Origin: Kiritimatiellia bacterium
Lineage (GTDB): Bacteria > Verrucomicrobiota > Kiritimatiellia > RFP12 > DVOR01
Length of the DNA: 64,000 bases
Assembly (NCBI GenBank): GCA_017558005.1
Contig: JAFYWN010000023.1
Span: 1 to 64,000, forward strand
Direction: 5' to 3'
This document shows, piece after piece, positions 1 through 64,000 of the stretch. The stretch's first letter is position 1. Every line of letters begins with the position of its first letter. Under the pieces are notes generated by a model. The model made no database searches and was not told the DNA's origin. It saw nothing but the letters and a program-made list of their open reading frames with translations. The position numbers and the translations under genes are program-made.

Positions 1-529
1 CACGAGGTATGCTATGCGAAAATCGTATCGACATCCAATTGCGGAGCGCAACGCTTAAGCCGCATTCCGCGTTCAACACGCGTGCTTGTTGGGAAAACGT
101 CACGTGCACTCACGCGACAATCTCACTTGCTTTACCACCCAAATCTATGGGTTTGGGTTCTAAGACTTCCTTCATTTGCTCAAGATTGTCTCAATTGTAA
201 GAGCCACTATTTGAACAAAAAGGAAGCGGCTTAAACACCCTTTCCGAGAGCCCCCTAAAATCTCGAACGGATAAAAACTGTGCCGTCTAAAATTTACGCG
301 AGTCGTACAAGTTTTATGCCTCTATCTGCCAACGCTAAAACGTTCACAATATCATTGAATAAGTTCGATTTGCGGAATAGAGGATAAGACTGCACAGAAA
401 TGGAATCTGAGAAAATGATTGTGTTTTAGCTTAAAAGGGTGTAGAGTATGAGATGATGATTGAAGTGCATTTAAGCGCGTGATTGCCCATCCTAAATACC
501 ATACTTGCCACTTTTCAAAAGAAAACACC
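1..529. other. Gene-free left edge
   Basis: I see no convincing gene here. The short open frames lack a ribosome binding site and recognisable protein features. The sequence is AT-rich and presumably holds the promoter region of the downstream LRR gene and the tail of whatever lies left of the window. A 16-bp motif at 280-295 recurs with one mismatch at 2204-2219. Confidence 0.5.
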
Positions 530-2044
530 ATGAAAAAGTTTCTCCTCACGCTCTGCTTGCTGATAGGCTGCGCCACCCTCCACGCAGCCACCGCCACTGT
601 CAATGGCATCACCTGGACCTACAAGGTCGTAAATGGTGAGGCAACGATTGGCACGGGTGGATGGTCTCCCGCTATCCCATCATCTACCAGCGGCGCCATC
701 TCTATCCCCTCCACCCTTGGTGGCTACCCCGTGACCGCCATTGGTAGTCAAGCATTTTATAATTGCAACAATTTAACCTCAATAACGATTCCCTCAAGTG
801 TAACCTCAATTGGGGATTATGCGTTTGAGAATTGCTATAATCTGCCTAGGTTTGGCGGTGCACGGTATGAAAGTGCGGCTAAGATTGTTTTGATTGATGT
901 ACCAAATTCGGTAACTGGCGATTTTTTCATCCCCAATGGAGTACGCTTTATTAATTCTCTCGCATTCTCTGGTTGCTCGAGTTTGACCTCGGTGACGATT
1001 CCCTCGAGCGTGACATCCATTGGATCTTCTGCATTTTCTGATTGCTCGAGTTTGACCTCCGTAACGATTCCTTCAAGCGTCACCTCCATTGGGAATGCTG
1101 CGTTTTACTATTGCTCTGGGTTAACATCAATAACGATTCCCAAAGGTATCACCTTCATTGGAGGGCAGACATTTCAGTATTGCTCAAGTTTGACCTCCGT
1201 AATATTCCCCGAAGGCATCACATTAATTGGGAATTATGCATTTGAGAATTGCTCAAGTTTGACCTCCGTAACACTTCCTGAAAGTATCAGCTCCATTGGG
1301 AGTTATGTGTTTACGAATTGTACTAATTTAGCATTGATCCATTTTGAGGGCACACCTCCGAGTGTTGGCGATGAAACTTTTTACAAAGTTTTTGCTACGG
1401 GGTCATACTTGCCTAAATACGCGGAAGCATGGGAGTCAGACTTAGATGTGAATGGCAAGTGGAATGGATTGACAATGAGTCGTTTAACAATTAACACATT
1501 CTCAATGACACTCACAGTGGTTGGCAATGGCACGGCAACAGGAGCTGGTTATTATGCTACAGACGAAACGGTGACAGTAACCGCAATGCCTGCAGAAGGC
1601 TATGTCTTCTGTGGATGGAGTGAATCATCTGCGAAATCGGCAACATACACCTTTACGATGCCGGAGAAGCCCGTTGAAATCATCGCCTACTTCGCACCTA
1701 AAGCCGCAGTGGATACGTATGTAACTATGAACAACTTGATGATTAAAGAGGAGGCGGTTCAGAGTGCTCTGGATGCTGATGAGGTCTTTACGGCAGATGA
1801 GATAAAGGAGATGGCATTTGGTTCACCAATTGTTGAAGCGAAGGAGGATGTGATTGAGATTGCTATTTCGCTTCAGACGGCAGAAACCTTAAATGCTTGG
1901 CAGGCCATGGCATTACAGGGCGCAACCTTGGAAATTGATGAAGCAAAGGGGCTGGTGCGCGTAAAGGTGCCAAAGGGTGATCAGAAGGCCGCTTTCTATA
2001 AGTTTGTTATGCCCACTAAAGAAGAAGCACAAGAAAAGGAGTAA
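530..2044 (+). CDS. BspA-like leucine-rich repeat surface protein with InlB-type C-terminal repeat
   Basis: A secreted protein of 504 aa. The ATG at 530 is chosen over an upstream in-frame ATG (479) because it begins a classic signal peptide: MKK, then a hydrophobic stretch ending near Ala-Ala at about residue 20. Residues ~65-285 hold repeated ~23-aa units of the LRR_5/BspA type, each with SLTSVTIP followed by SSVTSIG and a Cys-Ser pair. Around residues 320-385 is a Gly/aromatic module ending in YTFTMPEKPVEIIAYF, typical of InlB B-repeat-like domains. The acidic C-terminus shows no LPXTG or evident type IX sorting signal. BspA-like proteins are usually surface-exposed adhesins; the ligand here is unknown. 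It stands alone, followed by a terminator. Confidence 0.85.
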   Translation: MKKFLLTLCLLIGCATLHAATATVNGITWTYKVVNGEATIGTGGWSPAIPSSTSGAISIPSTLGGYPVTAIGSQAFYNCNNLTSITIPSSVTSIGDYAFENCYNLPRFGGARYESAAKIVLIDVPNSVTGDFFIPNGVRFINSLAFSGCSSLTSVTIPSSVTSIGSSAFSDCSSLTSVTIPSSVTSIGNAAFYYCSGLTSITIPKGITFIGGQTFQYCSSLTSVIFPEGITLIGNYAFENCSSLTSVTLPESISSIGSYVFTNCTNLALIHFEGTPPSVGDETFYKVFATGSYLPKYAEAWESDLDVNGKWNGLTMSRLTINTFSMTLTVVGNGTATGAGYYATDETVTVTAMPAEGYVFCGWSESSAKSATYTFTMPEKPVEIIAYFAPKAAVDTYVTMNNLMIKEEAVQSALDADEVFTADEIKEMAFGSPIVEAKEDVIEIAISLQTAETLNAWQAMALQGATLEIDEAKGLVRVKVPKGDQKAAFYKFVMPTKEEAQEKE

Positions 2045-2065
2045 GGGCTTCTTTTCCTTCATCCA

Positions 2066-2106
2066 ACAGGCGTCAGGCATTCACGCTTGACGCTTGTTTT
2101 GCTTTT
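2066..2106 (+). terminator. Rho-independent terminator after LRR gene
   Basis: A 10-bp stem (2066-2075 with 2088-2097, one G-U pair) around a 12-nt loop is followed by a T-rich run. It lies just after the LRR protein stop codon. Confidence 0.75.
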
Positions 2107-2286
2107 AGTGCGTGCAGACATGCGTCCAATAGGTCTTATTCCTTCACCCTTCCTACTACTCCTTAACGTTTTTAACGGCTTTAAAACGTAACAGGCCCAA
2201 ATGGTGCCGTCTAAAGTTTGTACTCCGTCAGAGGATTTGTGGTATCATTTGGACAAGAGTCTACGGTTATAAATAGCGTCAATGAA

Positions 2287-3210
2287 ATGGAACAGGTCTG
2301 GTATATCCCTGGGTGGCTGAGGAGTCAGAAGCCGATTAAGTCAATTATGCGTGTGGCTCAGCAGACCTTTCCACAGACACAGATTTGCTTTAAGGCGTGG
2401 GACGGGGAGAGTTATGTGTGGTCTTTGGCGCTTTCCAATGCGGAGAAGGAGGCGTGGAGAATCGCATTTGAAATCGCGGTCATGCCAGAAACGCAACGGC
2501 GCCACTTGACGCTTATTGGGCATTCGCTTGGGGCTCGCATGATTATTCGGGTCTTGGCCCTTTTGGCGGAACAGCATTTACAGATTCGGCAAGCGATTTT
2601 AATGGGGGCAGCACTGCCTGCGGACGATCCGGACTTTGCCAAAATTGGAAAGGGAAGTGAGCTCCCCATCTTGGCTATCTGCAACCCTAAGGATGTGGTA
2701 TTGCGTTACATTTATGCCGAGGCTGGGGGTGAACGAGATGTGGCCTTTGGCGCAAATGGGTCGTTGCACCCACACGATAATTTAGTGGAGTATGTTTTAC
2801 CTGCCACCATTACACGCGAAGTGGAGGTGTCGGCGCTCTGGGCAAAAATCGCCTTTGTGAAGCTTTTGGCGAATCATCATGAGCTCTTTTACTTCAATTA
2901 TCTGAAACAGTTGCGCAATCACGAGACGCCGCCACATGAGATTATGGTGCCCCAAAGTTTCCCAACGCTTCAGCAACGCGTCTTAGACCGCGAGGTTTGG
3001 TGGCGTGTTTTAATTGAGGATGCGGAGTGGAAATTAGAAAAGCACATTCTCACAGGCCATTGCCGTATTCTCAATCCACAAAAGGTGCGCACGGCATGGG
3101 GTTGGGAACGAAAGATGCGGTTGGCATTTGATAAGGTCATCCGTCAGGTGCGATTGCAGGAAACGCAGCAAGCCGGACCAAAAGAAGATCCCTCGCCCCT
3201 CTCTTCGTAA
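2287..3210 (+). CDS. Alpha/beta hydrolase-like protein
   Basis: A 307-aa protein if translated from the ATG at 2287, chosen because MEQVWYIPGWL resembles the first beta strand of the fold; a start at 2218 would add 23 unremarkable residues. The nucleophile elbow LIGHSLGAR puts the catalytic Ser at about residue 80. A later ILAICNPKDVVL strand resembles the region bearing the acid residue, and HPHDN could supply the His. The DUF726/TMCO4-like group of serine hydrolases shares this general look. No signal peptide or membrane segment is seen, so it is probably cytoplasmic. The substrate is unknown. It is monocistronic, with no close neighbour in the same direction. Confidence 0.65.
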   Translation: MEQVWYIPGWLRSQKPIKSIMRVAQQTFPQTQICFKAWDGESYVWSLALSNAEKEAWRIAFEIAVMPETQRRHLTLIGHSLGARMIIRVLALLAEQHLQIRQAILMGAALPADDPDFAKIGKGSELPILAICNPKDVVLRYIYAEAGGERDVAFGANGSLHPHDNLVEYVLPATITREVEVSALWAKIAFVKLLANHHELFYFNYLKQLRNHETPPHEIMVPQSFPTLQQRVLDREVWWRVLIEDAEWKLEKHILTGHCRILNPQKVRTAWGWERKMRLAFDKVIRQVRLQETQQAGPKEDPSPLSS

Positions 3211-3339
3211 TCCATGGAATCACTTGGCGTGCGGCACATTCACTCCGTGACGCCACCCACGAAACGCAGAACACCTCACGCACGATTCGTTAGTTAAAAA
3301 AACTATTGTCTTCAGTCTCTGAAGTATGCGATAATTCAA

Positions 3340-3510
3340 TTGACTTCATTCTTGATAGAGTGAAGATGCGCAGTGGTAGTTTTAGTCTCCGAGTATTGAT
3401 TACCGCTCGCTGTGGGTTTACGATCGGAGTTGCGTCTACTCCCTGTTCCGTTGGCCTCGATGCCAATCGCTTCAGCGCTATCTACGCAGATGGCGCTGAT
3501 TTTTTATTTA
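3340..3510 (+). ncRNA. Candidate structured small RNA
   Basis: The gap between the hydrolase and the oxidoreductase operon holds a promoter-like pair (TTGTCT 3306-3311, 18 bp, GATAAT 3330-3335), then several potential hairpins (for example GGAGT/ACTCC near 3425-3443 and TTGGC/GCCAA near 3451-3466), and ends in a strong terminator. A weak open frame of 91 codons crosses it but lacks a ribosome binding site and protein character. This would give an RNA of about 165 nt. I do not recognise it as 4.5S, 6S or a known riboswitch. Confidence 0.35.
3474..3508 (+). terminator. Strong rho-independent terminator
   Basis: A 10-bp stem (3474-3483 with 3488-3497, one G-U pair) and 4-nt loop precede a run of T residues. 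No protein gene ends here; the closest upstream stop is at 3210. That is the main argument for a short transcript upstream. Confidence 0.75.
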
Positions 3511-3618
3511 TTCAACTGAGATTTAAGAAAGCAAACTTGAGGTTAAAAAAATTAGCCTTGCGTTATACCATCCTTCGCTGAGTCGATCTAAATGCAGGTG
3601 ACAAGAAGATGCTTTTTA

Positions 3619-3648
3619 TTGCACCGAAATCGTTTATTGTGGTAAAAT
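3619..3648 (+). promoter_or_regulatory. Sigma-70-type promoter of the oxidoreductase operon
   Basis: TTGCAC (3619-3624), an 18-bp spacer and TAAAAT (3643-3648) preceded by TGG, an extended -10. It lies 65 bp before the ferredoxin start codon. Confidence 0.65.
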
Positions 3649-3713
3649 GTAATTAGCAATTGGGGATGCTTTGTCGGCATCGCATCCTTACGCTTAACCG
3701 AAAGGAGAAAAGC

Positions 3714-3965
3714 GTGGAACAGCAGTTTGATTTACCGTTTCCGCGGATTGAACCGGATAGTTGCAAGAGTTGCGGACGGTGTGTAGCGGCATGCCCGAAG
3801 GGGTGCCTCGAAATCTCTGAAACGTACAATCGCTTTGGCGTCAAAGCGGTGCAGTACAAGGGAAATGGGTGCATCGGGTGTGGAATGTGCTTCTATAATT
3901 GCCCCGAACCCTATGCGATCCATATCGAAAAGCAAGACCCGACTCCGAAAGGCGGTGCGCAATGA
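3714..3965 (+). CDS. 2-oxoacid:ferredoxin oxidoreductase, delta (ferredoxin) subunit
   Basis: An 83-aa dicluster ferredoxin. I start it at GTG 3714, which has AGGAG six bases upstream, rather than the in-frame ATG at 3660. Two Cys clusters are visible: CKSCGRCVAACPKGC and CIGCGMCFYNCPEP, each the CxxCxxCxxxC(P) pattern for a [4Fe-4S] centre. In this enzyme family the delta subunit moves electrons from the thiamine-diphosphate subunit to free ferredoxin. It overlaps the alpha subunit by four bases (ATGA), so translation is likely coupled. Its place as first gene of a delta-alpha-beta/gamma operon fits the VOR/KOR type of anaerobes. Confidence 0.9.
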   Translation: MEQQFDLPFPRIEPDSCKSCGRCVAACPKGCLEISETYNRFGVKAVQYKGNGCIGCGMCFYNCPEPYAIHIEKQDPTPKGGAQ

Positions 3966-5014
3966 CAAAGTTCGTAAAGGGCAATGAAGCCGTTGTCATC
4001 GGTGCACTTTATGCTGGTGCAGAGGGCTATTTCGGTTATCCAATTACACCTGCTTCAGAAGTGGCACACAAGGCGGCGGAATATTTTCCTGCCGCAGGTC
4101 GTGTCTTTGTGCAGGGTGAGAGTGAAGATGCCGTCGCCTACATGCTTTATGGTGCAGCGGCGGCAGGGTGTCGCGCTTTAACGGCGACCTCTGGCCCTGG
4201 GTTCTCTCTGATGCAGGAAGCCATCTCCTACATGGCCGCCACCGATATTCCCACGGTGATTGTGGATGTGATGCGCGCAGGCCCTGGGCTTGGCAACGTC
4301 TATCCTGAACAGGCCGACTACAATCAGGTGGTCAAGGGCGGCGGTCACGGCAGTTACCGTTGCCTCGTGCTTGCGCCCGGCAATGTGCAGGAGATGTGCG
4401 ATCTCACCATCCTTGCCTTCGAAAAGGCCTTTGAATATCGCACCCCTGCGATTGTGCTCTCTGATGGTCAGCTCGGACAGATGATGGAACCGCTCCGCTT
4501 GCCGAAGGAAGAGGCGAAGCCAGTGGATACCACCGCATGGGCCGTCCAGGGCACACCCGAAACTCGCAAAAATCTCCTCACCTCCATTTACCTTGATGCT
4601 CCAGCGCAGGAACGCATGAATGTGAAGCTCCAGCGCAAGTATGCCAAAATGGACAAGGAGTTCCAACGCGCCGAATGCTACCAGTGCGATGACGCAGATG
4701 TGGTGTTGCTCGCGTATGGCTCAAGTAGCCGTAATGCCCGCACGGTGGTGGATATGCTCCGCGCAGAGGGCATTAAGGTGGGTCTCTTCCGACCGATTAC
4801 GCTCTCCCCCTTCCCGATTAATGCCTTGCGCCCCTTGGCGAAGAAGCGCCTCTTCACGGTAGAGATGAGCGCGGGCCAATTCCGCGACGATGTGATGTTG
4901 CACCTGGCTCGTGAAGGTCTCTTACCGCCTGAAGGCGTGGGTCTCATCAATCGCATGGGTGGCATGTTGATTCCTGTCCAGGATATTGTCCGCGCAGTGA
5001 AAGGAGCACTGTAA
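3962..5014 (+). CDS. vorB: 2-oxoacid:ferredoxin oxidoreductase, alpha subunit (VorB/KorA-like)
   Basis: 350 aa, starting at the ATG that overlaps the ferredoxin stop codon. The N-terminus KGNEAVVIGALYAGAEGYFG followed by YPITPASE is the signature of the alpha subunit pyrimidine-binding domain of 2-oxoacid:acceptor oxidoreductases. TSGPGFSLMQEAISYM and GLGNVYPEQADYNQ are also family hallmarks. With its partners it oxidatively decarboxylates a 2-oxoacid to an acyl-CoA and reduces ferredoxin. The subunit layout resembles VorB (branched-chain 2-oxoacids) and KorA (2-oxoglutarate); substrate cannot be set from sequence alone. It overlaps the next gene by one base. Confidence 0.9.
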   Translation: MTKFVKGNEAVVIGALYAGAEGYFGYPITPASEVAHKAAEYFPAAGRVFVQGESEDAVAYMLYGAAAAGCRALTATSGPGFSLMQEAISYMAATDIPTVIVDVMRAGPGLGNVYPEQADYNQVVKGGGHGSYRCLVLAPGNVQEMCDLTILAFEKAFEYRTPAIVLSDGQLGQMMEPLRLPKEEAKPVDTTAWAVQGTPETRKNLLTSIYLDAPAQERMNVKLQRKYAKMDKEFQRAECYQCDDADVVLLAYGSSSRNARTVVDMLRAEGIKVGLFRPITLSPFPINALRPLAKKRLFTVEMSAGQFRDDVMLHLAREGLLPPEGVGLINRMGGMLIPVQDIVRAVKGAL

Positions 5015-6435
5015 TGGCGACGCTTGAAACCAAAGGCATGTTTGATGTCTTCACGCGCTCGGGCTCCGAGAATCGCGTTACACACTATTGCGCAGGTTGC
5101 GGCCATGGCATCGTGCATAAGTTGCTCTCCGAGGCCTATGTTGACCTCGGCCTGCAGGATAAAACGGTGATTGTGAACCCCATCGGCTGCGGCGTCTTCG
5201 GTTACTACTACTGGGACGTGGGCAATGTTAGCGCCGGCCACGGCCAAGCACCCTCCATGGCCTCTGCCATTAGCCGCCTAAAGGACAAGGCCATCGTAAT
5301 CTCCTACCAGGGCGATGGTGACTTAGCGGCAATTGGCTTGGGGCACACCTTGCAGGCAGCTGCACGTGGCGAACACATGGCCGTCTTCTTCATCAACAAC
5401 TCCATTTACGGCATGACGGGCGGCCAGATGGCACCAACGACCCTGATTGGCCAAAAGACCGCCACCTCGCCCTTAGGCAGAAATCCCGCCACTGACGGCA
5501 TGCCGCTTCACATGGCTGAACTCATCAACCAGTTGGATCTGCCCGTCTACATTGAGCGCGTGTCAGTGGCTGACACCAAGCGCATCATGAAGGCGCGCCA
5601 AGCAATCCGTAAGGCATTGGAGATTCAGCGCGACCGCAAGGGTTACACCTTCGTGGAAATCCTCTCGCCCTGCCCCACCTCTATGCGCGGGACGCCACTG
5701 GACGCGGCCAAGTTTGTCATTGAAAAGCTTGAAAAGGAATATCCGCTCGGTTGCTTACGTGACCGTTCGGCAGAGGCACCTGTGCGCCCCGAACCCGCGA
5801 AGTGGGTCAAGCTCTCCGAATTCTTCGGCGATGATGGTTCCGAAGACCCCAAGTGCGAAACGTGTGACGACAAGGAACGTCGTTTCAAATTCACTGGCTT
5901 CGGCGGTCAGGGCATTTTGAGTTTAGGCTTGGTCGTGGCAGATGCGGCACGTGCAATGGGCTTGGAAACCACCTGGTTGCCTAGTTATGGTCCCGAACAG
6001 CGCGGTGGCGATGCGGCGTGTACCGTGGTCACCTCTACGCGTACCATCGGCGCTCCTGCCGTGGAAAATCCCGAATTGCTCGTGGTGATGAACCAGGCTG
6101 CTTGCAATAAACACCTCAAGACGGTGAAAGCGGGCGGCCTTGCACTCATTGACTCCACGGTCAATCTGCCGAAGGAACTCCCTCCCGATGTGCGCATCGT
6201 GAAGATTCCCGCAATTGAAATTGCGTTAGCCAATGGCGTACCGAAGGCCGCCAACGTCGCCATTCTCGGCGGCTTGATTGCGTTGGACGCGCTCAATATC
6301 CCTGGGCACCTGCTCATTGAAGCGCTGGAACGCTCCTTCGCCAAGAAGCCTGCGTTGATTGAAACCAATCGTAAAGTGCTCCAGGCGGCGATGGACTATT
6401 GCCGTCACCACGGACTCACAGGCGAGTTACCATAA
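5014..6435 (+). CDS. 2-oxoacid:ferredoxin oxidoreductase, fused beta-gamma subunit
   Basis: 473 aa with two subunits in one chain. Residues ~1-250 are the thiamine-diphosphate beta subunit: HYCAGCGHGIVHKL, then GCGVFGYYYWD, the diphosphate-binding GDGDLAAIGLGH, and NNSIYGMTGGQMAPTT. After a linker with a CETCD motif, residues ~288-470 form the gamma domain: FTGFGGQGILSLG and WLPSYGPEQRGGDA. The fusion keeps beta and gamma in fixed ratio and is known in some Bacteroidota and PVC genomes. It completes the delta-alpha-beta/gamma enzyme that links 2-oxoacid oxidation to ferredoxin reduction. The gene ends 44 bp before the IMP cyclohydrolase. Confidence 0.9.
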   Translation: MATLETKGMFDVFTRSGSENRVTHYCAGCGHGIVHKLLSEAYVDLGLQDKTVIVNPIGCGVFGYYYWDVGNVSAGHGQAPSMASAISRLKDKAIVISYQGDGDLAAIGLGHTLQAAARGEHMAVFFINNSIYGMTGGQMAPTTLIGQKTATSPLGRNPATDGMPLHMAELINQLDLPVYIERVSVADTKRIMKARQAIRKALEIQRDRKGYTFVEILSPCPTSMRGTPLDAAKFVIEKLEKEYPLGCLRDRSAEAPVRPEPAKWVKLSEFFGDDGSEDPKCETCDDKERRFKFTGFGGQGILSLGLVVADAARAMGLETTWLPSYGPEQRGGDAACTVVTSTRTIGAPAVENPELLVVMNQAACNKHLKTVKAGGLALIDSTVNLPKELPPDVRIVKIPAIEIALANGVPKAANVAILGGLIALDALNIPGHLLIEALERSFAKKPALIETNRKVLQAAMDYCRHHGLTGELP

Positions 6436-6479
6436 GCCTCGCCATCCCTTCTTTAACCCTCGTTGAATTGGAAAAAATT

Positions 6480-7157
6480 ATGTTAAACATTGTTCAGGAA
6501 ATTGACAACCGCGTGGCCATGAAGCATGTGCTCATTAGCGTCTCCGATAAGACAGGCCTTGACACCTTTATCCCCGCTCTGCTCGCTGCCTGCCCTGGCG
6601 TGACGCTCTACTCCACGGGCGGCACCTACAATGCCATCAAGAACATGCTCACCCCCGAACAGCAGTCGCAGCTCGTCGCCGTCTCCGACTACACGGGCCA
6701 ACCCGAAATGCAGGGCGGCCTCGTGAAGACGCTCGACTTCAAGATTTACCTCGGCATCCTCTCCGAAACTTACAACGATGCCCACCAGGCCGACATCAAG
6801 CGTTTGGACGCCGTTCCTCTCGACATGGTGGTGGTGAATCTCTATCCCTTCAAGAACACCGTGGCCATGCCAGGTGTCACACCCGAACAGGCTCGCACGA
6901 ACATTGACATCGGCGGCCCCTGCATGGTGCGCGCCTCTGCTAAGAACTACCTGCGCGTGGCTTCTGTCACCGATCCGCAGGACTACGCCAAGCTCACCGA
7001 TGAGCTTGCCGCTTGCGAAGGCACCCTCTCCCTCGAAACGCGTTTCTACCTCATGAAGAAGTCCTTCGCGCACACCGCCGACTACGATACCGCGATCGCC
7101 TCCTACTTCGCCAAGGTCCCCTTCGAGACGGTCAACAACACCTACAACAAGCACTAA
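6480..7157 (+). CDS. Stand-alone IMP cyclohydrolase (N-terminal PurH domain)
   Basis: 225 aa matching only the first domain of bifunctional PurH (usually ~510-530 aa). The MGS-like fold starts at HVLISVSDKTGLDTFIPAL, followed by LYSTGGTY, VVNLYPF and the conserved NIDIGGPCMVRASAKN. It would close the ring of FAICAR to give IMP, the last step of de novo purine synthesis. The AICAR formyltransferase half is absent, and the stop is followed at once by a terminator, so this is not a frameshifted remnant. A separate formyltransferase gene would be expected elsewhere. ATG 6480 is chosen; an in-frame ATG at 6519 is an alternative. Confidence 0.85.
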   Translation: MLNIVQEIDNRVAMKHVLISVSDKTGLDTFIPALLAACPGVTLYSTGGTYNAIKNMLTPEQQSQLVAVSDYTGQPEMQGGLVKTLDFKIYLGILSETYNDAHQADIKRLDAVPLDMVVVNLYPFKNTVAMPGVTPEQARTNIDIGGPCMVRASAKNYLRVASVTDPQDYAKLTDELAACEGTLSLETRFYLMKKSFAHTADYDTAIASYFAKVPFETVNNTYNKH

Positions 7158-7174
7158 GACCGAGTCGCACGCCG

Positions 7175-7212
7175 CGCCTCTGCTCCCACAGGGGCGGAGG
7201 CGTTTCGTTTTT
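7175..7212 (+). terminator. Rho-independent terminator after IMP cyclohydrolase
   Basis: A 12-bp GC-rich stem with 4-nt loop (7175-7186 with 7191-7202) is followed by TTTCGTTTTTT. Confidence 0.85.
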
Positions 7213-7251
7213 TAGGCGCACTGCACTTTAACCACGCGAAGGGGTTTCCCG

Positions 7252-8109
7252 ATGATTGACCTCCACACGCACTCCACCGCGAGCGATGGCAGCCTTACCC
7301 CCACCGAACTTGCCCGTGCAGGAAAGGCAGCGGGGCTGACCGTTATGGCGCTCACCGACCACGATTGCGCGAAGGGCTTGGATGAATTCCTTTCTGAAAC
7401 GGAGCAGATTGGCATCCGCGGAGTGCCAGGAATTGAGCTCTCTGCCGAGGTACCAAGCGGTCAACTGCATTTGGTGGGGCTCGGCTTTAATCATCAAGAT
7501 CCTCGCCTACGCGCCGCCTTTGAACAGATGTTGGGCGGTAGAGATGCACGCAATCACGCCATGCTCGCCGCCTTTCAAGAAAACGGCATTGACCTCACCT
7601 ATGAAGAGGTGGCGCAATATGCGGGCGATGAACTCGTTAGCCGCGTACACTTTGCGCAAGCATTGATTCGCCGAGGCCTCGTCAAAGATCTTGCGGAGGC
7701 CTTTGAGCGTTATCTCGGGAAGGGCGCGCTGTGTTATCGCGATCGCTTCCGTTATAGCCCTGCAGAGTGCGTGAAGCTCATTCGAGAAGCGGGTGGCATT
7801 GTCATCATGGCTCACCCGCTTAGCCTGGAAAAGGATCTCTCCGCGCTTGAACCGCGCATTGCCGAACTCCGCAACGCAGGCATCTGCGGCATGGAGTGTT
7901 TCTACTCTGCTTACGACACCGAGACCACGGTTGCCCTCCTGCGCATCGCCAAACGGCTCAATCTCACTCCCTCGGTCGGCAGTGACTTCCACGGCACCCC
8001 CAAACCTACCGTTTTCCTTGGCAAACTTCCTGTGAGCACCGAAATCAAAGACGGGCTATTTCGGTTGCTCAATGCCACCCACGCCTTTTCTAACCGCCCC
8101 CTTTATTAA
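7252..8109 (+). CDS. PHP-domain phosphoesterase (YciV/TrpH-like)
   Basis: 285 aa. The metal-binding PHP motifs are all present in order: MIDLHTHSTASDGSLTP at the N-terminus, ALTDHD near residue 35, PGIELSAE near 62, IMAHPLS near 183, and VGSDFHG near 242. This arrangement matches the YciV/TrpH family, whose studied members dephosphorylate 3',5'-nucleoside bisphosphates or trim RNA 5' ends (RNase AM). ATG 7252 has an AAGGGG sequence about nine bases upstream. It follows a terminator and runs into the flavodoxin-like gene 25 bp later, so those two may share a transcript. Cytoplasmic. Confidence 0.82.
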   Translation: MIDLHTHSTASDGSLTPTELARAGKAAGLTVMALTDHDCAKGLDEFLSETEQIGIRGVPGIELSAEVPSGQLHLVGLGFNHQDPRLRAAFEQMLGGRDARNHAMLAAFQENGIDLTYEEVAQYAGDELVSRVHFAQALIRRGLVKDLAEAFERYLGKGALCYRDRFRYSPAECVKLIREAGGIVIMAHPLSLEKDLSALEPRIAELRNAGICGMECFYSAYDTETTVALLRIAKRLNLTPSVGSDFHGTPKPTVFLGKLPVSTEIKDGLFRLLNATHAFSNRPLY

Positions 8110-8134
8110 ATCTACCCAACCGAAAGTCTCCCCC

Positions 8135-8671
8135 ATGAGCAAGAAGATTCTCGTTATCTCTGGCAGCCCCCGTAAAAGCGCCAACTCCGAAACCCTCTGT
8201 AACCGTTTTGTCTCTGGTGCACGCGAAGCGGGACACTACGTAGAAAAATTCTCCCTCGCCGGCAAACAAATCGCACCCTGCCGTGCTTGCTATGCGTGCC
8301 GTTCTGGCTTCTGCCCCCAACAAGATGGCGCGCGTGGCATGATTGAAAAGATGCTTGAAGCCGACATCATCGTCTTGAGCACGCCCGTTTACTTCTACAC
8401 CATGTGCGCCCAATTAAAGGCCCTCATTGATCGCAGTGTCATGGTCTACCCGCGCATCAAAAACAAAGCCTTCTACTACATCATGACCATGGCTGATGAT
8501 GACCCTGCCAACTTCAAGGGCACCATTGAAGCCTTGCGTGGCTTTGTGGCTTGTTGCGAGGGCTCCACTGAAAATGGTATGCTCTGCGTCCCTGGTGTCT
8601 ATGAACGCGGTGAAATCCAAAAACACCCCGAAGCCCTTCAAAAGGCCTACGAGCTCGGTCTCCATTGCTAA
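8135..8671 (+). CDS. NADPH-dependent FMN reductase / flavodoxin-fold protein
   Basis: 178 aa from ATG 8135. The N-terminus KKILVISGSPRKSANSETL is the phosphate-binding loop of the flavodoxin-like FMN reductase family. The middle has CRACYACRSGFC, a Cys pattern seen in iron-sulfur flavoproteins and related multimeric flavodoxin reductases, and IIVLSTPVYFYTMCAQLKALIDR, split around the FMN-contacting loop. Such proteins move electrons between NAD(P)H or ferredoxin and FMN-linked acceptors. The partner is unknown. An upstream in-frame ATG at 8072 overlaps the PHP gene and is less likely. Followed by a 138-bp spacer with a direct repeat. Confidence 0.8.
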   Translation: MSKKILVISGSPRKSANSETLCNRFVSGAREAGHYVEKFSLAGKQIAPCRACYACRSGFCPQQDGARGMIEKMLEADIIVLSTPVYFYTMCAQLKALIDRSVMVYPRIKNKAFYYIMTMADDDPANFKGTIEALRGFVACCEGSTENGMLCVPGVYERGEIQKHPEALQKAYELGLHC

Positions 8672-8700
8672 GGAGACTCGCTCAACCGTGTAGCGCATCG

Positions 8701-8792
8701 AAAGAGCCCCCTCACGAAGACCCATTACGCTGCCGTTCGTGGAGACATTGGCCGCCTTACAATCAAAAGAGCCCCCACACGAAGACCCAGTA
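8701..8792. repeat. 27-bp direct repeat before marC
   Basis: Near-identical 27-bp units at 8701-8727 and 8766-8792 share AAAGAGCCCCC, CACGAAGACCCA and TA. They fall wholly inside the flavodoxin-marC spacer, 65 bp apart. They could be paired operator sites for marC or a small duplication. Confidence 0.6.
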
Positions 8793-8809
8793 ACACTGGA
8801 GCACACAGT

Positions 8810-9406
8810 ATGGACTTTACCTTCATCTATTCCACCGCGATGTTGTTGCTCATGTTGACCGACCCGTTCGGCAATTTACCGGTCTTCTTGGCAACGCTAA
8901 AGCATGTCCCCAAACATCGCCACCTCAAAATCATCTTCCGAGAAGTCTGTATCGCCTTAGTCGCGATGCTCTTGGCGCTCACCTTCGGTCACTCCTTCTT
9001 TGGGTTGCTACAGATTGAAGGGGGCACGTTAGCTATCGCAGGGGGACTCATCTTGCTCTTAACGGGCATTAAGATGGTCTTTGCCACGTTGGCTGAAACG
9101 AAGGAAGAAACGAAAGAAGAGCCCTTCATCGTGCCGATGGCCATCCCACTCATCTGCGGCCCTGGGGTGATTGCCATTCTTTCCACACTCTGTGGTAGCA
9201 TCCCGCAAGCGACCTACCTCAATTGCCTCTGCGCCTTGCTCCTCACTTGGGTAATTCAAAGCATTATTCTCTGCGCGGGCCACCGCATCGCGCGCCGTTT
9301 AGACCGTCGCGTACTCAATGCCATTGAGTCCCTCATGGGGCTTCTTCTCGTCTGCCTTGCCGTCGGCCTTCTCCTCCGAGGCATCAACCAGACCTACGGG
9401 TTATAA
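8810..9406 (+). CDS. MarC family integral membrane protein
   Basis: 198 aa, six predicted membrane segments. Hallmarks are LLLMLTDPFGNLPVFLATLK in the first helix region, GGLILLLTGIKMVFA, and VPMAIPLICGPGVIAI, the conserved P-x-x-CGPG motif of the MarC/YchE family. Length is typical (190-220 aa). The family sits in the inner membrane; its transport substrate is not established, and the old antibiotic-resistance link for MarC was not confirmed. Initiation at ATG 8810 is supported by GGAG nine bases upstream. The gene is convergent with the proteolipid-like gene; a bidirectional terminator separates them. Confidence 0.85.
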   Translation: MDFTFIYSTAMLLLMLTDPFGNLPVFLATLKHVPKHRHLKIIFREVCIALVAMLLALTFGHSFFGLLQIEGGTLAIAGGLILLLTGIKMVFATLAETKEETKEEPFIVPMAIPLICGPGVIAILSTLCGSIPQATYLNCLCALLLTWVIQSIILCAGHRIARRLDRRVLNAIESLMGLLLVCLAVGLLLRGINQTYGL

Positions 9407-9484
9407 GCGCCCCCTTTTGGCGCTTCTTCAATCTCCCCACGCCCACACTTAAAATCCGCACCTTGACGTTTGCCGTACAATACA

Positions 9485-9517
9485 AAAAAGAGACCGAGCA
9501 CCTCGGTCTCTTTTTTT
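9485..9517. terminator. Bidirectional terminator between convergent genes
   Basis: A 13-bp stem with a 3-nt loop, flanked by A-run and T-run, so it can stop transcripts from both the MarC gene and the opposite-strand proteolipid-like gene. Confidence 0.9.
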
Positions 9518-9546
9518 GTATTTCTGCGAAGAGAGGGGCACATGGG

Positions 9547-9984
9547 TTAAGCGAAGATGAGCGTAAACACCATCGCCGCAATCGCCACCACTTCAATCAG
9601 AAACAACCCCAATAACCGCAGGGGCAGCTTTGCCGAAATTACCGCAAGCGTATCGGTCTCGGATGCTTTCGCAAAGCGCGAAGCGAGCAATCCCTGTACG
9701 ATGGCCACCACCGCAAAGAGCACGCCTGTCACCATCATCACATTGGGAGAGACCTCTGCCTTCTGCGCAACGCCAATACTCACAATCACTGCATAAAACA
9801 TCTTGACGACAGGCGTACAGAGAAAAATGAAGCCACCGAAAAGAACAGACAAGATCACATTTGCGCCATCCTGCTCATTTTTCTTCGCTTGTAACAAACG
9901 AATCGCTTCAAGGGTTGCCGCCAACATACCGATGAAAACGCCACCGCCCGTCAAGAGCAACAACATTGAAATCGGGTTATCCAT
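9547..9984 (-). CDS. Orphan V-type ATPase proteolipid (subunit K)-like protein
   Basis: 145 aa, four hydrophobic segments arranged as two hairpins. By eye it lines up along its length with the subunit K gene at 56142-56600: the segment FLCTPVVKMFYAVIV with APITQTLYGMILM, AIVQGLLAS with AIFQGRAGG, and the C-terminal LFLIEVVAIAAMVFTLI with LGIVETTAIFVMVFTLI. The ion-binding Glu (131) and Gln (97) are kept, but the Thr-Gln pair is Val-Lys here. A good GGAGG site lies seven bases before the ATG. No other ATPase gene is nearby. It may be an alternative ring subunit, an assembly factor, or a duplicated gene gaining a new role. Confidence 0.6.
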   Translation of the reverse strand: MDNPISMLLLLTGGGVFIGMLAATLEAIRLLQAKKNEQDGANVILSVLFGGFIFLCTPVVKMFYAVIVSIGVAQKAEVSPNVMMVTGVLFAVVAIVQGLLASRFAKASETDTLAVISAKLPLRLLGLFLIEVVAIAAMVFTLIFA

Positions 9985-10151
9985 ACTTTACCTCCAATTT
10001 ATTTCAAAACAAACGCGAAAACGCAGAAAATGCAACGACTAACAGAGCGCCGATTAAAGGCACCAAAACGCAGGTCTAAGGTTAGAAGAAAAACCGTTCT
10101 TGGCGAAGGCTGACCACCCTACGAACAAACACGGGGCTAAAGCGAAAAGAA

Positions 10152-10184
10152 AACCCTCACACGCTAAGTAAGGGTGTGAGGGTT
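10152..10184 (-). terminator. Terminator after DEAD-box helicase
   Basis: An 11-bp perfect stem (10152-10162 with 10174-10184) followed on the minus strand by a T-rich stretch, starting five bases after the helicase stop codon. Confidence 0.85.
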
Positions 10185-10188
10185 CGTC

Positions 10189-12459
10189 TTACTGACCAGG
10201 CGTCCATTCATCCGCGATGGGGCCACGGGCGCCAGGCGTATAGATTGGCCGCGCAGTAATGGGGGCCGCGTGATGACTTTCAGATCCATCTCGCGGACCA
10301 TCTGCCTGCGTGCGAGCAAAACGTTGCGCCACAGGCTTATTGGAACGCGGCGCCTTTGGCGCATCCGGCTCCTTGCGTTGGCGCTTTTGGCCGTGCGGCT
10401 TAAAACGCGGTTCACGTTCGGGACGGACCGACTTCTGAGCCTTCGGCGCGGGCTTTGCCTTCTGAGGCGCAGGGGCTTTGGGCTGTTCCTCTGCCTTTTC
10501 AGCCTTCACTTCGTGTTTTGCCTCGGTGGCTTCTGGCTTCACTTCCACGGGTTCAACCACGGGTGCAGCCTCTTCCTTCACCTCGTTTTCAACCGCAGGG
10601 GTCTCCACAGGCGCAGGCGTTTCGGCAGGTTCTGCCACCACAGGGGTTGCTTCCACTGCCACGACGGGCACTTCTTCCTGGGTTACGGGTGCCTCTTCCT
10701 GCGCAGGTACTTCTGCAACTTCCGCAGGCGCTTCAGCTACAGGCTGGGCGAGGTCGTCATTACGTTCACCACGTTCGTGGCGACGCTGACGCTTTTCACG
10801 CGCTTGCAACGGCGGCAATTCAGCATACATCCACTCTTCAGGCATCGAGCACTTGAGCGGTTCATTGATGTACGCTTCAATATCCGGAATAGCAAAGCTT
10901 TCGTTTTCATCTGCGAAGGAAATCGCAGTGCCCGTATTGCCCGCACGGCCCGTACGGCCGATACGATGGACGTAATCCTCGGGCTCATAGGGGAAGTCGT
11001 AGTTCACCACGAAGGCAATGTCATCCACATGAATACCGCGACCTGCGACATCGGTGGCCACCACCGTACGAATGCTTCCTGCGCGAAAAGCTTCCAAAAT
11101 CTTCAGACGCTTCACCTGGTTCACATCGCCCGAGAGCATATCGCAGGGAATACCGCGGCGACGAAGATTTTCGCAAACGCGTTCAGTCGTGAATTTACGG
11201 TTGCAGAAGATGATGGTACGAGCACCTGGATACTTCGCCAAGTGGTTATAGAGAAGCGTAAACTTCTCTTCCGAACGAGCGATATAGACAATCTGACGGA
11301 CCGTATCGGTGGCCAAACTCTCTGCTTCAATTTCCACGCGCACGGGATCACGCATCCACATCGCCGCGAGATTCATCACGGTTTCGTTCAACGTGGCCGA
11401 GTACAACATTGTGCAACGGTGATCACGATCAGGCAGACGATTCACAATCGAGCGCACATCGGGAATGAAGCCCATGTCCAGCATGCGGTCTGCCTCGTCA
11501 ATCACGAGCGTATCGACCTGACGCAAATCCACAATGTGATTCCGCACAAAGTCAATCAAACGACCCGGCGTAGCCACCAATAAATCCACAGGCGCATCTT
11601 CAAGTTCGCGACGCTGGCGATTGTAATCCATGCCACCATACACTGCGAGCGAACGCACATCCCCGCAGTAACGACCGAGAGCTTCTGCATCCTTGCAAAT
11701 CTGAATCACCAATTCACGCGTCGGCGCCAAAATTAATGCGCGTGGTGTGCCAGGCTTCAAATTACGCTTCTCAGGTGTCCGCAGATAACGCGTCAACACA
11801 GCAATCAAAAAGGCGGCAGTCTTACCCGTGCCCGTCTGCGCACGACCCGCCACATTCTTTCCTGCTAAAGAAAATTCCAACGACTGCGCCTGAATCGGCG
11901 TGCAGTACTGAAACTCCAAATCTGCCACTGCATGCAGAATCTCGCTGGGCAGATTAAAATCGACAAAGCGTTTCTTGCCCTCAGCTTCAGGCACATCATA
12001 CGAAGCAGGATCCCACGCTGCGTGTGCCGCGGCGTAGGCCTTCAACTGCTCCTTCGTGAAAGCACCGCCAGGACGATCCATCCCATCGGGCGTGTGCATC
12101 TGCGGTAGACGACGCTCCTTGCGTTCGCCTCCACGCTGATTTCCCTCACGATTCCGACGATTTTCCTGACGACGCGACTTCTGCGCACCGCCCTGTTCAC
12201 CCTCAGTACGAGGCTGATGATCACGGCGACGATGCTGTTCATCACGCGGTTTGCGATGCTGACGATCACGATTTTCTTCGCGATTCGTCCCACCCTCACC
12301 CGGACGCGCCGTACGCGAACGGTTAGGTCCACGGTTATCACGGCGATGATCGCGACGACGACCTCCGGAATCCTTTCCGGAAGCCTGCTTTTTTGACGGC
12401 TGATCTGCCTTCGGCTTTGAGAATCCGAGGACAGACTTAATTTTTGAAAGAAGACCCAT
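10189..12459 (-). CDS. DEAD-box RNA helicase with long basic N- and Ala/Pro/Glu-rich C-tails
   Basis: 756 aa, much longer than the ~400-aa helicase core. Residues 1-120 are dominated by Arg, Asp, Glu and Gly, a disordered RNA-binding-type tail. The core begins with a Q motif (FVDFNLP, CTPIQ), then Walker A GRAQTGTGKT at 205-214, PTREL near 247-251, TPGR near 297-300, the Walker B box DEAD at 321-324, SAT at 354-356, and HRIGRTGRAG in the second RecA lobe. From about 570 on there is an Ala/Pro/Glu/Val tail, then Lys-rich sequence ending in basic residues. It best resembles the RhlE/RhlB group acting in RNA decay or ribosome assembly. Low-complexity tails suggest condensate-type RNA binding, by inference. 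Monocistronic with its own terminator. Confidence 0.9.
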   Translation of the reverse strand: MGLLSKIKSVLGFSKPKADQPSKKQASGKDSGGRRRDHRRDNRGPNRSRTARPGEGGTNREENRDRQHRKPRDEQHRRRDHQPRTEGEQGGAQKSRRQENRRNREGNQRGGERKERRLPQMHTPDGMDRPGGAFTKEQLKAYAAAHAAWDPASYDVPEAEGKKRFVDFNLPSEILHAVADLEFQYCTPIQAQSLEFSLAGKNVAGRAQTGTGKTAAFLIAVLTRYLRTPEKRNLKPGTPRALILAPTRELVIQICKDAEALGRYCGDVRSLAVYGGMDYNRQRRELEDAPVDLLVATPGRLIDFVRNHIVDLRQVDTLVIDEADRMLDMGFIPDVRSIVNRLPDRDHRCTMLYSATLNETVMNLAAMWMRDPVRVEIEAESLATDTVRQIVYIARSEEKFTLLYNHLAKYPGARTIIFCNRKFTTERVCENLRRRGIPCDMLSGDVNQVKRLKILEAFRAGSIRTVVATDVAGRGIHVDDIAFVVNYDFPYEPEDYVHRIGRTGRAGNTGTAISFADENESFAIPDIEAYINEPLKCSMPEEWMYAELPPLQAREKRQRRHERGERNDDLAQPVAEAPAEVAEVPAQEEAPVTQEEVPVVAVEATPVVAEPAETPAPVETPAVENEVKEEAAPVVEPVEVKPEATEAKHEVKAEKAEEQPKAPAPQKAKPAPKAQKSVRPEREPRFKPHGQKRQRKEPDAPKAPRSNKPVAQRFARTQADGPRDGSESHHAAPITARPIYTPGARGPIADEWTPGQ

Positions 12460-12546
12460 AAGGCGGCGTCCTCCCTATAAAAACGTTGAAATCCAGGCTT
12501 AGGCAGCGTCAAGCTCCCCGAAACTCCCAGATTGAGAGCGAAAGAA

Positions 12547-12577
12547 GGGCGGCGTCCTCTGCAGAAGACGTCCGCCC
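12547..12577 (-). terminator. Terminator after rpsI
   Basis: A long GC-rich hairpin followed by TTCTTTC on the minus strand. A second compact hairpin (TGCGGGG/CCCCGCA) lies at 12591-12610. Both fall between the S9 gene and the helicase gene. Confidence 0.65.
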
Positions 12578-12619
12578 CCTTCGGAAATCGTTGCGGGGAA
12601 AGACCCCGCACGACAGTAA

Positions 12620-13012
12620 TTAGCGCTTCGAGAACTGGAAGCGAGCACGGGCGCCACGCTGACCGGGCTTTTTACGTTCCTTCATGCGGGAATCGCGCGT
12701 CAAGCAACCGGCCTTCTTGAGCACTTCGCGGTAGCTGGCATCCATCGCGCAGAGAGCGCGAGAGAGCGCATGACGCATAGCGCCAGCCTGACCAGCGATG
12801 CCGCCGCCCTTAGCGGAGACGAGCACGTCATACTTGCCGACCAAATCGGTCATAGCGAAGGGCTGATTGATGTAAGCGCGGAGCGATTCGCTGGGAATGT
12901 AACGTTCCACATCGACGCCATTGACGGTCCACTTACCGCTACCAGCGATCAGACGCACGTGAGCGACTGCGGTTTTACGGCGACCGGTACCTTTGGTGAG
13001 TTCGTTAGCCAT
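12620..13012 (-). CDS. rpsI: Small ribosomal subunit protein uS9
   Basis: 130 aa, the normal bacterial length. The N-terminal GTGRRKTAVAHVRL, central GGGIAGQAGAMRHALSRAL and the conserved C-terminus ending in RARFQFSKR are unmistakable S9. The C-terminal Lys-Arg tail reaches the P-site tRNA in known ribosomes. It lies 26 bp downstream of rplM, the universal rplM-rpsI pair, and is followed by hairpin terminators. An AAAGGA-type site lies just before the ATG. Confidence 0.98.
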   Translation of the reverse strand: MANELTKGTGRRKTAVAHVRLIAGSGKWTVNGVDVERYIPSESLRAYINQPFAMTDLVGKYDVLVSAKGGGIAGQAGAMRHALSRALCAMDASYREVLKKAGCLTRDSRMKERKKPGQRGARARFQFSKR

Positions 13013-13038
13013 TTGTGGTAAATCCTTTCGAAGACTAA

Positions 13039-13473
13039 TCAGATGCTGAGCGTTTCGGGCTTCTGAGCCGCGTGCGGGTGTTCGGCACCAGCATAGACTT
13101 TCAAGCGAGTCATGCGGATGTCGGCGGTGTTATTCTTCGGAAGCATGCCCCACACAGCGTCAGAGATGAGGCGGGTGGGATTCTTTTCACGGATCACGTT
13201 CGCCGGGGTCTTGGAGAGACCGCCACGCCAACCGGTGAAGTCCACATAGAGCTTCTGGTCATTCTTCTTACCCGTGAGCGCCACTTTCTGTGCGTTGATC
13301 ACGATCACGAATGCACCGGTGTCCACAGAGGGAGCGAAATCGGCTTTGTCTTTGCCACGGAGCACGTTAGCAACCTTAACTGCCAAACGGCCGAGGGGCT
13401 TATCTGCTGCATCGACAATGTACCACTTGCGGTTGTCGTTGCTGGGCAACTCAGGAAGAGTCGTCTTTGTCAT
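13039..13473 (-). CDS. rplM: Large ribosomal subunit protein uL13
   Basis: 144 aa from the ATG at 13473; a TTG further upstream (13500) would add nine residues with no support. WYIVDAADKPLGRLAVKVAN, the GKDKADFAPSVDTGAFVIVI region (split), and AVWGMLPKN are typical L13 features. It is an early-assembling 50S protein. First gene of the rplM-rpsI operon. A TTGACA box (13598-13603, minus strand) lies about 125 bp upstream, but the matching -10 is weak. Confidence 0.97.
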   Translation of the reverse strand: MTKTTLPELPSNDNRKWYIVDAADKPLGRLAVKVANVLRGKDKADFAPSVDTGAFVIVINAQKVALTGKKNDQKLYVDFTGWRGGLSKTPANVIREKNPTRLISDAVWGMLPKNNTADIRMTRLKVYAGAEHPHAAQKPETLSI

Positions 13474-13719
13474 GTTTTGTACCCTGTCTTTCTTTAACAA
13501 GCGGCCCCGCTCAGTACGCCTTCAACGGTCCGGCGTCCGGGAGCCTCATTTGCGCGGATTCTGCCGGGACAAAGCATCAGGGAGTTGGTACGTACTTTGT
13601 CAATTCCGCACATAAGTCCATATAAAATAACACAAACCGCCACACAAATACAAGCAAAAAATACCCTCCCCTATAAGAAAAGTACGTAGAAGAGGACCTT
13701 TTACCCCATTTAATGCGCA

Positions 13720-14418
13720 TTACTCTTTCGGCAATCGACGACGCGGATGACGAAAATGCCACCGTTGCGCCTCAGGAATTGAATGCGATGCAGGCAGATG
13801 AAATTTAAACCGCATCGCCACCAAACGAATGAGCACCACCAATGCTGAAACAATCCAAAAACGCCCCAAATAGTCCACACTCGGCACAAATTTCCAAAGC
13901 CCAACAAAGACCACCCCGCCCAAAAGTGCCGCCGTAGCATAAAAATCACTGCGCAAAACCGCCGGAATACGCATCACCAAAACATCACGAATCACACCGC
14001 CGCCCACCGCAGTCATCACCCCACACAGAACCGTTGCCGCGCGTCCACACCCATAAAGCGCCGCCTTTTCGCATCCAATTGCTGTAAATACGCCGAGCCC
14101 CACGGCATCTAAAATCGGAATTACATTCCAGCGCACACTCAAGCGCGGTGCCACAAAAAATGAAATGGACGCCACCAAGACACAAATCACCAAGTAACGC
14201 CCATCCTCAAAGGCCGCCACAGGCGTCGCCCCGATCGTGGCATCACGCATGATTCCTCCGCCCACACCCACCGCGCAGGCCAAGACACACACGCCCAAAA
14301 AGTCCAAATGACGCCGAAACCCTCGCAACGCCCCTGTAATTGCAAAGATTGCCGTACCAAAAAGGTCCAGCCCAAAAATCACCATCTCTTGATGTTCAGT
14401 CAGAAACGAGAGTCCCAT
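13720..14418 (-). CDS. TRIC-type (UPF0126/YicG) cation channel family membrane protein
   Basis: 232 aa from ATG 14418, chosen because AAGGTGAGG lies seven or so bases upstream and the first helix then starts at once. Two repeats of the UPF0126 domain are clear: FAITGALRGFRR with GVGGGIMRDATIG in the first half, and DAVGLGVFTAIGCEKA with AVGGGVIRDVLVMRIPAVL in the second. About seven hydrophobic helices are visible. Structural work shows prokaryotic TRIC homologues form trimeric K+/Na+ permeable channels; the physiological job is unclear. The C-terminus is His/Arg-rich. It reads away from the gene-free region carrying the first 483-bp element, so a promoter in that element could also feed it. 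Confidence 0.85.
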   Translation of the reverse strand: MGLSFLTEHQEMVIFGLDLFGTAIFAITGALRGFRRHLDFLGVCVLACAVGVGGGIMRDATIGATPVAAFEDGRYLVICVLVASISFFVAPRLSVRWNVIPILDAVGLGVFTAIGCEKAALYGCGRAATVLCGVMTAVGGGVIRDVLVMRIPAVLRSDFYATAALLGGVVFVGLWKFVPSVDYLGRFWIVSALVVLIRLVAMRFKFHLPASHSIPEAQRWHFRHPRRRLPKE

Positions 14419-14443
14419 CGCCACCTCACCTTCCTTTCCACCA

Positions 14444-14472
14444 ATTATAACACGTCCCCAAACCTCCCCCAA
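14444..14472 (-). promoter_or_regulatory. Promoter of TRIC-type channel gene
   Basis: On the minus strand TTGGGG (14472-14467), a 17-bp spacer and TATAAT (14449-14444), 25 bp before the start codon at 14418. Confidence 0.6.
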
Positions 14473-14607
14473 AGACACTTTTCCCGCTTTTCTCCACCCC
14501 TATTCACCTGTATCCAAGAAACATAACCCTAAATGCATCCGCCAACCGAGAACGAATTAGGTGACGACCCTCTTAACCAGTGCCGTCTTCTTCTCACATA
14601 CACTAAA

Positions 14608-14636
14608 AGTGTAGCAAAACGGGGACAAGTAGTCAA
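14608..14636 (-). promoter_or_regulatory. Outward promoter at the end of element copy 1
   Basis: On the minus strand TTGACT (14636-14631), 17-bp spacer, TACACT (14613-14608) preceded by TGC. It points towards the TRIC-channel gene, about 185 bp away. Confidence 0.6.
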
Positions 14637-14654
14637 CTCTACCGACCCAGGTAA

Positions 14655-14790
14655 GCGAAAATTTTGCGATAAGTAGGCGAAATTTCCACTTGAAAATCGG
14701 CGACTTTGGTCACCCAATTTCGCTGACTTTGCTCACCGATTTCGCTGATATTGCTCGCCAATTTCGCTGATATTGACCCGAAATTGCTTC
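14655..14790. repeat. Iteron-like repeats in element copy 1
   Basis: Three to five degenerate, closely spaced units of about 22 bp with the core AATTTCGCTGATATTGCTC are visible between 14655 and 14790. The same kind of repeats occurs in copy 2. Confidence 0.65.
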
Positions 14791-15194
14791 AGCTTTCCCC
14801 CAAAAAGCTGCTACCTGTTGATAACTTTTCTAGCACCTCTACCCCAAATTTTCGCAAGGAAGCCGCTGTAGCGGAGTTGATTTGCCCCTATTTTTGCTTT
14901 ATCTCTTTATTTATCAAGGAGTTATGCAGTTTTTGCAAAGTTGAGCAAAAGTGCCTAAAATCCGCCGACGTGCCAAGAAAAAATCAAAAAACTGCGTCGA
15001 AAAAGGTGAATTGTTGATAACTTGTTGATAACTCAAAAAAGTTTTCAACAGGCGAAATTTCGCTGAAAAAATGAAAAAAGTGACAAACCTGCGCACGAGA
15101 GTTTAAAGGGACAAAAGAGACGGACGAGACGAAAGGGATGAACGGAGAAAAGAAAGAAAAGGATAAAAAGGATGGAAAGAATGGAAGGGATGAT

Positions 15195-15511
15195 GTGGGG
15201 GCAACGCCGCCCCCACACCCCGCGGCAGGACTGAGTCCTGCACGCTACGCATCCTAACGGATGCTTTTTGGTGCTCACGGAAAAGGAAGGCGAGTCCGTA
15301 GGACGAGCACGGGGTGGAGCGTACCACGCTCCCGCGGGTGCAGGGGTGCGACCCCCTGCCTTGGGGGGCGCGGGGGCGAAGCAGCCCCCACCTCTTCCAC
15401 ATCGTCTTTAGTGCTCCTGCTTTTCTCCGTCTTTACAGGCGAGTCCGTAGGACGAGCACGGGGTGGAGCGTACCACGCTCCCGCGGGGCGTGGGGCTGCG
15501 CAAGCCCCACA
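15195..15511. repeat. GC-rich hairpin repeats with a 51-bp direct repeat
   Basis: Two identical 51-bp units at 15288-15338 and 15437-15487 contain the palindrome GGAGCGTACCACGCTCC. They alternate with strong hairpins at 15195-15216 (GTGGGGGC/GCCCCCAC), 15225-15241, 15249-15264, about 15340-15360, about 15368-15391 and about 15490-15511. The whole block lies in a gene-free gap and resembles REP-type palindromic intergenic repeats. Open frames over it have repetitive, unprotein-like translations. Confidence 0.75.
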
Positions 15512-15740
15512 TCATCTCTATCACTTTTATCACTTCCCTTTTTAAGTCTCCCCTCGCCATCCTGAAGCATGGGTGATTAGAAGACGGGGAGGATAACGTG
15601 GGGCTTGGTACCATTGTAAGCAGGGGCATTTTTCCCTAAGGAGGCGATTAAATTTAGGTGCAATGGTAGGAGTATTTGTGTTATTATCGTTCTCACGATT
15701 GAACTTATTATCAATTTAGAATTGAGTTTTGGAGTTTTTT

Positions 15741-16997
15741 ATGAAACAGATTCCTCGTTTGTTTACGGCACTTTGCGTTGCGACGCTTGCCTCTGTTACT
15801 GCCTTTGCGGCGCCCAACCCGAAGTGGGTCCCTGCACAGTCTGACTTTGTCATCACGATTGATGGTCTTGATGTAGCCGATCCTGCTGCAGACCAGGTGT
15901 GGAAGGATGCCTATGCAAAGATTGGCATGCCGCAGCAGAGTCCGCTTGAGACGATCAAGTTGCTTGAAGAAGAATGCCCTGGCATTACCGAAGTCTTCAA
16001 GGTGGCCTTTGGTCTCAATGATGATTTTACGGCAACGGATACGAAGTCGCTCACCTTTGCTTGCACGTTGCAGAAGGAACCTGGCGAGGATGATTTGGAT
16101 GACACCTCGGCGGTGCTCGTCCTTGAAAATCCAAAGGCAAACCTTGACACCTTGGAAGCCACACTCCGCAAGACGCTTGATGCGAAGTTGGGAGAAGGGG
16201 CACACTTCGTCCGTGAAGGCAAGTGGTTGACCCTCCGTGAAAAGAATGTTGCAGGCAAGCCTGAAAAGGGCGTGCTGGCAATCTGCCAGATTCCCGAAGG
16301 CTATTTGGTGACGCTTCAGCGCACGATGAAGGCCGTGGAGACGATTGGTTCGGACTCCTTTAAGGCAATTACGGCCGATCATCCCTTGATGAAGGCCTTT
16401 ACCCCGCGCCCGGACGGCACGCGTTTGGCAACGACTTACCTCTTGAAGGACCTCTCCGAACTCGCCACGCGCCTTTCTACGCCTGAAACACTTCAGGTTA
16501 TCAAGGCTCAGCACCCCGCAGTGCTCAAGTCCGATGCTGTAACGGTGACCTCCATCACCCGTGGCACCACCACGGACATCGCTTTGACCATCGCCACCGA
16601 AGAGCCTACCGCCGCCCAGCAGTTGCAGGAAGTCGTCCTTGGTTACAAGATGATGGCTCAGATGATGGGTCCTGCCATCCTCGGCAAGCCCGACTCGAAG
16701 ATTGTCGCCTTCATCTCCAAGATTGCTTGCACGGTTGAGGGCAATAATCTCGTGGTTAAGGCCCAAATCACCCCCGAGACCTTCATTCCCGTCCTTGAAG
16801 AAATCGCAGCGATCCAGGCTCAGCAACAGCAGATGGCCGAAGCGCTTGACCTCGATGACGAAGAAGAAGACGAAGCGGAAGAAGATTTGAGCGATGTACC
16901 TGCCATGACGAAGGAAGAAGCAGCCGCTATTTTGGATGCTTTGGACAATGACGTGGCACCTGCCACGCCTGCCGTTGGTGTACCTGCCACCAAGTAA
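15741..16997 (+). CDS. Secreted protein of unknown function with acidic C-terminal tail
   Basis: 418 aa. ATG 15741 has GGAG about six bases upstream and starts a clear signal peptide, MKQIPRLFTALCVATLASVT then AFAA, with likely cleavage near residue 24. The mature part shows no motif I can name; it alternates predicted strands and helices (FVITIDGLDV near the start, then repeated ~100-aa blocks ending in hydrophobic strands such as DIALTIAT). Residues ~373-392 are almost all Asp/Glu. Probably periplasmic or outer-membrane associated. It follows the large gene-free region and ends in its own terminator, so it is likely transcribed alone. Confidence 0.8.
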   Translation: MKQIPRLFTALCVATLASVTAFAAPNPKWVPAQSDFVITIDGLDVADPAADQVWKDAYAKIGMPQQSPLETIKLLEEECPGITEVFKVAFGLNDDFTATDTKSLTFACTLQKEPGEDDLDDTSAVLVLENPKANLDTLEATLRKTLDAKLGEGAHFVREGKWLTLREKNVAGKPEKGVLAICQIPEGYLVTLQRTMKAVETIGSDSFKAITADHPLMKAFTPRPDGTRLATTYLLKDLSELATRLSTPETLQVIKAQHPAVLKSDAVTVTSITRGTTTDIALTIATEEPTAAQQLQEVVLGYKMMAQMMGPAILGKPDSKIVAFISKIACTVEGNNLVVKAQITPETFIPVLEEIAAIQAQQQQMAEALDLDDEEEDEAEEDLSDVPAMTKEEAAAILDALDNDVAPATPAVGVPATK

Positions 16998-17018
16998 GGC
17001 GATTCACCTTTCTTTTAA

Positions 17019-17052
17019 CGCCCGGTTTTCCTTTAGGTTAGCCGGGCTTTTT
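17019..17052 (+). terminator. Terminator after secreted protein gene
   Basis: A GCCCGG/CCGGGC stem (17020-17025 with 17042-17047) followed by a T run. Confidence 0.7.
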
Positions 17053-17067
17053 CATCTGATGATGTGC

Positions 17068-17073
17068 TAAAAT
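17068..17073 (+). promoter_or_regulatory. Extended -10 box of trmB; mRNA probably leaderless
   Basis: TGC-TAAAAT with only six bases between the -10 hexamer and the ATG at 17080. There is no ribosome binding site. The -35 is poor, as is usual for extended -10 promoters. Confidence 0.55.
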
Positions 17074-17079
17074 ACCAAT

Positions 17080-17685
17080 ATGAATGAAATCTTACCGCAC
17101 GTTTTGGAATTGAAAGAAGACGATAAGGTCTTCGAGCACCCCTTTCTCGCCCCAGGCATGCCCCCCATCGAACTTGAGATTGGCTGTGGCAATGGACGCT
17201 TTATCGCGGCGCGCGCCACCAAAAATCCTGACCAACCCTACTTGGCAGTGGAGCGCATGATGGAGCGTCTGCGTCGGTGCTCACGCAAAGCGCAAAATGG
17301 TCCCGAGGGTGAATTAAAGAATCTTGATTTCATTCGCGTGGAAGCAGGACGCTTTGTGCGCGAGCTTTTGCCCGATCACTGCCTCAAAGCGATGTACCTC
17401 TTCTTCCCCGATCCGTGGCCCAAGCGCCGCCACCACAAGAATCGCTTCTTCCAACGTGAGATGTGCGACACCCTCACCCGCCTCTTCGTTCCTGGCGGCA
17501 TTATGTACATCTCCACAGACCACGAAGAGTACTTTAAAGAGATGTACAAATATCTCTCTGAAGACACGCGTTTCAAAGAAATCGCCCCCCTCATCCGTGA
17601 AGAAGATGAACAGACCGACTTTGAACGTCTCTTCCTCTCCAAGGGTGACCCCATCTACCATTGCGCGTTCCAACTCCAAGACTAA
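17080..17685 (+). CDS. trmB: tRNA (guanine-N7)-methyltransferase
   Basis: 201 aa, typical for the family. ELEIGCGNGRFIA near residue 31 is the S-adenosylmethionine-binding loop; MYLFFPDPWPKRRHHKNR near residue 106 is the TrmB signature region, and ISTDHEEYFKEM follows. TrmB methylates G46 in the variable loop of tRNAs. The amidohydrolase gene follows 17 bp later, so the two are likely cotranscribed. The start codon lies right after a promoter-like sequence, with no ribosome binding site. Confidence 0.95.
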   Translation: MNEILPHVLELKEDDKVFEHPFLAPGMPPIELEIGCGNGRFIAARATKNPDQPYLAVERMMERLRRCSRKAQNGPEGELKNLDFIRVEAGRFVRELLPDHCLKAMYLFFPDPWPKRRHHKNRFFQREMCDTLTRLFVPGGIMYISTDHEEYFKEMYKYLSEDTRFKEIAPLIREEDEQTDFERLFLSKGDPIYHCAFQLQD

Positions 17686-17702
17686 GCCCAAAGGAGGCCG
17701 TC

Positions 17703-18524
17703 ATGCGCGTCGACATCCATACCCACTCATTTCCCGCCCACAAGGCACCCGAAGTGATTACTACGCTCGTGCGGAAATCGGCGAGCCGTTGCCCCCTCAC
17801 CCCTCAAGGCAATGGCACGATGGCCGACCTCATCCGCCAAGAGCGCGAAGACGGCTTTGATCGTTACGCCATCTGCCCCATTGCGGTGCGCCCAGAACAG
17901 TTCAACTACATGACGCGCTTTATGCACGCATTAAGTTCGGGCGCTTGCGGTGAAGAAGCGAAGGAACGCGTCATCCCCTGTGTCTCGTTGCACCCCGATG
18001 ACAAAGATGCCGAGTTACACATCCAAACGCTCATTGAACTCGGCGCAAAGATGGTCAAACTGCACCCCTACTTCCAGCAAACACGCTTAGATAGCCGCAA
18101 GATGATTCGGTTATTGCGCATTATCACGGAAGCGGGGCTCCCCATTCTCTGCCACACAGGCGGCGACATCTCCTACGATAGCGACCCCATGGCGGCGCCC
18201 TTGCAGATTGTCAACGTCTATCGTCGCGTGCCCAATCTGCGCATGATTTGCGCCCACTGCGCCTCTTGGCGTCACCCTGAAGCCGTGCGCTTCCTCCTCG
18301 GTCGCTCCATTTACGTGGATCTCTCCTACCAAAAACAAGGTGGCACCGAACCCACCGTGCGCGCCTTTGCGGAAAAACATCCGCAGGACTTCGTTCTCTT
18401 TGGAAGTGATTGGCCTTGGGGACGCCCTGGTAAACACGCCGCCACGATTGCCTCATGGGATATCGCGCCCTCGCGTTTAGAGGCAATTATGGGGGGCAAT
18501 GCGGCACGTTTGCTCAAGCTCTAA
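17703..18524 (+). CDS. TIM-barrel amidohydrolase (amidohydrolase-2 family)
   Basis: 273 aa. ATG 17703 is chosen because AGGAGG lies five bases upstream. Metal-binding landmarks are present: RVDIHTHSFPAH at the N-terminus (HxH), KLHPYFQ near residue 121, ILCHTGGD near 152, MICAHCASW near 180, and LFGSDWPWG near 235. This is the amidohydrolase-2/ACMS decarboxylase-like layout, acting on small carboxylates, amides or lactones. The exact substrate cannot be inferred. Second gene after trmB. No signal peptide. Confidence 0.85.
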   Translation: MRVDIHTHSFPAHKAPEVITTLVRKSASRCPLTPQGNGTMADLIRQEREDGFDRYAICPIAVRPEQFNYMTRFMHALSSGACGEEAKERVIPCVSLHPDDKDAELHIQTLIELGAKMVKLHPYFQQTRLDSRKMIRLLRIITEAGLPILCHTGGDISYDSDPMAAPLQIVNVYRRVPNLRMICAHCASWRHPEAVRFLLGRSIYVDLSYQKQGGTEPTVRAFAEKHPQDFVLFGSDWPWGRPGKHAATIASWDIAPSRLEAIMGGNAARLLKL

Positions 18525-18654
18525 TCGCCTTTTTGAAGAAAAAGCGCACGACTCCCAAACATTAGACTCGTCAAACAGGCCTTCACTTTGTTATAGTTGA
18601 ACTAATTCGCACGAAGTATGTTCACTTTTGTGCATCAATCCAAGGAGAAAGACC

Positions 18655-18825
18655 ATGGCTTACAAAATTACTGACAAGTGCGTTGCTTGCGGAACCTGCG
18701 CTGGCGAATGCCCCGTTGAAGCAATCGCCGCTGGCGATCCCACCTACACCATCGACCCCGCTAAGTGCGTGAGCTGCGGCACCTGCGCTGGCGTTTGCCC
18801 GATGGAAGCAATCGTCGAAGACTAA
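18655..18825 (+). CDS. 2[4Fe-4S] ferredoxin
   Basis: 56 aa, the size of clostridial-type ferredoxins. Two symmetric cluster motifs, CVACGTCAGECPVEAI and CVSCGTCAGVCPMEAI, each bind a [4Fe-4S] centre. It is a likely electron acceptor for the 2-oxoacid:ferredoxin oxidoreductase at 3714-6435. AAGGAG lies about nine bases before the ATG at 18655. A TGT-TATAGT extended -10 box at 18592-18597 probably drives it. Independent transcript with strong translation signals, fitting an abundant carrier. Confidence 0.95.
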   Translation: MAYKITDKCVACGTCAGECPVEAIAAGDPTYTIDPAKCVSCGTCAGVCPMEAIVED

Positions 18826-18899
18826 TTCGCTTCGGTGATTCATTGGCGACAGAGATCCGTTCATTCGGGTCTCTGTTTCTTTTTACCCACGCACTATGC

Positions 18900-18905
18900 T
18901 ACACT
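18900..18905 (+). promoter_or_regulatory. Extended -10 box before SDR gene
   Basis: TGC-TACACT, six bases before ATG 18912. Either the mRNA is leaderless or translation starts at ATG 18930 with an 18-nt leader. Confidence 0.5.
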
Positions 18906-18911
18906 GTCCCT

Positions 18912-19601
18912 ATGAAAGCGTGCACAGATATGAAGCGAATCCTTGTCCTCGGCGCCACCTCTGGCATCGGTAAAGCCTTAGTGGAGCAACTCCGCGCACT
19001 CGGTTATGAAGTCATTGCGGCGGGGCGTCGTAAAGCCTTGCTTGACGCCCTCGGAGGAGAGACACTGGAATTAGATGTCACCGCACCTGATGCCGTAGAA
19101 AAGGCGGCCGCCACAGGGGCAGATACGGTTCTCTTTAATGCAGGCTTCGGTGAACGCACCCCGATGCCAGATGCGAACCGAACCGACCGCGCGCTACAAG
19201 TCAACATACTCGCATTTGAACGTTTTGCGCGCTGGGCACTCACCACGTGCACCTGCTTTGCCGCGACTGCGAGCATCGCTGGCATTCGGGGGTTGGAAGA
19301 TACCAATGGTTACTCCGCGTCAAAGGCGTACATGATTAACGCCATGGAAGGCTACCGTCGAAAGGCTCGCCACGGAAAGCATCCCTGCCGATACGTCACC
19401 CTTATGCCAGGTTTTGTAGACACCGCCATGGGACAAGCCTCCACCTTTTGGCGATGCAGTCCAGAAGTCGCCGCGAAGGTCATCATTCGTGGACTTCTGC
19501 GCCGTAAAGCCGTCGTCTACGTTACCCCACGGTGGCGCCTCATCGCCCTCCTCTTACGCGCCCTTCCGCGTGCCCTCTTTGAACGCATCCCCATCTGCTA
19601 A
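18912..19601 (+). CDS. Short-chain dehydrogenase/reductase
   Basis: 229 aa from ATG 18912; ATG 18930 (223 aa) is equally possible because the fold starts at KRILVLGATSGIGKALVEQL. The TGxxxGIG cofactor loop appears as GATSGIG. NAGFGER is the NAG motif, and Ser (TASIAG) with Tyr-Lys (NGYSASKAY) form the catalytic set. Late residues VTLMPGFVDTAMG are typical. The C-terminus has a hydrophobic/basic stretch (LIALLLRALPRALFERI) that may touch the membrane, as in the DltE/YqjQ-like group. The substrate is unknown. It is preceded by a promoter-like -10. Confidence 0.88.
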   Translation: MKACTDMKRILVLGATSGIGKALVEQLRALGYEVIAAGRRKALLDALGGETLELDVTAPDAVEKAAATGADTVLFNAGFGERTPMPDANRTDRALQVNILAFERFARWALTTCTCFAATASIAGIRGLEDTNGYSASKAYMINAMEGYRRKARHGKHPCRYVTLMPGFVDTAMGQASTFWRCSPEVAAKVIIRGLLRRKAVVYVTPRWRLIALLLRALPRALFERIPIC

Positions 19602-19688
19602 GCCCGCAGTGCGCACTTCAGCCCTTAATCGGGCAAGAATTTCTCCGCTTACACCGCTAAAATCCTCCACAACCGTCGCGGGATGTGG

Positions 19689-19694
19689 CATAAT
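19689..19694 (+). promoter_or_regulatory. Extended -10 box before the 19725 operon
   Basis: TGG-CATAAT, 30 bp ahead of ATG 19725, with AAAGAGAAAG between as a weak ribosome binding site. Confidence 0.45.
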
Positions 19695-19724
19695 ATCTTA
19701 TTAAAGAGAAAGAATACCATCGCC

Positions 19725-20060
19725 ATGTCTCAAACAGCCCCGCTTTTACACCCAGAGCTCACTGTTTCCGGTTGTGACACCAACGCATTAGTTGAGGTCT
19801 CCAAACAGTTTGCCGAATTTGAATTTGAAGCCCTCTATCGCAACGAGGTCACTGCGGCTCAAGTCGCCGCCGACAAGGCCGATTGGGCGGCATTGGGCGC
19901 CTCAATGGGCATCGTCTATCAATCCCTCTGCGATGGTGAAAATGAAAAGGTGATGGGCGCATTACACACCATTGAGACCATTCTCATGCGACATGGCGTC
20001 CTTGTGCCACGTCCCACCGTTAATCCTGCCACACAGGAGGGTCCAACCGATGGCGAATAA
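19725..20060 (+). CDS. Small conserved-looking protein of unknown function
   Basis: 111 aa, cytoplasmic, mostly helical and acidic. I recognise no domain. It starts at ATG 19725 after an extended -10 box and overlaps the next gene by 11 bases, so the two are translationally linked. It heads a tight four- or five-gene run (this gene, a TPR/TM protein, a patatin-like lipase, lepB). The overlap chain suggests a shared envelope-related role, but nothing in this protein itself shows that. Confidence 0.75.
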   Translation: MSQTAPLLHPELTVSGCDTNALVEVSKQFAEFEFEALYRNEVTAAQVAADKADWAALGASMGIVYQSLCDGENEKVMGALHTIETILMRHGVLVPRPTVNPATQEGPTDGE

Positions 20061-20658
20061 TGCAAAGACCGCCCTACTCTGCGCCTACACCTTGGCCAAA
20101 GCCAAACAGTACGCAGAAGCAGAAGCCCTCATCCTCTCCCATGAAGAACTCGCCAAGACCCCCGAGGCGATCGACCTCTTGGCGCGTATGCGCTTAGAAG
20201 AAGGCGATGAAGCCGAAGCGCGTCGCTTGTGGCAGAGTATCCAAGCAGTCTATCCTGAACACGCCCCCTCACGCACCGCGCTCAAACTCATCGGGAAGCG
20301 TCCATTCAAAATCGATTGGGTGAGCATCTTGTCGGTACTCGCATTGGTGCTCTTTTGCGTTGGCTTTTTCTTAGGTTCCTCCATCACGAAAGCCCCCCAA
20401 CCGAACGTGACCACAGTCCAGTGGGACAAGATCCCCACGCAAGCGAAGTTGGATGCGTTGAGTGTTTACAAAGGAGGTGTGAAGCGTGTTTGCATTGCCT
20501 CGCACTTCTTCTCTGACCCCGACCGCATCTTTAGCCGTCAATTGCTCACCGAATACGTCGGGAAGGCTCTTGACCTTCCTGCTTCTGCGATTTTCATTGG
20601 CGAAGCACCCGAAGCCCTTGGGGAAGAAGCCATCACCGTGGATCTTTTACGTCAATGA
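20050..20658 (+). CDS. TPR-like single-pass membrane protein
   Basis: 202 aa from ATG 20050, inside the end of the preceding gene. Residues ~5-75 form helical pairs with TPR character (AYTLAKAKQYAEAEALIL, then ARMRLEEGDEAEARRLWQSI). Residues ~95-117 are a membrane helix (ILSVLALVLFCVGFFLG). The remaining ~85 residues would lie on the other side and look like a small alpha/beta domain. It overlaps the patatin gene by four bases. Function unknown; a scaffold at the inner membrane is a reasonable guess. Confidence 0.75.
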   Translation: MANNAKTALLCAYTLAKAKQYAEAEALILSHEELAKTPEAIDLLARMRLEEGDEAEARRLWQSIQAVYPEHAPSRTALKLIGKRPFKIDWVSILSVLALVLFCVGFFLGSSITKAPQPNVTTVQWDKIPTQAKLDALSVYKGGVKRVCIASHFFSDPDRIFSRQLLTEYVGKALDLPASAIFIGEAPEALGEEAITVDLLRQ

Positions 20659-21470
20659 GTTCTCGCCGGAAGACTGCGCTTGTTTTAGGAAGTGGTGGCG
20701 CTCGCGGATGGGCGCACATCGGCGTAATTCGCGCCCTCAAGCGTATCGGCTTTGAACCCGACATCGTCACGGGCACAAGCATTGGTGCACTGATTGGCGC
20801 GATGGTTGCCGCCGATATCTTTGACGCCTTTGACCGCGAAGTTGCAACGATGTCCCCGGTGAAACTTGCCAAGTTCTTCACCGAAATTCACTTTCCACAG
20901 GCAGGGATTCTCTCAGGAAAACCCATCCTTGAGTGGTTGAAGCAGCCCCATCTCTTAGGAAATCGCACCTTTGCCGACCTCAAGAAACCCTTTGCGGCAG
21001 TGGCAACAGACCTCTATCGCGAACGCGCCGTTGTTCTATCCAGTGGCAACGTCGCAGAAGCGGTCCGCGCCTCCATCTCCATTCCTGGCGTCTTTGACCC
21101 CGTTGTTCGAGGGGATGCGGTATTAGTGGACGGTGGATTGGTCGACCCTGTCCCCATCAAGGCGGCACGCGCACTCGGCGCAGAGCGCATTATCGCAGTG
21201 GACATCAACACCCTTTTGCCAGAAGAAAAGGCCCCCATTGATGGAGAAGCCCCCGCGCTCCCCTCAATGGTCACTACACTCCTGCAAACCATGCGCATGA
21301 TTGAAAACACAGGCTGTAGAGTGATGTTAGAGCGCGATGCGCCCGATTTACTCCTCCGCCCTGCGGCAGGCCATTTGCATACACTTGAATTTAATGCGGG
21401 CAAGTCCCTTATCTCCGCAGGCGAAGCAGCCGTTGTGGCGGCACAAAAAACATTGGAATCTTGGTTATGA
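20655..21470 (+). CDS. Patatin-like phospholipase (RssA/NTE family)
   Basis: 271 aa. The glycine-rich oxyanion loop LGSGGARGWAHIGV lies at residues ~11-24, the nucleophile elbow GTSIGA has Ser at 42, and DGGLVDPVPIKAARALGA supplies the catalytic Asp. These define a patatin-type Ser-Asp lipase. No signal peptide is present, so it probably works on the inner leaflet. It starts on an ATGA overlap with the TPR/TM gene and ends on an ATGA overlap with lepB, so the genes are surely one operon. Confidence 0.88.
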   Translation: MSSRRKTALVLGSGGARGWAHIGVIRALKRIGFEPDIVTGTSIGALIGAMVAADIFDAFDREVATMSPVKLAKFFTEIHFPQAGILSGKPILEWLKQPHLLGNRTFADLKKPFAAVATDLYRERAVVLSSGNVAEAVRASISIPGVFDPVVRGDAVLVDGGLVDPVPIKAARALGAERIIAVDINTLLPEEKAPIDGEAPALPSMVTTLLQTMRMIENTGCRVMLERDAPDLLLRPAAGHLHTLEFNAGKSLISAGEAAVVAAQKTLESWL

Positions 21471-22582
21471 GCCTCAAAGACTTTTTCATTTTGCACCGTG
21501 CACGTAAAGCCTTGAAGGATTTACGCACCGAATATCGCCTCCATGAGGACCTCTTGGACACCAAGACGCGCGAAGCCTTAGACGAGCGCTTCTTGGATGC
21601 GAAGCAAGCCATCCGTGGAAAAGAGGTAGAAGATGTCATGGGCGTGATCGAGACCCTGCGCACCGAACTCGTGGAGGCCTTGCCTGCAAAGCGTTGCCCC
21701 TGGATGACAGAACTCCTCGACATCACCATTTCGGCACTTGCCGTGGCCTTCTGTTTCCGCGCCTACTACTACGAGCCCTTCCGAATCCCCACCGGCTCCA
21801 TGCAGCCAACGCTCTACGGCATTCACTCCATCCCCGCCGACAAACCTGGCGCATGGGATCAGCAACCCCTCAAATTCCTCAAGTGGTGTGCCACGGGCAC
21901 CTCGTGGAAGGAGGTCACGGTGGCGCGTGGAGGCGTGGTCTCAGGCTTTATGCCATCGCCAAACCCAGGCTATGCAACTTTGGTCGTCAATGGACGCGAC
22001 CGCTATGATTTGCCCGATGATGCGGCGCAAGCGCTTCGTTACACCCTCACCCCTGGCACCCGCCTCCGCACAGGTCAGAAGCTCTGGAGTGGTTATGTCA
22101 CCAGTGGCGACTTTCTCTTTGTGAATCGGTGGATTTGGAACTTTCGCCATCCGAAGTTGGGCGAGACCATTGTCTTCTCCACAGAAGGGCTCAAGGGCCT
22201 CCCCGATAACCAACACTACATCAAGCGCCTCTGCGGAAGGCCCGGGGATACCGTGGAAATCAAGCCAGACTCCACGCACTTGTGGATTAATGGCGAAGCG
22301 GCGACCAAGCCTGAACGTTTGGCAGAAATTGCAGAAAAGCTCACGGCCTACCCTGGCGCGCCCGCCTATTTGGGTTACCAACAAGCCCAGCCTGGCGGCA
22401 GTTATCCCGAAACCTATTCGCGCTTTGACTTGGCCCCCGGCGAATATCTCGCCCTTGGTGACAACACGGGCAACAGCCTCGACAGCCGTTATTGGGGGAA
22501 AGTACCAGCCAAAAATCTCTTAGGCCCAGCAAGTTTCGTGCATTGGCCCTTTATTTCTCCGCGTTGGGGTGCCATTCGTTAA
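21467..22582 (+). CDS. lepB: Signal peptidase I
   Basis: 371 aa. ATG 21467 overlaps the patatin stop codon. Residues 1-75 form a charged, helical, coiled-coil-like segment not found in short LepB proteins. A membrane helix follows (~84-100), then EPFRIPTGSMQPTL with the nucleophile Ser near 111. The general base Lys lies in HYIKRLCGRPGDTVEI near 248. The box LALGDNTGNSLDSRYWG is near 328. An insert of about 100 residues separates the Ser and Lys regions, as in several PVC and Bacteroidota enzymes. It cleaves signal peptides on the outer face of the inner membrane. Confidence 0.93.
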   Translation: MSLKDFFILHRARKALKDLRTEYRLHEDLLDTKTREALDERFLDAKQAIRGKEVEDVMGVIETLRTELVEALPAKRCPWMTELLDITISALAVAFCFRAYYYEPFRIPTGSMQPTLYGIHSIPADKPGAWDQQPLKFLKWCATGTSWKEVTVARGGVVSGFMPSPNPGYATLVVNGRDRYDLPDDAAQALRYTLTPGTRLRTGQKLWSGYVTSGDFLFVNRWIWNFRHPKLGETIVFSTEGLKGLPDNQHYIKRLCGRPGDTVEIKPDSTHLWINGEAATKPERLAEIAEKLTAYPGAPAYLGYQQAQPGGSYPETYSRFDLAPGEYLALGDNTGNSLDSRYWGKVPAKNLLGPASFVHWPFISPRWGAIR

Positions 22583-22592
22583 CCCAATATGG

Positions 22593-22598
22593 TAAGAT
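22593..22598 (+). promoter_or_regulatory. Extended -10 box before glf
   Basis: TGG-TAAGAT, 25 bp before the ATG at 22623. GAAAGGA follows as a ribosome binding site. Confidence 0.5.
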
Positions 22599-22622
22599 GT
22601 TAGTACGAGAAAGGAATTTCGT

Positions 22623-23795
22623 ATGAAGACTGCGTCCGAACCGTTACCACCAGCAGATAGCTATGATGTCCTCGTCGTTGGCGCTGGCCTTTGGGGGTGC
22701 GTTGTTGCACGAGAATTAGCAGAAGCGGGAAATCGCGTTCTCGTCATTGAAGCACGTTCGCTCCCGGGTGGCAATGCTCGCAGCGCATTTGATCCCGCGA
22801 CTGGCATCGAGTGTCACTGCTATGGCGCACACATCTTCCATACCTCCGATGAAACGGTGTGGCAATACATCACCCGTTTCGCCGCCTTTACCGACTATCG
22901 TCACCGTGTTTTGACCGAATACCAAGGCAAGGTCTACTCCATGCCACTCGGTCTCACGCTCATTAATGCCTTCTACAACACCAATCTCAAGCCCTCCGAA
23001 GTCCCCGCCTTCATCGCAGAAGAAGTGCGCAAGGCTGGCCTTGAGGGCGAACCGAAGAACTTAGAAGAGCAGGCCATCTCCCTAATTGGCCGTCCCCTTT
23101 ACGAAGCCTTCATTAAGGGTTACACCCAAAAGCAGTGGAATACCGACCCGAAGGATTTGCCCGCCTTTATCATTCGTCGCCTCCCTGTGCGCGCCAATTA
23201 CAACACGGACTACTTCAATGATACGCACCAGGGCGTTCCTTTGAAGGGTTATGGTGCCATCTTTGAGGCGCTGCTGGATCATCCCGCCATTCAGTTGCGT
23301 TGCAACACCGACTACCTCGCCCTTCGCGACACCTTCCCAGCCGACCTGCCCGTTTTCTATAGCGGTCCGATTGATGCCCTCTTTGACTTCAAGTATGGCG
23401 CATTACCTTGGCGCGGCTTGAAGTTTGAGTGGGAGACCAAGCCCGTTCAGGATTGGCAAGGCACCACCGTGATGAACTACGCTGATGCAGAAATTCCCTA
23501 CACGCGTATTCACGAATTTAAACACTTCCACCCAGAACGCAAGGGCGTCTTCGCCTCTGAAAAGACCATCATCTGCCGTGAATATCCTGCAGATTGGAAA
23601 CTGGGCGACCTGCCTTACTACCCCGTAAACGCCGATAGCACCGCCGCCCTCCTCGCAAAGTATCGCGAAGAAGCCGCAACCCTCCCGAACGTGGTTATCG
23701 GTGGCCGTCTCGGCGAATACTGTTACTATGACATGGATAAGGTTATCGGACGTGCGCTTGAACAGGCACATGCATGGTTAGATGCCAAAAAGTAA
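22623..23795 (+). CDS. glf: UDP-galactopyranose mutase
   Basis: 390 aa, family length. The FAD-binding start DVLVVGAGLWGCVVARELAE is followed by GGNARSAF and HCYGAHIFHT. YTQKQWNTDP and RLPVRANYNTDYF are active-site regions, and FYSGPIDALFDFKYG and YPVNADS complete the set. It converts UDP-galactopyranose to UDP-galactofuranose, a precursor of surface glycans. No glycosyltransferase cluster is adjacent, so the acceptor glycan is not clear. It has its own promoter and is followed by a separate lipoprotein gene. Confidence 0.96.
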   Translation: MKTASEPLPPADSYDVLVVGAGLWGCVVARELAEAGNRVLVIEARSLPGGNARSAFDPATGIECHCYGAHIFHTSDETVWQYITRFAAFTDYRHRVLTEYQGKVYSMPLGLTLINAFYNTNLKPSEVPAFIAEEVRKAGLEGEPKNLEEQAISLIGRPLYEAFIKGYTQKQWNTDPKDLPAFIIRRLPVRANYNTDYFNDTHQGVPLKGYGAIFEALLDHPAIQLRCNTDYLALRDTFPADLPVFYSGPIDALFDFKYGALPWRGLKFEWETKPVQDWQGTTVMNYADAEIPYTRIHEFKHFHPERKGVFASEKTIICREYPADWKLGDLPYYPVNADSTAALLAKYREEAATLPNVVIGGRLGEYCYYDMDKVIGRALEQAHAWLDAKK

Positions 23796-23846
23796 AGCAG
23801 ATCTGAGCCGAACTTGTTATACTGATCCCCTTCAGGAGATACAAAA

Positions 23847-24806
23847 ATGAAGTTGAAATCCGTATTGTTGACCGCAAGCTGCGCCCTCTTAATCGCCTTT
23901 GCTGGTTGCGGAAAAGAAGATGCCGCCGAAGCCGCTCGTAAGGAACGTGCCGCCGCATTGCGCGCCGAAGCACGCACCGCAGAAGCGCAGGGCAATATCA
24001 CCGCCGCCGAAACGTTCTATCGCCAGCTCTTGGTCGTTGACCCCTCGGATGCCGCCGCCCACTTGAGCCTTGCCAACCTCTCGCATGACGCTCGCAAGAA
24101 CTACTTGGACGCAATTTACCACTATCAGCGTTACCTTGACCTTGTCCCCGACTCGGACAAGACCCAAATGGTCACCGATCGACTCGCCTCTGCTCGTACG
24201 CTCTTGGCAAACCAGATGGCCGCTGAAATCGTTGCACGCGAACAGCGTATCCTCACGGAAGAACGCGACACCTTGCAAGCCGAGGTAAACGAACAAAAGG
24301 CCGCCATTCGCAAGCTCGAAAACACCGTTGAGTCGCGCAACAATGATATTGAAGATTTGAAGGCTGAAATCAAGCGCCTCAATCGTTTGATTGACCAATT
24401 GAAGACGATTGAAGCCGAGTCTCGCGCCTCCCAGGCCGCCTTACTTGAACAAGCTCGCAAGGAACTCGAAGCTGAACGTTCGAAGCCCGACCTCTCTGGC
24501 ACCGATGATCGCGTGAAGGCCGCTCGTGAAGAGGCCGATGCCATCCTCAATGAACCCGATGGTGGCGCCTCTCGCATTGACACCGCGCTCCGCGCAAAGG
24601 CTGAAGGTGCGGGCGATGAAATCCCCGTCGCCGCTTCGCCCACCGCTGGCAAGCGTTACCTCGTACGTCCGGGCGACCGTTACTCTTCGCTCGCACGTGA
24701 AGCATATGGTAATGCAGCCCTCTGGCCGCGCATTCGCGATGCAAACCGTTCCACGACCAACCCGGATGGCCGTTTGCTCGCAGGTGAAACCATCTTGATC
24801 CCCTAA
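23847..24806 (+). CDS. LysM-domain lipoprotein with TPR and coiled coil
   Basis: 319 aa. A lipoprotein signal peptide ends in LLIAFAGC, giving Cys near residue 21. Then comes a helical TPR-like part (~30-100: AEAQGNITAAETFYRQLLVV, split, and ALANLSHD-like repeats), a long coiled coil (~120-215) rich in Glu, Lys and Arg, and a C-terminal LysM-like domain starting RYLVRPGDRYSSLAREAYG. It should be tethered to a membrane and bind peptidoglycan. It has GGAG ahead of the ATG and a TGT-TATACT box at 23818-23823. Followed by a terminator-like hairpin. Confidence 0.85.
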   Translation: MKLKSVLLTASCALLIAFAGCGKEDAAEAARKERAAALRAEARTAEAQGNITAAETFYRQLLVVDPSDAAAHLSLANLSHDARKNYLDAIYHYQRYLDLVPDSDKTQMVTDRLASARTLLANQMAAEIVAREQRILTEERDTLQAEVNEQKAAIRKLENTVESRNNDIEDLKAEIKRLNRLIDQLKTIEAESRASQAALLEQARKELEAERSKPDLSGTDDRVKAAREEADAILNEPDGGASRIDTALRAKAEGAGDEIPVAASPTAGKRYLVRPGDRYSSLAREAYGNAALWPRIRDANRSTTNPDGRLLAGETILIP

Positions 24807-24822
24807 GATTGACCTATTTATC

Positions 24823-24855
24823 AGCGGGCGCACCTCCGTGCGTCCGCTTCTTTAT
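24823..24855 (+). terminator. Terminator after LysM lipoprotein
   Basis: An 11-bp stem with 4-nt loop and one or two mismatches, followed by TTCTTTAT. Confidence 0.6.
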
Positions 24856-24869
24856 CCCCATTTGCCGCT

Positions 24870-25136
24870 ATGCAACAGAAGAAGTATCGGAAATACGCTT
24901 TGCGCGAACATAGTTCTGACGCCTTTAGGTTACACACCGGCGACATTTCCGAAACATATCCTGGCTTTTCCAATCGCAGACGCCGCACGGCATTAGCGCG
25001 CCTCTTGGGGGCCGGCGGCACGCATGATACACGAAATGACCCGACCGCCTTTCCCCTTCGACGGTCATGGCATCGCTTCTGCTTTGTACTCATCGTGCTA
25101 ACCCTTATTTGGTTGCTCGGCTTTTTCCTTCCCTAA
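24870..25136 (+). CDS. Small tail-anchored membrane protein, tentative
   Basis: 88 aa. The first ~65 residues are basic and polar; the last ~20 (FCFVLIVLTLIWLLGFFLP) form one membrane helix at the very C-terminus. There is no clear ribosome binding site at ATG 24870. It ends 25 bp before nspC, so it could be its leader gene. I do not recognise a family. It may be a real small membrane protein or a chance open frame. Confidence 0.4.
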   Translation: MQQKKYRKYALREHSSDAFRLHTGDISETYPGFSNRRRRTALARLLGAGGTHDTRNDPTAFPLRRSWHRFCFVLIVLTLIWLLGFFLP

Positions 25137-25161
25137 TCGTCCCTTTCACGGAGGACTCGGC

Positions 25162-26328
25162 ATGCTCAACACCCCCGCCTTCGTCGTGGATACACTTGCC
25201 CTAACGCGTAATGCCGCCATTTTGCGCGAGGTCGCAGAACGTTCTGGCGCCCGTATGTTGCTTGCATTAAAGGCATTTTCCATGCCTGCGGCCGCGCCCT
25301 ATCTTTACTTTGAGGGCACTTGCGCCAGTAGCGTCCACGAAGCAATGCTCGGCATGGAAGCCTTTGGTGGTGAACAGCATGCCTTTGCAGCCGCCTTCTC
25401 TGAAGCCGACATGCGCGCCTTGATGCAGTTAGGCATCCACCACGTCACGCTCAATTCCTTTGCCCAGCTTCGCCAATGGCGTCGCATTGCCGCAGAACTT
25501 GGCCACACCTCCACCCAAATCGGACTGCGCATTAACCCCGAACACTCCGAGGGGCAAGTTCCCATTTACGACCCTTGCGCCCCTCACTCGCGTCTCGGCA
25601 TTCGAAAAGTAGCCTTTGAGGGCGAAGACTTGAGCGACATCTCGGGCCTGCATTGCCACAATTTGTGCGAACAGAATGCCGACTGCTTTGCCCGCACATT
25701 GAAAGCGATTGAGGAAAAATTTGGCGATCTCCTGCCCCAGATTAAGTGGTTTAACTTTGGCGGCGGGCACCATATCACCCGCGATGATTACGACCGCGAG
25801 CTCCTCATTTCCACGCTCCAAGAGTTCCACAAGCGCTATCCGCACATTACGTACTACCTTGAGCCTGGCGAAGCGCATGTGCTCAATGCAGGCACCTTCG
25901 TTTGTCGCGTCTTAGATGTCGTAGAGAATGCGGGGCCCATTGCGATCTTGGATGGTTCGGCGGCATGCCACACCCCAGACGTTATTGAGATGCCCTACAC
26001 CCCGCGTGTCTTCACCGATCCGCACTGGAGCGGCGAATCTATGCCGAGCCCCACCGCCCTTCGCGCCGGCCAACCCGGCGAACACGCCATTGACGTGCGC
26101 CTCGCAGGGCCGAGTTGCCTCGCGGGCGATTGCTTCGGGGACTACTCCTTTGACCGCGTGCCCGCCCCTGGCGACCTCCTCTACTTTGAAGACATGGCGC
26201 TCTACACCATGGTAAAGACCAACACCTTCAATGGCATTCACCTCCCCGACCTTGTGCTCCGCACTGCGCCAAAAACTTTTAAAGTTGTCCGCACCTTCGG
26301 CTACGAGGACTTCCGCTCGCGCCTCTAA
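25162..26328 (+). CDS. nspC: Carboxynorspermidine decarboxylase
   Basis: 388 aa. It is a PLP-dependent fold-III decarboxylase: the Lys in LLALKAFSM (residue ~37) should carry PLP, GLHCHNLCEQ is the hallmark NspC loop, WFNFGGGHHITRDDYD is the phosphate-binding Gly motif, and YLEPGEAHV follows. Near the C-terminus CLAGDCFGDYSFD contains the catalytic Cys-Asp. It makes norspermidine or spermidine in the alternative aspartate-semialdehyde-based polyamine route, in which the enzyme that forms the carboxylated precursor should lie elsewhere. GGAGG is placed nine bases before the ATG. Confidence 0.95.
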   Translation: MLNTPAFVVDTLALTRNAAILREVAERSGARMLLALKAFSMPAAAPYLYFEGTCASSVHEAMLGMEAFGGEQHAFAAAFSEADMRALMQLGIHHVTLNSFAQLRQWRRIAAELGHTSTQIGLRINPEHSEGQVPIYDPCAPHSRLGIRKVAFEGEDLSDISGLHCHNLCEQNADCFARTLKAIEEKFGDLLPQIKWFNFGGGHHITRDDYDRELLISTLQEFHKRYPHITYYLEPGEAHVLNAGTFVCRVLDVVENAGPIAILDGSAACHTPDVIEMPYTPRVFTDPHWSGESMPSPTALRAGQPGEHAIDVRLAGPSCLAGDCFGDYSFDRVPAPGDLLYFEDMALYTMVKTNTFNGIHLPDLVLRTAPKTFKVVRTFGYEDFRSRL

Positions 26329-26396
26329 GCCCCGAACGCCCACGTCTGATTCGCTGTATCACCGCGTCAACAAAGAGAAGAACGACGACTTTTACC

Positions 26397-26425
26397 TTGA
26401 CGGCAACGCCTCTTTTTGTCACACT
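26397..26425 (+). promoter_or_regulatory. Promoter of the metal-efflux operon; leaderless first gene
   Basis: TTGACG (26397-26402), 17-bp spacer and TGT-CACACT (26420-26425), then six bases to ATG 26432. No ribosome binding site lies before the ATG. Confidence 0.55.
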
Positions 26426-26431
26426 GCTCCT

Positions 26432-26818
26432 ATGACTTTGATTGCAAAAGTATTCCAATCCCTCCAGACGATGACGGCACACGTCATCGCGGTGGCATTG
26501 GTTTTGCTTTCGCTCTTTAGTGCAGTTCATGTCCACCATTGCCATGGAGCAACTGACGTCTGCACGCACCACCAGGAGACTTGTTGCCACGCCGCTGAAG
26601 AAGTCTGCCACCACGAGACAACGCTTGCCTGCGCACCCTTAATGCAAGAAGTGCAATCATTGCAACGCGTGCAACCGCCCACTGTCCCAACTTTAACTCC
26701 CCCACAGGTGCATTGTGCGACCTCCATCTCGTTGATTCGCCTCGCGCCCTCCACCTCCCCGCCCCGTGTAGCGAGTGATTACCTCGCCTATTCATCACGG
26801 CTCTATCCACGCACATAA
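26432..26818 (+). CDS. His/Cys-rich small exported protein heading metal-efflux operon
   Basis: 128 aa from ATG 26432. Residues ~10-30 are hydrophobic (HVIAVALVLLSLFSAVHV), acting as signal peptide or membrane anchor. Next comes a dense run of His and Cys (HHCHG, CTHHQ, TCCHAAEEVCHH) well suited to binding soft metals. The C-terminal half is Pro/Thr/Ser-rich. It lies 48 bp upstream of an RND pump gene and likely opens that operon, so a role as periplasmic metal buffer or sensor is inferred. I recognise no named family; CusF-like folds do not look like this. Confidence 0.7.
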   Translation: MTLIAKVFQSLQTMTAHVIAVALVLLSLFSAVHVHHCHGATDVCTHHQETCCHAAEEVCHHETTLACAPLMQEVQSLQRVQPPTVPTLTPPQVHCATSISLIRLAPSTSPPRVASDYLAYSSRLYPRT

Positions 26819-26827
26819 GTCAGTCTA

Positions 26828-26855
26828 CCGCACCCGAAGTTCGGTCTGCGGAGGG
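26828..26855 (+). promoter_or_regulatory. Hairpin overlapping the ribosome binding site of the RND pump gene
   Basis: CCGCA/TGCGG and CCG/CGG pairs (26828-26836 with 26842-26851) make a stem whose 3' side runs into GGAGGG at 26850-26855. It could modulate translation of the pump. Confidence 0.35.
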
Positions 26856-26866
26856 TTTCATCTTAC

Positions 26867-29800
26867 ATGCGGTTATCACAACCGCCAACCCGATTGATTG
26901 CTGACTTATTCATGAGAAGTTTATTCAATTTTATCGTCCGTAATCCAAAGAGTGTGATTGCGGTAATCCTCTTAATCGCGGGACTTGGCTGTGTCTTTTG
27001 GCAACGCCTCGCCGTGGACGTTTTCCCTGATATTTCTGTACCGCGTGTCACGATTCAAACCGAAGCAGGCGCACTTACCGCCGAAGAGGTGGAGCAACTC
27101 GTAACCATTCCGATCGAAGCCGCCGTTAATGGCATCCCTGGCGTGACCACGGTACGTTCAAGCTCCAGTGGCGGACTCTCCTTTGTCTGGGTGGACTTTG
27201 ACTGGAATGAACCGCTTTCGCGGGCTCGATTTAATGTCTTTGAGCGTCTTTCACGTGTGCAGGCCATCCTCCCAGAAGAAGCCGAGACGGAAATTGCGCC
27301 TGAAGTTTCAGTCACTGGCGAAATCATGTTGGTCGCACTCACGGCGAAACCAGGCGGCCTCTCTCCCTTCGAATTGCGCGAAATGGCAGAGTATGATCTA
27401 CGCACGCGCCTCTTAGCCATCCCTGGCATCGGTGAAGTTGTGGTCATTGGTGGTCAACTGCCAGAGTACAGAGTCACCGCAGACCCAACCGTTTTAGCCA
27501 CCTTTGGCCTCACCTTTTCAGATGTCGTCGCGGCAGCAAGTGATTCGCGCACCTACTTAAGTGCGGGCTACTTGCCCCACGTCGCCGGCGAAGAGATTCC
27601 CCTCCGTCAACTTGCTCGTGCCGACACCTTAGCCGCCATTAAGGCTGCCGCGGTTCCCACCGCCGAAGGCGTTGGGGTGCGCTTAGGAGATGTCACAGAC
27701 ATCTCGCTCGCAGGCATGCCGCGCAGAGGAAGTGCCTCCTTTAATGGTAAAGATGCCGTCATCCTCTCCATTCAGAAGGCACCTGGCGGCAATACGCTCG
27801 CATTAACCGATCAGATTGATGCCGCCTTAACCGCCTTTGCGGCAGAAACAAAGCAACACATTGACGTCCACCCCGACGCTTACCGCCAGAAGGATTTCAT
27901 TGCTGCGTCCGTTCACGGCGGTAGTTTGGTCTTACGCGATGCCGTGATTGTGGTGATTGGCGTTCTCCTCATCACCCTACTTGAGCTACGCACCATTCTC
28001 ATTGTCCTGCTCACAATGCCGCTCTCCATCTTGGCAGGCTTGACCCTCTTCCCGCTCTTCGGCCTGGGCGTCAACGTTATGACCTTGGGCGGATTCGCGG
28101 TGGCGGCAGGAGATATCGTGGATGCCGCCATTATCTTCACCGAAGCCATCCGAAGAAAACTCGGCGAAAATGCCGCGCTTGATGAGTCAAGCCGTCGCCC
28201 CGTTACGCAAGTGATTGTCGATGCGGCATGCTCGGTTGCGCCAGGCGTGCTCTTCTCCACCTTCATTGTGATGTTGGTCTTCACGCCGCTACTATTGCTC
28301 TCAGGCCTTGAAGGACGTTTTTTCCGCCCCTTGGCCCTCTCCTACCTCTGCGTCTTTGCGATGTCATTGGTTTGCGCATGGTGCGTGGTGCCTGCATTAG
28401 CAAAACTCTTTCGCATTGGGGTGCGCCCCAAACGAGCGAAAAAGCCCACCCAATCCACCTCGCTTGGCGTACGGGTCTTACGCGGACTCTATCGTCCATT
28501 CCTCTCCTTAACTCTGCGCCTCCCCAAAACCATGCTTCTTCTGTCTCTCATTGGGACGGGCTTTGCGATTTACACCGCCATGAGTTTTGGCACAAGCTTC
28601 CTCCCTCCCTTCCGAGAAGATGCCTTTAATGTGATGGTGTCACTTCCGCCTGGAGCCTCATTGGAGGAGACCGAACGTCTCTCCGAAGCGTGCGTCCCCG
28701 CCTTGACGACCCCCGCAATCCCAGGCATCCTCTCCATCGCACGGCGCACGGGTCGTGCCGAACGTGACCAACATGCCGAACCCGTCTCCAGCTCTGAATT
28801 TGTTGTTCGCGTGGATTTAGCCTCCGACACGGGGGCGATTCGCGATGAAATCCGTGCGCGTCTCTCTGCGCTTCCTGGCTGTGCCGTCGTTGTGGGTTAT
28901 CCCATCGCCCACCGCATTAGCGCCGTCCTCTCGGGCACCGAAGCAGAACTCGCCGTCAATGTCTACGGAGAGGATATCGCCACCTTACGCGAAGTCGTGG
29001 CAAAGATGAAGCAACAGATGGAGCAGTTGCCCGAAATCGCTGACGTAAGAGCTAATCGTGAAATCACCGTGCGCACCTTACGCATTGATTATGACACCGA
29101 GGCCCTCCTTGAGGCTGGTCTCACCCTACGTGAAGCAGGCGAACAAGTTGCCGCCGCCTTTAATGGCCTTGTTGTCGGCGAAGTCCGCAATGGCATTCGG
29201 AGACGTTCGGTTACGGTGCGCTTAGCCGCCGACTCCCTCTCGGACCCCGATGCGGTTAAGGCGCTCATCCTCTCCTCTTCCACGGGTAAATTCGTCCGCT
29301 TGGACCAAGTGGCCCAAGTGGTCCCAGAGGACGCCTCTAATTTGATGTTGCGCGAAGGTGGCCGCCGTAAGGCATTAATTTCCTGCAACCCCGCACCAAA
29401 TATTGACACCGGCAAGGTCGTCGAACGGCTCCGTGAAACCCTCTCGCCGATTGCCGCAGAGGCGGGGTGTACCCTCTCCTTCGGCGGCAGTTATCAAGCA
29501 CGCGAAAGTGCTACAAACCGTTTAACCCTCCTTGGCATCGGCCTTCTTGTGGCAATTGGATTCATCCTTGTGGTGGCTTTAGGCTCTGCCAAGGCGGCAC
29601 TCATTGCATTGATCAACGTGCCATTGAGTTTAATGGGGGCCGTGCTGGCAGTGTGGTTGGCCGAACCCGTCTTATCGGTCTCCTCATTGGTCGGCTTTGT
29701 CACCGTCATCGGCTTTGTTTTGCGCAACGGCATCCTGCTCATCAATAGTTATCACGAACGTCTAAACAATGGCGAAAGCCTTGAAACCGCCATCCGTCAA

Positions 29801-30019
29801 GGTTCGGAAGAGCGCATGGTTCCCATCGTGATGACCTCGCTCACCACGGTAATCGGCTTAATCCCCATCATGTTGGCAGGCGAAAAACCCGGAGGCGAAC
29901 TCCTTGCTCCGCTCGCCATTGTTCAATTTGGTGGTCTTTTGGGCGCAATGTGCCTCAACCTTTTAATCCTCCCCGCGGCCGTTCGCATCTTCGGTCTTGA
30001 AGCGAAAGGAATCAAATGA
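26867..30019 (+). CDS. RND heavy-metal efflux pump, inner-membrane subunit (CusA/CzcA-like)
   Basis: 1050 aa from ATG 26867, which has GGAGGG ahead of it; ATG 26912 is the alternative and begins the usual N-terminus FNFIVRNPKSVIAVIL. The porter domain starts DVFPDISVPRVTIQTEAG, a universal RND segment. Twelve membrane helices follow the RND plan with two large periplasmic loops. In helix 4 the charged set reads AAGDIVDAAIIFTE, closer to CusA-type (VDAAI...E) than to CzcA (DFG...VDGA). It would export monovalent or divalent metal ions by proton antiport. It overlaps the outer-membrane channel gene by four bases (ATGA). Confidence 0.93.
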   Translation: MRLSQPPTRLIADLFMRSLFNFIVRNPKSVIAVILLIAGLGCVFWQRLAVDVFPDISVPRVTIQTEAGALTAEEVEQLVTIPIEAAVNGIPGVTTVRSSSSGGLSFVWVDFDWNEPLSRARFNVFERLSRVQAILPEEAETEIAPEVSVTGEIMLVALTAKPGGLSPFELREMAEYDLRTRLLAIPGIGEVVVIGGQLPEYRVTADPTVLATFGLTFSDVVAAASDSRTYLSAGYLPHVAGEEIPLRQLARADTLAAIKAAAVPTAEGVGVRLGDVTDISLAGMPRRGSASFNGKDAVILSIQKAPGGNTLALTDQIDAALTAFAAETKQHIDVHPDAYRQKDFIAASVHGGSLVLRDAVIVVIGVLLITLLELRTILIVLLTMPLSILAGLTLFPLFGLGVNVMTLGGFAVAAGDIVDAAIIFTEAIRRKLGENAALDESSRRPVTQVIVDAACSVAPGVLFSTFIVMLVFTPLLLLSGLEGRFFRPLALSYLCVFAMSLVCAWCVVPALAKLFRIGVRPKRAKKPTQSTSLGVRVLRGLYRPFLSLTLRLPKTMLLLSLIGTGFAIYTAMSFGTSFLPPFREDAFNVMVSLPPGASLEETERLSEACVPALTTPAIPGILSIARRTGRAERDQHAEPVSSSEFVVRVDLASDTGAIRDEIRARLSALPGCAVVVGYPIAHRISAVLSGTEAELAVNVYGEDIATLREVVAKMKQQMEQLPEIADVRANREITVRTLRIDYDTEALLEAGLTLREAGEQVAAAFNGLVVGEVRNGIRRRSVTVRLAADSLSDPDAVKALILSSSTGKFVRLDQVAQVVPEDASNLMLREGGRRKALISCNPAPNIDTGKVVERLRETLSPIAAEAGCTLSFGGSYQARESATNRLTLLGIGLLVAIGFILVVALGSAKAALIALINVPLSLMGAVLAVWLAEPVLSVSSLVGFVTVIGFVLRNGILLINSYHERLNNGESLETAIRQGSEERMVPIVMTSLTTVIGLIPIMLAGEKPGGELLAPLAIVQFGGLLGAMCLNLLILPAAVRIFGLEAKGIK

Positions 30020-31269
30020 ACCGCACACTTCTCTTCATCTTCACCATGACGGTGCTCTTCGCGGGGTGTCAGTCTTATGCCCCAGCTCCCATTGATTGGG
30101 ACGCCGTCACCGCGCCTGCCCCCGCAGCAAGCATCACCCTCGCCACACCCGCCGATGCAGTCACCTTGGCACTCGTTGGGAATCGAGAGATTAACCTTCT
30201 CCGTCTTAAGGCCACTTCTGCTGAAGCCGTGGCCCAAGAAACAGGCTGGTGGGAAGACCCCGAACTGGAATTTGACCTCAAACGCATTCTTGGTTCGTCG
30301 GCTCACCCCTTCCTCGGTGGCGCAGGACTCGTCTTTACAATCCCGCTCTCGGGTGTCCGCGAAGCGCAAATCAAAGCGGCACAAGCCTACACGCGTGCAA
30401 CTCTCGCCGAAATCAAGGCCGCCGAACATGCCCTTGCGACCCAAGCGCAAATCGCCGTAGTGGAATTAGCAGCCGCGAGAGAACAAGTGGCACAGCTGCG
30501 TGCGCACCTTGAGGACCCGCGGATTCACAAGGCAGGGGAGAACGTTGCACGTCTCTACGCCGCAGGCGAGGTGGACTACGCCGCAAGTACTGCCACCCAA
30601 CGCGCTCGTCACCTCCGTGAACACGCCCTACTTGAGGCGCAGCACACCGCCCGTGCCGCCGAAATTAAGGTGCTCCAACTCCTCGGACTACGCCCTGACA
30701 CACAAATCGCATTGGGCTTCACGTTAGAATCATTAGGCGCAATCACCTCGCCCACGATTGATGTGCGCACCCTTGTCCGTCACCCAGAGGTATTATCCGC
30801 CTTAGCTCAAGTGGATGAACAGGAAGCCGCGCTTGAAATCGCCATCCGACAGCAGTATCCCGATCTCAAATTGGGGCCCGTCTATGCCAATGAAGAGGGG
30901 TTAAATCGTCTTGGTTTTACGGCGGGCATCACCCTGCCCTTATGGAATCGTAATCGTCAAGCCATCGCCGAAGCGAAGGGCGCTCGCGAAGAAACGCGTC
31001 AGAGCGCGATTGACACGTGGAAGAATTTGGTCTGTGAAGCCGCCACTGCCGCACACGCCTTGGCCACACGCCTCGCACACCAACCACCCCACGCTGGCGA
31101 TGTCGCCGTAGCGGACCAACTCTTAGCCGCAGGTGAACTCTCCTCATCCGATTACCTCTCCTTCCGAGAAGAAACCCTCGACCTCGCCCTTGCGGAAGCG
31201 GATTGGCTCCGTGAAACGCATACTGCCGCTCTCAATTTAAACAATTTTAATGTGGACCTCGCCCAATGA
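30016..31269 (+). CDS. TolC-family outer-membrane channel of metal efflux system
   Basis: 417 aa. A lipoprotein signal ends LFAGC near residue 19. The rest is the two-repeat TolC/OEP pattern: AVTLALVGNREINLLRLKA, VFTIPLSGVREAQIKAAQA, and later IRQQYPDLKLGPVYANEEG and GITLPLWNRNRQAIAEAKG. Long helices rich in Ala and Glu make up the tunnel. Paired with the RND pump (four-base overlap upstream) and the adaptor (four-base overlap downstream), it completes an A-C-B tripartite exporter. Confidence 0.92.
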   Translation: MNRTLLFIFTMTVLFAGCQSYAPAPIDWDAVTAPAPAASITLATPADAVTLALVGNREINLLRLKATSAEAVAQETGWWEDPELEFDLKRILGSSAHPFLGGAGLVFTIPLSGVREAQIKAAQAYTRATLAEIKAAEHALATQAQIAVVELAAAREQVAQLRAHLEDPRIHKAGENVARLYAAGEVDYAASTATQRARHLREHALLEAQHTARAAEIKVLQLLGLRPDTQIALGFTLESLGAITSPTIDVRTLVRHPEVLSALAQVDEQEAALEIAIRQQYPDLKLGPVYANEEGLNRLGFTAGITLPLWNRNRQAIAEAKGAREETRQSAIDTWKNLVCEAATAAHALATRLAHQPPHAGDVAVADQLLAAGELSSSDYLSFREETLDLALAEADWLRETHTAALNLNNFNVDLAQ

Positions 31270-32606
31270 AGAACCTTGCCTCCCTCCCCCTCATCCTCCT
31301 CTTTGCCTACGCACTCCCCCAATTCGGCTACGCACATGACCACGAGCATGACCATGGCACCACGTGTAGTGGAGACCATGCACATGAAGTCGAAGCTCAT
31401 GAACACAAACACGAGCATGAACATGACCATGGTGCCACGTGTAGTGGAGACCACGCGCATGAAGTCGAAGCTCATGACCATAAACACGAACATGACCATG
31501 AACATGGTGCCGCGTGTAGTGGAGACCATGCACATGAAGTCGAAGTTCATGAACACAAACACGAGCACGATCATGAACATGGCGCCACGTGTAGCGGAGA
31601 CCATACACATGAAACGCCTGCGCTGCGAGCTGTGGTTGTTCCAGAGTCCGCGCAACGCATCATCGGCTTAAAAACAGTCGCCGCGCCCCCTCGTCAATTA
31701 CACGCCATGCGCCGGCTCATTGGTCGTTATGAACCGTTGCCCGAAGCGCGCCAAACGGTTGCGTCGCCCATCACGGGGCGCCTCACGTTGCTTGTCCGCA
31801 GTTTAGATCGCGTGGCCAAGGGTGACGCTCTCTGCACCATCGCCTCACCCGAACTCACTGCCCGCGCCGCCGAAATCGCCCTATTGCAAAAGCGTCTTAC
31901 CATCTATCGCGACCTCCAAACGCCGAATGCCGCGCTGGAAACCGAGCTTGCCGTTAAGCAAGCCGAATACAAGGCGCTCCTCCTTGATGCAGAGGAGAAC
32001 GAAGGCTCTGTGGTTTTGCGCGCATCCTGCGCAGGACAGGTGGATGCCTTTGACGTAGAAAGTGGCGCATGGGTAGAAGCAGGCGCACCCGTCTTGCGCC
32101 TTATCCAACCCCAAGCGCTGCGCTTTAAGGCATTGATTCCCGCTACGGAAGCACAGACACTCCAAGATCGCTTGCACGTCCATGTAGAAGAAGCTCATGG
32201 CGAGTTGCGCCTCGGCATCGGCTCTGAAAACGGCCTTACCCCCGTCTACATCTACTTCGAAACCGCTCCGAAATCGGCGCGTGCCGGCGCAAAGGCTGAT
32301 GTCATCTGCACGATGGAGAGTCACGAAACGCCGCTCCTTTCTGTTCCCTCCTCCGCGATTATCACCGTCAACTTGCAGCCCTCCGTCTTTATGCGTGACC
32401 CTCACGATGCCACGCGCTTCATCTGCGTACCCGTCACGCCTGGGCTTAGCGCCGCAGGGTGGACCGCTGTTGAGGGGCTACCGTCACCCACAACCGAAGT
32501 TGTCACCGACGGCGCCTACGAACTCAAACTCGCCCTCCCTGGCAATGCGCAAAAACCCGCGGGCCACTTCCACGCCGACGGCGTCTATCACGAAGGCGAA
32601 CACTAA
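31266..32606 (+). CDS. Periplasmic adaptor (CusB/CzcB-like) with His-rich 25-residue repeats
   Basis: 446 aa. Signal peptide of ~22 residues, then residues ~23-118 contain four near-identical 25-aa units (pattern HDHEHDHG..CSGDHAHEVE) loaded with His, each with one Cys, which likely bind metal in the periplasm. The adaptor core follows: VASPITGRLTLLVRSLDRVAKGDALC is the lipoyl half-motif (split in two), a helical hairpin with LQKRLTIYRDLQ, and GSVVLRASCAGQVDAFDVESG the second half (split). Metal-binding extensions occur in some CzcB/CusB proteins; four uniform repeats are unusual. It lacks close partners downstream and ends before a terminator. Confidence 0.92.
   Translation: MKNLASLPLILLFAYALPQFGYAHDHEHDHGTTCSGDHAHEVEAHEHKHEHEHDHGATCSGDHAHEVEAHDHKHEHDHEHGAACSGDHAHEVEVHEHKHEHDHEHGATCSGDHTHETPALRAVVVPESAQRIIGLKTVAAPPRQLHAMRRLIGRYEPLPEARQTVASPITGRLTLLVRSLDRVAKGDALCTIASPELTARAAEIALLQKRLTIYRDLQTPNAALETELAVKQAEYKALLLDAEENEGSVVLRASCAGQVDAFDVESGAWVEAGAPVLRLIQPQALRFKALIPATEAQTLQDRLHVHVEEAHGELRLGIGSENGLTPVYIYFETAPKSARAGAKADVICTMESHETPLLSVPSSAIITVNLQPSVFMRDPHDATRFICVPVTPGLSAAGWTAVEGLPSPTTEVVTDGAYELKLALPGNAQKPAGHFHADGVYHEGEH
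31336..31610. repeat. 75-bp tandem repeat encoding His-rich units (about 4 copies)
   Basis: The motif CACGTGTAGTGGAGACCA (with small changes) recurs at 31361, 31436, 31511 and 31586, an exact 75-bp period in frame with the adaptor gene. Sequence between units is >85% alike by eye. Recent expansion or contraction by slippage or recombination is likely. Confidence 0.9.
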
Positions 32607-32663
32607 ACCCTAAATACGTTGTTAGGTGCACCCCAATCACGGTTACAAGGTCTATCTACAGCG

Positions 32664-32698
32664 CCCCTCGGTTCATCATTGAATCGAGGGGTCTTTTT
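32664..32698 (+). terminator. Terminator of metal-efflux operon
   Basis: An 11-bp stem (32664-32674 with 32681-32691, one G-U pair), then TCTTTTT. Confidence 0.9.
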
Positions 32699-32753
32699 GT
32701 GCAAGCACGCCCTGCGTAGTCCTTTAATCACAAGAAGAGGTGAAGGAGGAATT

Positions 32754-32782
32754 TTGCCGTTTAAGGTTGTTTTTGGTATACT
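32754..32782 (+). promoter_or_regulatory. Promoter of small lipoprotein-ribD operon; leaderless start
   Basis: TTGCCG (32754-32759), 17-bp spacer, TGG-TATACT (32777-32782), then six bases to ATG 32789. The expected transcription start coincides with the start codon. Confidence 0.65.
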
Positions 32783-32788
32783 TTTCGC

Positions 32789-32950
32789 ATGAAAAAGATT
32801 CTTTTTTTACTCGGTTTTATCGCATTATTGGTCTCTGGATGCGTGAATCAGAGCATCGCGGCGCGGCGTTCGGATATTCCGTGGAATGCGCCGGCACGTG
32901 CAGATGCCACGGGTGCGTTGCCTGATTCGCTGGTTGACCAGTATGAGTAA
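32789..32950 (+). CDS. Small lipoprotein (53 aa)
   Basis: A 53-aa protein just below common length cut-offs. It has MKK, a hydrophobic stretch and a lipobox-like LLVSGC with Cys at residue 18, followed by a 35-aa Ala/Arg/Asp-rich tail. A strong promoter lies six bases ahead of the ATG. Its last codons overlap the ribD start by eight bases, so it is the first gene of that unit. The function is unknown; its place next to ribD may be chance. Confidence 0.75.
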   Translation: MKKILFLLGFIALLVSGCVNQSIAARRSDIPWNAPARADATGALPDSLVDQYE

Positions 32951-33971
32951 TGCCTCAATTGATGCACAGTTTCTCTTTCGAGCGGTAGCGCTCGCAGAGG
33001 CGTATGTCGGCCGCACGGCACCGAACCCACCGGTTGGCGCCGTCTGTGTGCGAGATGGCGTCATCCTTGGCGAGGGCGCGCACCAACGCGCCGGTACGCC
33101 ACACGCAGAGGTGCACTGTCTCTCTCAATGCCCCGACGATCTCTCTGGGGCAACGCTCTATGTCACGTTGGAGCCGTGCTCTACAGCTGGGCGCACACCG
33201 CCGTGTTGCGATCTCATTTTAAAACGTCGTCCTGCGCGAGTGGTCATCGGGTGTCTTGACCCCAATCCTCGACATGCGGGGGGTGCAATTCCCCGTTTGG
33301 AAGCGGCGGGCATTCAGGTTTGTGTTGCAACAGGTGAAGCGGCGGCAGCTTGTCAGGCATTAATTGCGCCGTTTGCAAAGGCGATTACCACAGGCTTGCC
33401 CTATGTGCGTGTAAAATTGGCAATGACCTTGGATGGTTATTTGGCAGATCGCACGCAGACTTCACGTTGGGTCACAGGTGCCCAAGCACGAGAGTGGGTG
33501 CAGCACCAACGGCTTCGCGCAGATGCCATCATGGTCGGTGCTGGCACAGCTCGTATTGATCACCCCTCTTTGCAGCCCCACCTACCCAATGCCCCCCTCA
33601 AGGTTCGCGTCCTCATGGATCGTCACACCCCCATCGCCCCAGCAGATCGCGATGCGCAGACCCTCGTCGCCACGGAAGATCTCGGGTATGATGGGGCACA
33701 TCTTGAGCCCGCCTTGCGTGCGCTCTGCCAACGTGGCATCAATGAAGTCTTCTGCGAAGGTGGCGGTCAACTTGCCGCAGCATTGCTTGAGCAACACCTT
33801 GTTGATGAGCTCATTTTAATCTATGCCCCCAAAGTTTTGGGCGACCCCCATGCGGTTCGCGGACTCCCCATTCTCCCCCGCTTACTCGCGCAGGGGATGA
33901 CCTTCACCACAATCAATCGCATCTCCCTTGGGGAGGATACGGCACTCTGTTTGCGCCCGACACAGGTGTAA
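32943..33971 (+). CDS. ribD: Bifunctional riboflavin biosynthesis deaminase/reductase
   Basis: 342 aa from ATG 32943. The cytidine-deaminase-like zinc site is HAEVH at 54-58 and the PCSTAGRTPPCC segment around 78-89. TAPNPPVGAVCVRDG precedes it. The reductase domain (~145-342) contains VRVKLAMTLDGYLADR and FCEGGGQLAAALLE. It performs the second and third steps of riboflavin synthesis. The other rib genes are not nearby. It begins inside the end of the small lipoprotein gene and has no separate promoter visible. Confidence 0.95.
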   Translation: MSNASIDAQFLFRAVALAEAYVGRTAPNPPVGAVCVRDGVILGEGAHQRAGTPHAEVHCLSQCPDDLSGATLYVTLEPCSTAGRTPPCCDLILKRRPARVVIGCLDPNPRHAGGAIPRLEAAGIQVCVATGEAAAACQALIAPFAKAITTGLPYVRVKLAMTLDGYLADRTQTSRWVTGAQAREWVQHQRLRADAIMVGAGTARIDHPSLQPHLPNAPLKVRVLMDRHTPIAPADRDAQTLVATEDLGYDGAHLEPALRALCQRGINEVFCEGGGQLAAALLEQHLVDELILIYAPKVLGDPHAVRGLPILPRLLAQGMTFTTINRISLGEDTALCLRPTQV

Positions 33972-34046
33972 CTTTCATGCTTCTTCGAACGGCTTTCGCG
34001 CGCGATTAGGGTGTAATGTGATATTCTTATAAGAAAAGGAGACACT

Positions 34047-34988
34047 ATGAATAAAGTCTTTCTCTTCATTCTGTTATTTGCTGTCGGCATGCTCCGCGCA
34101 GAATTACAACGTTTTGATGGCGTGGTCGCCTATGTGGATGACAAGGTGATTACGATGGATACGGTGCTTAATGAGTTGCGCGCCAGTAAGCAACTCTGGA
34201 ATACTGCACCCGAACTGCAAGCGGCTGAGACCATCAAGTACTTTCCGGTCTTCCGTGACTTGCTGATTGAACGCATGCTTATCCTCAAGGCTTACGAAGC
34301 CTCTGGTGGCACGCTCCCCGCAGAAGCCGTCAATGAACGCATCAAGCAAATTATTGCAGATGGGTATGAGGGTAGTGAAGCAAAGCTGCATAATGAGTTG
34401 CGTCGGGCAGGTCTCTCCTACCCAGAATGGCAGAAGCAAGTACGCGAAAATATGATTGTTCAAGCGATGCGTCACTTGCAGGTGGAGAAGAAGATTCACG
34501 TCTCCCCCAAGCGCATTCGCGAATACTACAAAGCCCATCCCGAACAGTTTACCACCTCCGAAGGAGTGCAGTTGCAAACCATTCTCCTGCCGCCGGCTCA
34601 AGGGCGCGTGGCAGCCGAAGAGGTGCTTCACCAACTCCGTGAAGGAGCTGACTTCGCAGAGCTCGCGCGTCAGTTCTCTGTGGACCAATACGCCGCCGAT
34701 GGGGGCGACACGGGCTTTATCCAACCCGAAGAGCAGTTCTCCCCTGAAGCCGTGGCAATCATTCGCAATCTTAAGGTTGGCGAACTCTCTGACATCTTCG
34801 AAGTGAAGGGCTACTGCCAAATCTTCCGTAAGGTCGCCAACAAGGGCGAAAAGCTTCGTCCGCTTCAAGAAGCATGGGCCGATGCCGAAGCGGCAGTTCA
34901 TGCAGAATTGGCCAAAGAACGTTATGCCAGGTGGATTCAATCCCTTCGCGATAACGCGCACATTCGGTATGTTGAACTTGGCTTCTAA
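34047..34988 (+). CDS. SurA/PpiC-type periplasmic peptidyl-prolyl isomerase
   Basis: 313 aa. The signal peptide (MNKVFLFILLFAVGMLRA) is followed at once by VVAYVDDKVITMDTVL, a typical SurA N-domain start. The chaperone-like helical region includes YPEWQKQVRENMIVQAM. Residues ~170-270 are the parvulin domain: VQLQTILLPP, EGADFAELARQFSVD and GGDTGFIQPEEQF. It assists outer-membrane protein folding. AAGGAG lies seven bases ahead of the ATG, with AT-rich promoter-like sequence before it. The rsmA gene follows 18 bp on, in the same order as the surA-pdxA-rsmA cluster of proteobacteria but without pdxA. Confidence 0.9.
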   Translation: MNKVFLFILLFAVGMLRAELQRFDGVVAYVDDKVITMDTVLNELRASKQLWNTAPELQAAETIKYFPVFRDLLIERMLILKAYEASGGTLPAEAVNERIKQIIADGYEGSEAKLHNELRRAGLSYPEWQKQVRENMIVQAMRHLQVEKKIHVSPKRIREYYKAHPEQFTTSEGVQLQTILLPPAQGRVAAEEVLHQLREGADFAELARQFSVDQYAADGGDTGFIQPEEQFSPEAVAIIRNLKVGELSDIFEVKGYCQIFRKVANKGEKLRPLQEAWADAEAAVHAELAKERYARWIQSLRDNAHIRYVELGF

Positions 34989-35006
34989 ACACAGAGCGTA
35001 ACCTCT

Positions 35007-35843
35007 ATGAATCGCACCTCTCCCAGTGATGTTAAAGCATGGTGTATCGGACGGGGATTCCATCCGAACAAAACGCTCGGCCAAAACTTCCTCATTGATC
35101 GCAATATTCTCACCGCGCTCGTGGATGCCGTTGGCGCTGGCGAAGGAGATCGCGTCCTGGAAGTGGGGCCTGGTTTAGGCGTAATGACCGAGGCTTTGCT
35201 CCAACGTGGCATCCACGTTACTGCGATTGAAAAAGATCCCGCACTGGCTGCGTGGCTTAGAGACTCCCTTCTGAAGGAGTATCCCAACACTCTCACCCTC
35301 ATTGAAGGCGATGCATTAGAGACCGATTGGGAGCCCCTCCTCGCACAAAACTTCAAGGCCTTCGCCTCCAATCTGCCCTACTCGGTGGGTACGCGCATCC
35401 TCATGGATTTAATCTGCCAAGCAGGCGCTCCCGAACGTTTGGTCACGCTTGTCCAACAAGAGGTCGCCGAACGTTTCGCCGCGCGTCCCACTACGCCCGA
35501 ACGTGGTACGGCCGCAATTTGGATTCAGACGGATTACGATGTGCAGATTGTGCGTTCCGTAAAGCCGAGTTGCTTCTGGCCACCACCCGAAGTCACGAGT
35601 GCCGTGGTCGCAATGCAGCGCCACCAACGTTCCACCCTCTCCAATGAGGGAAAGGCAATGTTACGCGCGCTTTCCAAACAGGTCTTTACCCAACGTCGCA
35701 AGCAGCTCGGCACCGTTCTGAGAAAATCTCCTGCGCCGTTCAATAAGGCCGATCCTATCGCCGCAAATATTGAACCTACGCGACGCGCCGAAACGCTCAC
35801 CCTTCCCGAATGGGAAGCGCTCACCGCCACCCTCTGCCCTTAA
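35007..35843 (+). CDS. rsmA: 16S rRNA dimethyladenosine transferase
   Basis: 278 aa. KTLGQNFLIDRNIL, VLEVGPGLGVMTEALL (the S-adenosylmethionine loop), IEKDPAL and SNLPYSVGTRILM (motif IV NLPY) mark KsgA/RsmA. The C-terminal helical domain has FTQRRKQLGTVLR. It dimethylates the two adenines in the 3' hairpin of 16S rRNA. It follows the foldase gene by 18 bp and likely shares its transcript. Confidence 0.95.
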   Translation: MNRTSPSDVKAWCIGRGFHPNKTLGQNFLIDRNILTALVDAVGAGEGDRVLEVGPGLGVMTEALLQRGIHVTAIEKDPALAAWLRDSLLKEYPNTLTLIEGDALETDWEPLLAQNFKAFASNLPYSVGTRILMDLICQAGAPERLVTLVQQEVAERFAARPTTPERGTAAIWIQTDYDVQIVRSVKPSCFWPPPEVTSAVVAMQRHQRSTLSNEGKAMLRALSKQVFTQRRKQLGTVLRKSPAPFNKADPIAANIEPTRRAETLTLPEWEALTATLCP

Positions 35844-35927
35844 TCAATACCGCCCTCTGCGACCCCGCTGCACCTTGACCTTCCTCCCCGCGACACACCC
35901 CCGTGACACTTTTTAGGAGAGATGACC

Positions 35928-36698
35928 ATGCTTCAGGATATCGCCGCACCCCTCACGCTCTTCCCGCAGGCAACGCCTGCTGTAGGCGACTATGTTTTCC
36001 AGTGCAAGGGCGCCTCGGTGGCACTCACCCCATGGAGTCGCGCCGCCTCGACCGCGTTGCCTTTGGTTAAGGTTGGTGAAACCACGCTCTTCCTTGGGGC
36101 GGCACCCGATGCCGAATGGGGCACCACGCAGATTTTACGTCGGTTAGAACCCGCCGAGCTCCGCTTTGCCGCCTTCTGTGCCAATCACCTCGCCCAGTGG
36201 TATCTGAATCACCGTTGGTGTGGACGATGCGGAACAATGCTCACACGGCAGCGCGCCTCGCTCACGTGTTCGGCCTGCGGGCACGAGATTTTTCCTGTGA
36301 TTGCCCCTGCTGTGATTGTGGGGCTCATCAATAACGGTCGCCTCCTCGTCACGCGTTATGCAGACCGCCCCTATCGCGGGCCCGCCTTAGTAGCAGGCTA
36401 TTGCGAAGTGGGTGAGACCGCCGAAGCGACTTGCCTCCGCGAAACGCTTGAAGAAACAGGGTTGCACATCACCCGTCTGCGCTACTTTGCTTCCCAACCC
36501 TGGGGCCTTAGCGGCTCACTCCTCTTGGGCTTCTTTGCCGAAACGGCCGATGACCACGTCATGCTCGATGATAACGAATTGGCAGAAGCCGTGTGGTTAA
36601 AATCCGATGAACTGCCCCCGCCGCCCGATGCGGCAGGCCCGCTTTCCTTGACCGCAACGATGATTAAAGCCTTCGCCGAAGGTCAATCCATCTTCTAA
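35928..36698 (+). CDS. nudC: NAD+ diphosphatase / NADH pyrophosphatase (NudC)
   Basis: 256 aa from ATG 35928, eight bases after AGGAG; ATG 35922 is too near. The zinc ribbon CGRCGTMLTRQRASLTCSAC lies near residues 95-115. The Nudix box GYCEVGETAEATCLRETLEE then TG has the full GX5EX7REUXEEXGU pattern, and SQPWGLSGSLLLGF is the NudC-specific SQPW motif after the box. It hydrolyses NAD(H) and removes NAD caps from RNA in studied species. Own transcript likely. Confidence 0.94.
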   Translation: MLQDIAAPLTLFPQATPAVGDYVFQCKGASVALTPWSRAASTALPLVKVGETTLFLGAAPDAEWGTTQILRRLEPAELRFAAFCANHLAQWYLNHRWCGRCGTMLTRQRASLTCSACGHEIFPVIAPAVIVGLINNGRLLVTRYADRPYRGPALVAGYCEVGETAEATCLRETLEETGLHITRLRYFASQPWGLSGSLLLGFFAETADDHVMLDDNELAEAVWLKSDELPPPPDAAGPLSLTATMIKAFAEGQSIF

Positions 36699-36796
36699 TC
36701 TTACCTATCCCCTCTGACTGGGAGCACCCTTTCCTTGATGCTCAGAAAGCACTCCCAAACGCGCAATCTTTTGTTTGTTTTGAAAGGAGCCACGCC

Positions 36797-38158
36797 ATGA
36801 ACGCAACGCATTTTGAAGCCTGGACCGGCGGCAAGTGGACCCAAGCGCCCACCTTCCCGATTACCAAAGTCACCCAAGACAGCCGTCAAGCCTGCCTCGG
36901 TGTGCTTTATGTCGCGCTCAAAGGCGAACGCCATGATGGGCACGACTTCGTCTCGGCCGCCTTTCGTACAGGCGCGACCGCCGCAATGGTCAAAAAGGGA
37001 TGGATGCCACCTGCAGATGTGGCAGGTCTCCCCCTACTCTGCGTTGACGATCCCGCCAAGGCATTAACGGACTTAGCGAAGGGCTACCGTACGACGTTGA
37101 CCGCGAAGATGATTGGCATCACGGGCAGCGCAGGGAAGACCACCTTGAAGGAACTCACTGCCGCGATGCTCTCTGGCGCAGGTCTCACGGCCGCGACGCC
37201 AGGTAATTACAACAACGAGGTCGGCCTGCCCCTCTCTCTTCTCTCTGTACCCGAAGAGGCAAAGTTTGCCGTAATCGAAGCGGGCATTAGCCATCCCAAC
37301 GATATGGACCCGCTCGCAGACACGCTTGTTCCTGATGCCGCCGCGATCTCGTGCATTGGGCCGGCTCACATTGAATACTTTGGGACGGAACGCGCCATCG
37401 CCGCCGAAAAAGCAAAGTTGCTCGCCGCAGTGCCCGAAACAGGATTTGCAGTCCTTCCAGATACCTGCGCAGAATTTGAAACCTTACGCGCGGCATGCCG
37501 TTGTCGCGTGGTGACGTGTTCGCTAAAAAATGAATCGGCAGACTGGTATGGCGAACCGCTCGCAAAGGGCGTCATTCGCGTTCATCACGCCGATGAAAGC
37601 GCCGTGCTCTTAGAAACAGGATTGGCTGGAGAACACAATGCCTCCAATGCCTTAATCGCCTACGCCTTGGCACGCGAAAGTGGCATCACTGCCGCAGAAG
37701 CCCTCGTAGGCCTCACCCACTTTAAGGCGCCGGCAATGCGTTGGGAAACCCTGCGCGCAGGAAATTTCACCGTCATCAACGATGCCTACAATGCCAATCC
37801 GCTCTCTATGCGTGCAGCCTTGGAAACCTTCGCTGGCTCTGATGTGGTGGGCACCAAGGTGGTCTGCGTCGGCGATATGTTGGAACTCGGCGATGCATCA
37901 GATCGCCAACATCGCGATGTGGGCGAAGCTTCTGGCAATGGCCCGTGGCGTCTCCTCGCTGCGGTGGGCACCGCCTCGCGCGCCCTCATTGAAGGGGCGA
38001 TTAAGGCGGGTTACCCCGCCTCCAAGACGGTTTGGTTCGCCACCACCGCCGAAGCTGCAGAGGCGCTCCCCTTGCTCTTGCAACCTGGCGACACGCTTCT
38101 CCTTAAAGCCTCGCGTGGCATGCGACTTGAACAAATTCTTGACGCACTGAACCGTTAA
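36797..38158 (+). CDS. murF: UDP-N-acetylmuramoyl-tripeptide--D-alanyl-D-alanine ligase
   Basis: 453 aa. The N-domain has VTQDSRQACLGVLYVALKGE (MurF type: DSR...G..F.A..G). The ATP loop GITGSAGKTT is at 108-117; ISHPNDMDPLA and VINDAYNANPLSMRAALE are the central-domain and C-domain signatures of MurF. It completes the cytoplasmic peptidoglycan precursor by adding D-Ala-D-Ala. GAAAGGAG precedes the ATG. No mraY-murD cluster follows; the next gene is a flippase-like protein. Confidence 0.95.
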   Translation: MNATHFEAWTGGKWTQAPTFPITKVTQDSRQACLGVLYVALKGERHDGHDFVSAAFRTGATAAMVKKGWMPPADVAGLPLLCVDDPAKALTDLAKGYRTTLTAKMIGITGSAGKTTLKELTAAMLSGAGLTAATPGNYNNEVGLPLSLLSVPEEAKFAVIEAGISHPNDMDPLADTLVPDAAAISCIGPAHIEYFGTERAIAAEKAKLLAAVPETGFAVLPDTCAEFETLRAACRCRVVTCSLKNESADWYGEPLAKGVIRVHHADESAVLLETGLAGEHNASNALIAYALARESGITAAEALVGLTHFKAPAMRWETLRAGNFTVINDAYNANPLSMRAALETFAGSDVVGTKVVCVGDMLELGDASDRQHRDVGEASGNGPWRLLAAVGTASRALIEGAIKAGYPASKTVWFATTAEAAEALPLLLQPGDTLLLKASRGMRLEQILDALNR

Positions 38159-38167
38159 GTGTAAGCT
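38139..38167 (+). promoter_or_regulatory. Promoter inside murF end for the flippase-like gene
   Basis: TTGACG (38139-38144), 17-bp spacer, TAAGCT (38162-38167). The ATG at 38179 would have a leader of about five bases and no ribosome binding site. Confidence 0.45.
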
Positions 38168-38178
38168 GCACGCCCCCT

Positions 38179-39483
38179 ATGTGGCACTTGATCCGTCAAC
38201 TCTTAGGCTTGGCCCCCGCTGACCCTGCGCAACGCGACCTCACCCTCGCGTTTTGGCGCAACACCATCGGGGTCTTCATTGCCCTTCGCGTGGCGGATCT
38301 CCTTAATGCCATCACAGGACTCTACGTCATCCCCCTCTACTTGCCGATGGAAGTCCTTGGCGCGGTCTTACCCCTTATGCAAGTAGGGGCAGTCCTTGCG
38401 ATCCCTGTGAGCGTCTTCACCTTAACCTTCACACGCCACCTCTGCGCCTATGCCGTGGCAGGGGATAGCGTTCGCACGCGAGGGCTTTTACGCGATGCGC
38501 TCGTCGCCACTTTGATGACCTTATGTGGGGCACTCCTCCTCGCGGCGTTGCTCATGCCGTGGATTTGTGCCATCTTACGCGTCCCCTATTCGGCGGCGGG
38601 TTACTTGGCGGTGGGTTATGGACTCCTTGCCGCCTTTACCCCGATGGCATGGTCTGCCTTACAAGCCTTACGTCGTTTTGGCACCCTCTCCATCGGCACG
38701 CTCATTGGCGCGCCGATTCGTCTCATCGCGATGATTCTCCTCTTGCCCTTGTGCGGCTTAAGCGGTTACTTCATTGGCCAGAGTCTGCCACCCCTCATTC
38801 TGCTTGGGGCAGCATGGATTACTCTGGCGCCCCTCTTACGTCAGAGCCGAACAGCCCCCTTGATGGCTTGGCGCAATGACCTCAAGCCCATGCTTCGTTA
38901 TGCAGGATTCATCACCTTAGGGGTGCTTGCCGCGGCACTGCAAGGCGCGGTCATCACCTTTGTCATTCGCCATCGCCTTAGCGACGATGCCTCTGGCGCG
39001 TACTACCTCATCTCCCGATTTGCCGAAATTGCCACCTACTGCGGCACCACATTAGCGACCGTGCTCTTTCCCTTTGCCGTTGAGGCGCATGTTCGCGGAC
39101 TCTCCTCCAACCGCTTTCATGGTGGCGTCACCCTCTGCCTTCTCCTTTTAGGAGGCGTCCTCGCCGCGGGGCTCTATTGGTGGCTCCCCCCACTCCTCGC
39201 CCACCTACCCGGGCTCTCCCCCTACCTTGGTTATGAGGGGGCGGCGGCCTATCTCACCCTCATTACCACCCTCAATGCCGCTTCCACCCTCCACTTTACC
39301 CACACGGCGGCACGCGATCGCTTCACCTACCTCACCTTCGTCCTCCCCCTCACCCTCATCCTCTCTGCCACGCTCTACTTCCTACCAAGCCCCACCCTTT
39401 TCCAAATCCTCCACCTCCTCTTCGGTGTCGCCCTCCTACAATTTATCGGGTGCCTCATCGATGCCCGCCCCACCTCGGCATAG
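38179..39483 (+). CDS. Multi-pass membrane protein, MOP/flippase-like
   Basis: 434 aa with about twelve hydrophobic helices. The pattern of helix lengths, short loops and a large central loop resembles polysaccharide-transport (Wzx-like) or MurJ-like proteins of the MOP exporter superfamily, but no motif proves it. It begins 20 bp after murF, so a role in cell-envelope lipid carrier flipping is plausible. Its last ~190 bp recur, 436 bp downstream, in a truncated second copy. Confidence 0.65.
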   Translation: MWHLIRQLLGLAPADPAQRDLTLAFWRNTIGVFIALRVADLLNAITGLYVIPLYLPMEVLGAVLPLMQVGAVLAIPVSVFTLTFTRHLCAYAVAGDSVRTRGLLRDALVATLMTLCGALLLAALLMPWICAILRVPYSAAGYLAVGYGLLAAFTPMAWSALQALRRFGTLSIGTLIGAPIRLIAMILLLPLCGLSGYFIGQSLPPLILLGAAWITLAPLLRQSRTAPLMAWRNDLKPMLRYAGFITLGVLAAALQGAVITFVIRHRLSDDASGAYYLISRFAEIATYCGTTLATVLFPFAVEAHVRGLSSNRFHGGVTLCLLLLGGVLAAGLYWWLPPLLAHLPGLSPYLGYEGAAAYLTLITTLNAASTLHFTHTAARDRFTYLTFVLPLTLILSATLYFLPSPTLFQILHLLFGVALLQFIGCLIDARPTSA

Positions 39484-39719
39484 CCACCATTCCGCGTTCT
39501 CCGTTACCCCTAAAACCTACGCACACACCCCTCTTTTGAACAAATAGGCCAAAAATGAGGGTTTCAAATTACTGATTTTATAGGCTTTGAAGGCCGTCTA
39601 CGAACCAAAATTGAAAATTTTTCATTTTTGGTTCGTAGAATTTCAACCCTCTTTCACTCCCCCCTCCTCCATCACCAATAACACCAATCCCACACATCAA
39701 CAAATGCCCTCAGATGTCA

Positions 39720-39913
39720 CCACCCTCCACTTCACCCACACGGCGGCACGCGATCGCTTCACCTACCTCACCTTCGTCCTCCCCCTCACCCTCATCCTCT
39801 CTGCCACGCTCTACTTCCTACCAAGCCCCACCCTTTTCCAAATCCTCCACCTCCTCTTCGCCATCGCCCTCCTGCAATTTATCGGCTGCCTCATTGATGC
39901 CCGCCACCCATAA
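39720..39913 (+). pseudogene. Truncated duplicate of the 3' end of the flippase-like gene
   Basis: Bases 39720-39905 match 39284-39469 with only a handful of changes, and keep the frame to a stop at 39911-39913. The copy starts in the middle of the last membrane segments (LHFTHTAARDRFTYLTF) and lacks everything before. A frame of 108 codons runs into it from upstream but has no ribosome binding site. It is most likely a non-functional remnant of a local duplication. Confidence 0.8.
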
Positions 39914-39993
39914 GTAAATAGTTTGACCCAATTTACTCGATCAAGCTGGCATTCAGCCATTGGTGCCCGCCACCCATAAGTGAATAGTTTGAC
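39897..39993. repeat. 30-bp direct repeat after the duplicate
   Basis: The sequence GCCCGCCACCCATAAGT plus AATAGTTTGAC occurs at 39899-39928 and 39964-39993, 65 bp apart, one base different. Confidence 0.7.
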
Positions 39994-40439
39994 AGGCACA
40001 CCTTCCTGCCCCTAAGGAATTGAAGGGATTTAGGCGATAGAAGCGATTAAAGCGAGTATCGCGAGCGAAACTCTCCCTTGCGGCGAAGCCGCTTTCCCGT
40101 GGTTTCTAAAAATTCATGTAATTTCGTAAAATTCGTGCTTTTCCCGTGCGCGAAAAATTCACTTTTCCCACTTTTTTATCGAATTTTCGGCTGTTGAAAA
40201 CTTTTTTAAGTTATCAACACCTTATCTACAATTTAGGGTTTTTATCGCAGTTTTTGATGAAATACTTCTGCGGAGCGGCGGTTTTCAGCACTTTTGCCCT
40301 TCTTTGCTAAAACTGCACAACTCTTTAATAAAGAAAGAGATAATGTAAAAATCTGGCGAAATCAACTCCGCTACAGCGGCTTCCTTGCGAAATTTTTGGG
40401 TTAAGGTGGTAGAAAAGTTATCAACAATTTCAGCCTTTT

Positions 40440-40545
40440 TGGGGGAATGCTAAAGGAATTTCGGGTCAATATGGGCGAAATTGAGTCGGAAAACAGGCGA
40501 AATTGAGTCACCAATATGGGCGAAATTGGGTAGATAAAGTCGCCC
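40440..40545. repeat. Iteron-like repeats in element copy 2
   Basis: Four units of about 20-22 bp with the core GGCGAAATTGAGTC or ATATGGGCGAAATTG. Copy 1 has the corresponding repeats at 14655-14790. Confidence 0.65.
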
Positions 40546-40606
40546 ATTTTCACTCGAAAAAGTTGCCTACTTTTCGCGGGATTTTAGCTGACTCGGGTCT
40601 GCGAAG

Positions 40607-40635
40607 TTGACACCTTGTCTCCGCTTTGCTACACT
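40607..40635 (+). promoter_or_regulatory. Outward promoter at the end of element copy 2
   Basis: TTGACA (40607-40612), 17-bp spacer, TGC-TACACT (40630-40635). A near-ideal sigma-70 promoter, reading towards rpmE but ending in a gene-free stretch of over 500 bp. Confidence 0.65.
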
Positions 40636-41137
40636 AAAAGTGTGCGTAGAGGAGAGGTTGTTCGAAGTTCGGAGTTCAGGGTCGCCCGCTTCGCCGTGCG
40701 GAATAGCATGGAAATGGCAACCCCATCCCTTTGTCGAACAAAACAACACAAAAACGAAGTGTCAACTTTAAGCGGGGACTTGACAAGGGCGGCTTATGTA
40801 AAGGGATGCATGATGGGCGCAGTAGCGCGTTTCGCGCGCCAGCGTGCGTTCACCGAGGGCTGAGGTCCCTCTGTCCCATCGGCGACCGCCCCATGGGGCT
40901 CATCTTTCCCCCACAGTGCTCAAAAAGGCGAGGAAACCCTGTGCTTCTTTTGTGCGAATAGGCGTCCATCACGCACGATTTCCGCTCGTTATCGCTCCAC
41001 TTTTGAAATTGAATTGTCTCCTCCTTAACGGTCTCTTCCCCAATGAAAACCCTACGAAATTCGCCTGTTTGGGCGCCCTTCGCCCTTCTTACACCCTTTT
41101 TCATGACCCCTTTTCGGCGATACCCAAAAATAAATCA

Positions 41138-41167
41138 TTGACGTATGAGTAAAAGGTGTGTTACTAT
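41138..41167 (+). promoter_or_regulatory. Promoter of rpmE
   Basis: TTGACG (41138-41143), 18-bp spacer, TGT-TACTAT (41162-41167), 36 bp before the ATG at 41204. Confidence 0.65.
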
Positions 41168-41203
41168 GTGCAGACATTTTTTGAGATTGAAAGGCGTTAA
41201 CCA

Positions 41204-41404
41204 ATGAAGAAAGACATCCATCCGAAGTACGAAGACGCAACCATTACCTGCGCTTGCGGTAACGTGATCCAGACGCGTTCCACCGTGAAGGCCATGTCCT
41301 GCAACGTCTGCTCCGCGTGCCATCCTTACTACACCGGCAAGAAGACCGTGATGGACACGGAAGGCCGCATCGACAAGTTCATGCAGCGCTACGGCCGCAA
41401 GTAA
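41204..41404 (+). CDS. rpmE: Large ribosomal subunit protein bL31
   Basis: 66 aa. [20 protein letters not shown] with CACG and, later, [15 protein letters not shown] show the zinc-binding type of L31 with four Cys ligands, so it is the zinc-replete form. C-terminal RFM-like segment ([11 protein letters not shown]) is normal. Located before prfA, a common bacterial neighbour. Its own promoter and terminator suggest mainly monocistronic expression. Confidence 0.97.
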
Positions 41405-41428
41405 GCCGAAAGCTTCTTTGTCTGAAAT

Positions 41429-41470
41429 CGCCGGCACCGCGCTTGTCGCGCTGTGTCGGCGTTTCGTTTT
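41429..41470 (+). terminator. Terminator after rpmE
   Basis: A long GC-rich hairpin (CGCCGGCAC...GTGTCGGCG with inner GCGC/GCGC) followed by TTTCGTTTT. Confidence 0.8.
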
Positions 41471-41561
41471 GAAGCAAGCAGGGCCGACCTTCACGAACTC
41501 CATACGTGGGATTGCCCTCGGCTAACTCCACCACGCCCAGACGTTCCATCTATTTCCGACT

Positions 41562-42641
41562 ATGCTTGATCGCGATTTAATTCAGAGTTATCTCACGGCG
41601 CTCCCCAATTTGGAGGCGCAAATGGCTGATCCTGCTGTGACGGGTGACCGTCGCCGTTATGGAGAGGTCTTGCGTGAGCATACGCGCCTGAAGAAAATCG
41701 AGGCGGCAGCCACGCGCTTCTTCGGCTTGCAGGCCGAAATTGAGGCGGCGAAGGAATTACTCGCGGACCCAGACATGGCGGAGATGGCGCAGGAAGAGTT
41801 GCCCCTCTTAGAGGCCCAACTCCCTGAAGCCGAAAACAAACTCACCGAAGCGCTCCTCCCCGAAGACCCTTTGGATAGTCGCAATGCGATGATTGAAATC
41901 CGCGCGGGCACGGGTGGTGATGAGGCGGCACTCTTTGCTGCGGACCTCTTCCGCATGTATACGCGGTGGTGTGAAACGCATGGTTACAAGGTGACGGTGA
42001 TGGACGCCTCGCCAAGTGAACTCGGGGGCTACAAGGAAATTGTGCTCTCGGTATCGGGCGGCGAGACGCCCTATGGGCGCTTCCGCTTTGAAAGTGGCGG
42101 GCATCGCGTGCAGCGCGTCCCCGTCACCGAAGCGCAAGGGCGCATCCATACGAGCGCGGCAACCGTGATTGTCCTGCCTGAAGCAGACGAAGAGGACGAT
42201 CTGGTGATTCCCGAAAGCGAACTGCGCGTGGATATTTTCTGCGCAGGCGGTCATGGCGGCCAAGGCGTGAACACCACCTACTCTGCCATTCGCATCACCC
42301 ACTTGCCCACGGGGCTCGTGGCACAGTGCCAGGATGAACGCAGCCAACACCGCAATAAGGAAAAGGCATTAGCCGTCCTCAAATCGCGTATCTTGGACGC
42401 ACGCCGCCAGGAAGAGGCGGCAAAGGTGGGCGCCACGCGCCTTACCCTACGTGGCAGCGGAGACCGTTCGCAACGCATTCGCACCTACAACTTCCCCCAA
42501 AATCGTCTCACCGACCACCGCATTAACCTCACCCTTTACTCGCTTGACCGCGTCATGGAAGGCGAACTGGATGAACTCTTCGCGCAGATGGATGCGTTTG
42601 ACGTCAAGCAACGCTTTGAGGCGGCATTGGAGAATAACTAA
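41562..42641 (+). CDS. prfA: Peptide chain release factor 1
   Basis: 359 aa, class length. The anticodon-mimic tripeptide PVT occurs in RVQRVPVTEAQGRIHTSA, specifying RF1 (UAA/UAG), and the peptidyl hydrolase motif GGQ at 232-234 in GGHGGQGVNT. The N-domain has the usual helical start. RF1 releases finished peptides at the ribosome. It abuts the next gene with no gap (TAA then ATG). No hemK/prmC methyltransferase follows, though that is a frequent neighbour elsewhere. Confidence 0.97.
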   Translation: MLDRDLIQSYLTALPNLEAQMADPAVTGDRRRYGEVLREHTRLKKIEAAATRFFGLQAEIEAAKELLADPDMAEMAQEELPLLEAQLPEAENKLTEALLPEDPLDSRNAMIEIRAGTGGDEAALFAADLFRMYTRWCETHGYKVTVMDASPSELGGYKEIVLSVSGGETPYGRFRFESGGHRVQRVPVTEAQGRIHTSAATVIVLPEADEEDDLVIPESELRVDIFCAGGHGGQGVNTTYSAIRITHLPTGLVAQCQDERSQHRNKEKALAVLKSRILDARRQEEAAKVGATRLTLRGSGDRSQRIRTYNFPQNRLTDHRINLTLYSLDRVMEGELDELFAQMDAFDVKQRFEAALENN

Positions 42642-43415
42642 ATGGGTTGCCTCGGACAATTTATCCTCTTCTTTTTGGTGATTCCCTTCGTGTGGAATCA
42701 CCTCATTGCGCCGCTCTTCTTCAAGCAGCAGCGTCCCGAAGCGCCGGATGACACGTGGGGCAACTTTGGTGGACGTTCACCCAAAGAGCACTACTTATCG
42801 CTCTTAATGCCCCTTTTGGCAAAGATTGCCAAGGCAGATGGTCGTATTACCGAGAGCGAAATCTCACACATCGAAACCATCTTCGCCGAACTGCGCCTCA
42901 CTCGCGAGGAACGGCTCTTTGCCCAACAACGCTTCACCGAAGCGAAGCACTCGGCGCGCCGCTTTGAAGCCTATGCGAGCATTTTTGCGCAAGCCAACTA
43001 TGACTTTGAGGTGCGTCTAATCACCTTTAAGTTTATGGTGCGCGTGGCAGGTAGCGATGGAGCGCTCAGCGAACAAGAACGTCAGATGCTGGCTTACGCA
43101 GGCCTCCTTTTCGGCATCCCGCGCAACATCATTGTTGAATTGCTCCGCACACTTGGTGGCGCAAGCGGTTCGAGTGGCAATTACCGTTCGCGCCAACAGT
43201 GGACTGCCTCGCCTTCGCAACGCGAACAAGATTTGGCGTTGCTCGGGCTCAAGAAAAATGCCTCTGCCGAAGAGATTAAAAAGGCCTATCGACAGAAGGT
43301 TAAAGAACTCCATCCCGATCGTCTGCAGGCACAAGGCCTCCCCGAAGCCATGCTCAAAGAGGCGACCGAACGTATGGCCGCCATCAATGCGGCATATGAC
43401 AGACTCACAAAGTAA
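42642..43415 (+). CDS. DjlA-like TerB/DnaJ membrane co-chaperone
   Basis: 257 aa. A hydrophobic N-terminal helix (CLGQFILFFLVIPFVWNHL) anchors it to the inner membrane. A TerB-like helical domain follows (~50-165: LLAKIAKADGRITESEISHI, and VAGSDGALSEQERQML). A C-terminal J domain (~195-257) has DLALLGLKKNASAEEIKKAY with the HPD motif in KELHPDRLQ. This is the DjlA architecture, which stimulates DnaK at the membrane. It begins directly at the prfA stop codon, so both are cotranscribed. Confidence 0.88.
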   Translation: MGCLGQFILFFLVIPFVWNHLIAPLFFKQQRPEAPDDTWGNFGGRSPKEHYLSLLMPLLAKIAKADGRITESEISHIETIFAELRLTREERLFAQQRFTEAKHSARRFEAYASIFAQANYDFEVRLITFKFMVRVAGSDGALSEQERQMLAYAGLLFGIPRNIIVELLRTLGGASGSSGNYRSRQQWTASPSQREQDLALLGLKKNASAEEIKKAYRQKVKELHPDRLQAQGLPEAMLKEATERMAAINAAYDRLTK

Positions 43416-43428
43416 CGGTCAATTACGG

Positions 43429-43455
43429 TTGACAAGACTCAGATTTTGCTAAAAT
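43429..43455 (+). promoter_or_regulatory. Promoter of argF-pyrB region
   Basis: TTGACA (43429-43434), a 15-bp spacer and an extended -10 TGC-TAAAAT (43450-43455), 27 bp before the argF ATG. Confidence 0.55.
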
Positions 43456-43482
43456 AGCATTGTTTAGAAAGGTGATTATCCT

Positions 43483-44487
43483 ATGTTTAAACTGAACCAC
43501 GCGCTCCTCGGTCGCTCGTTGCTGAACATCCGTTCGCTCTCTGACGACGAGTTAGCCTACATGGTTGATCTCGCAATCGCGTTGAAAGCCCGCCGTAAGG
43601 CTGGTATCCGTGGCGAATTACTCCGCCGCAAAAACATCGCGTTAATCTTCGAAAAGAGCTCCACCCGTACCCGCAACTCTGCGGCCATCGCCGTGCGTGA
43701 CGAAGGCGGCCATGCGGAATTCTTGACGGGCCAGGCTACGCACTTCGGCGCAAAGGAATCCGTTGCCGACTCCGCACGCGTGCTCGGTCGTCTCTTTGAT
43801 GGTATTCTCTTCCGCGGTTATGCCCAGAGCACCGTGGAAACCCTCGCTGCACGTTCTGGCGTGCCGGTGTGGAATGGTCTCACCGACGAAAGCCACCCCA
43901 CGCAGTTCTTGGCCGATATGATGACCATGCGCGAAGCATTCGGCGACGTGAAGGGTAAGACCATGGCCTATGTGGGCGACGGTCGCAACAATGTGGCCAA
44001 CTCCCTCATGATGGGATGCGCTAAGGCAGGCATCAATTTCGTCAATGTCACCCCACGTGAACTCTTCCCCTGCGAAGCCCTCGTGGAAGAAGCCCGCGCT
44101 ATCGCCGCACGCAATGGGTGCGAAGTGCGCGTAGAAACCGACCCTGTGACGGGCGTGAAGGGCGCCAATGTGCTCTACACCGACGTCTGGGTGAGCATGG
44201 GTGAAGAAGACAAGAAGGCCGAGCGCCTCGCCTTGTTGCGCCCCTACCAAATCAATATGCCGCTTTGTGAAGCGACGGGCAATCTCGGTGGCGAGTTAAT
44301 CTTCCTCCACTGCTTGCCCGCATTCCACGACAACAACACCGAAGTCTCTCGTGAGACCGGCGCACTCGAAGTCACTGACGACGTCTTCGAATCCACTTTC
44401 TCCAAGGTTTTCGACGAAGCAGAAAACCGCATGCACACCATTAAGGCGCTTTACGTCTCCGCGCTCTGCGAAGAAGCCGCCTTTTAA
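43483..44487 (+). CDS. argF: Ornithine carbamoyltransferase
   Basis: 334 aa. FEKSSTRTRNSAA carries the carbamoyl-phosphate STRTR loop, HPTQFLADMMTM the second site, and VSMGEED with HCLPAFHD the ornithine-specific loop and HCLP motif. It converts ornithine and carbamoyl phosphate to citrulline. AAAGG lies ahead of the ATG. Its neighbour is a second carbamoyltransferase, pyrB, 20 bp downstream; together they draw on the same carbamoyl-phosphate pool for arginine and pyrimidine synthesis. Confidence 0.95.
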   Translation: MFKLNHALLGRSLLNIRSLSDDELAYMVDLAIALKARRKAGIRGELLRRKNIALIFEKSSTRTRNSAAIAVRDEGGHAEFLTGQATHFGAKESVADSARVLGRLFDGILFRGYAQSTVETLAARSGVPVWNGLTDESHPTQFLADMMTMREAFGDVKGKTMAYVGDGRNNVANSLMMGCAKAGINFVNVTPRELFPCEALVEEARAIAARNGCEVRVETDPVTGVKGANVLYTDVWVSMGEEDKKAERLALLRPYQINMPLCEATGNLGGELIFLHCLPAFHDNNTEVSRETGALEVTDDVFESTFSKVFDEAENRMHTIKALYVSALCEEAAF

Positions 44488-44507
44488 CCCGCCCTCGGAG
44501 GCAAACA

Positions 44508-45599
44508 ATGAATGTGAAAGACATCACCACCATCAAATGGGAAGACTTTGAAGCCCTCCCGAAACAAGAGAAGGCTCCTTATCTCATGCAGAAGGATGGG
44601 ATGCCCTTTCACACGCTCTTTGCCCAACAGTTTGACCGGCCTCTCCTTGAGCGCCTCTGCGCCTTCGCCACACGCATTCGCCGCATTGCGAAGACCCGCG
44701 AAGGCGCGCTCTTCTTGAGTTCGCTACTCTCGCATAAGCGTGCGATGCTCTACTTTTCGCAACCCAGCTCCCGCACCTTCCTCTCACACCTTTCTGCGTG
44801 CGAGATTTTGGGCATGCGCACGGGTTCTGTGCGTGACGCGGCGACGAGTTCCGAACTCAAGGGCGAGAGTAAAGAGGACTCTGTGCGCACCTTCTCCTCT
44901 TACTTTGACCTCGTGATTATGCGTTCGCCAGACAAGGGTCTCGCCGAACGCGTCGCTTGGGTCTTGGGCAACTCCGAACGTAACGTCCCCCTTATCAATG
45001 CTGGCTCGGGCAAGGATCAGCACCCCACGCAGGCCTTGCTTGACATCTACACCCTGCACCGTTCCTTTGAAACGCAAGGTGGCATTGATGGCAAGACGGT
45101 GGTCTTTGTGGGGGACTTGTTGCGTGGGCGTACGGTGCGTTCGCTCGCCTTCCTCTTGACGCGTTTTGAAAATGTGCGTCAAGTCTTCGTGGCCCCGAAG
45201 GAACTGCAGATTAAGCCCGATATCTTGAAGATTCTTGATGCGCACAATGTGAAGTACGAACTCTCCGACGATTTGGCACGTTGGCTACCCGAAGCAGATG
45301 CCGTTTACATGACGCGCATTCAGGATGAATGGGACAAGGCAAACGGCGAATCGGCGAAGATTGACACCTCTGCCTTCAAGCTTGGCGCAGAACAGGTCGC
45401 CACCATGAAGCCTGGCGCGGCCATCTTGCACCCCTTGCCGCGTCGCGATGAAATCTCCACCGATGTTGATACCGACCCGCGCGCAAAGTATTGGCGTCAG
45501 ATGCGTAACGGTATGTGGATTCGTACCGCACTCATTGCCGCAACGTTCGGATGCGAAGCGGTCATCAATGACTACTACACCGCGCACCTTAGCCGTTGA
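44508..45599 (+). CDS. pyrB: Aspartate carbamoyltransferase, long-type
   Basis: 363 aa, longer than the usual ~305. It has the carbamoyl-phosphate loop in the form FSQPSSRTFLSHLSA (S-S-R-T in place of S-T-R-T), the KGES 80s loop, DQHPTQALLDIYTLH, and HPLPRRDEI, which is specific to ATCases. The extra length is in an N-terminal ~45-residue extension. It catalyses the committed pyrimidine step. GGAGG lies about ten bases upstream. The stop overlaps the region just before rnhC. No pyrI-like regulatory chain is adjacent. Confidence 0.88.
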   Translation: MNVKDITTIKWEDFEALPKQEKAPYLMQKDGMPFHTLFAQQFDRPLLERLCAFATRIRRIAKTREGALFLSSLLSHKRAMLYFSQPSSRTFLSHLSACEILGMRTGSVRDAATSSELKGESKEDSVRTFSSYFDLVIMRSPDKGLAERVAWVLGNSERNVPLINAGSGKDQHPTQALLDIYTLHRSFETQGGIDGKTVVFVGDLLRGRTVRSLAFLLTRFENVRQVFVAPKELQIKPDILKILDAHNVKYELSDDLARWLPEADAVYMTRIQDEWDKANGESAKIDTSAFKLGAEQVATMKPGAAILHPLPRRDEISTDVDTDPRAKYWRQMRNGMWIRTALIAATFGCEAVINDYYTAHLSR

Positions 45600-45607
45600 T
45601 CACGGGT

Positions 45608-46570
45608 ATGGAACCGAAAAATCTCTTCACCTACACCCTCACCGCTGAGCAGGCGGCGGCCCTTGAGATGGTCACTGAAGGCATGAACTCGCTCCAACGC
45701 GTTCAAGTGCCTTACACCTCCCTCGCCCTGAAGGGCAAACACTTAACCATCAATCTTTACACCTCTGGCAAACTCGTTGTACAGGGGAAAGAGGCGCAGG
45801 ACTTCGTGCTCTTTACGTTGGAACCGCTCGTCCTTGGCGCGGCAACGGTAGGCTATGAAGAGGTGCTTGACCCCAAGATGTTTGCGCCGCACATGGGGTC
45901 GGACGAAAGTGGCAAGGGCGACATCTTTGGTCCGCTCATTACCGTCGCCGCTTTCATTGACGAAACCACGGGCAAAAAGCTCGCAGACTTGGGCATTCGC
46001 GACTCAAAGACCATCGCGGATAGCAAGATTACCGTGCTCGCCGCAGAGACACGCAAAATCCTCGGTCGCAATAATTGCGCCTTTGTCCTGCTCCGCCCGC
46101 AGACGTATAATCGCGTGTACAACAAGATTGCCAACCTCAATCGTCTCTTGGCATGGTGCCATGCCCGTGCCATTGAAACCTTGGCCGAGCAGCGTCCCGA
46201 CTGTCCACGTGCCGTCATTGACCAATTTGCCAAGACGGAAGCCACGATTAACCGCGCCCTCATGCCGCGCGGGAAGAAGTTGATTATCGAGCAAATGCAC
46301 AAGGCCGAACGCGATATTGCCGTGGCGGCCGCCTCCGTGCTTGCACGCGACGTCTTCATCAAGGAGATGAAAAAGCTCTCCGAAGCCGTCGGGGTGGAAC
46401 TCCCCAAGGGCGCTGGCCCGAAGATTCCCGAAACATTGTCTACCCTTTTGAAGACGAAAGGCCCCGAGGTGTTGCCTCAGGTCGCGAAGTGTCACTTTAA
46501 GACGATTGATGAAGCGCTCACCAAACACGGCTTCACGCGCGATGATTTACCGGCCGATACAGAGGCCTAA
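45608..46570 (+). CDS. rnhC: Ribonuclease HIII
   Basis: 320 aa from ATG 45608. The N-terminal ~85 residues form a TBP-like substrate-binding domain seen in RNase HIII, and the catalytic part starts with GSDESGKGDIFGPL (Asp-Glu of the DEDD set). DSKTIADSKI and AERDIAVAAASVLARDVFI contribute the later residues. It removes RNA from RNA-DNA hybrids. Begins nine bases after the pyrB stop. Confidence 0.92.
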   Translation: MEPKNLFTYTLTAEQAAALEMVTEGMNSLQRVQVPYTSLALKGKHLTINLYTSGKLVVQGKEAQDFVLFTLEPLVLGAATVGYEEVLDPKMFAPHMGSDESGKGDIFGPLITVAAFIDETTGKKLADLGIRDSKTIADSKITVLAAETRKILGRNNCAFVLLRPQTYNRVYNKIANLNRLLAWCHARAIETLAEQRPDCPRAVIDQFAKTEATINRALMPRGKKLIIEQMHKAERDIAVAAASVLARDVFIKEMKKLSEAVGVELPKGAGPKIPETLSTLLKTKGPEVLPQVAKCHFKTIDEALTKHGFTRDDLPADTEA

Positions 46571-46609
46571 TGGCCCTTTCTCTACTGCCTCCCACCGGAG
46601 TCCGCTCCC

Positions 46610-47902
46610 ATGACACAGACTATTTCCCCGCGTTCTTGTCCATTAACTGGCACTTATCGCCCCGAAGGCGACAAGTCCCTCTCCCACCGTGCACTCCTCT
46701 TTGCCTCGTTAGCAGAGGGTGAAAGCACGATTCGACGCTTCTTAATCGGCGGCGTGACGCGGGCGATGTTGCGTTGCTTGCGCGCCTTGGGGGTGGAATG
46801 GACATTGGATGAGGAGTCGCATGTGCTCAAGGTTAAGGGCGTCGGCCTCAAAGGCTTTAAGACGCCCGATGCGCCCTTGGACTGCGGCAACTCTGCGACC
46901 ACCTTCCGTTTGCTCGCAGGTGCAGTGGCGGCCGCGGGCATTGAATGCACATTAGATGGCTCTGAAGGTCTCCGCAAGCGCCCGATGGCGCGTATCATTG
47001 AACCCCTGCGCATCCTTGGCGCAGAGGTGGAGTCGGCCGACAATCGCGCGCCGCTCACCTTTAAGCCTGCGAAGATGGGCTCCATCAACTATGTATTGCC
47101 GGTGGCCTCGGCCCAAGTAAAGAGTTGCTTACTCCTCGCCGCGCTCTCGGGAAACGCCCCCAGTGCGATTTTAGAGCCTGGCCCTTCACGCGACCATACC
47201 GAACGTATGCTTGCAGCGATGAGCGCACGTGTTCGTAATTTCTCTGAGGGTTACGGCGCCGTGGTGCTCCCCCAGAGCGAACCCCTCAAGCCACTTGATA
47301 CCGAACTCGCCGGCGACATCTCCAGCGCCGCCTTCCTCATGGTCGCGGCGACCCTTTTGCCTGGAAGTGATTTCGTCTTAGAAAAGGTCGGCATCAATCC
47401 CACTCGCACTGGCATTGTAGATGCGCTTCGCGCGATGGGCGCAGAGATTACCTTTGAGAATGAAACTGAAATGGCGGGCGAACCCGTGGCCGACATTCGC
47501 ATTCGCGCCGCAAAGTCGCTCTCCGGCATCACCATCCAGGGTGATCTCGTCGTGCGTATGATTGACGAATTCCCCGCCTTTATGATTGCCGCAGCGTATG
47601 CCACGGGCGAGACCATCGTCCGTGATGCCGCCGAACTCCGCACAAAGGAGTCGGACCGCATCGCCATCATGGCGGCCAATCTTCAAGCGCTCGGCGTGGA
47701 AATTGAAGAGTATCCCGATGGCTTCCGTATCCAGGGCACTGGGAAAATTCCTGGCGGCGTAACCGTTCATGCGCAGGGCGATCACCGCATTGCGATGAGC
47801 ATGGCACTCGCCGCACTTCGTGCTGAGGCTCCAGTGGCAATTGAACATTTTGAAATGCTCAATGAATCCTTCCCGGATTTCCCTCGCGTGCTCGATCTCT
47901 AA
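46610..47902 (+). CDS. aroA: 3-phosphoshikimate 1-carboxyvinyltransferase (EPSP synthase)
   Basis: 430 aa. Motifs include GTYRPEGDKSLSHRALLFAS (PEP/Shikimate-3-P-binding), DCGNSATTFRLLAG, RPMARIIEPLRILGA, SRDHTERML and HRIAMSMALAAL. It performs the sixth step of the shikimate pathway, in aromatic amino-acid synthesis. It is 39 bp from rnhC and followed by the MATE gene after 54 bp; all read the same way, but no strong promoter or terminator separates them. Confidence 0.96.
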   Translation: MTQTISPRSCPLTGTYRPEGDKSLSHRALLFASLAEGESTIRRFLIGGVTRAMLRCLRALGVEWTLDEESHVLKVKGVGLKGFKTPDAPLDCGNSATTFRLLAGAVAAAGIECTLDGSEGLRKRPMARIIEPLRILGAEVESADNRAPLTFKPAKMGSINYVLPVASAQVKSCLLLAALSGNAPSAILEPGPSRDHTERMLAAMSARVRNFSEGYGAVVLPQSEPLKPLDTELAGDISSAAFLMVAATLLPGSDFVLEKVGINPTRTGIVDALRAMGAEITFENETEMAGEPVADIRIRAAKSLSGITIQGDLVVRMIDEFPAFMIAAAYATGETIVRDAAELRTKESDRIAIMAANLQALGVEIEEYPDGFRIQGTGKIPGGVTVHAQGDHRIAMSMALAALRAEAPVAIEHFEMLNESFPDFPRVLDL

Positions 47903-47956
47903 TGTGGTCGCACGCTACAGTGCGCCCCACCCTTTCACCTCTTTTCGAAACGCACG

Positions 47957-49333
47957 ATGACCACTCTCCCTGCACCTTCTGAGAAGACTGCCACCTATCG
48001 TGAGTGTCTCTCCGTCGCATGGCCGTTAGTCTTGGCGATGACGGGTAATGCGCTCATGATGTTTGCCGACCGCATCTTCCTCTCACGTCATAGCGCCATC
48101 AATATCCAAGCCGCCCTGCCCGCGGGACTGATGTCCTTTATGGTGCTCGCGTTCTTACAGAATATTGTGCTCTATTCGGGCACCTTCGTGGCGCAATTCT
48201 CTGGCGCAGGCTCACGCGCCGCTTGTGCGCGTGCCACCGCACAGGGATTGTGGCTGGCCATTCTCTGCATTCCCCTGCTCCTGCTCTCCATTCCCCTCGG
48301 CTACTGGCTCTTTGACGTTGTAGGGCACGCACCCGAAGTGATTGTCGCCGAACGGAGCTACTACCTCACCCTGACGCTCGGCAGCTTTTTCATTCCCTTT
48401 GGCGCTGCCTTCTCTGGCTTCTTTACGGGGCGTGGCTATACACGCCTCGTGATGATTGCCAATATCATTGGCAATGCTGTAAATGTCGCCCTGGACCCGC
48501 TCTTCATTTGGGGATGGGGACCCATTCCAGAACTGGGCATCGTCGGCGCAGGTATTGCCACGGCATTGGGCCAAATCGTAATTACCGCGATCCTCGGCAT
48601 CGCGATGTTGCGTGAGAAACACTTTTCCACCTCGTACCGCCGAAAAGTGGCCTTCGCGATGAAGCTTCCTATGATGCTGCGCATTATCCGTTATGGCGTG
48701 CCGAGTGGGAGCCATGTCCTGTTGGATATTTCCACCTTTACCGTCTTCGTCTTTCTCACTGGAAAACTCGACGCACTGAGCTTTGCGGTGAGCAATATTG
48801 TCCTCTCCATCAACCACCTCATCTTCGCCCCGCTCATGGGCATCGCCATGGCCGCCTCTGTATTGGTGGGCCAACGCATCGGCGCGAAAGATTTCGCAGG
48901 GGCCACGCGCGCAGGGCGACGTTGCGTAACCATTGGCTTAGCTTATGTCTTCCTAATGGTTGCCATTATTGGTACCTTCCACGAAGAGATGTTGCGCTTC
49001 TTCTATGCGAGCAACTCTCCCTTCGCCTATGCAGACTACCTTCACGTGGGCAAAATGCTCACCGTCATCTTCCTCGCGTGGGCCGCAGGAGATGCCTTCA
49101 ATATCATCTTAGGGGGCGCTCTCAAGGGCGCGGGCGACACTCGCTTTGTAATGTGGATTATCGGAATCATCTCTTGTGTCTTATGGTTGCCCGCCGTCTT
49201 CATCTGCTACTCCTTAGGCTGCAACATCGTCACCCTTTGGTGGACGATGCCGGGCTACGTCTTTGTTGCGGCAGGCACCTTCGCTTGGCGCTTCTTTAGA
49301 GGTGACTGGAAACAACACAATCTCATCCACTAA
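47957..49333 (+). CDS. MATE family efflux transporter
   Basis: 458 aa with twelve predicted membrane helices. VAWPLVLAMTGNALMMFADR, MSFMVLAFLQNIVLYSGTFV, and in the second half SNIVLSINHLIFAPLMG and GDAFNIILGGALKGAGDTRF are typical of the NorM/DinF-type MATE branch. It would exchange Na+ or H+ for drugs or metabolites. It is followed by a lipoprotein gene after two bases (TAA CC ATG), so they are likely coupled. The ligand is not deducible. Confidence 0.9.
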   Translation: MTTLPAPSEKTATYRECLSVAWPLVLAMTGNALMMFADRIFLSRHSAINIQAALPAGLMSFMVLAFLQNIVLYSGTFVAQFSGAGSRAACARATAQGLWLAILCIPLLLLSIPLGYWLFDVVGHAPEVIVAERSYYLTLTLGSFFIPFGAAFSGFFTGRGYTRLVMIANIIGNAVNVALDPLFIWGWGPIPELGIVGAGIATALGQIVITAILGIAMLREKHFSTSYRRKVAFAMKLPMMLRIIRYGVPSGSHVLLDISTFTVFVFLTGKLDALSFAVSNIVLSINHLIFAPLMGIAMAASVLVGQRIGAKDFAGATRAGRRCVTIGLAYVFLMVAIIGTFHEEMLRFFYASNSPFAYADYLHVGKMLTVIFLAWAAGDAFNIILGGALKGAGDTRFVMWIIGIISCVLWLPAVFICYSLGCNIVTLWWTMPGYVFVAAGTFAWRFFRGDWKQHNLIH

Positions 49334-49335
49334 CC

Positions 49336-49755
49336 ATGCGCCGCCAACTCCTCGCGCTTCTTCTTCCCTTGCTCCTTCTCGTGGGGTGTCGCACTCTCTT
49401 GCCGCCGCCGCCCCCAAAAATTGCTTGGGGCTACACGCGTGAGCATCCTCTCCCGATGCCCTCTGTGTTGACTTCGGTAGAGTACATCGATCGCTTGCGT
49501 AATCTTGACGGCTCTACGCCGCAGTGGCGCCGCGTTGGCGCCGAACATATCCCCGTACCGATTGATCCCGAGCCCTGTGGACATCAAACCCGTCTTGATC
49601 GCTTCCGCGCGTGGTTAGGCATGGAGCGCACCCCTGGCACCATCTTAGATCGTTACGAACTCCACACCCCGCACGGCACCATCACCCTCTGGGTCAATCC
49701 CTATGCCGGCCACTACCCCGACGAACCGCCCCAAAACTTCATCCTCGCGCCCTAA
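49336..49755 (+). CDS. Small Pro-rich lipoprotein of unknown function
   Basis: 139 aa. The signal peptide has RRQLLALLLPLLLLVGC (Cys at residue 18), then RTLLPPPPPK, a Pro-rich linker for crossing space near the outer membrane. The remaining ~110 residues show no domain I recognise. The start, two bases after the MATE stop, suggests cotranscription. Nothing ties it to transport directly. Confidence 0.78.
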   Translation: MRRQLLALLLPLLLLVGCRTLLPPPPPKIAWGYTREHPLPMPSVLTSVEYIDRLRNLDGSTPQWRRVGAEHIPVPIDPEPCGHQTRLDRFRAWLGMERTPGTILDRYELHTPHGTITLWVNPYAGHYPDEPPQNFILAP

Positions 49756-49787
49756 TCTCTTTGCGCGCGATAATAACCCACTTCCCT

Positions 49788-49820
49788 AAAACAAAAAACG
49801 CTTGAGCGATTGCTCAAGCG
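49788..49820 (-). terminator. Terminator after tRNA-Asn genes
   Basis: A 9-bp perfect stem (49799-49807 with 49812-49820) followed on the minus strand by TTTTTTGTTTT. May also end the opposite transcript in part. Confidence 0.75.
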
Positions 49821-49826
49821 TAAAAC

Positions 49827-49901
49827 TGGCTCCGAAGGCAGGATTCGAACCTGCGACCAAGTGATTAACAGTCACCTGCGCTACCACTGCGCCACTTCGG
49901 A
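49827..49901 (-). tRNA. tRNA-Asn (GTT), copy 1
   Basis: Full cloverleaf on the minus strand: TCCGAAG/CTTCGGA acceptor, D-loop AGTGGTAG, anticodon loop CTGTTAA, T-loop TTCGAAT, encoded CCA. 75 nt. Confidence 0.97.
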
Positions 49902-49923
49902 ACAAAGTAAATTGTCTGAAAAT

Positions 49924-49998
49924 TGGCTCCGAAGGCAGGATTCGAACCTGCGACCAAGTGATTAACAGTCACCTGCGCTACCACTGCGCCACTTCGGA
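49924..49998 (-). tRNA. tRNA-Asn (GTT), copy 2
   Basis: Identical to copy 1 through the whole tRNA, 22 bp upstream on the same strand. A tandem duplication. Confidence 0.97.
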
Positions 49999-50024
49999 AC
50001 GTGGGAACCGTTTTCTAAAAAAAT

Positions 50025-50100
50025 TGGTGGCGGGTGAGGGTCACGATCCCCCGACACGCGGATTATGATTCCGCTGCTCTACCAACTGAGCTAACCCGCC
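50025..50100 (-). tRNA. tRNA-Met (CAT), elongator or Ile2 type, unusual T-loop
   Basis: GGCGGGT/ACCCGCC acceptor, D-stem GCTC, anticodon loop ATCATAA on a GCGGA/TCCGC stem, encoded CCA. It lacks the GGG/CCC pairs of initiator tRNA. The T-loop reads ATCGTGA in place of TTCRANN, so positions 54 and 58 carry A and T rather than T and A. A CAT anticodon modified to lysidine would read Ile AUA instead; sequence alone does not decide. Confidence 0.9.
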
Positions 50101-50271
50101 AAGCAGAAAACGTCGCACATTATAGCAAGGCCCCTTTTCACCCGTCAAGCACTTTTTTCATCAATTAGCAGATTTTTCCTATCGCTCATTGAAACCCACG
50201 CGTATTAACCTTCTTCGCGCGGGTAGAGAAAATGCCACAAGCCTCAGGGGGAGTCCTTTTTAAAGCGCGCC

Positions 50272-50970
50272 TCAGCGCGCTGCATGAGCCTCTTTTACGC
50301 GTTTGTTCCAGCTGATCCAGCCGTAGATGCCATTGCCGAGATACGCGCCCCACATGAGAACCATCATCGCGCCCTGCGGACTCCCGTGGTACCAACGCAA
50401 GCTCCACATCACCACCGAAACAACATCTAAGACCAACCACACCAGCCACTGTTCACGATAGCGCAACATCTGTAAAGAGAAGGCAACCACTGAAAAGACG
50501 TTTGTGAGAGCATCCAAGTCCGGCGTGTGTTGCCCCGCAATCAAGGCCAATAGCCGACCTAAGAGAAACGTCCCCGCCGCACACAAAATGGCACTAAGCA
50601 ACACCGCCCATCGGCTCATGCGACGAATTTCGAGTTGCCCATTCGCTTGAATATTCCGATACCAGAGGCAGTGCCCCACCACATTCACGGGAAGGAAGAA
50701 GAGAAGATTGAGCCCCACTTCGCCATAAAGCCCATTAAGCCACGCACTCCAAGCATAGAGAAGGATATTGATATACCCCACCCAAAAGGAGATGAGCAAC
50801 CCTTTCGCAATCAATACCACACAGAGAACGCCACTCAAAAAGGCCGCAAAGCCCAATAAATCATAGCCCGACCAAAACGAAATAAAGATAGCGATCGAAA
50901 TGAAACATCCCACCCAAATGCGTTCAAAGAGACTCCACAACGAGAGATGTTGCTTCAAAGCCAGTAGCAT
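50272..50970 (-). CDS. pnuC: Nicotinamide mononucleotide/riboside transporter PnuC-like
   Basis: 232 aa, seven to eight hydrophobic helices. SFWVGYINILLYAWSAWLNG and LYGEVGLNLLFFLPVNVVGH match the central PnuC region, as does QHTPDLDALTNVFSVVAF, where W-x-x-D..T....  is replaced by a D-A-L-T-N arrangement. In the PnuC family it brings pyridine nucleosides across the inner membrane, where they are phosphorylated. The partner gene nadR is not adjacent. fluC follows on the same strand upstream, 40 bp apart, so both could be one transcript. Confidence 0.85.
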   Translation of the reverse strand: MLLALKQHLSLWSLFERIWVGCFISIAIFISFWSGYDLLGFAAFLSGVLCVVLIAKGLLISFWVGYINILLYAWSAWLNGLYGEVGLNLLFFLPVNVVGHCLWYRNIQANGQLEIRRMSRWAVLLSAILCAAGTFLLGRLLALIAGQHTPDLDALTNVFSVVAFSLQMLRYREQWLVWLVLDVVSVVMWSLRWYHGSPQGAMMVLMWGAYLGNGIYGWISWNKRVKEAHAAR

Positions 50971-51010
50971 ACGCGCCTCCGATCTTTAATCCACTCAAAC
51001 GTCTCACGGC

Positions 51011-51385
51011 TTAACGAAAAAGGTGTTTCGCTAAACCCATCCCTGCCCCTGCTGCCAAGAGTCCCGTGACATTTTGCAACAACACATTCAATGCACATTT
51101 GCCATACTGCGCCGCTTCAAGCAACCGCACACTCTCCAAAGCAAAGCTACTAAACGTGGTAAATGCGCCCAAAAATCCAATAAAGAGCACCGGAAGATAG
51201 TCGCACGATTGAAACTTTGCGCGGCAAAGGACAAAACAAAATCCAGCAATCAATGCCCCCACGACATTGACCATGAGTGTCCCCCACGGGAAGCTTGCCG
51301 AAATCGGGCTCAACCATCGTACGCACCCATAGCGCGTCAAGGTGCCAATCGCCCCAGCCAATGCAATTAAAAGAAGTAATTTCAT
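51011..51385 (-). CDS. fluC: Fluoride channel Fluc/CrcB
   Basis: 124 aa, four helices. IALAGAIGTLTRYGCVRWL, FPWGTLMVNVVGALIAGF and GFLGAFTTFSSFALESVRLL contain the conserved G-x-x-x-R, the N-x-x-G of the second helix and the F-x-T-F-S-S-F box that lines the fluoride path. It forms dual-topology dimers that export F-. An intrinsic-terminator-like hairpin sits just ahead of the start codon (51399-51425), hinting at attenuation. I cannot find the conserved core of the crcB fluoride riboswitch. Confidence 0.95.
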   Translation of the reverse strand: MKLLLLIALAGAIGTLTRYGCVRWLSPISASFPWGTLMVNVVGALIAGFCFVLCRAKFQSCDYLPVLFIGFLGAFTTFSSFALESVRLLEAAQYGKCALNVLLQNVTGLLAAGAGMGLAKHLFR

Positions 51386-51398
51386 GCCACTCCTAAAA

Positions 51399-51425
51399 CA
51401 AAAAAAGACGAGCCAACGCTCGCCT
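51399..51425 (-). terminator. Terminator-like hairpin in the fluC leader
   Basis: On the minus strand a GGCGAGC/GCTCGTC stem with 4-nt loop (51418-51424 with 51407-51413), then a run of seven T, 14 bases before the fluC ATG. In this place it can act as an attenuator or stop a read-through transcript. Confidence 0.6.
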
Positions 51426-51540
51426 CTCTTCCGTTTTTCCTTTTTATGGTAAACCTATATGGACTGAAGTCCAACTTTGGAGATGGTCGAGCGGGCGGCG
51501 AAAGTTATGGAGGAAATTGTAGCACTTTTGGAGTGTGTAT

Positions 51541-51573
51541 AAAAAAAGCAGCCGAGGTTTTCGGCCGCTTTTT
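51541..51573 (-). terminator. Terminator after the 99-aa protein gene
   Basis: An 8-bp GC-rich stem with 5-nt loop (51548-51555 with 51561-51568), flanked by A run and T run, so it works both ways. Confidence 0.75.
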
Positions 51574-51582
51574 GTGCGTTGT

Positions 51583-51882
51583 CTATTCTGTGAAACAAGT
51601 TGACGCAATGGCTTTGAATTGTTCGGCGTTGCGTTTGGTTTCTCTTAGCATTTCGGCGGTGACAGCATCTTCGGGCCCAAGCCTTTCAGCCATGTCTGCA
51701 AGCTTGTTCGCAGATGCAAGCATTTCCTCTAAAAGGTCGCCGATCGCTTGTTTACGTTCTTTTGCGCCAGCCTTGAGAGCCTTTGCAAGTTTTTCCGTGA
51801 CGTAAATCACATCTTTGTTTTTTGTGGTGCGATTGCCCCACCTTGCAGCAGCAGCAATTTGTGCGCGCGTCTTTGTATCCAT
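51583..51882 (-). CDS. Unrecognised 99-aa soluble protein
   Basis: 99 aa with a perfect AAGGAGG site five bases before the ATG. The first residues TRAQIAAAARWGNRTT resemble the short basic start of many phage and plasmid DNA-associated small proteins; then come acidic, Ala/Lys-rich helices without further features. I do not recognise a family. It has its own terminator. It lies with two larger unknown genes between tRNA-Met and tRNA-Ala. DNA-binding is a guess from the N-terminus only. Confidence 0.72.
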   Translation of the reverse strand: MDTKTRAQIAAAARWGNRTTKNKDVIYVTEKLAKALKAGAKERKQAIGDLLEEMLASANKLADMAERLGPEDAVTAEMLRETKRNAEQFKAIASTCFTE

Positions 51883-52028
51883 ATCAACCTCCTTGGAAAA
51901 CTTCTAAAAGCCAATCCTTGAACACATTGGAGCAGTCATGCTTGGACTGAGTTCAAAAACTTCCTTCATTTTAGCATTTATGTTTAGTATCTGCACATGT
52001 TTTATTCTTTTTTGTTCGAATTAGTTTT

Positions 52029-52832
52029 TCAATCAACATACGAATCTAACGAGGGAAGGATTGGATGTTCGCCTTTCCAATAGGCCAGCAAATGCGGTTG
52101 CTCTTCAAAAAGATGAATGACATCTTTCATAAAAGCAGTGTTGTTTTTGTAACTATCATTGTATGCTTCACTGCCATTCCATCGGGCAAGGACAAGACGT
52201 TCTAAAAGTTGAACTGCGCCACGTTCATAGGTTTCTCGGTCAAAGAAGAGGTCATATTCTTCTTCGTATTGGGTTAAACTAAGGCGAATCATTTGTGGTG
52301 AATGGTGCACCTTCGTTTCCCAAAAACCGCTACACCCAGGTTCGCCGCATCCACAGGTCAAATAATCGCCCGAATAGCTCCCACGTAAAGACCCCACGAT
52401 GCCATAAATCTTCAAACATCCCGCCAATGGCTTCTCTTTTCCTGGTGGCACAATCGAGAAGATTGTCCGATCAAATGGAGACTCATAAATGATTTGATGC
52501 GCATCTTGAATTTGCGCGCGGGCAGGCGTCTTTGGAATCTCTATCGACGGGAATTCCCTTTGAATCAACCGCCGCATCTTCTTACTAATTATTTCCCATG
52601 GTAATTTTGGGGAAAAGCATTGAGAAAAGGCGGTTCGCGTCTTTTCATTTTGGACGCAACTCTTCATGAGGCACAACCACGCTTCTGGGGTTAGCCGTTC
52701 AAATGGAATCCATTCCGCATGGCACGCATCTACAAGGAGCAGTTCTACACAGTCCAGCGCTGAGAGTTCTGCTTGATGCGCTTGAATAAAGGCTAACCCT
52801 TCGTGTTTTAATTTATCCCATAAATTGTACAT
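52029..52832 (-). CDS. Unrecognised 267-aa protein with Cys-rich finger
   Basis: 267 aa, cytoplasmic (no signal or membrane segment). The only distinctive site is LTCGCGEPGCSGFWET near residue 165, a CxCxxxxC arrangement that may bind zinc or be structural, followed by a His-His and a Tyr/Glu-rich segment. The N-terminus is a helical block. It shares a presumed operon with the 547-aa gene 15 bp upstream, and has AAGGTG seven bases before its ATG. No known family comes to mind. Confidence 0.72.
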   Translation of the reverse strand: MYNLWDKLKHEGLAFIQAHQAELSALDCVELLLVDACHAEWIPFERLTPEAWLCLMKSCVQNEKTRTAFSQCFSPKLPWEIISKKMRRLIQREFPSIEIPKTPARAQIQDAHQIIYESPFDRTIFSIVPPGKEKPLAGCLKIYGIVGSLRGSYSGDYLTCGCGEPGCSGFWETKVHHSPQMIRLSLTQYEEEYDLFFDRETYERGAVQLLERLVLARWNGSEAYNDSYKNNTAFMKDVIHLFEEQPHLLAYWKGEHPILPSLDSYVD

Positions 52833-52847
52833 ATTTACACCTTTTAT

Positions 52848-54491
52848 TTATTCAAATGATACTTTTTCCCATCTTTCCATCGTCTGTAAGGCTACAATGC
52901 CCTGCGCCAAATAGGTGTGTAACATTTCCAATACGCGCGCTAATGGCACAGATTTTACTGTCCTGAATTGCCATTTCACATTGTGTATCTGCCATTCCAC
53001 CTGCCAAAGACCATCTTCCGTTTGAATCCCTTGGAAAAACTCCGAGTATACTAATGGCACAACGATAAAAAAGTCTTCTTCCTGACAGCGTGAGAGATAT
53101 TCCTCTAATTCCTTTACCGACTCAAACCATCCATTCTCGTAAACGAATGAAAACCGCTCCTCTGGAAGAGATTGATATCCCGACAATAACGTATAACGAA
53201 GCACCTTGCCTGTTGCATCCACCGCCACTAATAACGACGTATAGAGTTCTGATAACTGACGCGGCGAAGGGCATGCACACCACAAATGACGTTCGCCTGT
53301 ACTCGGCGCGTGAGCGACATGTAACACATTCAGTTGATCAGCTAAAGTCTCAAACGAATACAACAGATGTTGGCTCACCTCTGGAATCTGTTCTAAAATC
53401 GCAATCAACTCCTCGCGCTTCAAAGGTGGTAATGCCTCCAAATCATCAGGCTTATACCGTAAATAATTTGCGTAAGTCACAAAGGTAGGATAAACCTCTG
53501 CCACGCTTGCTTCCAAACCGCCGCCAAAATCCTCCACTTTAGGATAATGTTCAAGGCCGCGCGGCAAGAGCATCCGATCCACAGATGCCATCTCCTCCAC
53601 CGCTTCTTCTGTAGGCGTGGGCTCCGTTTCGTCTTCTACCGCTTCTGCAGCTTCCTCTGCAAGGAATACTTCCTCGGGATAATGAATCGTAGCCCGCGCA
53701 AACGTTTTCTCTGGAAGTGAAGGCGAAAACCAACCAAATAATGCCGCCTTACCCGCAATCGCATCTCCCACGCGTGGGATGTAATGCTCCTTAATGCAAT
53801 GTTCAGGCACCAATAATTGCCACGAAAAACCGTCCGGCAGATTTGGTGGCGCACTCCACACCATTAACTTCCAACAAAGCTCACCCTCTACACACTCAAA
53901 ATTCACATCCTCCACGACCGAATAGAACTCCGCCATCGCAGGCGCATCCTCCAAATCACACCCCGACAACGCACGCACGTGTGATAAATCAAATCGTTCG
54001 GGCAACCCTTTCCCCTGCCGACAGTCTGCACCCGATAAAATACAATGCTCATTGCGACACTCCAAATAGACGCCCAACCCCGTAATCGTCAAATGAGCAA
54101 GCCCACCCGCTCGATAATGGTCAAAAAGCGCACGATCCCGCCACGCATTTGCTACCACAAAAGGTAGACCACACTCACACTCAGAATCAAACAGCACCTC
54201 TGAATGCCAAATCGGCTCGTCATTCGCTATACGATAAAAAGGCGACACGCAAAAAATATCCCTCGGCTTTAAATTTCGCCACGGGCGCACCAACACCTCA
54301 AAGCGACGAATCCCAAGCCCCTCCTCCGTATGTACAGTCTCATAGAGTAATTCCACCGACTCCGACAACGATGCCGTCAAAAAAGGAGACGCATCCTCCT
54401 CTAAAGCCTCCACCAATTCAGCCTCACCCACGCGAGCCATAGCCACATCCAACAACATCTGTATCTCAGGAAAGAAATCCATCTCGTACAT
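52848..54491 (-). CDS. Unrecognised 547-aa protein with Cys motifs and acidic linker
   Basis: 547 aa from ATG 54491 (GTG 54500 and ATG 54482 are alternatives; AGGTG lies about five bases before 54491). Residues ~95-165 have four to five Cys (CECGLPF, LECRNEHC, GADCRQG), possibly a metal site. Residues ~275-300 form an acidic linker (AEEAAEAVEDETEPTPTEEA). The C-terminal ~200 residues alternate strands and helices. There is no signal peptide. Cotranscribed with the 267-aa gene. I do not recognise it; the pair is the best candidate here for an uncharacterised two-gene system. Confidence 0.72.
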   Translation of the reverse strand: MYEMDFFPEIQMLLDVAMARVGEAELVEALEEDASPFLTASLSESVELLYETVHTEEGLGIRRFEVLVRPWRNLKPRDIFCVSPFYRIANDEPIWHSEVLFDSECECGLPFVVANAWRDRALFDHYRAGGLAHLTITGLGVYLECRNEHCILSGADCRQGKGLPERFDLSHVRALSGCDLEDAPAMAEFYSVVEDVNFECVEGELCWKLMVWSAPPNLPDGFSWQLLVPEHCIKEHYIPRVGDAIAGKAALFGWFSPSLPEKTFARATIHYPEEVFLAEEAAEAVEDETEPTPTEEAVEEMASVDRMLLPRGLEHYPKVEDFGGGLEASVAEVYPTFVTYANYLRYKPDDLEALPPLKREELIAILEQIPEVSQHLLYSFETLADQLNVLHVAHAPSTGERHLWCACPSPRQLSELYTSLLVAVDATGKVLRYTLLSGYQSLPEERFSFVYENGWFESVKELEEYLSRCQEEDFFIVVPLVYSEFFQGIQTEDGLWQVEWQIHNVKWQFRTVKSVPLARVLEMLHTYLAQGIVALQTMERWEKVSFE

Positions 54492-54599
54492 AATCAACAC
54501 CTAAAATAAAAACGTTTAAGCAAACGTTTAATCACTCACAGAAAACTTAGCACACCTATATCAGAGAAATAAATGCCCCAAAATGCGGCTAAGCCGAAT

Positions 54600-54632
54600 A
54601 AAAACAAAAAACACACCGCAACGCAGTGTGAT
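54600..54632 (-). terminator. Terminator after tRNA-Ala
   Basis: On the minus strand a CACACTGC/GCGGTGTG-type hairpin (54612-54630) then TTTTTTGTTTTT. Confidence 0.75.
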
Positions 54633-54710
54633 CTTCAAGAATCTTAATAAAAATTCATTAACTTTTGGGGTTTGGAGGCGATAAGTCATCGCCTGCATTA
54701 ATCCTTTTTA

Positions 54711-54786
54711 TGGTGGAGGTAAGGGGAGTCGAACCCCTGACCTTTTGAATGCCATTCAAACGCTCTACCAACTGAGCTATACCCCC
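54711..54786 (-). tRNA. tRNA-Ala (GGC)
   Basis: GGGGGTA/TACCTCC acceptor (one G-T pair), anticodon loop ATGGCAT on a TTTGA/TCAAA stem, T-loop TTCGACT, encoded CCA. 76 nt. Confidence 0.96.
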
Positions 54787-55294
54787 GAAAAGGAATGGCA
54801 GTAAGATATCATAATCCCTCACACCAATGCAAGCATTATTTTCAAAATTCTTTATTTTCTAAAAAGATGTTGATTAAAAAAGTAAGTGAACTGGCGAGAC
54901 GGAAGAAGACATAAAGAACGAAGCCCTTGTTTTACCTCCAGACATAACGGCATCTAAGGCCGAGATTGCACTTGGAGTTTTCAAGGGCTCCAAACTAATG
55001 CGTAAGATACTACAATGAGTTTACGCCGTCAATCTTAAAAGAGTTTCCAAGATTCTAACAATCGTCCACCCCTTCCAAAGTGAGCGTTTGGTGAAAATTT
55101 GGAGCGTGAGGAGAAGTGTCATCATTAATTTAAGCTTTTGAGAACGGATACGCCACTGTTACCTACACCCCCACCAACCAAGTGAGGCATTGCCAACCAC
55201 TTGGGCGATTTGGGAAACTAAGGGCTGGGGCAAAAAGCAAACACAGGGTGTCTATTTTCTACACCTTGCGAGCAGAAAAGAGGCAAATTTGGGC
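54787..55294. other. Gene-free 0.5-kb stretch
   Basis: I see no gene, RNA or clear repeat here. A weak hairpin around CTTGGAG/GGCTCCAA at about 54970-54995 is the only structure. AT-rich, compatible with regulatory sequence or decayed DNA next to tRNA-Ala. Confidence 0.5.
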
Positions 55295-55933
55295 TTAAAA
55301 GCCGGCTGCGCGGTTTAAGTCTTCAATCACGTAGGGGAAGTCCGCATAGTAGGCGCTTTCCTTACTACAATGCTCCCACGTGAGAGGGATTAGTTTAGTA
55401 ACGAATTGTCCACCCTTTATTAATTCAAAATAAACAACGTGTTCGTCGTTGTTAATCTTATTAACGGAGACGATTGTTTTTAGTTTTTCAAACGGAATGA
55501 CTGGGATTCCAATGATTAAGCCTTCCATCTCTTCAAATGAAAGGACACTGAAGGAGTCAATCTTAAACTCAAAAAGTGTTTCATGAACTCCCCTTGCAAA
55601 GGTGGGGACAAAGTGCCAACTATTTCGATTTTCAATTGCCTCAAGGGTGCCAGGTTCTACAGTCTCCACGAGGCGTCCATCCTTTTTGTGTAAGAAGGAG
55701 GCAGAATAGTAATCGTCTTCAGGAAATAACAGATCCACCGATGACCGGCACCACACGGTAAACGACACGACGGCGTGATTTTTGAGTTGTTTAAGCGTGG
55801 GGGGCCCCACAAGCAGAAGTTCCATCTCTACAGGCGCAGAGGGCTCGTCACTTGCGATGATTGGACCGTGCGAAACACAACCCGCCCCAAAGCAGACCCA
55901 TAAACAGCACCATGCCAACATCCGAATCTTCAT
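55295..55933 (-). CDS. Lipoprotein of unknown function
   Basis: 212 aa. The signal peptide with WVCFGAGC gives the lipid-bearing Cys at about residue 19. The mature part is rich in beta strands and polar residues and lacks a motif I can name. It stands alone, 208 bp from the V-ATPase K gene and far from others; it is AT-richer than the neighbouring ATPase operon. Confidence 0.75.
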   Translation of the reverse strand: MKIRMLAWCCLWVCFGAGCVSHGPIIASDEPSAPVEMELLLVGPPTLKQLKNHAVVSFTVWCRSSVDLLFPEDDYYSASFLHKKDGRLVETVEPGTLEAIENRNSWHFVPTFARGVHETLFEFKIDSFSVLSFEEMEGLIIGIPVIPFEKLKTIVSVNKINNDEHVVYFELIKGGQFVTKLIPLTWEHCSKESAYYADFPYVIEDLNRAAGF

Positions 55934-56084
55934 AGATCCCTCATCAGTTCAAACACCCTTATCGAGGCAGATGAGCCGCACATAACGCCTCACCCGCTAC
56001 CTCAATTATAGCAAAAAAAGATAGCGCAACCATTTCTCACCTTGCATGACGCGCACCTCTCCTCCTCTGCGTCTGCAATTTAAC

Positions 56085-56117
56085 ACAAAAAAGGCGCGCC
56101 CAAAGGGACGCGCCTCT
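56085..56117 (-). terminator. Terminator of the V-ATPase operon
   Basis: A strong GC-rich hairpin (AGGCGCG stem) followed on the minus strand by a T run, 25 bp after the subunit K stop. Confidence 0.9.
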
Positions 56118-56141
56118 CTGTTTGAAAACAATTCGAACCGA

Positions 56142-56600
56142 TTAAGCAGCAGCCTTGAGTGCGCCCACGGCAATCAAGGTGAAGACCATGACGAAGATTG
56201 CCGTGGTTTCAACAATGCCGAGTGCGGCGAGGTTGTTGGTGAAGCCCTGGCCGGTTTCGCCCTGAGCATCAGCGGCGCAACCACCTGCACGGCCCTGGAA
56301 GATAGCGGACATGCCGATACCAAGACCAGCGAAGATGCCGAGGATGAGCATGCCAACGCCACCACCAGGGATCACCTTCGTGGCGTTCATGACGAACATC
56401 AAAATCATCCCGTAGAGCGTCTGGGTGATCGGTGCACCGACATAGGCGAGCAACAAGAACGGCGCGGGGCGGTTCTGTGCGTAGCATTTCTTCCATGCGC
56501 CAACTGCGCCAGCGGCGGCGAAGCCCGTGCCAATAGCAGAACCAAGGCCGGAGAGGGCGAGACAGGCAACGGCGCCTGCGACGGTAAGTGCGGTATCCAT
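56142..56600 (-). CDS. ntpK: V/A-type ATPase subunit K (proteolipid ring)
   Basis: 152 aa, four helices in two hairpins, the V-type size. The ion-binding residues known from Enterococcus NtpK are visible: Thr-59 and Gln-60 in APITQTLYG, Gln-102 in AIFQGRAGG and Glu-131 in IVETTAIFVM; the Gln-Glu spacing of 29 is the same as in that Na+-specific enzyme. These suggest a Na+-binding ring. Last gene of the operon, followed by a terminator. A divergent paralogue is found at 9547-9984. Confidence 0.93.
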   Translation of the reverse strand: MDTALTVAGAVACLALSGLGSAIGTGFAAAGAVGAWKKCYAQNRPAPFLLLAYVGAPITQTLYGMILMFVMNATKVIPGGGVGMLILGIFAGLGIGMSAIFQGRAGGCAADAQGETGQGFTNNLAALGIVETTAIFVMVFTLIAVGALKAAA

Positions 56601-56615
56601 AGTGTAATGTTTCCT

Positions 56616-58439
56616 TTACTGTTGAGGTTGTTTAAAAGGGTTGTAAGCTTGTCCAGACCAAGTAATACCTTTCGCATTGGAGAATTCCAAGGTATTCAAA
56701 CGCACGGCATGAACAAGGATGGAGAGTGCGCCCATTGCGAGGTTCAAGCCATGCCCCACAAGGAGGATGGCGCAGACTGCGACAATGCGAAGCGCCAGAG
56801 GTAAATCAAGCGAGAGGGCCATCTCATTGAAGTTTTCAGCGACCTTAACGGAGGCAAGTCCCACGGCGAAGAGACGGACATAACTGATGATGTCGCCCAT
56901 CGCACTGATGATATTGAGCGGGAGCATACCAATGCTGATACCTTCATTCTTGATGTCGGCCACCAATGGGATGAGGATGACCACAGTACTGCCGCCAAGC
57001 AACCACCACGCCCAGGCAGGCTGGTTGAACCAGTTGACCACAATACCACAGACAATCATGAACATACTCCAGGTAATGCCAAGCCAACCGATTTCACCGA
57101 GCATTTTAATGTTCGGCGCGAGCAGGATGGCATTCCAAATGCGTGCCAAGGAGATATGGCAAGCACCAATCAGGAAGCACAAGAACATGATATTGCTATC
57201 CACTCCCAACCACGCGACGGTCGGAATCGCGCTCAAGCACGTCGGCAATGCGTCCTTAGCAATGCCAAAATACGTTCCAGAGAGCACGCCCCAAACGATG
57301 GTGGAGAGGCAGAAGACGGTGAGAATCAAGAGCAACGGACGTGCCGCTTCATTCTTTCTCAGCTTCCATCCCGCCGCAAGCACGCCTGCAAGCATCACGG
57401 CGCCGTAACCAGCGTCGCCCACGAGCATGGCGAAGAAGAGGGAGAAGAAGAGATAGAACGGCACAGAGCAGTCACCTTCGGAGTAACCCGGCAGAATGCC
57501 AAGCCCCTTGAAGAGGGTGGTAATCGCACGAAATCCACGCGGAGGCTCGAGCAACACGGGTACATTCGCGTCATTGGGATCCACGTCATTAAAGACGACG
57601 CCCCACCCTTCCGCGTCCGCTTTCGCGAGCACTTCTAAGACATTGCGATCGGGCAAATAGCCTTGGAGCCATGCCAGTTCACCAGCGTCACGCAGATTGG
57701 CCGCGACTTCTGTGGCGGTTTTGTCATCCTGACAAGCGCGCAGAGCCGCCGTCAGCGGCTTACGCAAGTCTGCTGCCGCATCTGCCAACGCACGCACCAA
57801 TTGATTTGCCTGCGCTTCAGCGGCGGCAATTCGACGGCGCATTTCTGCGGTGGAGAGTTCTGGCACGGGGATGGTTTCAAAGTCTTCAGGCAAACCTTCA
57901 GCGCGCATCCAAACGCCGTAAATGAAGCCTGCATCCACCGTGAAGGTGAAGACGCCCTCAGTGGGCAATTCCGCAGCGATAGGCGCCTTGAACAAGGTGG
58001 CAGTGATGCCAGCGCCTGCAAGTGCGGTAATCGTCTCGGGATTGACCTCGCCAAAGACCTCATAACGACGCAAGAGAAGCGCATTCGCCATCGCCTCATC
58101 ACGCAACCGCGTCACGATCTCAGCAGTCGTATTGACACTTGCCGTATCCTTGGGGGCGGGCATCTGCGCCGCGGCGGCTTCCAATTCAACGAAGGAATAG
58201 GTCGAGACCTTGGAATTTGCATCCGGACGGAAGGCAAAGGCGCCATTCTTTTCTGCGACATCCAGCACGCGGAGCGCCTGTTCTGCGGCGGTGACCGCAG
58301 CGGCAGAACGGCGAATTGCCTCGCCATCGCGCACCTCGAGCTTTACATGAACGCAGCCCAGTTCACGCAGAACCGCCAGCGCCTTTTCACGTGCCGCGGT
58401 AGTGCAGACCAAGGTCAGTTGTTTCATCGGAACAATCAT
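56616..58439 (-). CDS. ntpI: V/A-type ATPase subunit I (stator, a-like)
   Basis: 607 aa. The first ~310 residues are a soluble, helical peripheral-stalk contact domain beginning MIVPMKQLTLVC. The C-terminal half has seven or eight membrane helices (FYLFFSLFFAMLVGDAGYGA, VRLFAVGLASVKVAENFNEM), the latter with the Arg that touches the ring Glu. It provides the ion half-channels. It overlaps subunit D by four bases (ATGA). Confidence 0.93.
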   Translation of the reverse strand: MIVPMKQLTLVCTTAAREKALAVLRELGCVHVKLEVRDGEAIRRSAAAVTAAEQALRVLDVAEKNGAFAFRPDANSKVSTYSFVELEAAAAQMPAPKDTASVNTTAEIVTRLRDEAMANALLLRRYEVFGEVNPETITALAGAGITATLFKAPIAAELPTEGVFTFTVDAGFIYGVWMRAEGLPEDFETIPVPELSTAEMRRRIAAAEAQANQLVRALADAAADLRKPLTAALRACQDDKTATEVAANLRDAGELAWLQGYLPDRNVLEVLAKADAEGWGVVFNDVDPNDANVPVLLEPPRGFRAITTLFKGLGILPGYSEGDCSVPFYLFFSLFFAMLVGDAGYGAVMLAGVLAAGWKLRKNEAARPLLLILTVFCLSTIVWGVLSGTYFGIAKDALPTCLSAIPTVAWLGVDSNIMFLCFLIGACHISLARIWNAILLAPNIKMLGEIGWLGITWSMFMIVCGIVVNWFNQPAWAWWLLGGSTVVILIPLVADIKNEGISIGMLPLNIISAMGDIISYVRLFAVGLASVKVAENFNEMALSLDLPLALRIVAVCAILLVGHGLNLAMGALSILVHAVRLNTLEFSNAKGITWSGQAYNPFKQPQQ

Positions 58440-59050
58440 TCGTCCGCCTCCTCTTTCTTGACGGGCGTACGACCCTTGGCAATCTTACCGCGAACCACTG
58501 CGGCGGTCTGTTCATCGCCGATAAAGATGCGAATCACGCGGATGTTTTCCTTACACTCCGGGATTTTCACCTTTTCGAAGAGATTGACGCGCTGTCCTGT
58601 CGTGTGCAGTTCTTCGCGAATCAATTCGCGCTGACGCGAGAGCACATCGCCCTCAGCACGCAGCGCCATCAATTCAGCGAGCATATCCTGTGCATCATCG
58701 GTCCAAGCCGGCGTACGATAGGGATCCAAGGGCACCGGTTCGGCATTGATCCCTTCATACACAGGAATGGCGACACCGGCAATATTGCCCTGTGCCGTGC
58801 GCACTCCATTGAAGGTAACCAATGCATCGGGTTGAACAGCGGTGTCGGAATAGAGAGCCACCCATGCTTCAAGACGTTTCCGGGCAGCAGCTTCGCGTTT
58901 CTGCACCTCTGCAAGCTTTGCAGAGATCCCAGCAATTTCCGCTTGTAGCTGCTGTTTCTTTAACTGAAGCATCGGCAGAAAGCGCTGAAACCGCTTTAAT
59001 GCATCGGTTTGCGCCTTTAGTTCTGTCTTTGTATGCTTGATTTTAGCCAT
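58436..59050 (-). CDS. ntpD: V/A-type ATPase subunit D (central shaft)
   Basis: 204 aa. It opens IKHTKTELKAQTDALKRFQR, a helical pattern that forms half of the shaft coiled coil, and closes with another long helix (FEKVKIPECKENIRVIRIFI). This is the standard D subunit of about 200-210 aa. Starts 30 bp after B and overlaps I. Confidence 0.9.
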   Translation of the reverse strand: MAKIKHTKTELKAQTDALKRFQRFLPMLQLKKQQLQAEIAGISAKLAEVQKREAAARKRLEAWVALYSDTAVQPDALVTFNGVRTAQGNIAGVAIPVYEGINAEPVPLDPYRTPAWTDDAQDMLAELMALRAEGDVLSRQRELIREELHTTGQRVNLFEKVKIPECKENIRVIRIFIGDEQTAAVVRGKIAKGRTPVKKEEADE

Positions 59051-59080
59051 TGCGACCTCGCATCAGCTGTGCGGCTTCAC

Positions 59081-60376
59081 TTAGGCTTTCGGCCAGAAAC
59101 GGTCTGCCATCTTGGAGGGAATACCCGTTTCCATCGGTTCAAAGCACGTGGCGAGGATTTGCCATCCGAGGTCAAGAGCCTGTTCCAACGGGATATTCAC
59201 GGAGAGGTCCATCATCTTCTCTTCGAAGAGTGCACCATAACGCAAAAGCTTACGGTCCCATTCACTCATACGGAAGCCCATGGACTGCTTTTCTGCGGCA
59301 TCCTTGTACTGGGCGTAGAGCTTAATCATAGCATCCATGATGGTGCGATGATCTTCACGGGTATCCTTATTCACCTGCTGCTTCAGACGCGAGAGCGAAC
59401 CGAAGGGTTCAATGCGGCCATTGCGGAGATAGAACTGACCTTCGGTGATGTAACCGGTGTTGTCCGGCACGGGGTGGGTCACGTCATCGCCAGGCATGGT
59501 CGTCACCGCAAGAATGGTGATGGAGCCTGCGCCTTCGAAGTCAACCGCCTTTTCATAACGTGCGGCCAACTGCGAATAGAGGTCGCCAGGATAACCACGG
59601 TTGGACGGGATCTGTTCCATCGTGATGGCGATTTCCTTCATCGCATCGGCGAAGGAGGTCATATCCGTCAACAGCACGAGCACGCGCTTGCCCTTGAGGG
59701 CGAACTGTTCTGCCACAGCGAGCGAAACGTCCGGCACGAGCATACATTCCACCACGGGGTCTGCTGCGGTGTGCACGAACATCACCGTACGGGAAAGTGC
59801 ACCAGACGCATCAAGCGTATCACGGAAAGCGAGGTAGTCGTCGTGCTTCAAGCCCATACCACCGAGGATGATGATATCGACTTCTGCCTGCAGGGCGATA
59901 CGTGCGAGCAAGTCATTGTAGGGTTCACCTGCGCGAGCGAAGATGGGGAGCTTCTGGCTTTCGACGAGCGTATTGAATACGTCAATCATCGGAATGCCCG
60001 TGCGAACCATGTTACGCGGGATAATACGCTTAGCAGGGTTCACAGAGGGCGTACCAATGTCGGTGGCATTCATGGTCAATTCAGGACCATTGTCACGCGG
60101 CTTAGCAGAACCCGTAAAGACGCGGCCGAGCAATTCATCGCCGAAGGGCACCTGCATCGGGTGACCCAAGAAGCGCACCTGAGCATCGGTCGCAATACCA
60201 CGTGCACCAGCAAAGACCTGAAGCGTCACTTCATCGCCGGCAAGCTTAATCACCTGTGCGAGCGAGGTTCCCGTGCGAGAATCAATTTCCGCAAGCTCTT
60301 TATTGCGCACACCATCGGCGCGCAAGGTCACAACAGAACCGGAAATGTTGTCAATCTGATGGTAGAGCTTATGCAT
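59081..60376 (-). CDS. ntpB: V/A-type ATPase subunit B
   Basis: 431 aa. It is the non-catalytic nucleotide-binding homologue: [17 protein letters not shown] start, [11 protein letters not shown]-type segment ([20 protein letters not shown]), [18 protein letters not shown] and [20 protein letters not shown]-like segments. No Walker A with GKT is present, as is normal. It overlaps the end of A by eight bases. Confidence 0.95.
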
Positions 60377-62111
60377 GAGGAGCCTCCGTTACGAGCTTGA
60401 GCACTGCGGCGCGACGGGTGTCATAATCGGCGCCGCCCATAGGGGTGTTGTTCCAGTCGATGAATGCCTGCTGCAGCTGGAGGAAGGCATGACGCGCTTC
60501 ACCCTTGTCTGTGTAAGCATAGGTTTCATTCACCACAGTCTCGAGCACATCAAACGATGCCTTCTGACGATCGACCGAACTGCTTGCATCCACGTCATTG
60601 AAGGCGTTCTGCTGCAGATACACCGCATCAATCAATTCCTTCTTGAGGAACATGACGAAGTCTTCCATGGCGGTACCTTCTTCACCGACCACCTTCATCA
60701 TCTGTTCGACGTCTGCACCCTTACGCAAGATGGCACGGAGATTTTCCACACGATTCTGCTCGATGACCGAGCGATACTTGCTCCAAGAGTCCAAGGGGTC
60801 AATTGCAGGGAAGCGGCGCGCATCGGAACGTGCACGGGAGAGACCATGGAATGCACCCACCACCTTCAACGTTGCCTGCGTCACAGGTTCGTCGAAGTTA
60901 CCACCTGCAGGGGAGACCGTGCCACCGATGGTGACCGAGCCAATTGAACCATCCTTCAGACGGACACGACCAGCGCGTTCGTAGAAGCCTGCGATCACCG
61001 ATTCAAGGTAAGCCGGGAAGGCTTCGTCACCAGGAATTTCTTCCAAGCGGCCCGACATTTCACGGAGTGCCTGTGCCCACCGCGACGTGGAGTCTGCGAG
61101 CAAGAGCACATTTAGGCCCATCTGGCGATAGTAGCCCGCCAAGGTCACCGCCGTGTACACCGAAGCTTCACGAGCGGCCACAGGCATCGACGAGGTGTTA
61201 CAAATAATCACCGTACGGTCCATGAGCGTGCGGCCCGTCTTGGGGTCGGTCAACTCAGGGAATTCACGCAGAGTTTCCACCACTTCACCTGCACGTTCAC
61301 CGCAAGCTGCCACAATCACGATATCCACGTCTGCATACTGGGAGGTCTGGTGCTGAATCACCGTCTTGCCTGCGCCGAAGGGACCTGGCACGCAGTACGT
61401 ACCACCCACTGCGACGGGGAAGAAGGTGTCCACAGAACGAATACCCGTGGAGAGCGTTTCGGTCGGACGCAGACGTTCTGCATAGCAGTTAATCGGCAAC
61501 TTCACCGGCCACTTCTGCATCAACTTCACTTCGCGTTCATTCCCCTGAGCATCCGTCACAATGGCGACCGTGTCTTCCACTGTGTAGGAGCCTGCGGGCA
61601 TCACCTGCTTCACCGTGTACACGCCACGCCAGGCAAAGGGAATCATAATGCGGTGCGTATAGACACCTTCTGGCACAGTACCAACCGTTTCGCCTGCGGT
61701 CAAACGATCGCCCACGGCTGCCTTCGGGGTAAATTCCCACTTGGCCACACGGTCAAGCGAAGGCAAGTAGGTGCCGCGCTGCAAGAAGAAGCCGCACTGT
61801 TCTGCCAATTCAGGAAGCGGATTCAGCAAACCGTCGTACACGCGACCGAGCAAACCAGGACCCAATTCTGCGGCAAGCATGTCACCCGTAAAGTCCAGCA
61901 CATCGCCCACCTTTAAGTCGCGCGTGTCTTCGAAGACCTGAAGATCTGCCACACCGTCACGAATACGGACGATTTCACTCATCAGCCGCAACGTGCGGTC
62001 GCCGTCGGGAATGCACGCATATCCGACTTCGTTCTGCGCCACGGCACCGGTGAAAGCCACCGTAATCATGTTGCCGTTGACGCCTGTCACTTTGCCTGTT
62101 GTTTTTTCCAT
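60369..62111 (-). CDS. ntpA: V/A-type ATPase catalytic subunit A
   Basis: 580 aa. Walker A is GPFGAGKT at 243-250; the 'non-homologous' insert between ~115 and ~205 is present, marking a V/A-type catalytic chain. [20 protein letters not shown] and [19 protein letters not shown] are conserved. It couples ATP hydrolysis (or synthesis) to ion movement. Operon of seven genes in the order E, DUF2764, A, B, D, I, K; genes for C, F and G subunits of other systems are missing, as in many Bacteroidota and Chlamydiota operons. Confidence 0.97.
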
Positions 62112-62156
62112 TGAGAAACCTTACTGTTTAAATTGTTTCCGACTTCGCCAACGACG

Positions 62157-62687
62157 TTAAAGCGTCTGCGCGGGCAATGCCGCTTCCAATCGTTCAGCAC
62201 CGACCGTCGCATCGCGCGCGGCCTTGTTCAATGCTAAGCGCAAGCGCACAGCATAGGCGAAAATCTGTCCTTTACTCATCGGGTCAAAGCCCGCGAGTTC
62301 ATCTGCCGCCGTCCAGTAAACACGCATCAGCGCCTCTTCTCTGGCGAGTGGATCGGGTGCAGATTCAAATGCAGATGCCACCGAGCGCAACAGCCACACC
62401 GGACACGCCGTGGTCTCGGGTGCAGTGTAATTACCCACATTGCCACCGCGCTTCGCTAAGCGACGTTGGCCCACTGCGCCGGCAATTGCCGACTCAAGCG
62501 CGCGCCATTGGCATACATAAGGGTGATCCGAAGGTGCAGCATCGCCCGCGACCAAAACGGCAGCCGCGGCGGCATCTTTTACAGAAAGTGCACTTTCACA
62601 CGCCGAAACAAAGGCTTCCCGCGTTATTTGCGGAGCGCGATCCGGCGCGAGCATCGGAAGAGAGGCCAATAAATAGCCGAGGCTCAT
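62157..62687 (-). CDS. DUF2764-family V-ATPase operon protein
   Basis: 176 aa. The N-terminus LGYLLASLPMLAPD fits the Y-L-x-A-S-L-P pattern of DUF2764, a helical protein found at this place between E and A in V-ATPase operons of Bacteroidota, Chlamydiota and spirochaetes. It may take the place of the C subunit that links shaft and ring. Starts two bases after E. It is Ala-rich throughout. Confidence 0.78.
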   Translation of the reverse strand: MSLGYLLASLPMLAPDRAPQITREAFVSACESALSVKDAAAAAVLVAGDAAPSDHPYVCQWRALESAIAGAVGQRRLAKRGGNVGNYTAPETTACPVWLLRSVASAFESAPDPLAREEALMRVYWTAADELAGFDPMSKGQIFAYAVRLRLALNKAARDATVGAERLEAALPAQTL

Positions 62688-62689
62688 AA

Positions 62690-63265
62690 TTAGTCCTTCA
62701 ACAATTCCGCCAACTGCGGACGCAACAAGGCTGCCAAGGCATCCGTCACCGACGCGCCTGTGAAGTCATGCTCCACACGACCGCCAGCAAGCTTCACGCG
62801 GAAACCGGTGCCCATCTGTGCATCCGTCACCACGGTGACTTCCTTTTGTGCGGCGAGCTTCGTCTTGAGTGCCTTTGCCACATCAGGAGCAGCCACGACT
62901 TCTGCTGCACCGCCCTTAATGTAAGCAGTCACAGCGTCTGCCACAAGCTTTTCAACCAAGGGGCCTGCCTTCAGGCTTTCATCCACCGCACCGCCAAGCG
63001 TACGCTCCAAAAGCGCGGTAATATCCTGGCCCAACTTCAACAACACATCGCGAGCCGCCTGGCGAATCGTCGCCTCAGCGCCCTGTGCGGCGCGTTCTGC
63101 TTCTGCTTTGGCAGTGGCGAGTGCTGTTTCTGCTTCCTTCTTCGCAGCGGCGACAATTGCATCCGCATCGGCCTTAGCCTTGGCGAGAAGTGCGTCGGCT
63201 TCAGCCTTGGCGGCATCCACACCTTCGCTACGAATCTTGTTCAACAAAGCGTCCAAGTTTTCCAT
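62690..63265 (-). CDS. ntpE: V/A-type ATPase subunit E (peripheral stalk)
   Basis: 191 aa. Residues ~1-75 form a continuous Ala/Lys/Glu coiled coil (ENLDALLNKIRSEGVDAAKA, then repeated AKA/AEA heptads), followed by a globular C-domain. That is the E-subunit plan. It heads the operon; a promoter lies 35 bp upstream (63300-63328). Confidence 0.9.
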   Translation of the reverse strand: MENLDALLNKIRSEGVDAAKAEADALLAKAKADADAIVAAAKKEAETALATAKAEAERAAQGAEATIRQAARDVLLKLGQDITALLERTLGGAVDESLKAGPLVEKLVADAVTAYIKGGAAEVVAAPDVAKALKTKLAAQKEVTVVTDAQMGTGFRVKLAGGRVEHDFTGASVTDALAALLRPQLAELLKD

Positions 63266-63299
63266 AGTGCAGTTAAAACCTTTCTCAATCTATATTTTT

Positions 63300-63328
63300 A
63301 TTCTATCACCTACCCCGTGACCACGCAA
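63300..63328 (-). promoter_or_regulatory. Promoter of the V-ATPase operon
   Basis: On the minus strand TTGCGT (63328-63323), 17-bp spacer, TAGAAT (63305-63300), 35 bp before the subunit E start; GAAAGG follows as ribosome binding site. Confidence 0.65.
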
Positions 63329-63437
63329 GAAAAAAAGAAAGTAGAGCTTTAATGCCTTTTAAAAACGCAAATAGGCGCACCTTAGTGATCCTAAAGCACG
63401 CCTGCTCATACAGAAATTAAAATGTGATACCTAAAAA

Positions 63438-63466
63438 CAAAAAAATCGACCCTCTCAGGCCGATTT
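63438..63466 (-). terminator. Terminator after the Lys-Gly tRNA cluster
   Basis: AAATCGGCC/GGTCGATTT hairpin with a T run on the minus strand, 10 bp after the last tRNA. Confidence 0.75.
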
Positions 63467-63475
63467 CCTTTTTTA

Positions 63476-63551
63476 TGGTAGGGGTGCACGGGCTCGAACC
63501 GTGGACCCAGTGATTAAGAGTCACTTGCTCTACCAACTGAGCTACACCCCC
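63476..63551 (-). tRNA. tRNA-Lys (CTT), copy 1
   Basis: GGGGGTG/CACCCCT acceptor, anticodon loop CTCTTAA, T-loop TTCGAGC, encoded CCA. 76 nt. Confidence 0.97.
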
Positions 63552-63563
63552 ATAAATGGAAAA

Positions 63564-63639
<76 letters not shown>

Positions 63640-63674
63640 TTTGGTAGATGTTTCTGCGGCGTTCCATCTCGGAA

Positions 63675-63750
63675 TGGTAGGGGTGCACGGGCTCGAACCG
63701 TGGACCCAGTGATTAAGAGTCACTTGCTCTACCAACTGAGCTACACCCCC
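63675..63750 (-). tRNA. tRNA-Lys (CTT), copy 2
   Basis: Identical to the gene at 63476-63551, offset by 199 bp. Part of a duplicated Lys-Gly pair. Confidence 0.97.
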
Positions 63751-63759
63751 ATTAAGAGA

Positions 63760-63835
<76 letters not shown>

Positions 63836-64000
63836 ACGCTCAAAAACGGGGCATATTGTATCACTTTGAAATTTTCAATGCAAGCACTTTTTTTAACTTT
63901 TTTTATTTTTATTTAAATTCCCATTTCTGTTAAATAATCTTCCTCCTCCGATGACTTCTAATTCATCGACCGCCCAATCTAATCACGATTAATTAGCCAC

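Follow-up and report, generated by a model that had tools for sequence, protein, structure and literature searches.

Several described systems resemble the locus reported here. Genomic islands and islets that target tRNA genes are inserted at the tRNA 3' end, are delimited by direct repeats, leave the tRNA intact, and show patchy spread and lower GC content. Orphan-immunity islets and acquired interbacterial defence (AID) clusters consist of laterally acquired immunity-type genes without toxins (PMC7400221; PMC10470768); in the recombinase-associated AID system, an array of immunity genes is accompanied by a recombinase. Polyimmunity proteins of polymorphic toxin systems carry several domains per chain (PMC3482391), and Imm-ank, a known immunity partner, is a common component of these proteins. 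The immunity family Imm1, an alpha+beta domain described as having an "aromatic and W at C-terminus", is paired with SCP1.201 deaminases (PMC3482391), the type to which DddA belongs (PMC7901873); the structure PDB 6U08 is the complex of DddA, an interbacterial deaminase, and its immunity protein DddI (PMC10442228).

The locus lies in a window of 64,000 nt (the whole stretch of DNA that was analysed, contig C23 of a 2.05 Mb assembly of a Kiritimatiellia bacterium), and the source order includes MAGs labelled Lentisphaerae and Verrucomicrobia. The locus shares the listed properties of tRNA-targeted islands; however, it is very small, has no integrase gene inside and has a core repeat of 13 bp. 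Like the orphan-immunity islets and AID clusters, it appears to hold laterally acquired immunity-type genes without toxins, but these encode two large proteins of undescribed families instead of arrays of small known Imm genes, and the two cargo genes are not accompanied by a recombinase. Its 547-aa product resembles polyimmunity proteins in the number of domains per chain and in an ankyrin fusion of one homologue, whereas its domains match no named Imm profile by sequence. For the C-terminal domain of this protein, DddI/Imm1 (PF14430) is the best structural match and a Trp near the C-terminus is shared; unlike DddI/Imm1, the domain comes without a significant sequence match and no partner deaminase was seen. 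Finally, two homologues (G025, G049) are placed directly upstream of cas3, as accessory genes of type I-C CRISPR-Cas systems may be, whereas this islet is without cas genes.

An insertion at the 3' end of tRNA-Ala(GGC)

The gene order on the minus strand, starting from tRNA-Ala(GGC), is 547-aa, 267-aa, 99-aa, crcB/fluC, pnuC and tRNA-Met; the three genes with which the original prediction was concerned are all present in the ORF list. The features of the region are as follows:

50025-50100: tRNA-Met(cat), found by ARAGORN; outside the element
51390-51437, minus strand: displaced original tRNA-Ala trailer and T-run terminator, directly upstream of crcB
51438-51450: direct repeat copy 2, at the far end of the element, adjoining the displaced tRNA trailer
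51451-54701: inserted element, 3251 bp between the repeats (period 3264 bp), delimited by comparing joined flanks with empty sites
51583-51882, minus strand: 99-aa ORF, basic protein, weakly ribbon-helix-helix-like
52029-52832, minus strand: 267-aa ORF, helical N-terminal part and a CxCGxxGC...H domain
52848-54491, minus strand: 547-aa ORF (ORF list), multidomain protein
54612-54630, minus strand: terminator-like hairpin (pattern match only), inside the element, downstream of tRNA-Ala
54702-54714: direct repeat copy 1, TCCTTTTTATGGT on the plus strand and ACCATAAAAAGGA on the minus strand, covering the tRNA CCA and trailer
54711-54786, minus strand: tRNA-Ala(GGC), found by ARAGORN and Rfam RF00005; integration target, its encoded CCA end intact thanks to the repeat

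An insertion of 3.26 kb (about 3.3 kb) is sited exactly at the 3' end of tRNA-Ala(GGC), and both of its ends carry an exact 13-bp direct repeat, ACCATAAAAAGGA on the minus strand, that includes the tRNA CCA; a repeat of this length was reached in 0 of 200 shuffles. In the window, tRNA-Ala runs into ACCATAAAAAGGATTAATG, and the expected trailer, ACCATAAAAAGGAAAAACGGAAGAGAGGCGAGCGTTGGCTCGTCTTTTTTTG, is found 3264 bp off, directly upstream of crcB. We compared the 3' end of the same tRNA-Ala in the genus, using alignments from 13 of the 16 other genomes. A TAA-rich trailer directly adjoins the encoded CCA in 13/13, and a hairpin with a T-run comes soon after the trailer in nearly all of them. The trailer directly follows tRNA-Ala in G010, G011 and other relatives; in G010 (L055), of the same genus, tRNA-Ala, trailer and crcB are adjacent, as in an empty site. 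When the window flanks were joined at the repeat, they aligned to G010 through the tRNA, the trailer and the start of crcB (score 269), whereas the alignment of the unjoined window sequence ended just beyond the repeat (score 193). Joined flanks also aligned to G011 (L054) through tRNA and trailer. Since the joined flanks match G010 throughout, the G010 locus is an empty site, and the element corresponds to 51451-54701 plus one repeat. This comparison establishes the insertion and its mobile-element nature. The terminator-like hairpin inside the element is likely to be a replacement for the displaced terminator of tRNA-Ala.

Integrated accessory DNA, as had been proposed, is thus borne out by the repeats, the displaced trailer and T-run, the empty site, and the lack of these genes in nearly all relatives. 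We also looked for homologues at this locus in every relative and for matches to housekeeping families, and found neither. The proposed limits of the block fared less well: pnuC, crcB/fluC and tRNA-Met are outside the element, and the true boundaries are at 51438/51451 and 54701/54714. The lower GC noted earlier was confirmed (mean 0.458 in the element versus 0.540 in the window, with lower values in only 14 of 608 equal-length sliding windows); however, GC alone is weak evidence, because low GC is also seen in a neighbouring gene for a 212-aa protein (0.459) and at the window start. The neighbouring gene (55295-55933), lipoprotein-like and without a family match, is between tRNA-Ala and V-ATPase genes and may be a second accessory piece. 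The V-ATPase flank is not syntenic in relatives and therefore does not help in dating the insertion. On the other side of the element, crcB/fluC (51011-51385) is itself patchy in the genus (5/17 genomes), and at the Rfam gathering threshold the window yielded no fluoride riboswitch. A tandem duplicate of tRNA-Ala(GGC), approximately 456 bp apart, was observed in L065 (G014, same genus).

The element has no ORF for a recombinase or integrase, and in the whole genome only two matches to the tyrosine-recombinase profile (PF00589) were detected, both elsewhere and probably of XerC/D type. Islets that lack an integrase are commonly described as defective or as mobilised in trans; the lack of a recombinase suggests that either the element was moved in trans or its integrase was lost. 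We counted against our main reading, given below, both this lack and the core repeat, which is short for a tyrosine integrase. We rejected the alternative of a transposon that duplicated 13 bp of its target, as inspection of the sequence revealed no inverted repeats at the element ends.

Domains and distribution of the encoded proteins

The genes for the 547-aa and 267-aa proteins are on the same strand with a gap of 15 nt, and the operon suggested earlier is therefore plausible; the 99-aa gene is about 147 bp away from this pair. The 547-aa gene has an alternative in-frame GTG at 54500 that would give 550 aa, but homologues begin at the MYE/MYD with which the 547-aa form starts. No reliable match emerged for the 547-aa and 267-aa proteins in Pfam, NCBIfam, PHROGs or PADLOC, and collections of plasmids, phages and viral contigs contained no relative.

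With a pI of 4.6, the 547-aa protein is acidic. It is built of modules: an N-terminal region that carries the conserved PRVGD motif and is common to G014, the acidic linker noted earlier at residues ~280-305, a region at ~346-439 whose structural matches are weak and cystatin-like (Z up to 6.8), and, at ~447-544, a C-terminal domain resembling Imm1/DddI. The C-terminal domain is present without the N-terminal part in G084 and G062. The structural model is modest (mean pLDDT 41), with the C-terminal domain mostly at ~50-86. The best structural match of this domain is 6u08_B, with Z of 9.3, which is slightly above the 7-8 that the fold-search tool gives as typical for unmatched models (rmsd 2.5 over 88 residues; the next row has 6.8). 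Chain B of 6U08 is presumably DddI, as its residue numbering, 7-123, fits DddI and not DddA. A likeness to Imm1 had been flagged as a lead ahead of the fold search, and W541, near the C-terminus, is invariant in four full-length homologues, so that the C-terminal aromatic/W feature of Imm1 is present. Foldseek returned no significant match for the 547-aa model, sequence searches of the PDB gave no credible match, and profile A5 did not recover 6U08. No member of the family matched any Imm profile of Pfam, Imm1 (PF14430) included; PF14430 likewise had no match in the 162 genomes of the order, where the controls gave none either. We therefore do not claim membership in Imm1.

The Cys clusters noted earlier as possible metal sites stood up in one protein only. 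In the 547-aa protein, C145 and C206 alone are invariant in four sequences, and a metal site is unsupported because most Cys are not conserved. In the 267-aa protein, C160, C162, C167 and H176 are conserved in two full-length homologues, and this CxC...C...H pattern may form a small putative metal knuckle; the model of this protein, at pLDDT 47.5, did not have the quality that a fold search needs. The 99-aa protein is basic and has a weak likeness to ribbon-helix-helix DNA-binding proteins. A weak similarity to cyclodipeptide synthases (E 0.004-0.009, well under the cut-off) was rejected because it spans about one third of the family length.

All three proteins have a patchy distribution. The 547-aa protein has three close homologues (G025, G049 and G058; ~30% identity) among the 161 other genomes of the order, together with three further divergent or partial homologues, one of which is in the same genus (G014) at another locus. 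None of the 16 other genomes of the genus has the 267-aa protein; a direct search of 388 phylum genomes found it in two, its own and G051, and a weak profile lead, phrog_8242, led to two full-length homologues in G139 and G090 (L077:4636-5298 and L078:4691-5335). The G051 sequence (L079, 5367-5920) is a fragment spread over two frames that overlap, and it probably represents a decayed copy. The 99-aa protein was absent from the 161 other genomes of the order. Relatives of the two large proteins (L077:3608-5298, L078:4691-5999 and L081:3785-5253) are approximately 0.7-3.7 kb from tRNA-Tyr, tRNA-Trp and tRNA-Val genes; near these tRNA genes, direct repeats of the tRNA end reach only the 8-10 bp expected by chance.

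These data bear on the possibility that the islet is selfish or decaying DNA without present benefit, a remnant of a larger element that lost its recombinase. The lack of an integrase inside, with only two tyrosine-recombinase matches in the genome, and the fragmentary 267-type relative in G051 are in keeping with decay. However, neither large ORF is interrupted, and homologues from different families of the order, at ~30% identity, still share the conserved residues; together, these observations suggest selection on the protein families, and we regard decaying DNA as an unlikely explanation.

A toxin-antitoxin or addiction unit, in which one large protein would be a toxin and the other, or the 99-aa protein, its antidote, with the islet kept in the genome as a result, appears very unlikely. 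The arrangement of a two-gene operon with a small basic, weakly ribbon-helix-helix-like protein is reminiscent of such units, and no other maintenance function is visible in the islet; however, homologues of the 547-aa and 267-aa proteins also occur without each other, no toxin fold was recognised, a large acidic multidomain protein is unlike a toxin or an antitoxin of this kind, and the 99-aa gene is apart from the operon.

Neighbourhoods of the homologues

The 547-type homologue in G058 is fused to ankyrin repeats. In G139, an ankyrin protein of the family of this fusion (45% identity, 236 aa) is encoded directly upstream of the 267-type gene. Together with the adjacency of the 547-aa and 267-aa genes in the window, these ankyrin links suggest that the two families act together. 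It is worth keeping in mind that ankyrin repeats are widespread, being found in many systems, which we counted against an immunity function, along with the location of two homologues upstream of a cas operon. Neither the element nor the homologous loci that were read contained a recognisable toxin gene, SCP1.201-type deaminases included.

The 547-type homologues in G025 (L013:1-5892) and G049 (L014:1-5492) are a few nucleotides upstream of cas3 of type I-C; in G025, cas3 is followed by cas5d and csd1, and in G049, an HTH-ImmA/IrrE gene is upstream of the 547-type gene. The 267-type homologue in G139 is downstream of an MmeI-type restriction-modification gene and is followed by a SWIM-domain gene. 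The adjacency to cas3 and the MmeI-type neighbour make phage defence a serious rival explanation: the 547-aa protein would work with, or regulate, type I-C CRISPR-Cas or another phage defence system, and the islet would be mobile defence cargo. Defence genes are frequent cargo of tRNA-borne islets, which also counts in favour of this rival. Conversely, the two cas-linked homologues are 86% identical and may therefore represent a single event, there are no cas genes in the element or near the other homologues, no enzymatic domain was recognised, and PADLOC models match no protein of the window and, in the homologues, only the ankyrin or SWIM parts. On balance, we consider phage defence somewhat improbable, but it is the leading rival.

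Orphan immunity as the preferred reading

We infer, with a probability of about 0.5, that the islet most likely provides orphan immunity to toxins from other bacteria. As the comparison shows, a small mobile islet entered by site-specific integration where tRNA-Ala(GGC) ends; it would either have been mobilised in trans or have lost its integrase. The recombination core of ~13 bp comprises the CCA and the trailer, so that the tRNA remained intact while its own terminator was displaced to the far end. The cargo would be the two-gene operon, whose products are most likely cytoplasmic proteins of the orphan immunity type. The 547-aa protein would be a composite, polyimmunity-like protein, the DddI/Imm1-like C-terminal domain of which may attach to an incoming toxin domain of bacterial origin and inhibit it; the target is possibly a toxin that acts on nucleic acids, e.g., a deaminase. 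The 267-aa protein could be a further module of immunity, one with a probable metal knuckle of the CxC...C...H type, and the 99-aa protein either a DNA-binding regulator or a relic of a mobility module. With respect to the role proposed originally (defence, toxin or stress), a generic defence role stands as possible, and the evidence favours toxin immunity over a toxin or stress role.

Islets with immunity- or defence-type cargo are a kind already known (PMC7400221). In the present case, from a little-studied group, the tRNA islet is clean and minimal: its two ends are resolved to single-base precision, and a relative has the empty site. Two protein families that are named in no library used here come to light with it. 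A bolder proposal, which we hold to be quite doubtful, is that the two families and their ankyrin link represent a portable, broad-spectrum immunity module of Lentisphaerae/Verrucomicrobia-type bacteria, carried here on a minimal tRNA-Ala islet and also wired into type I-C CRISPR operons; if true, it would join inter-bacterial toxin immunity with phage defence. If the two proteins are immunity proteins, these bacteria would face toxin attack by their neighbours and gain protection on a very small piece of mobile DNA.
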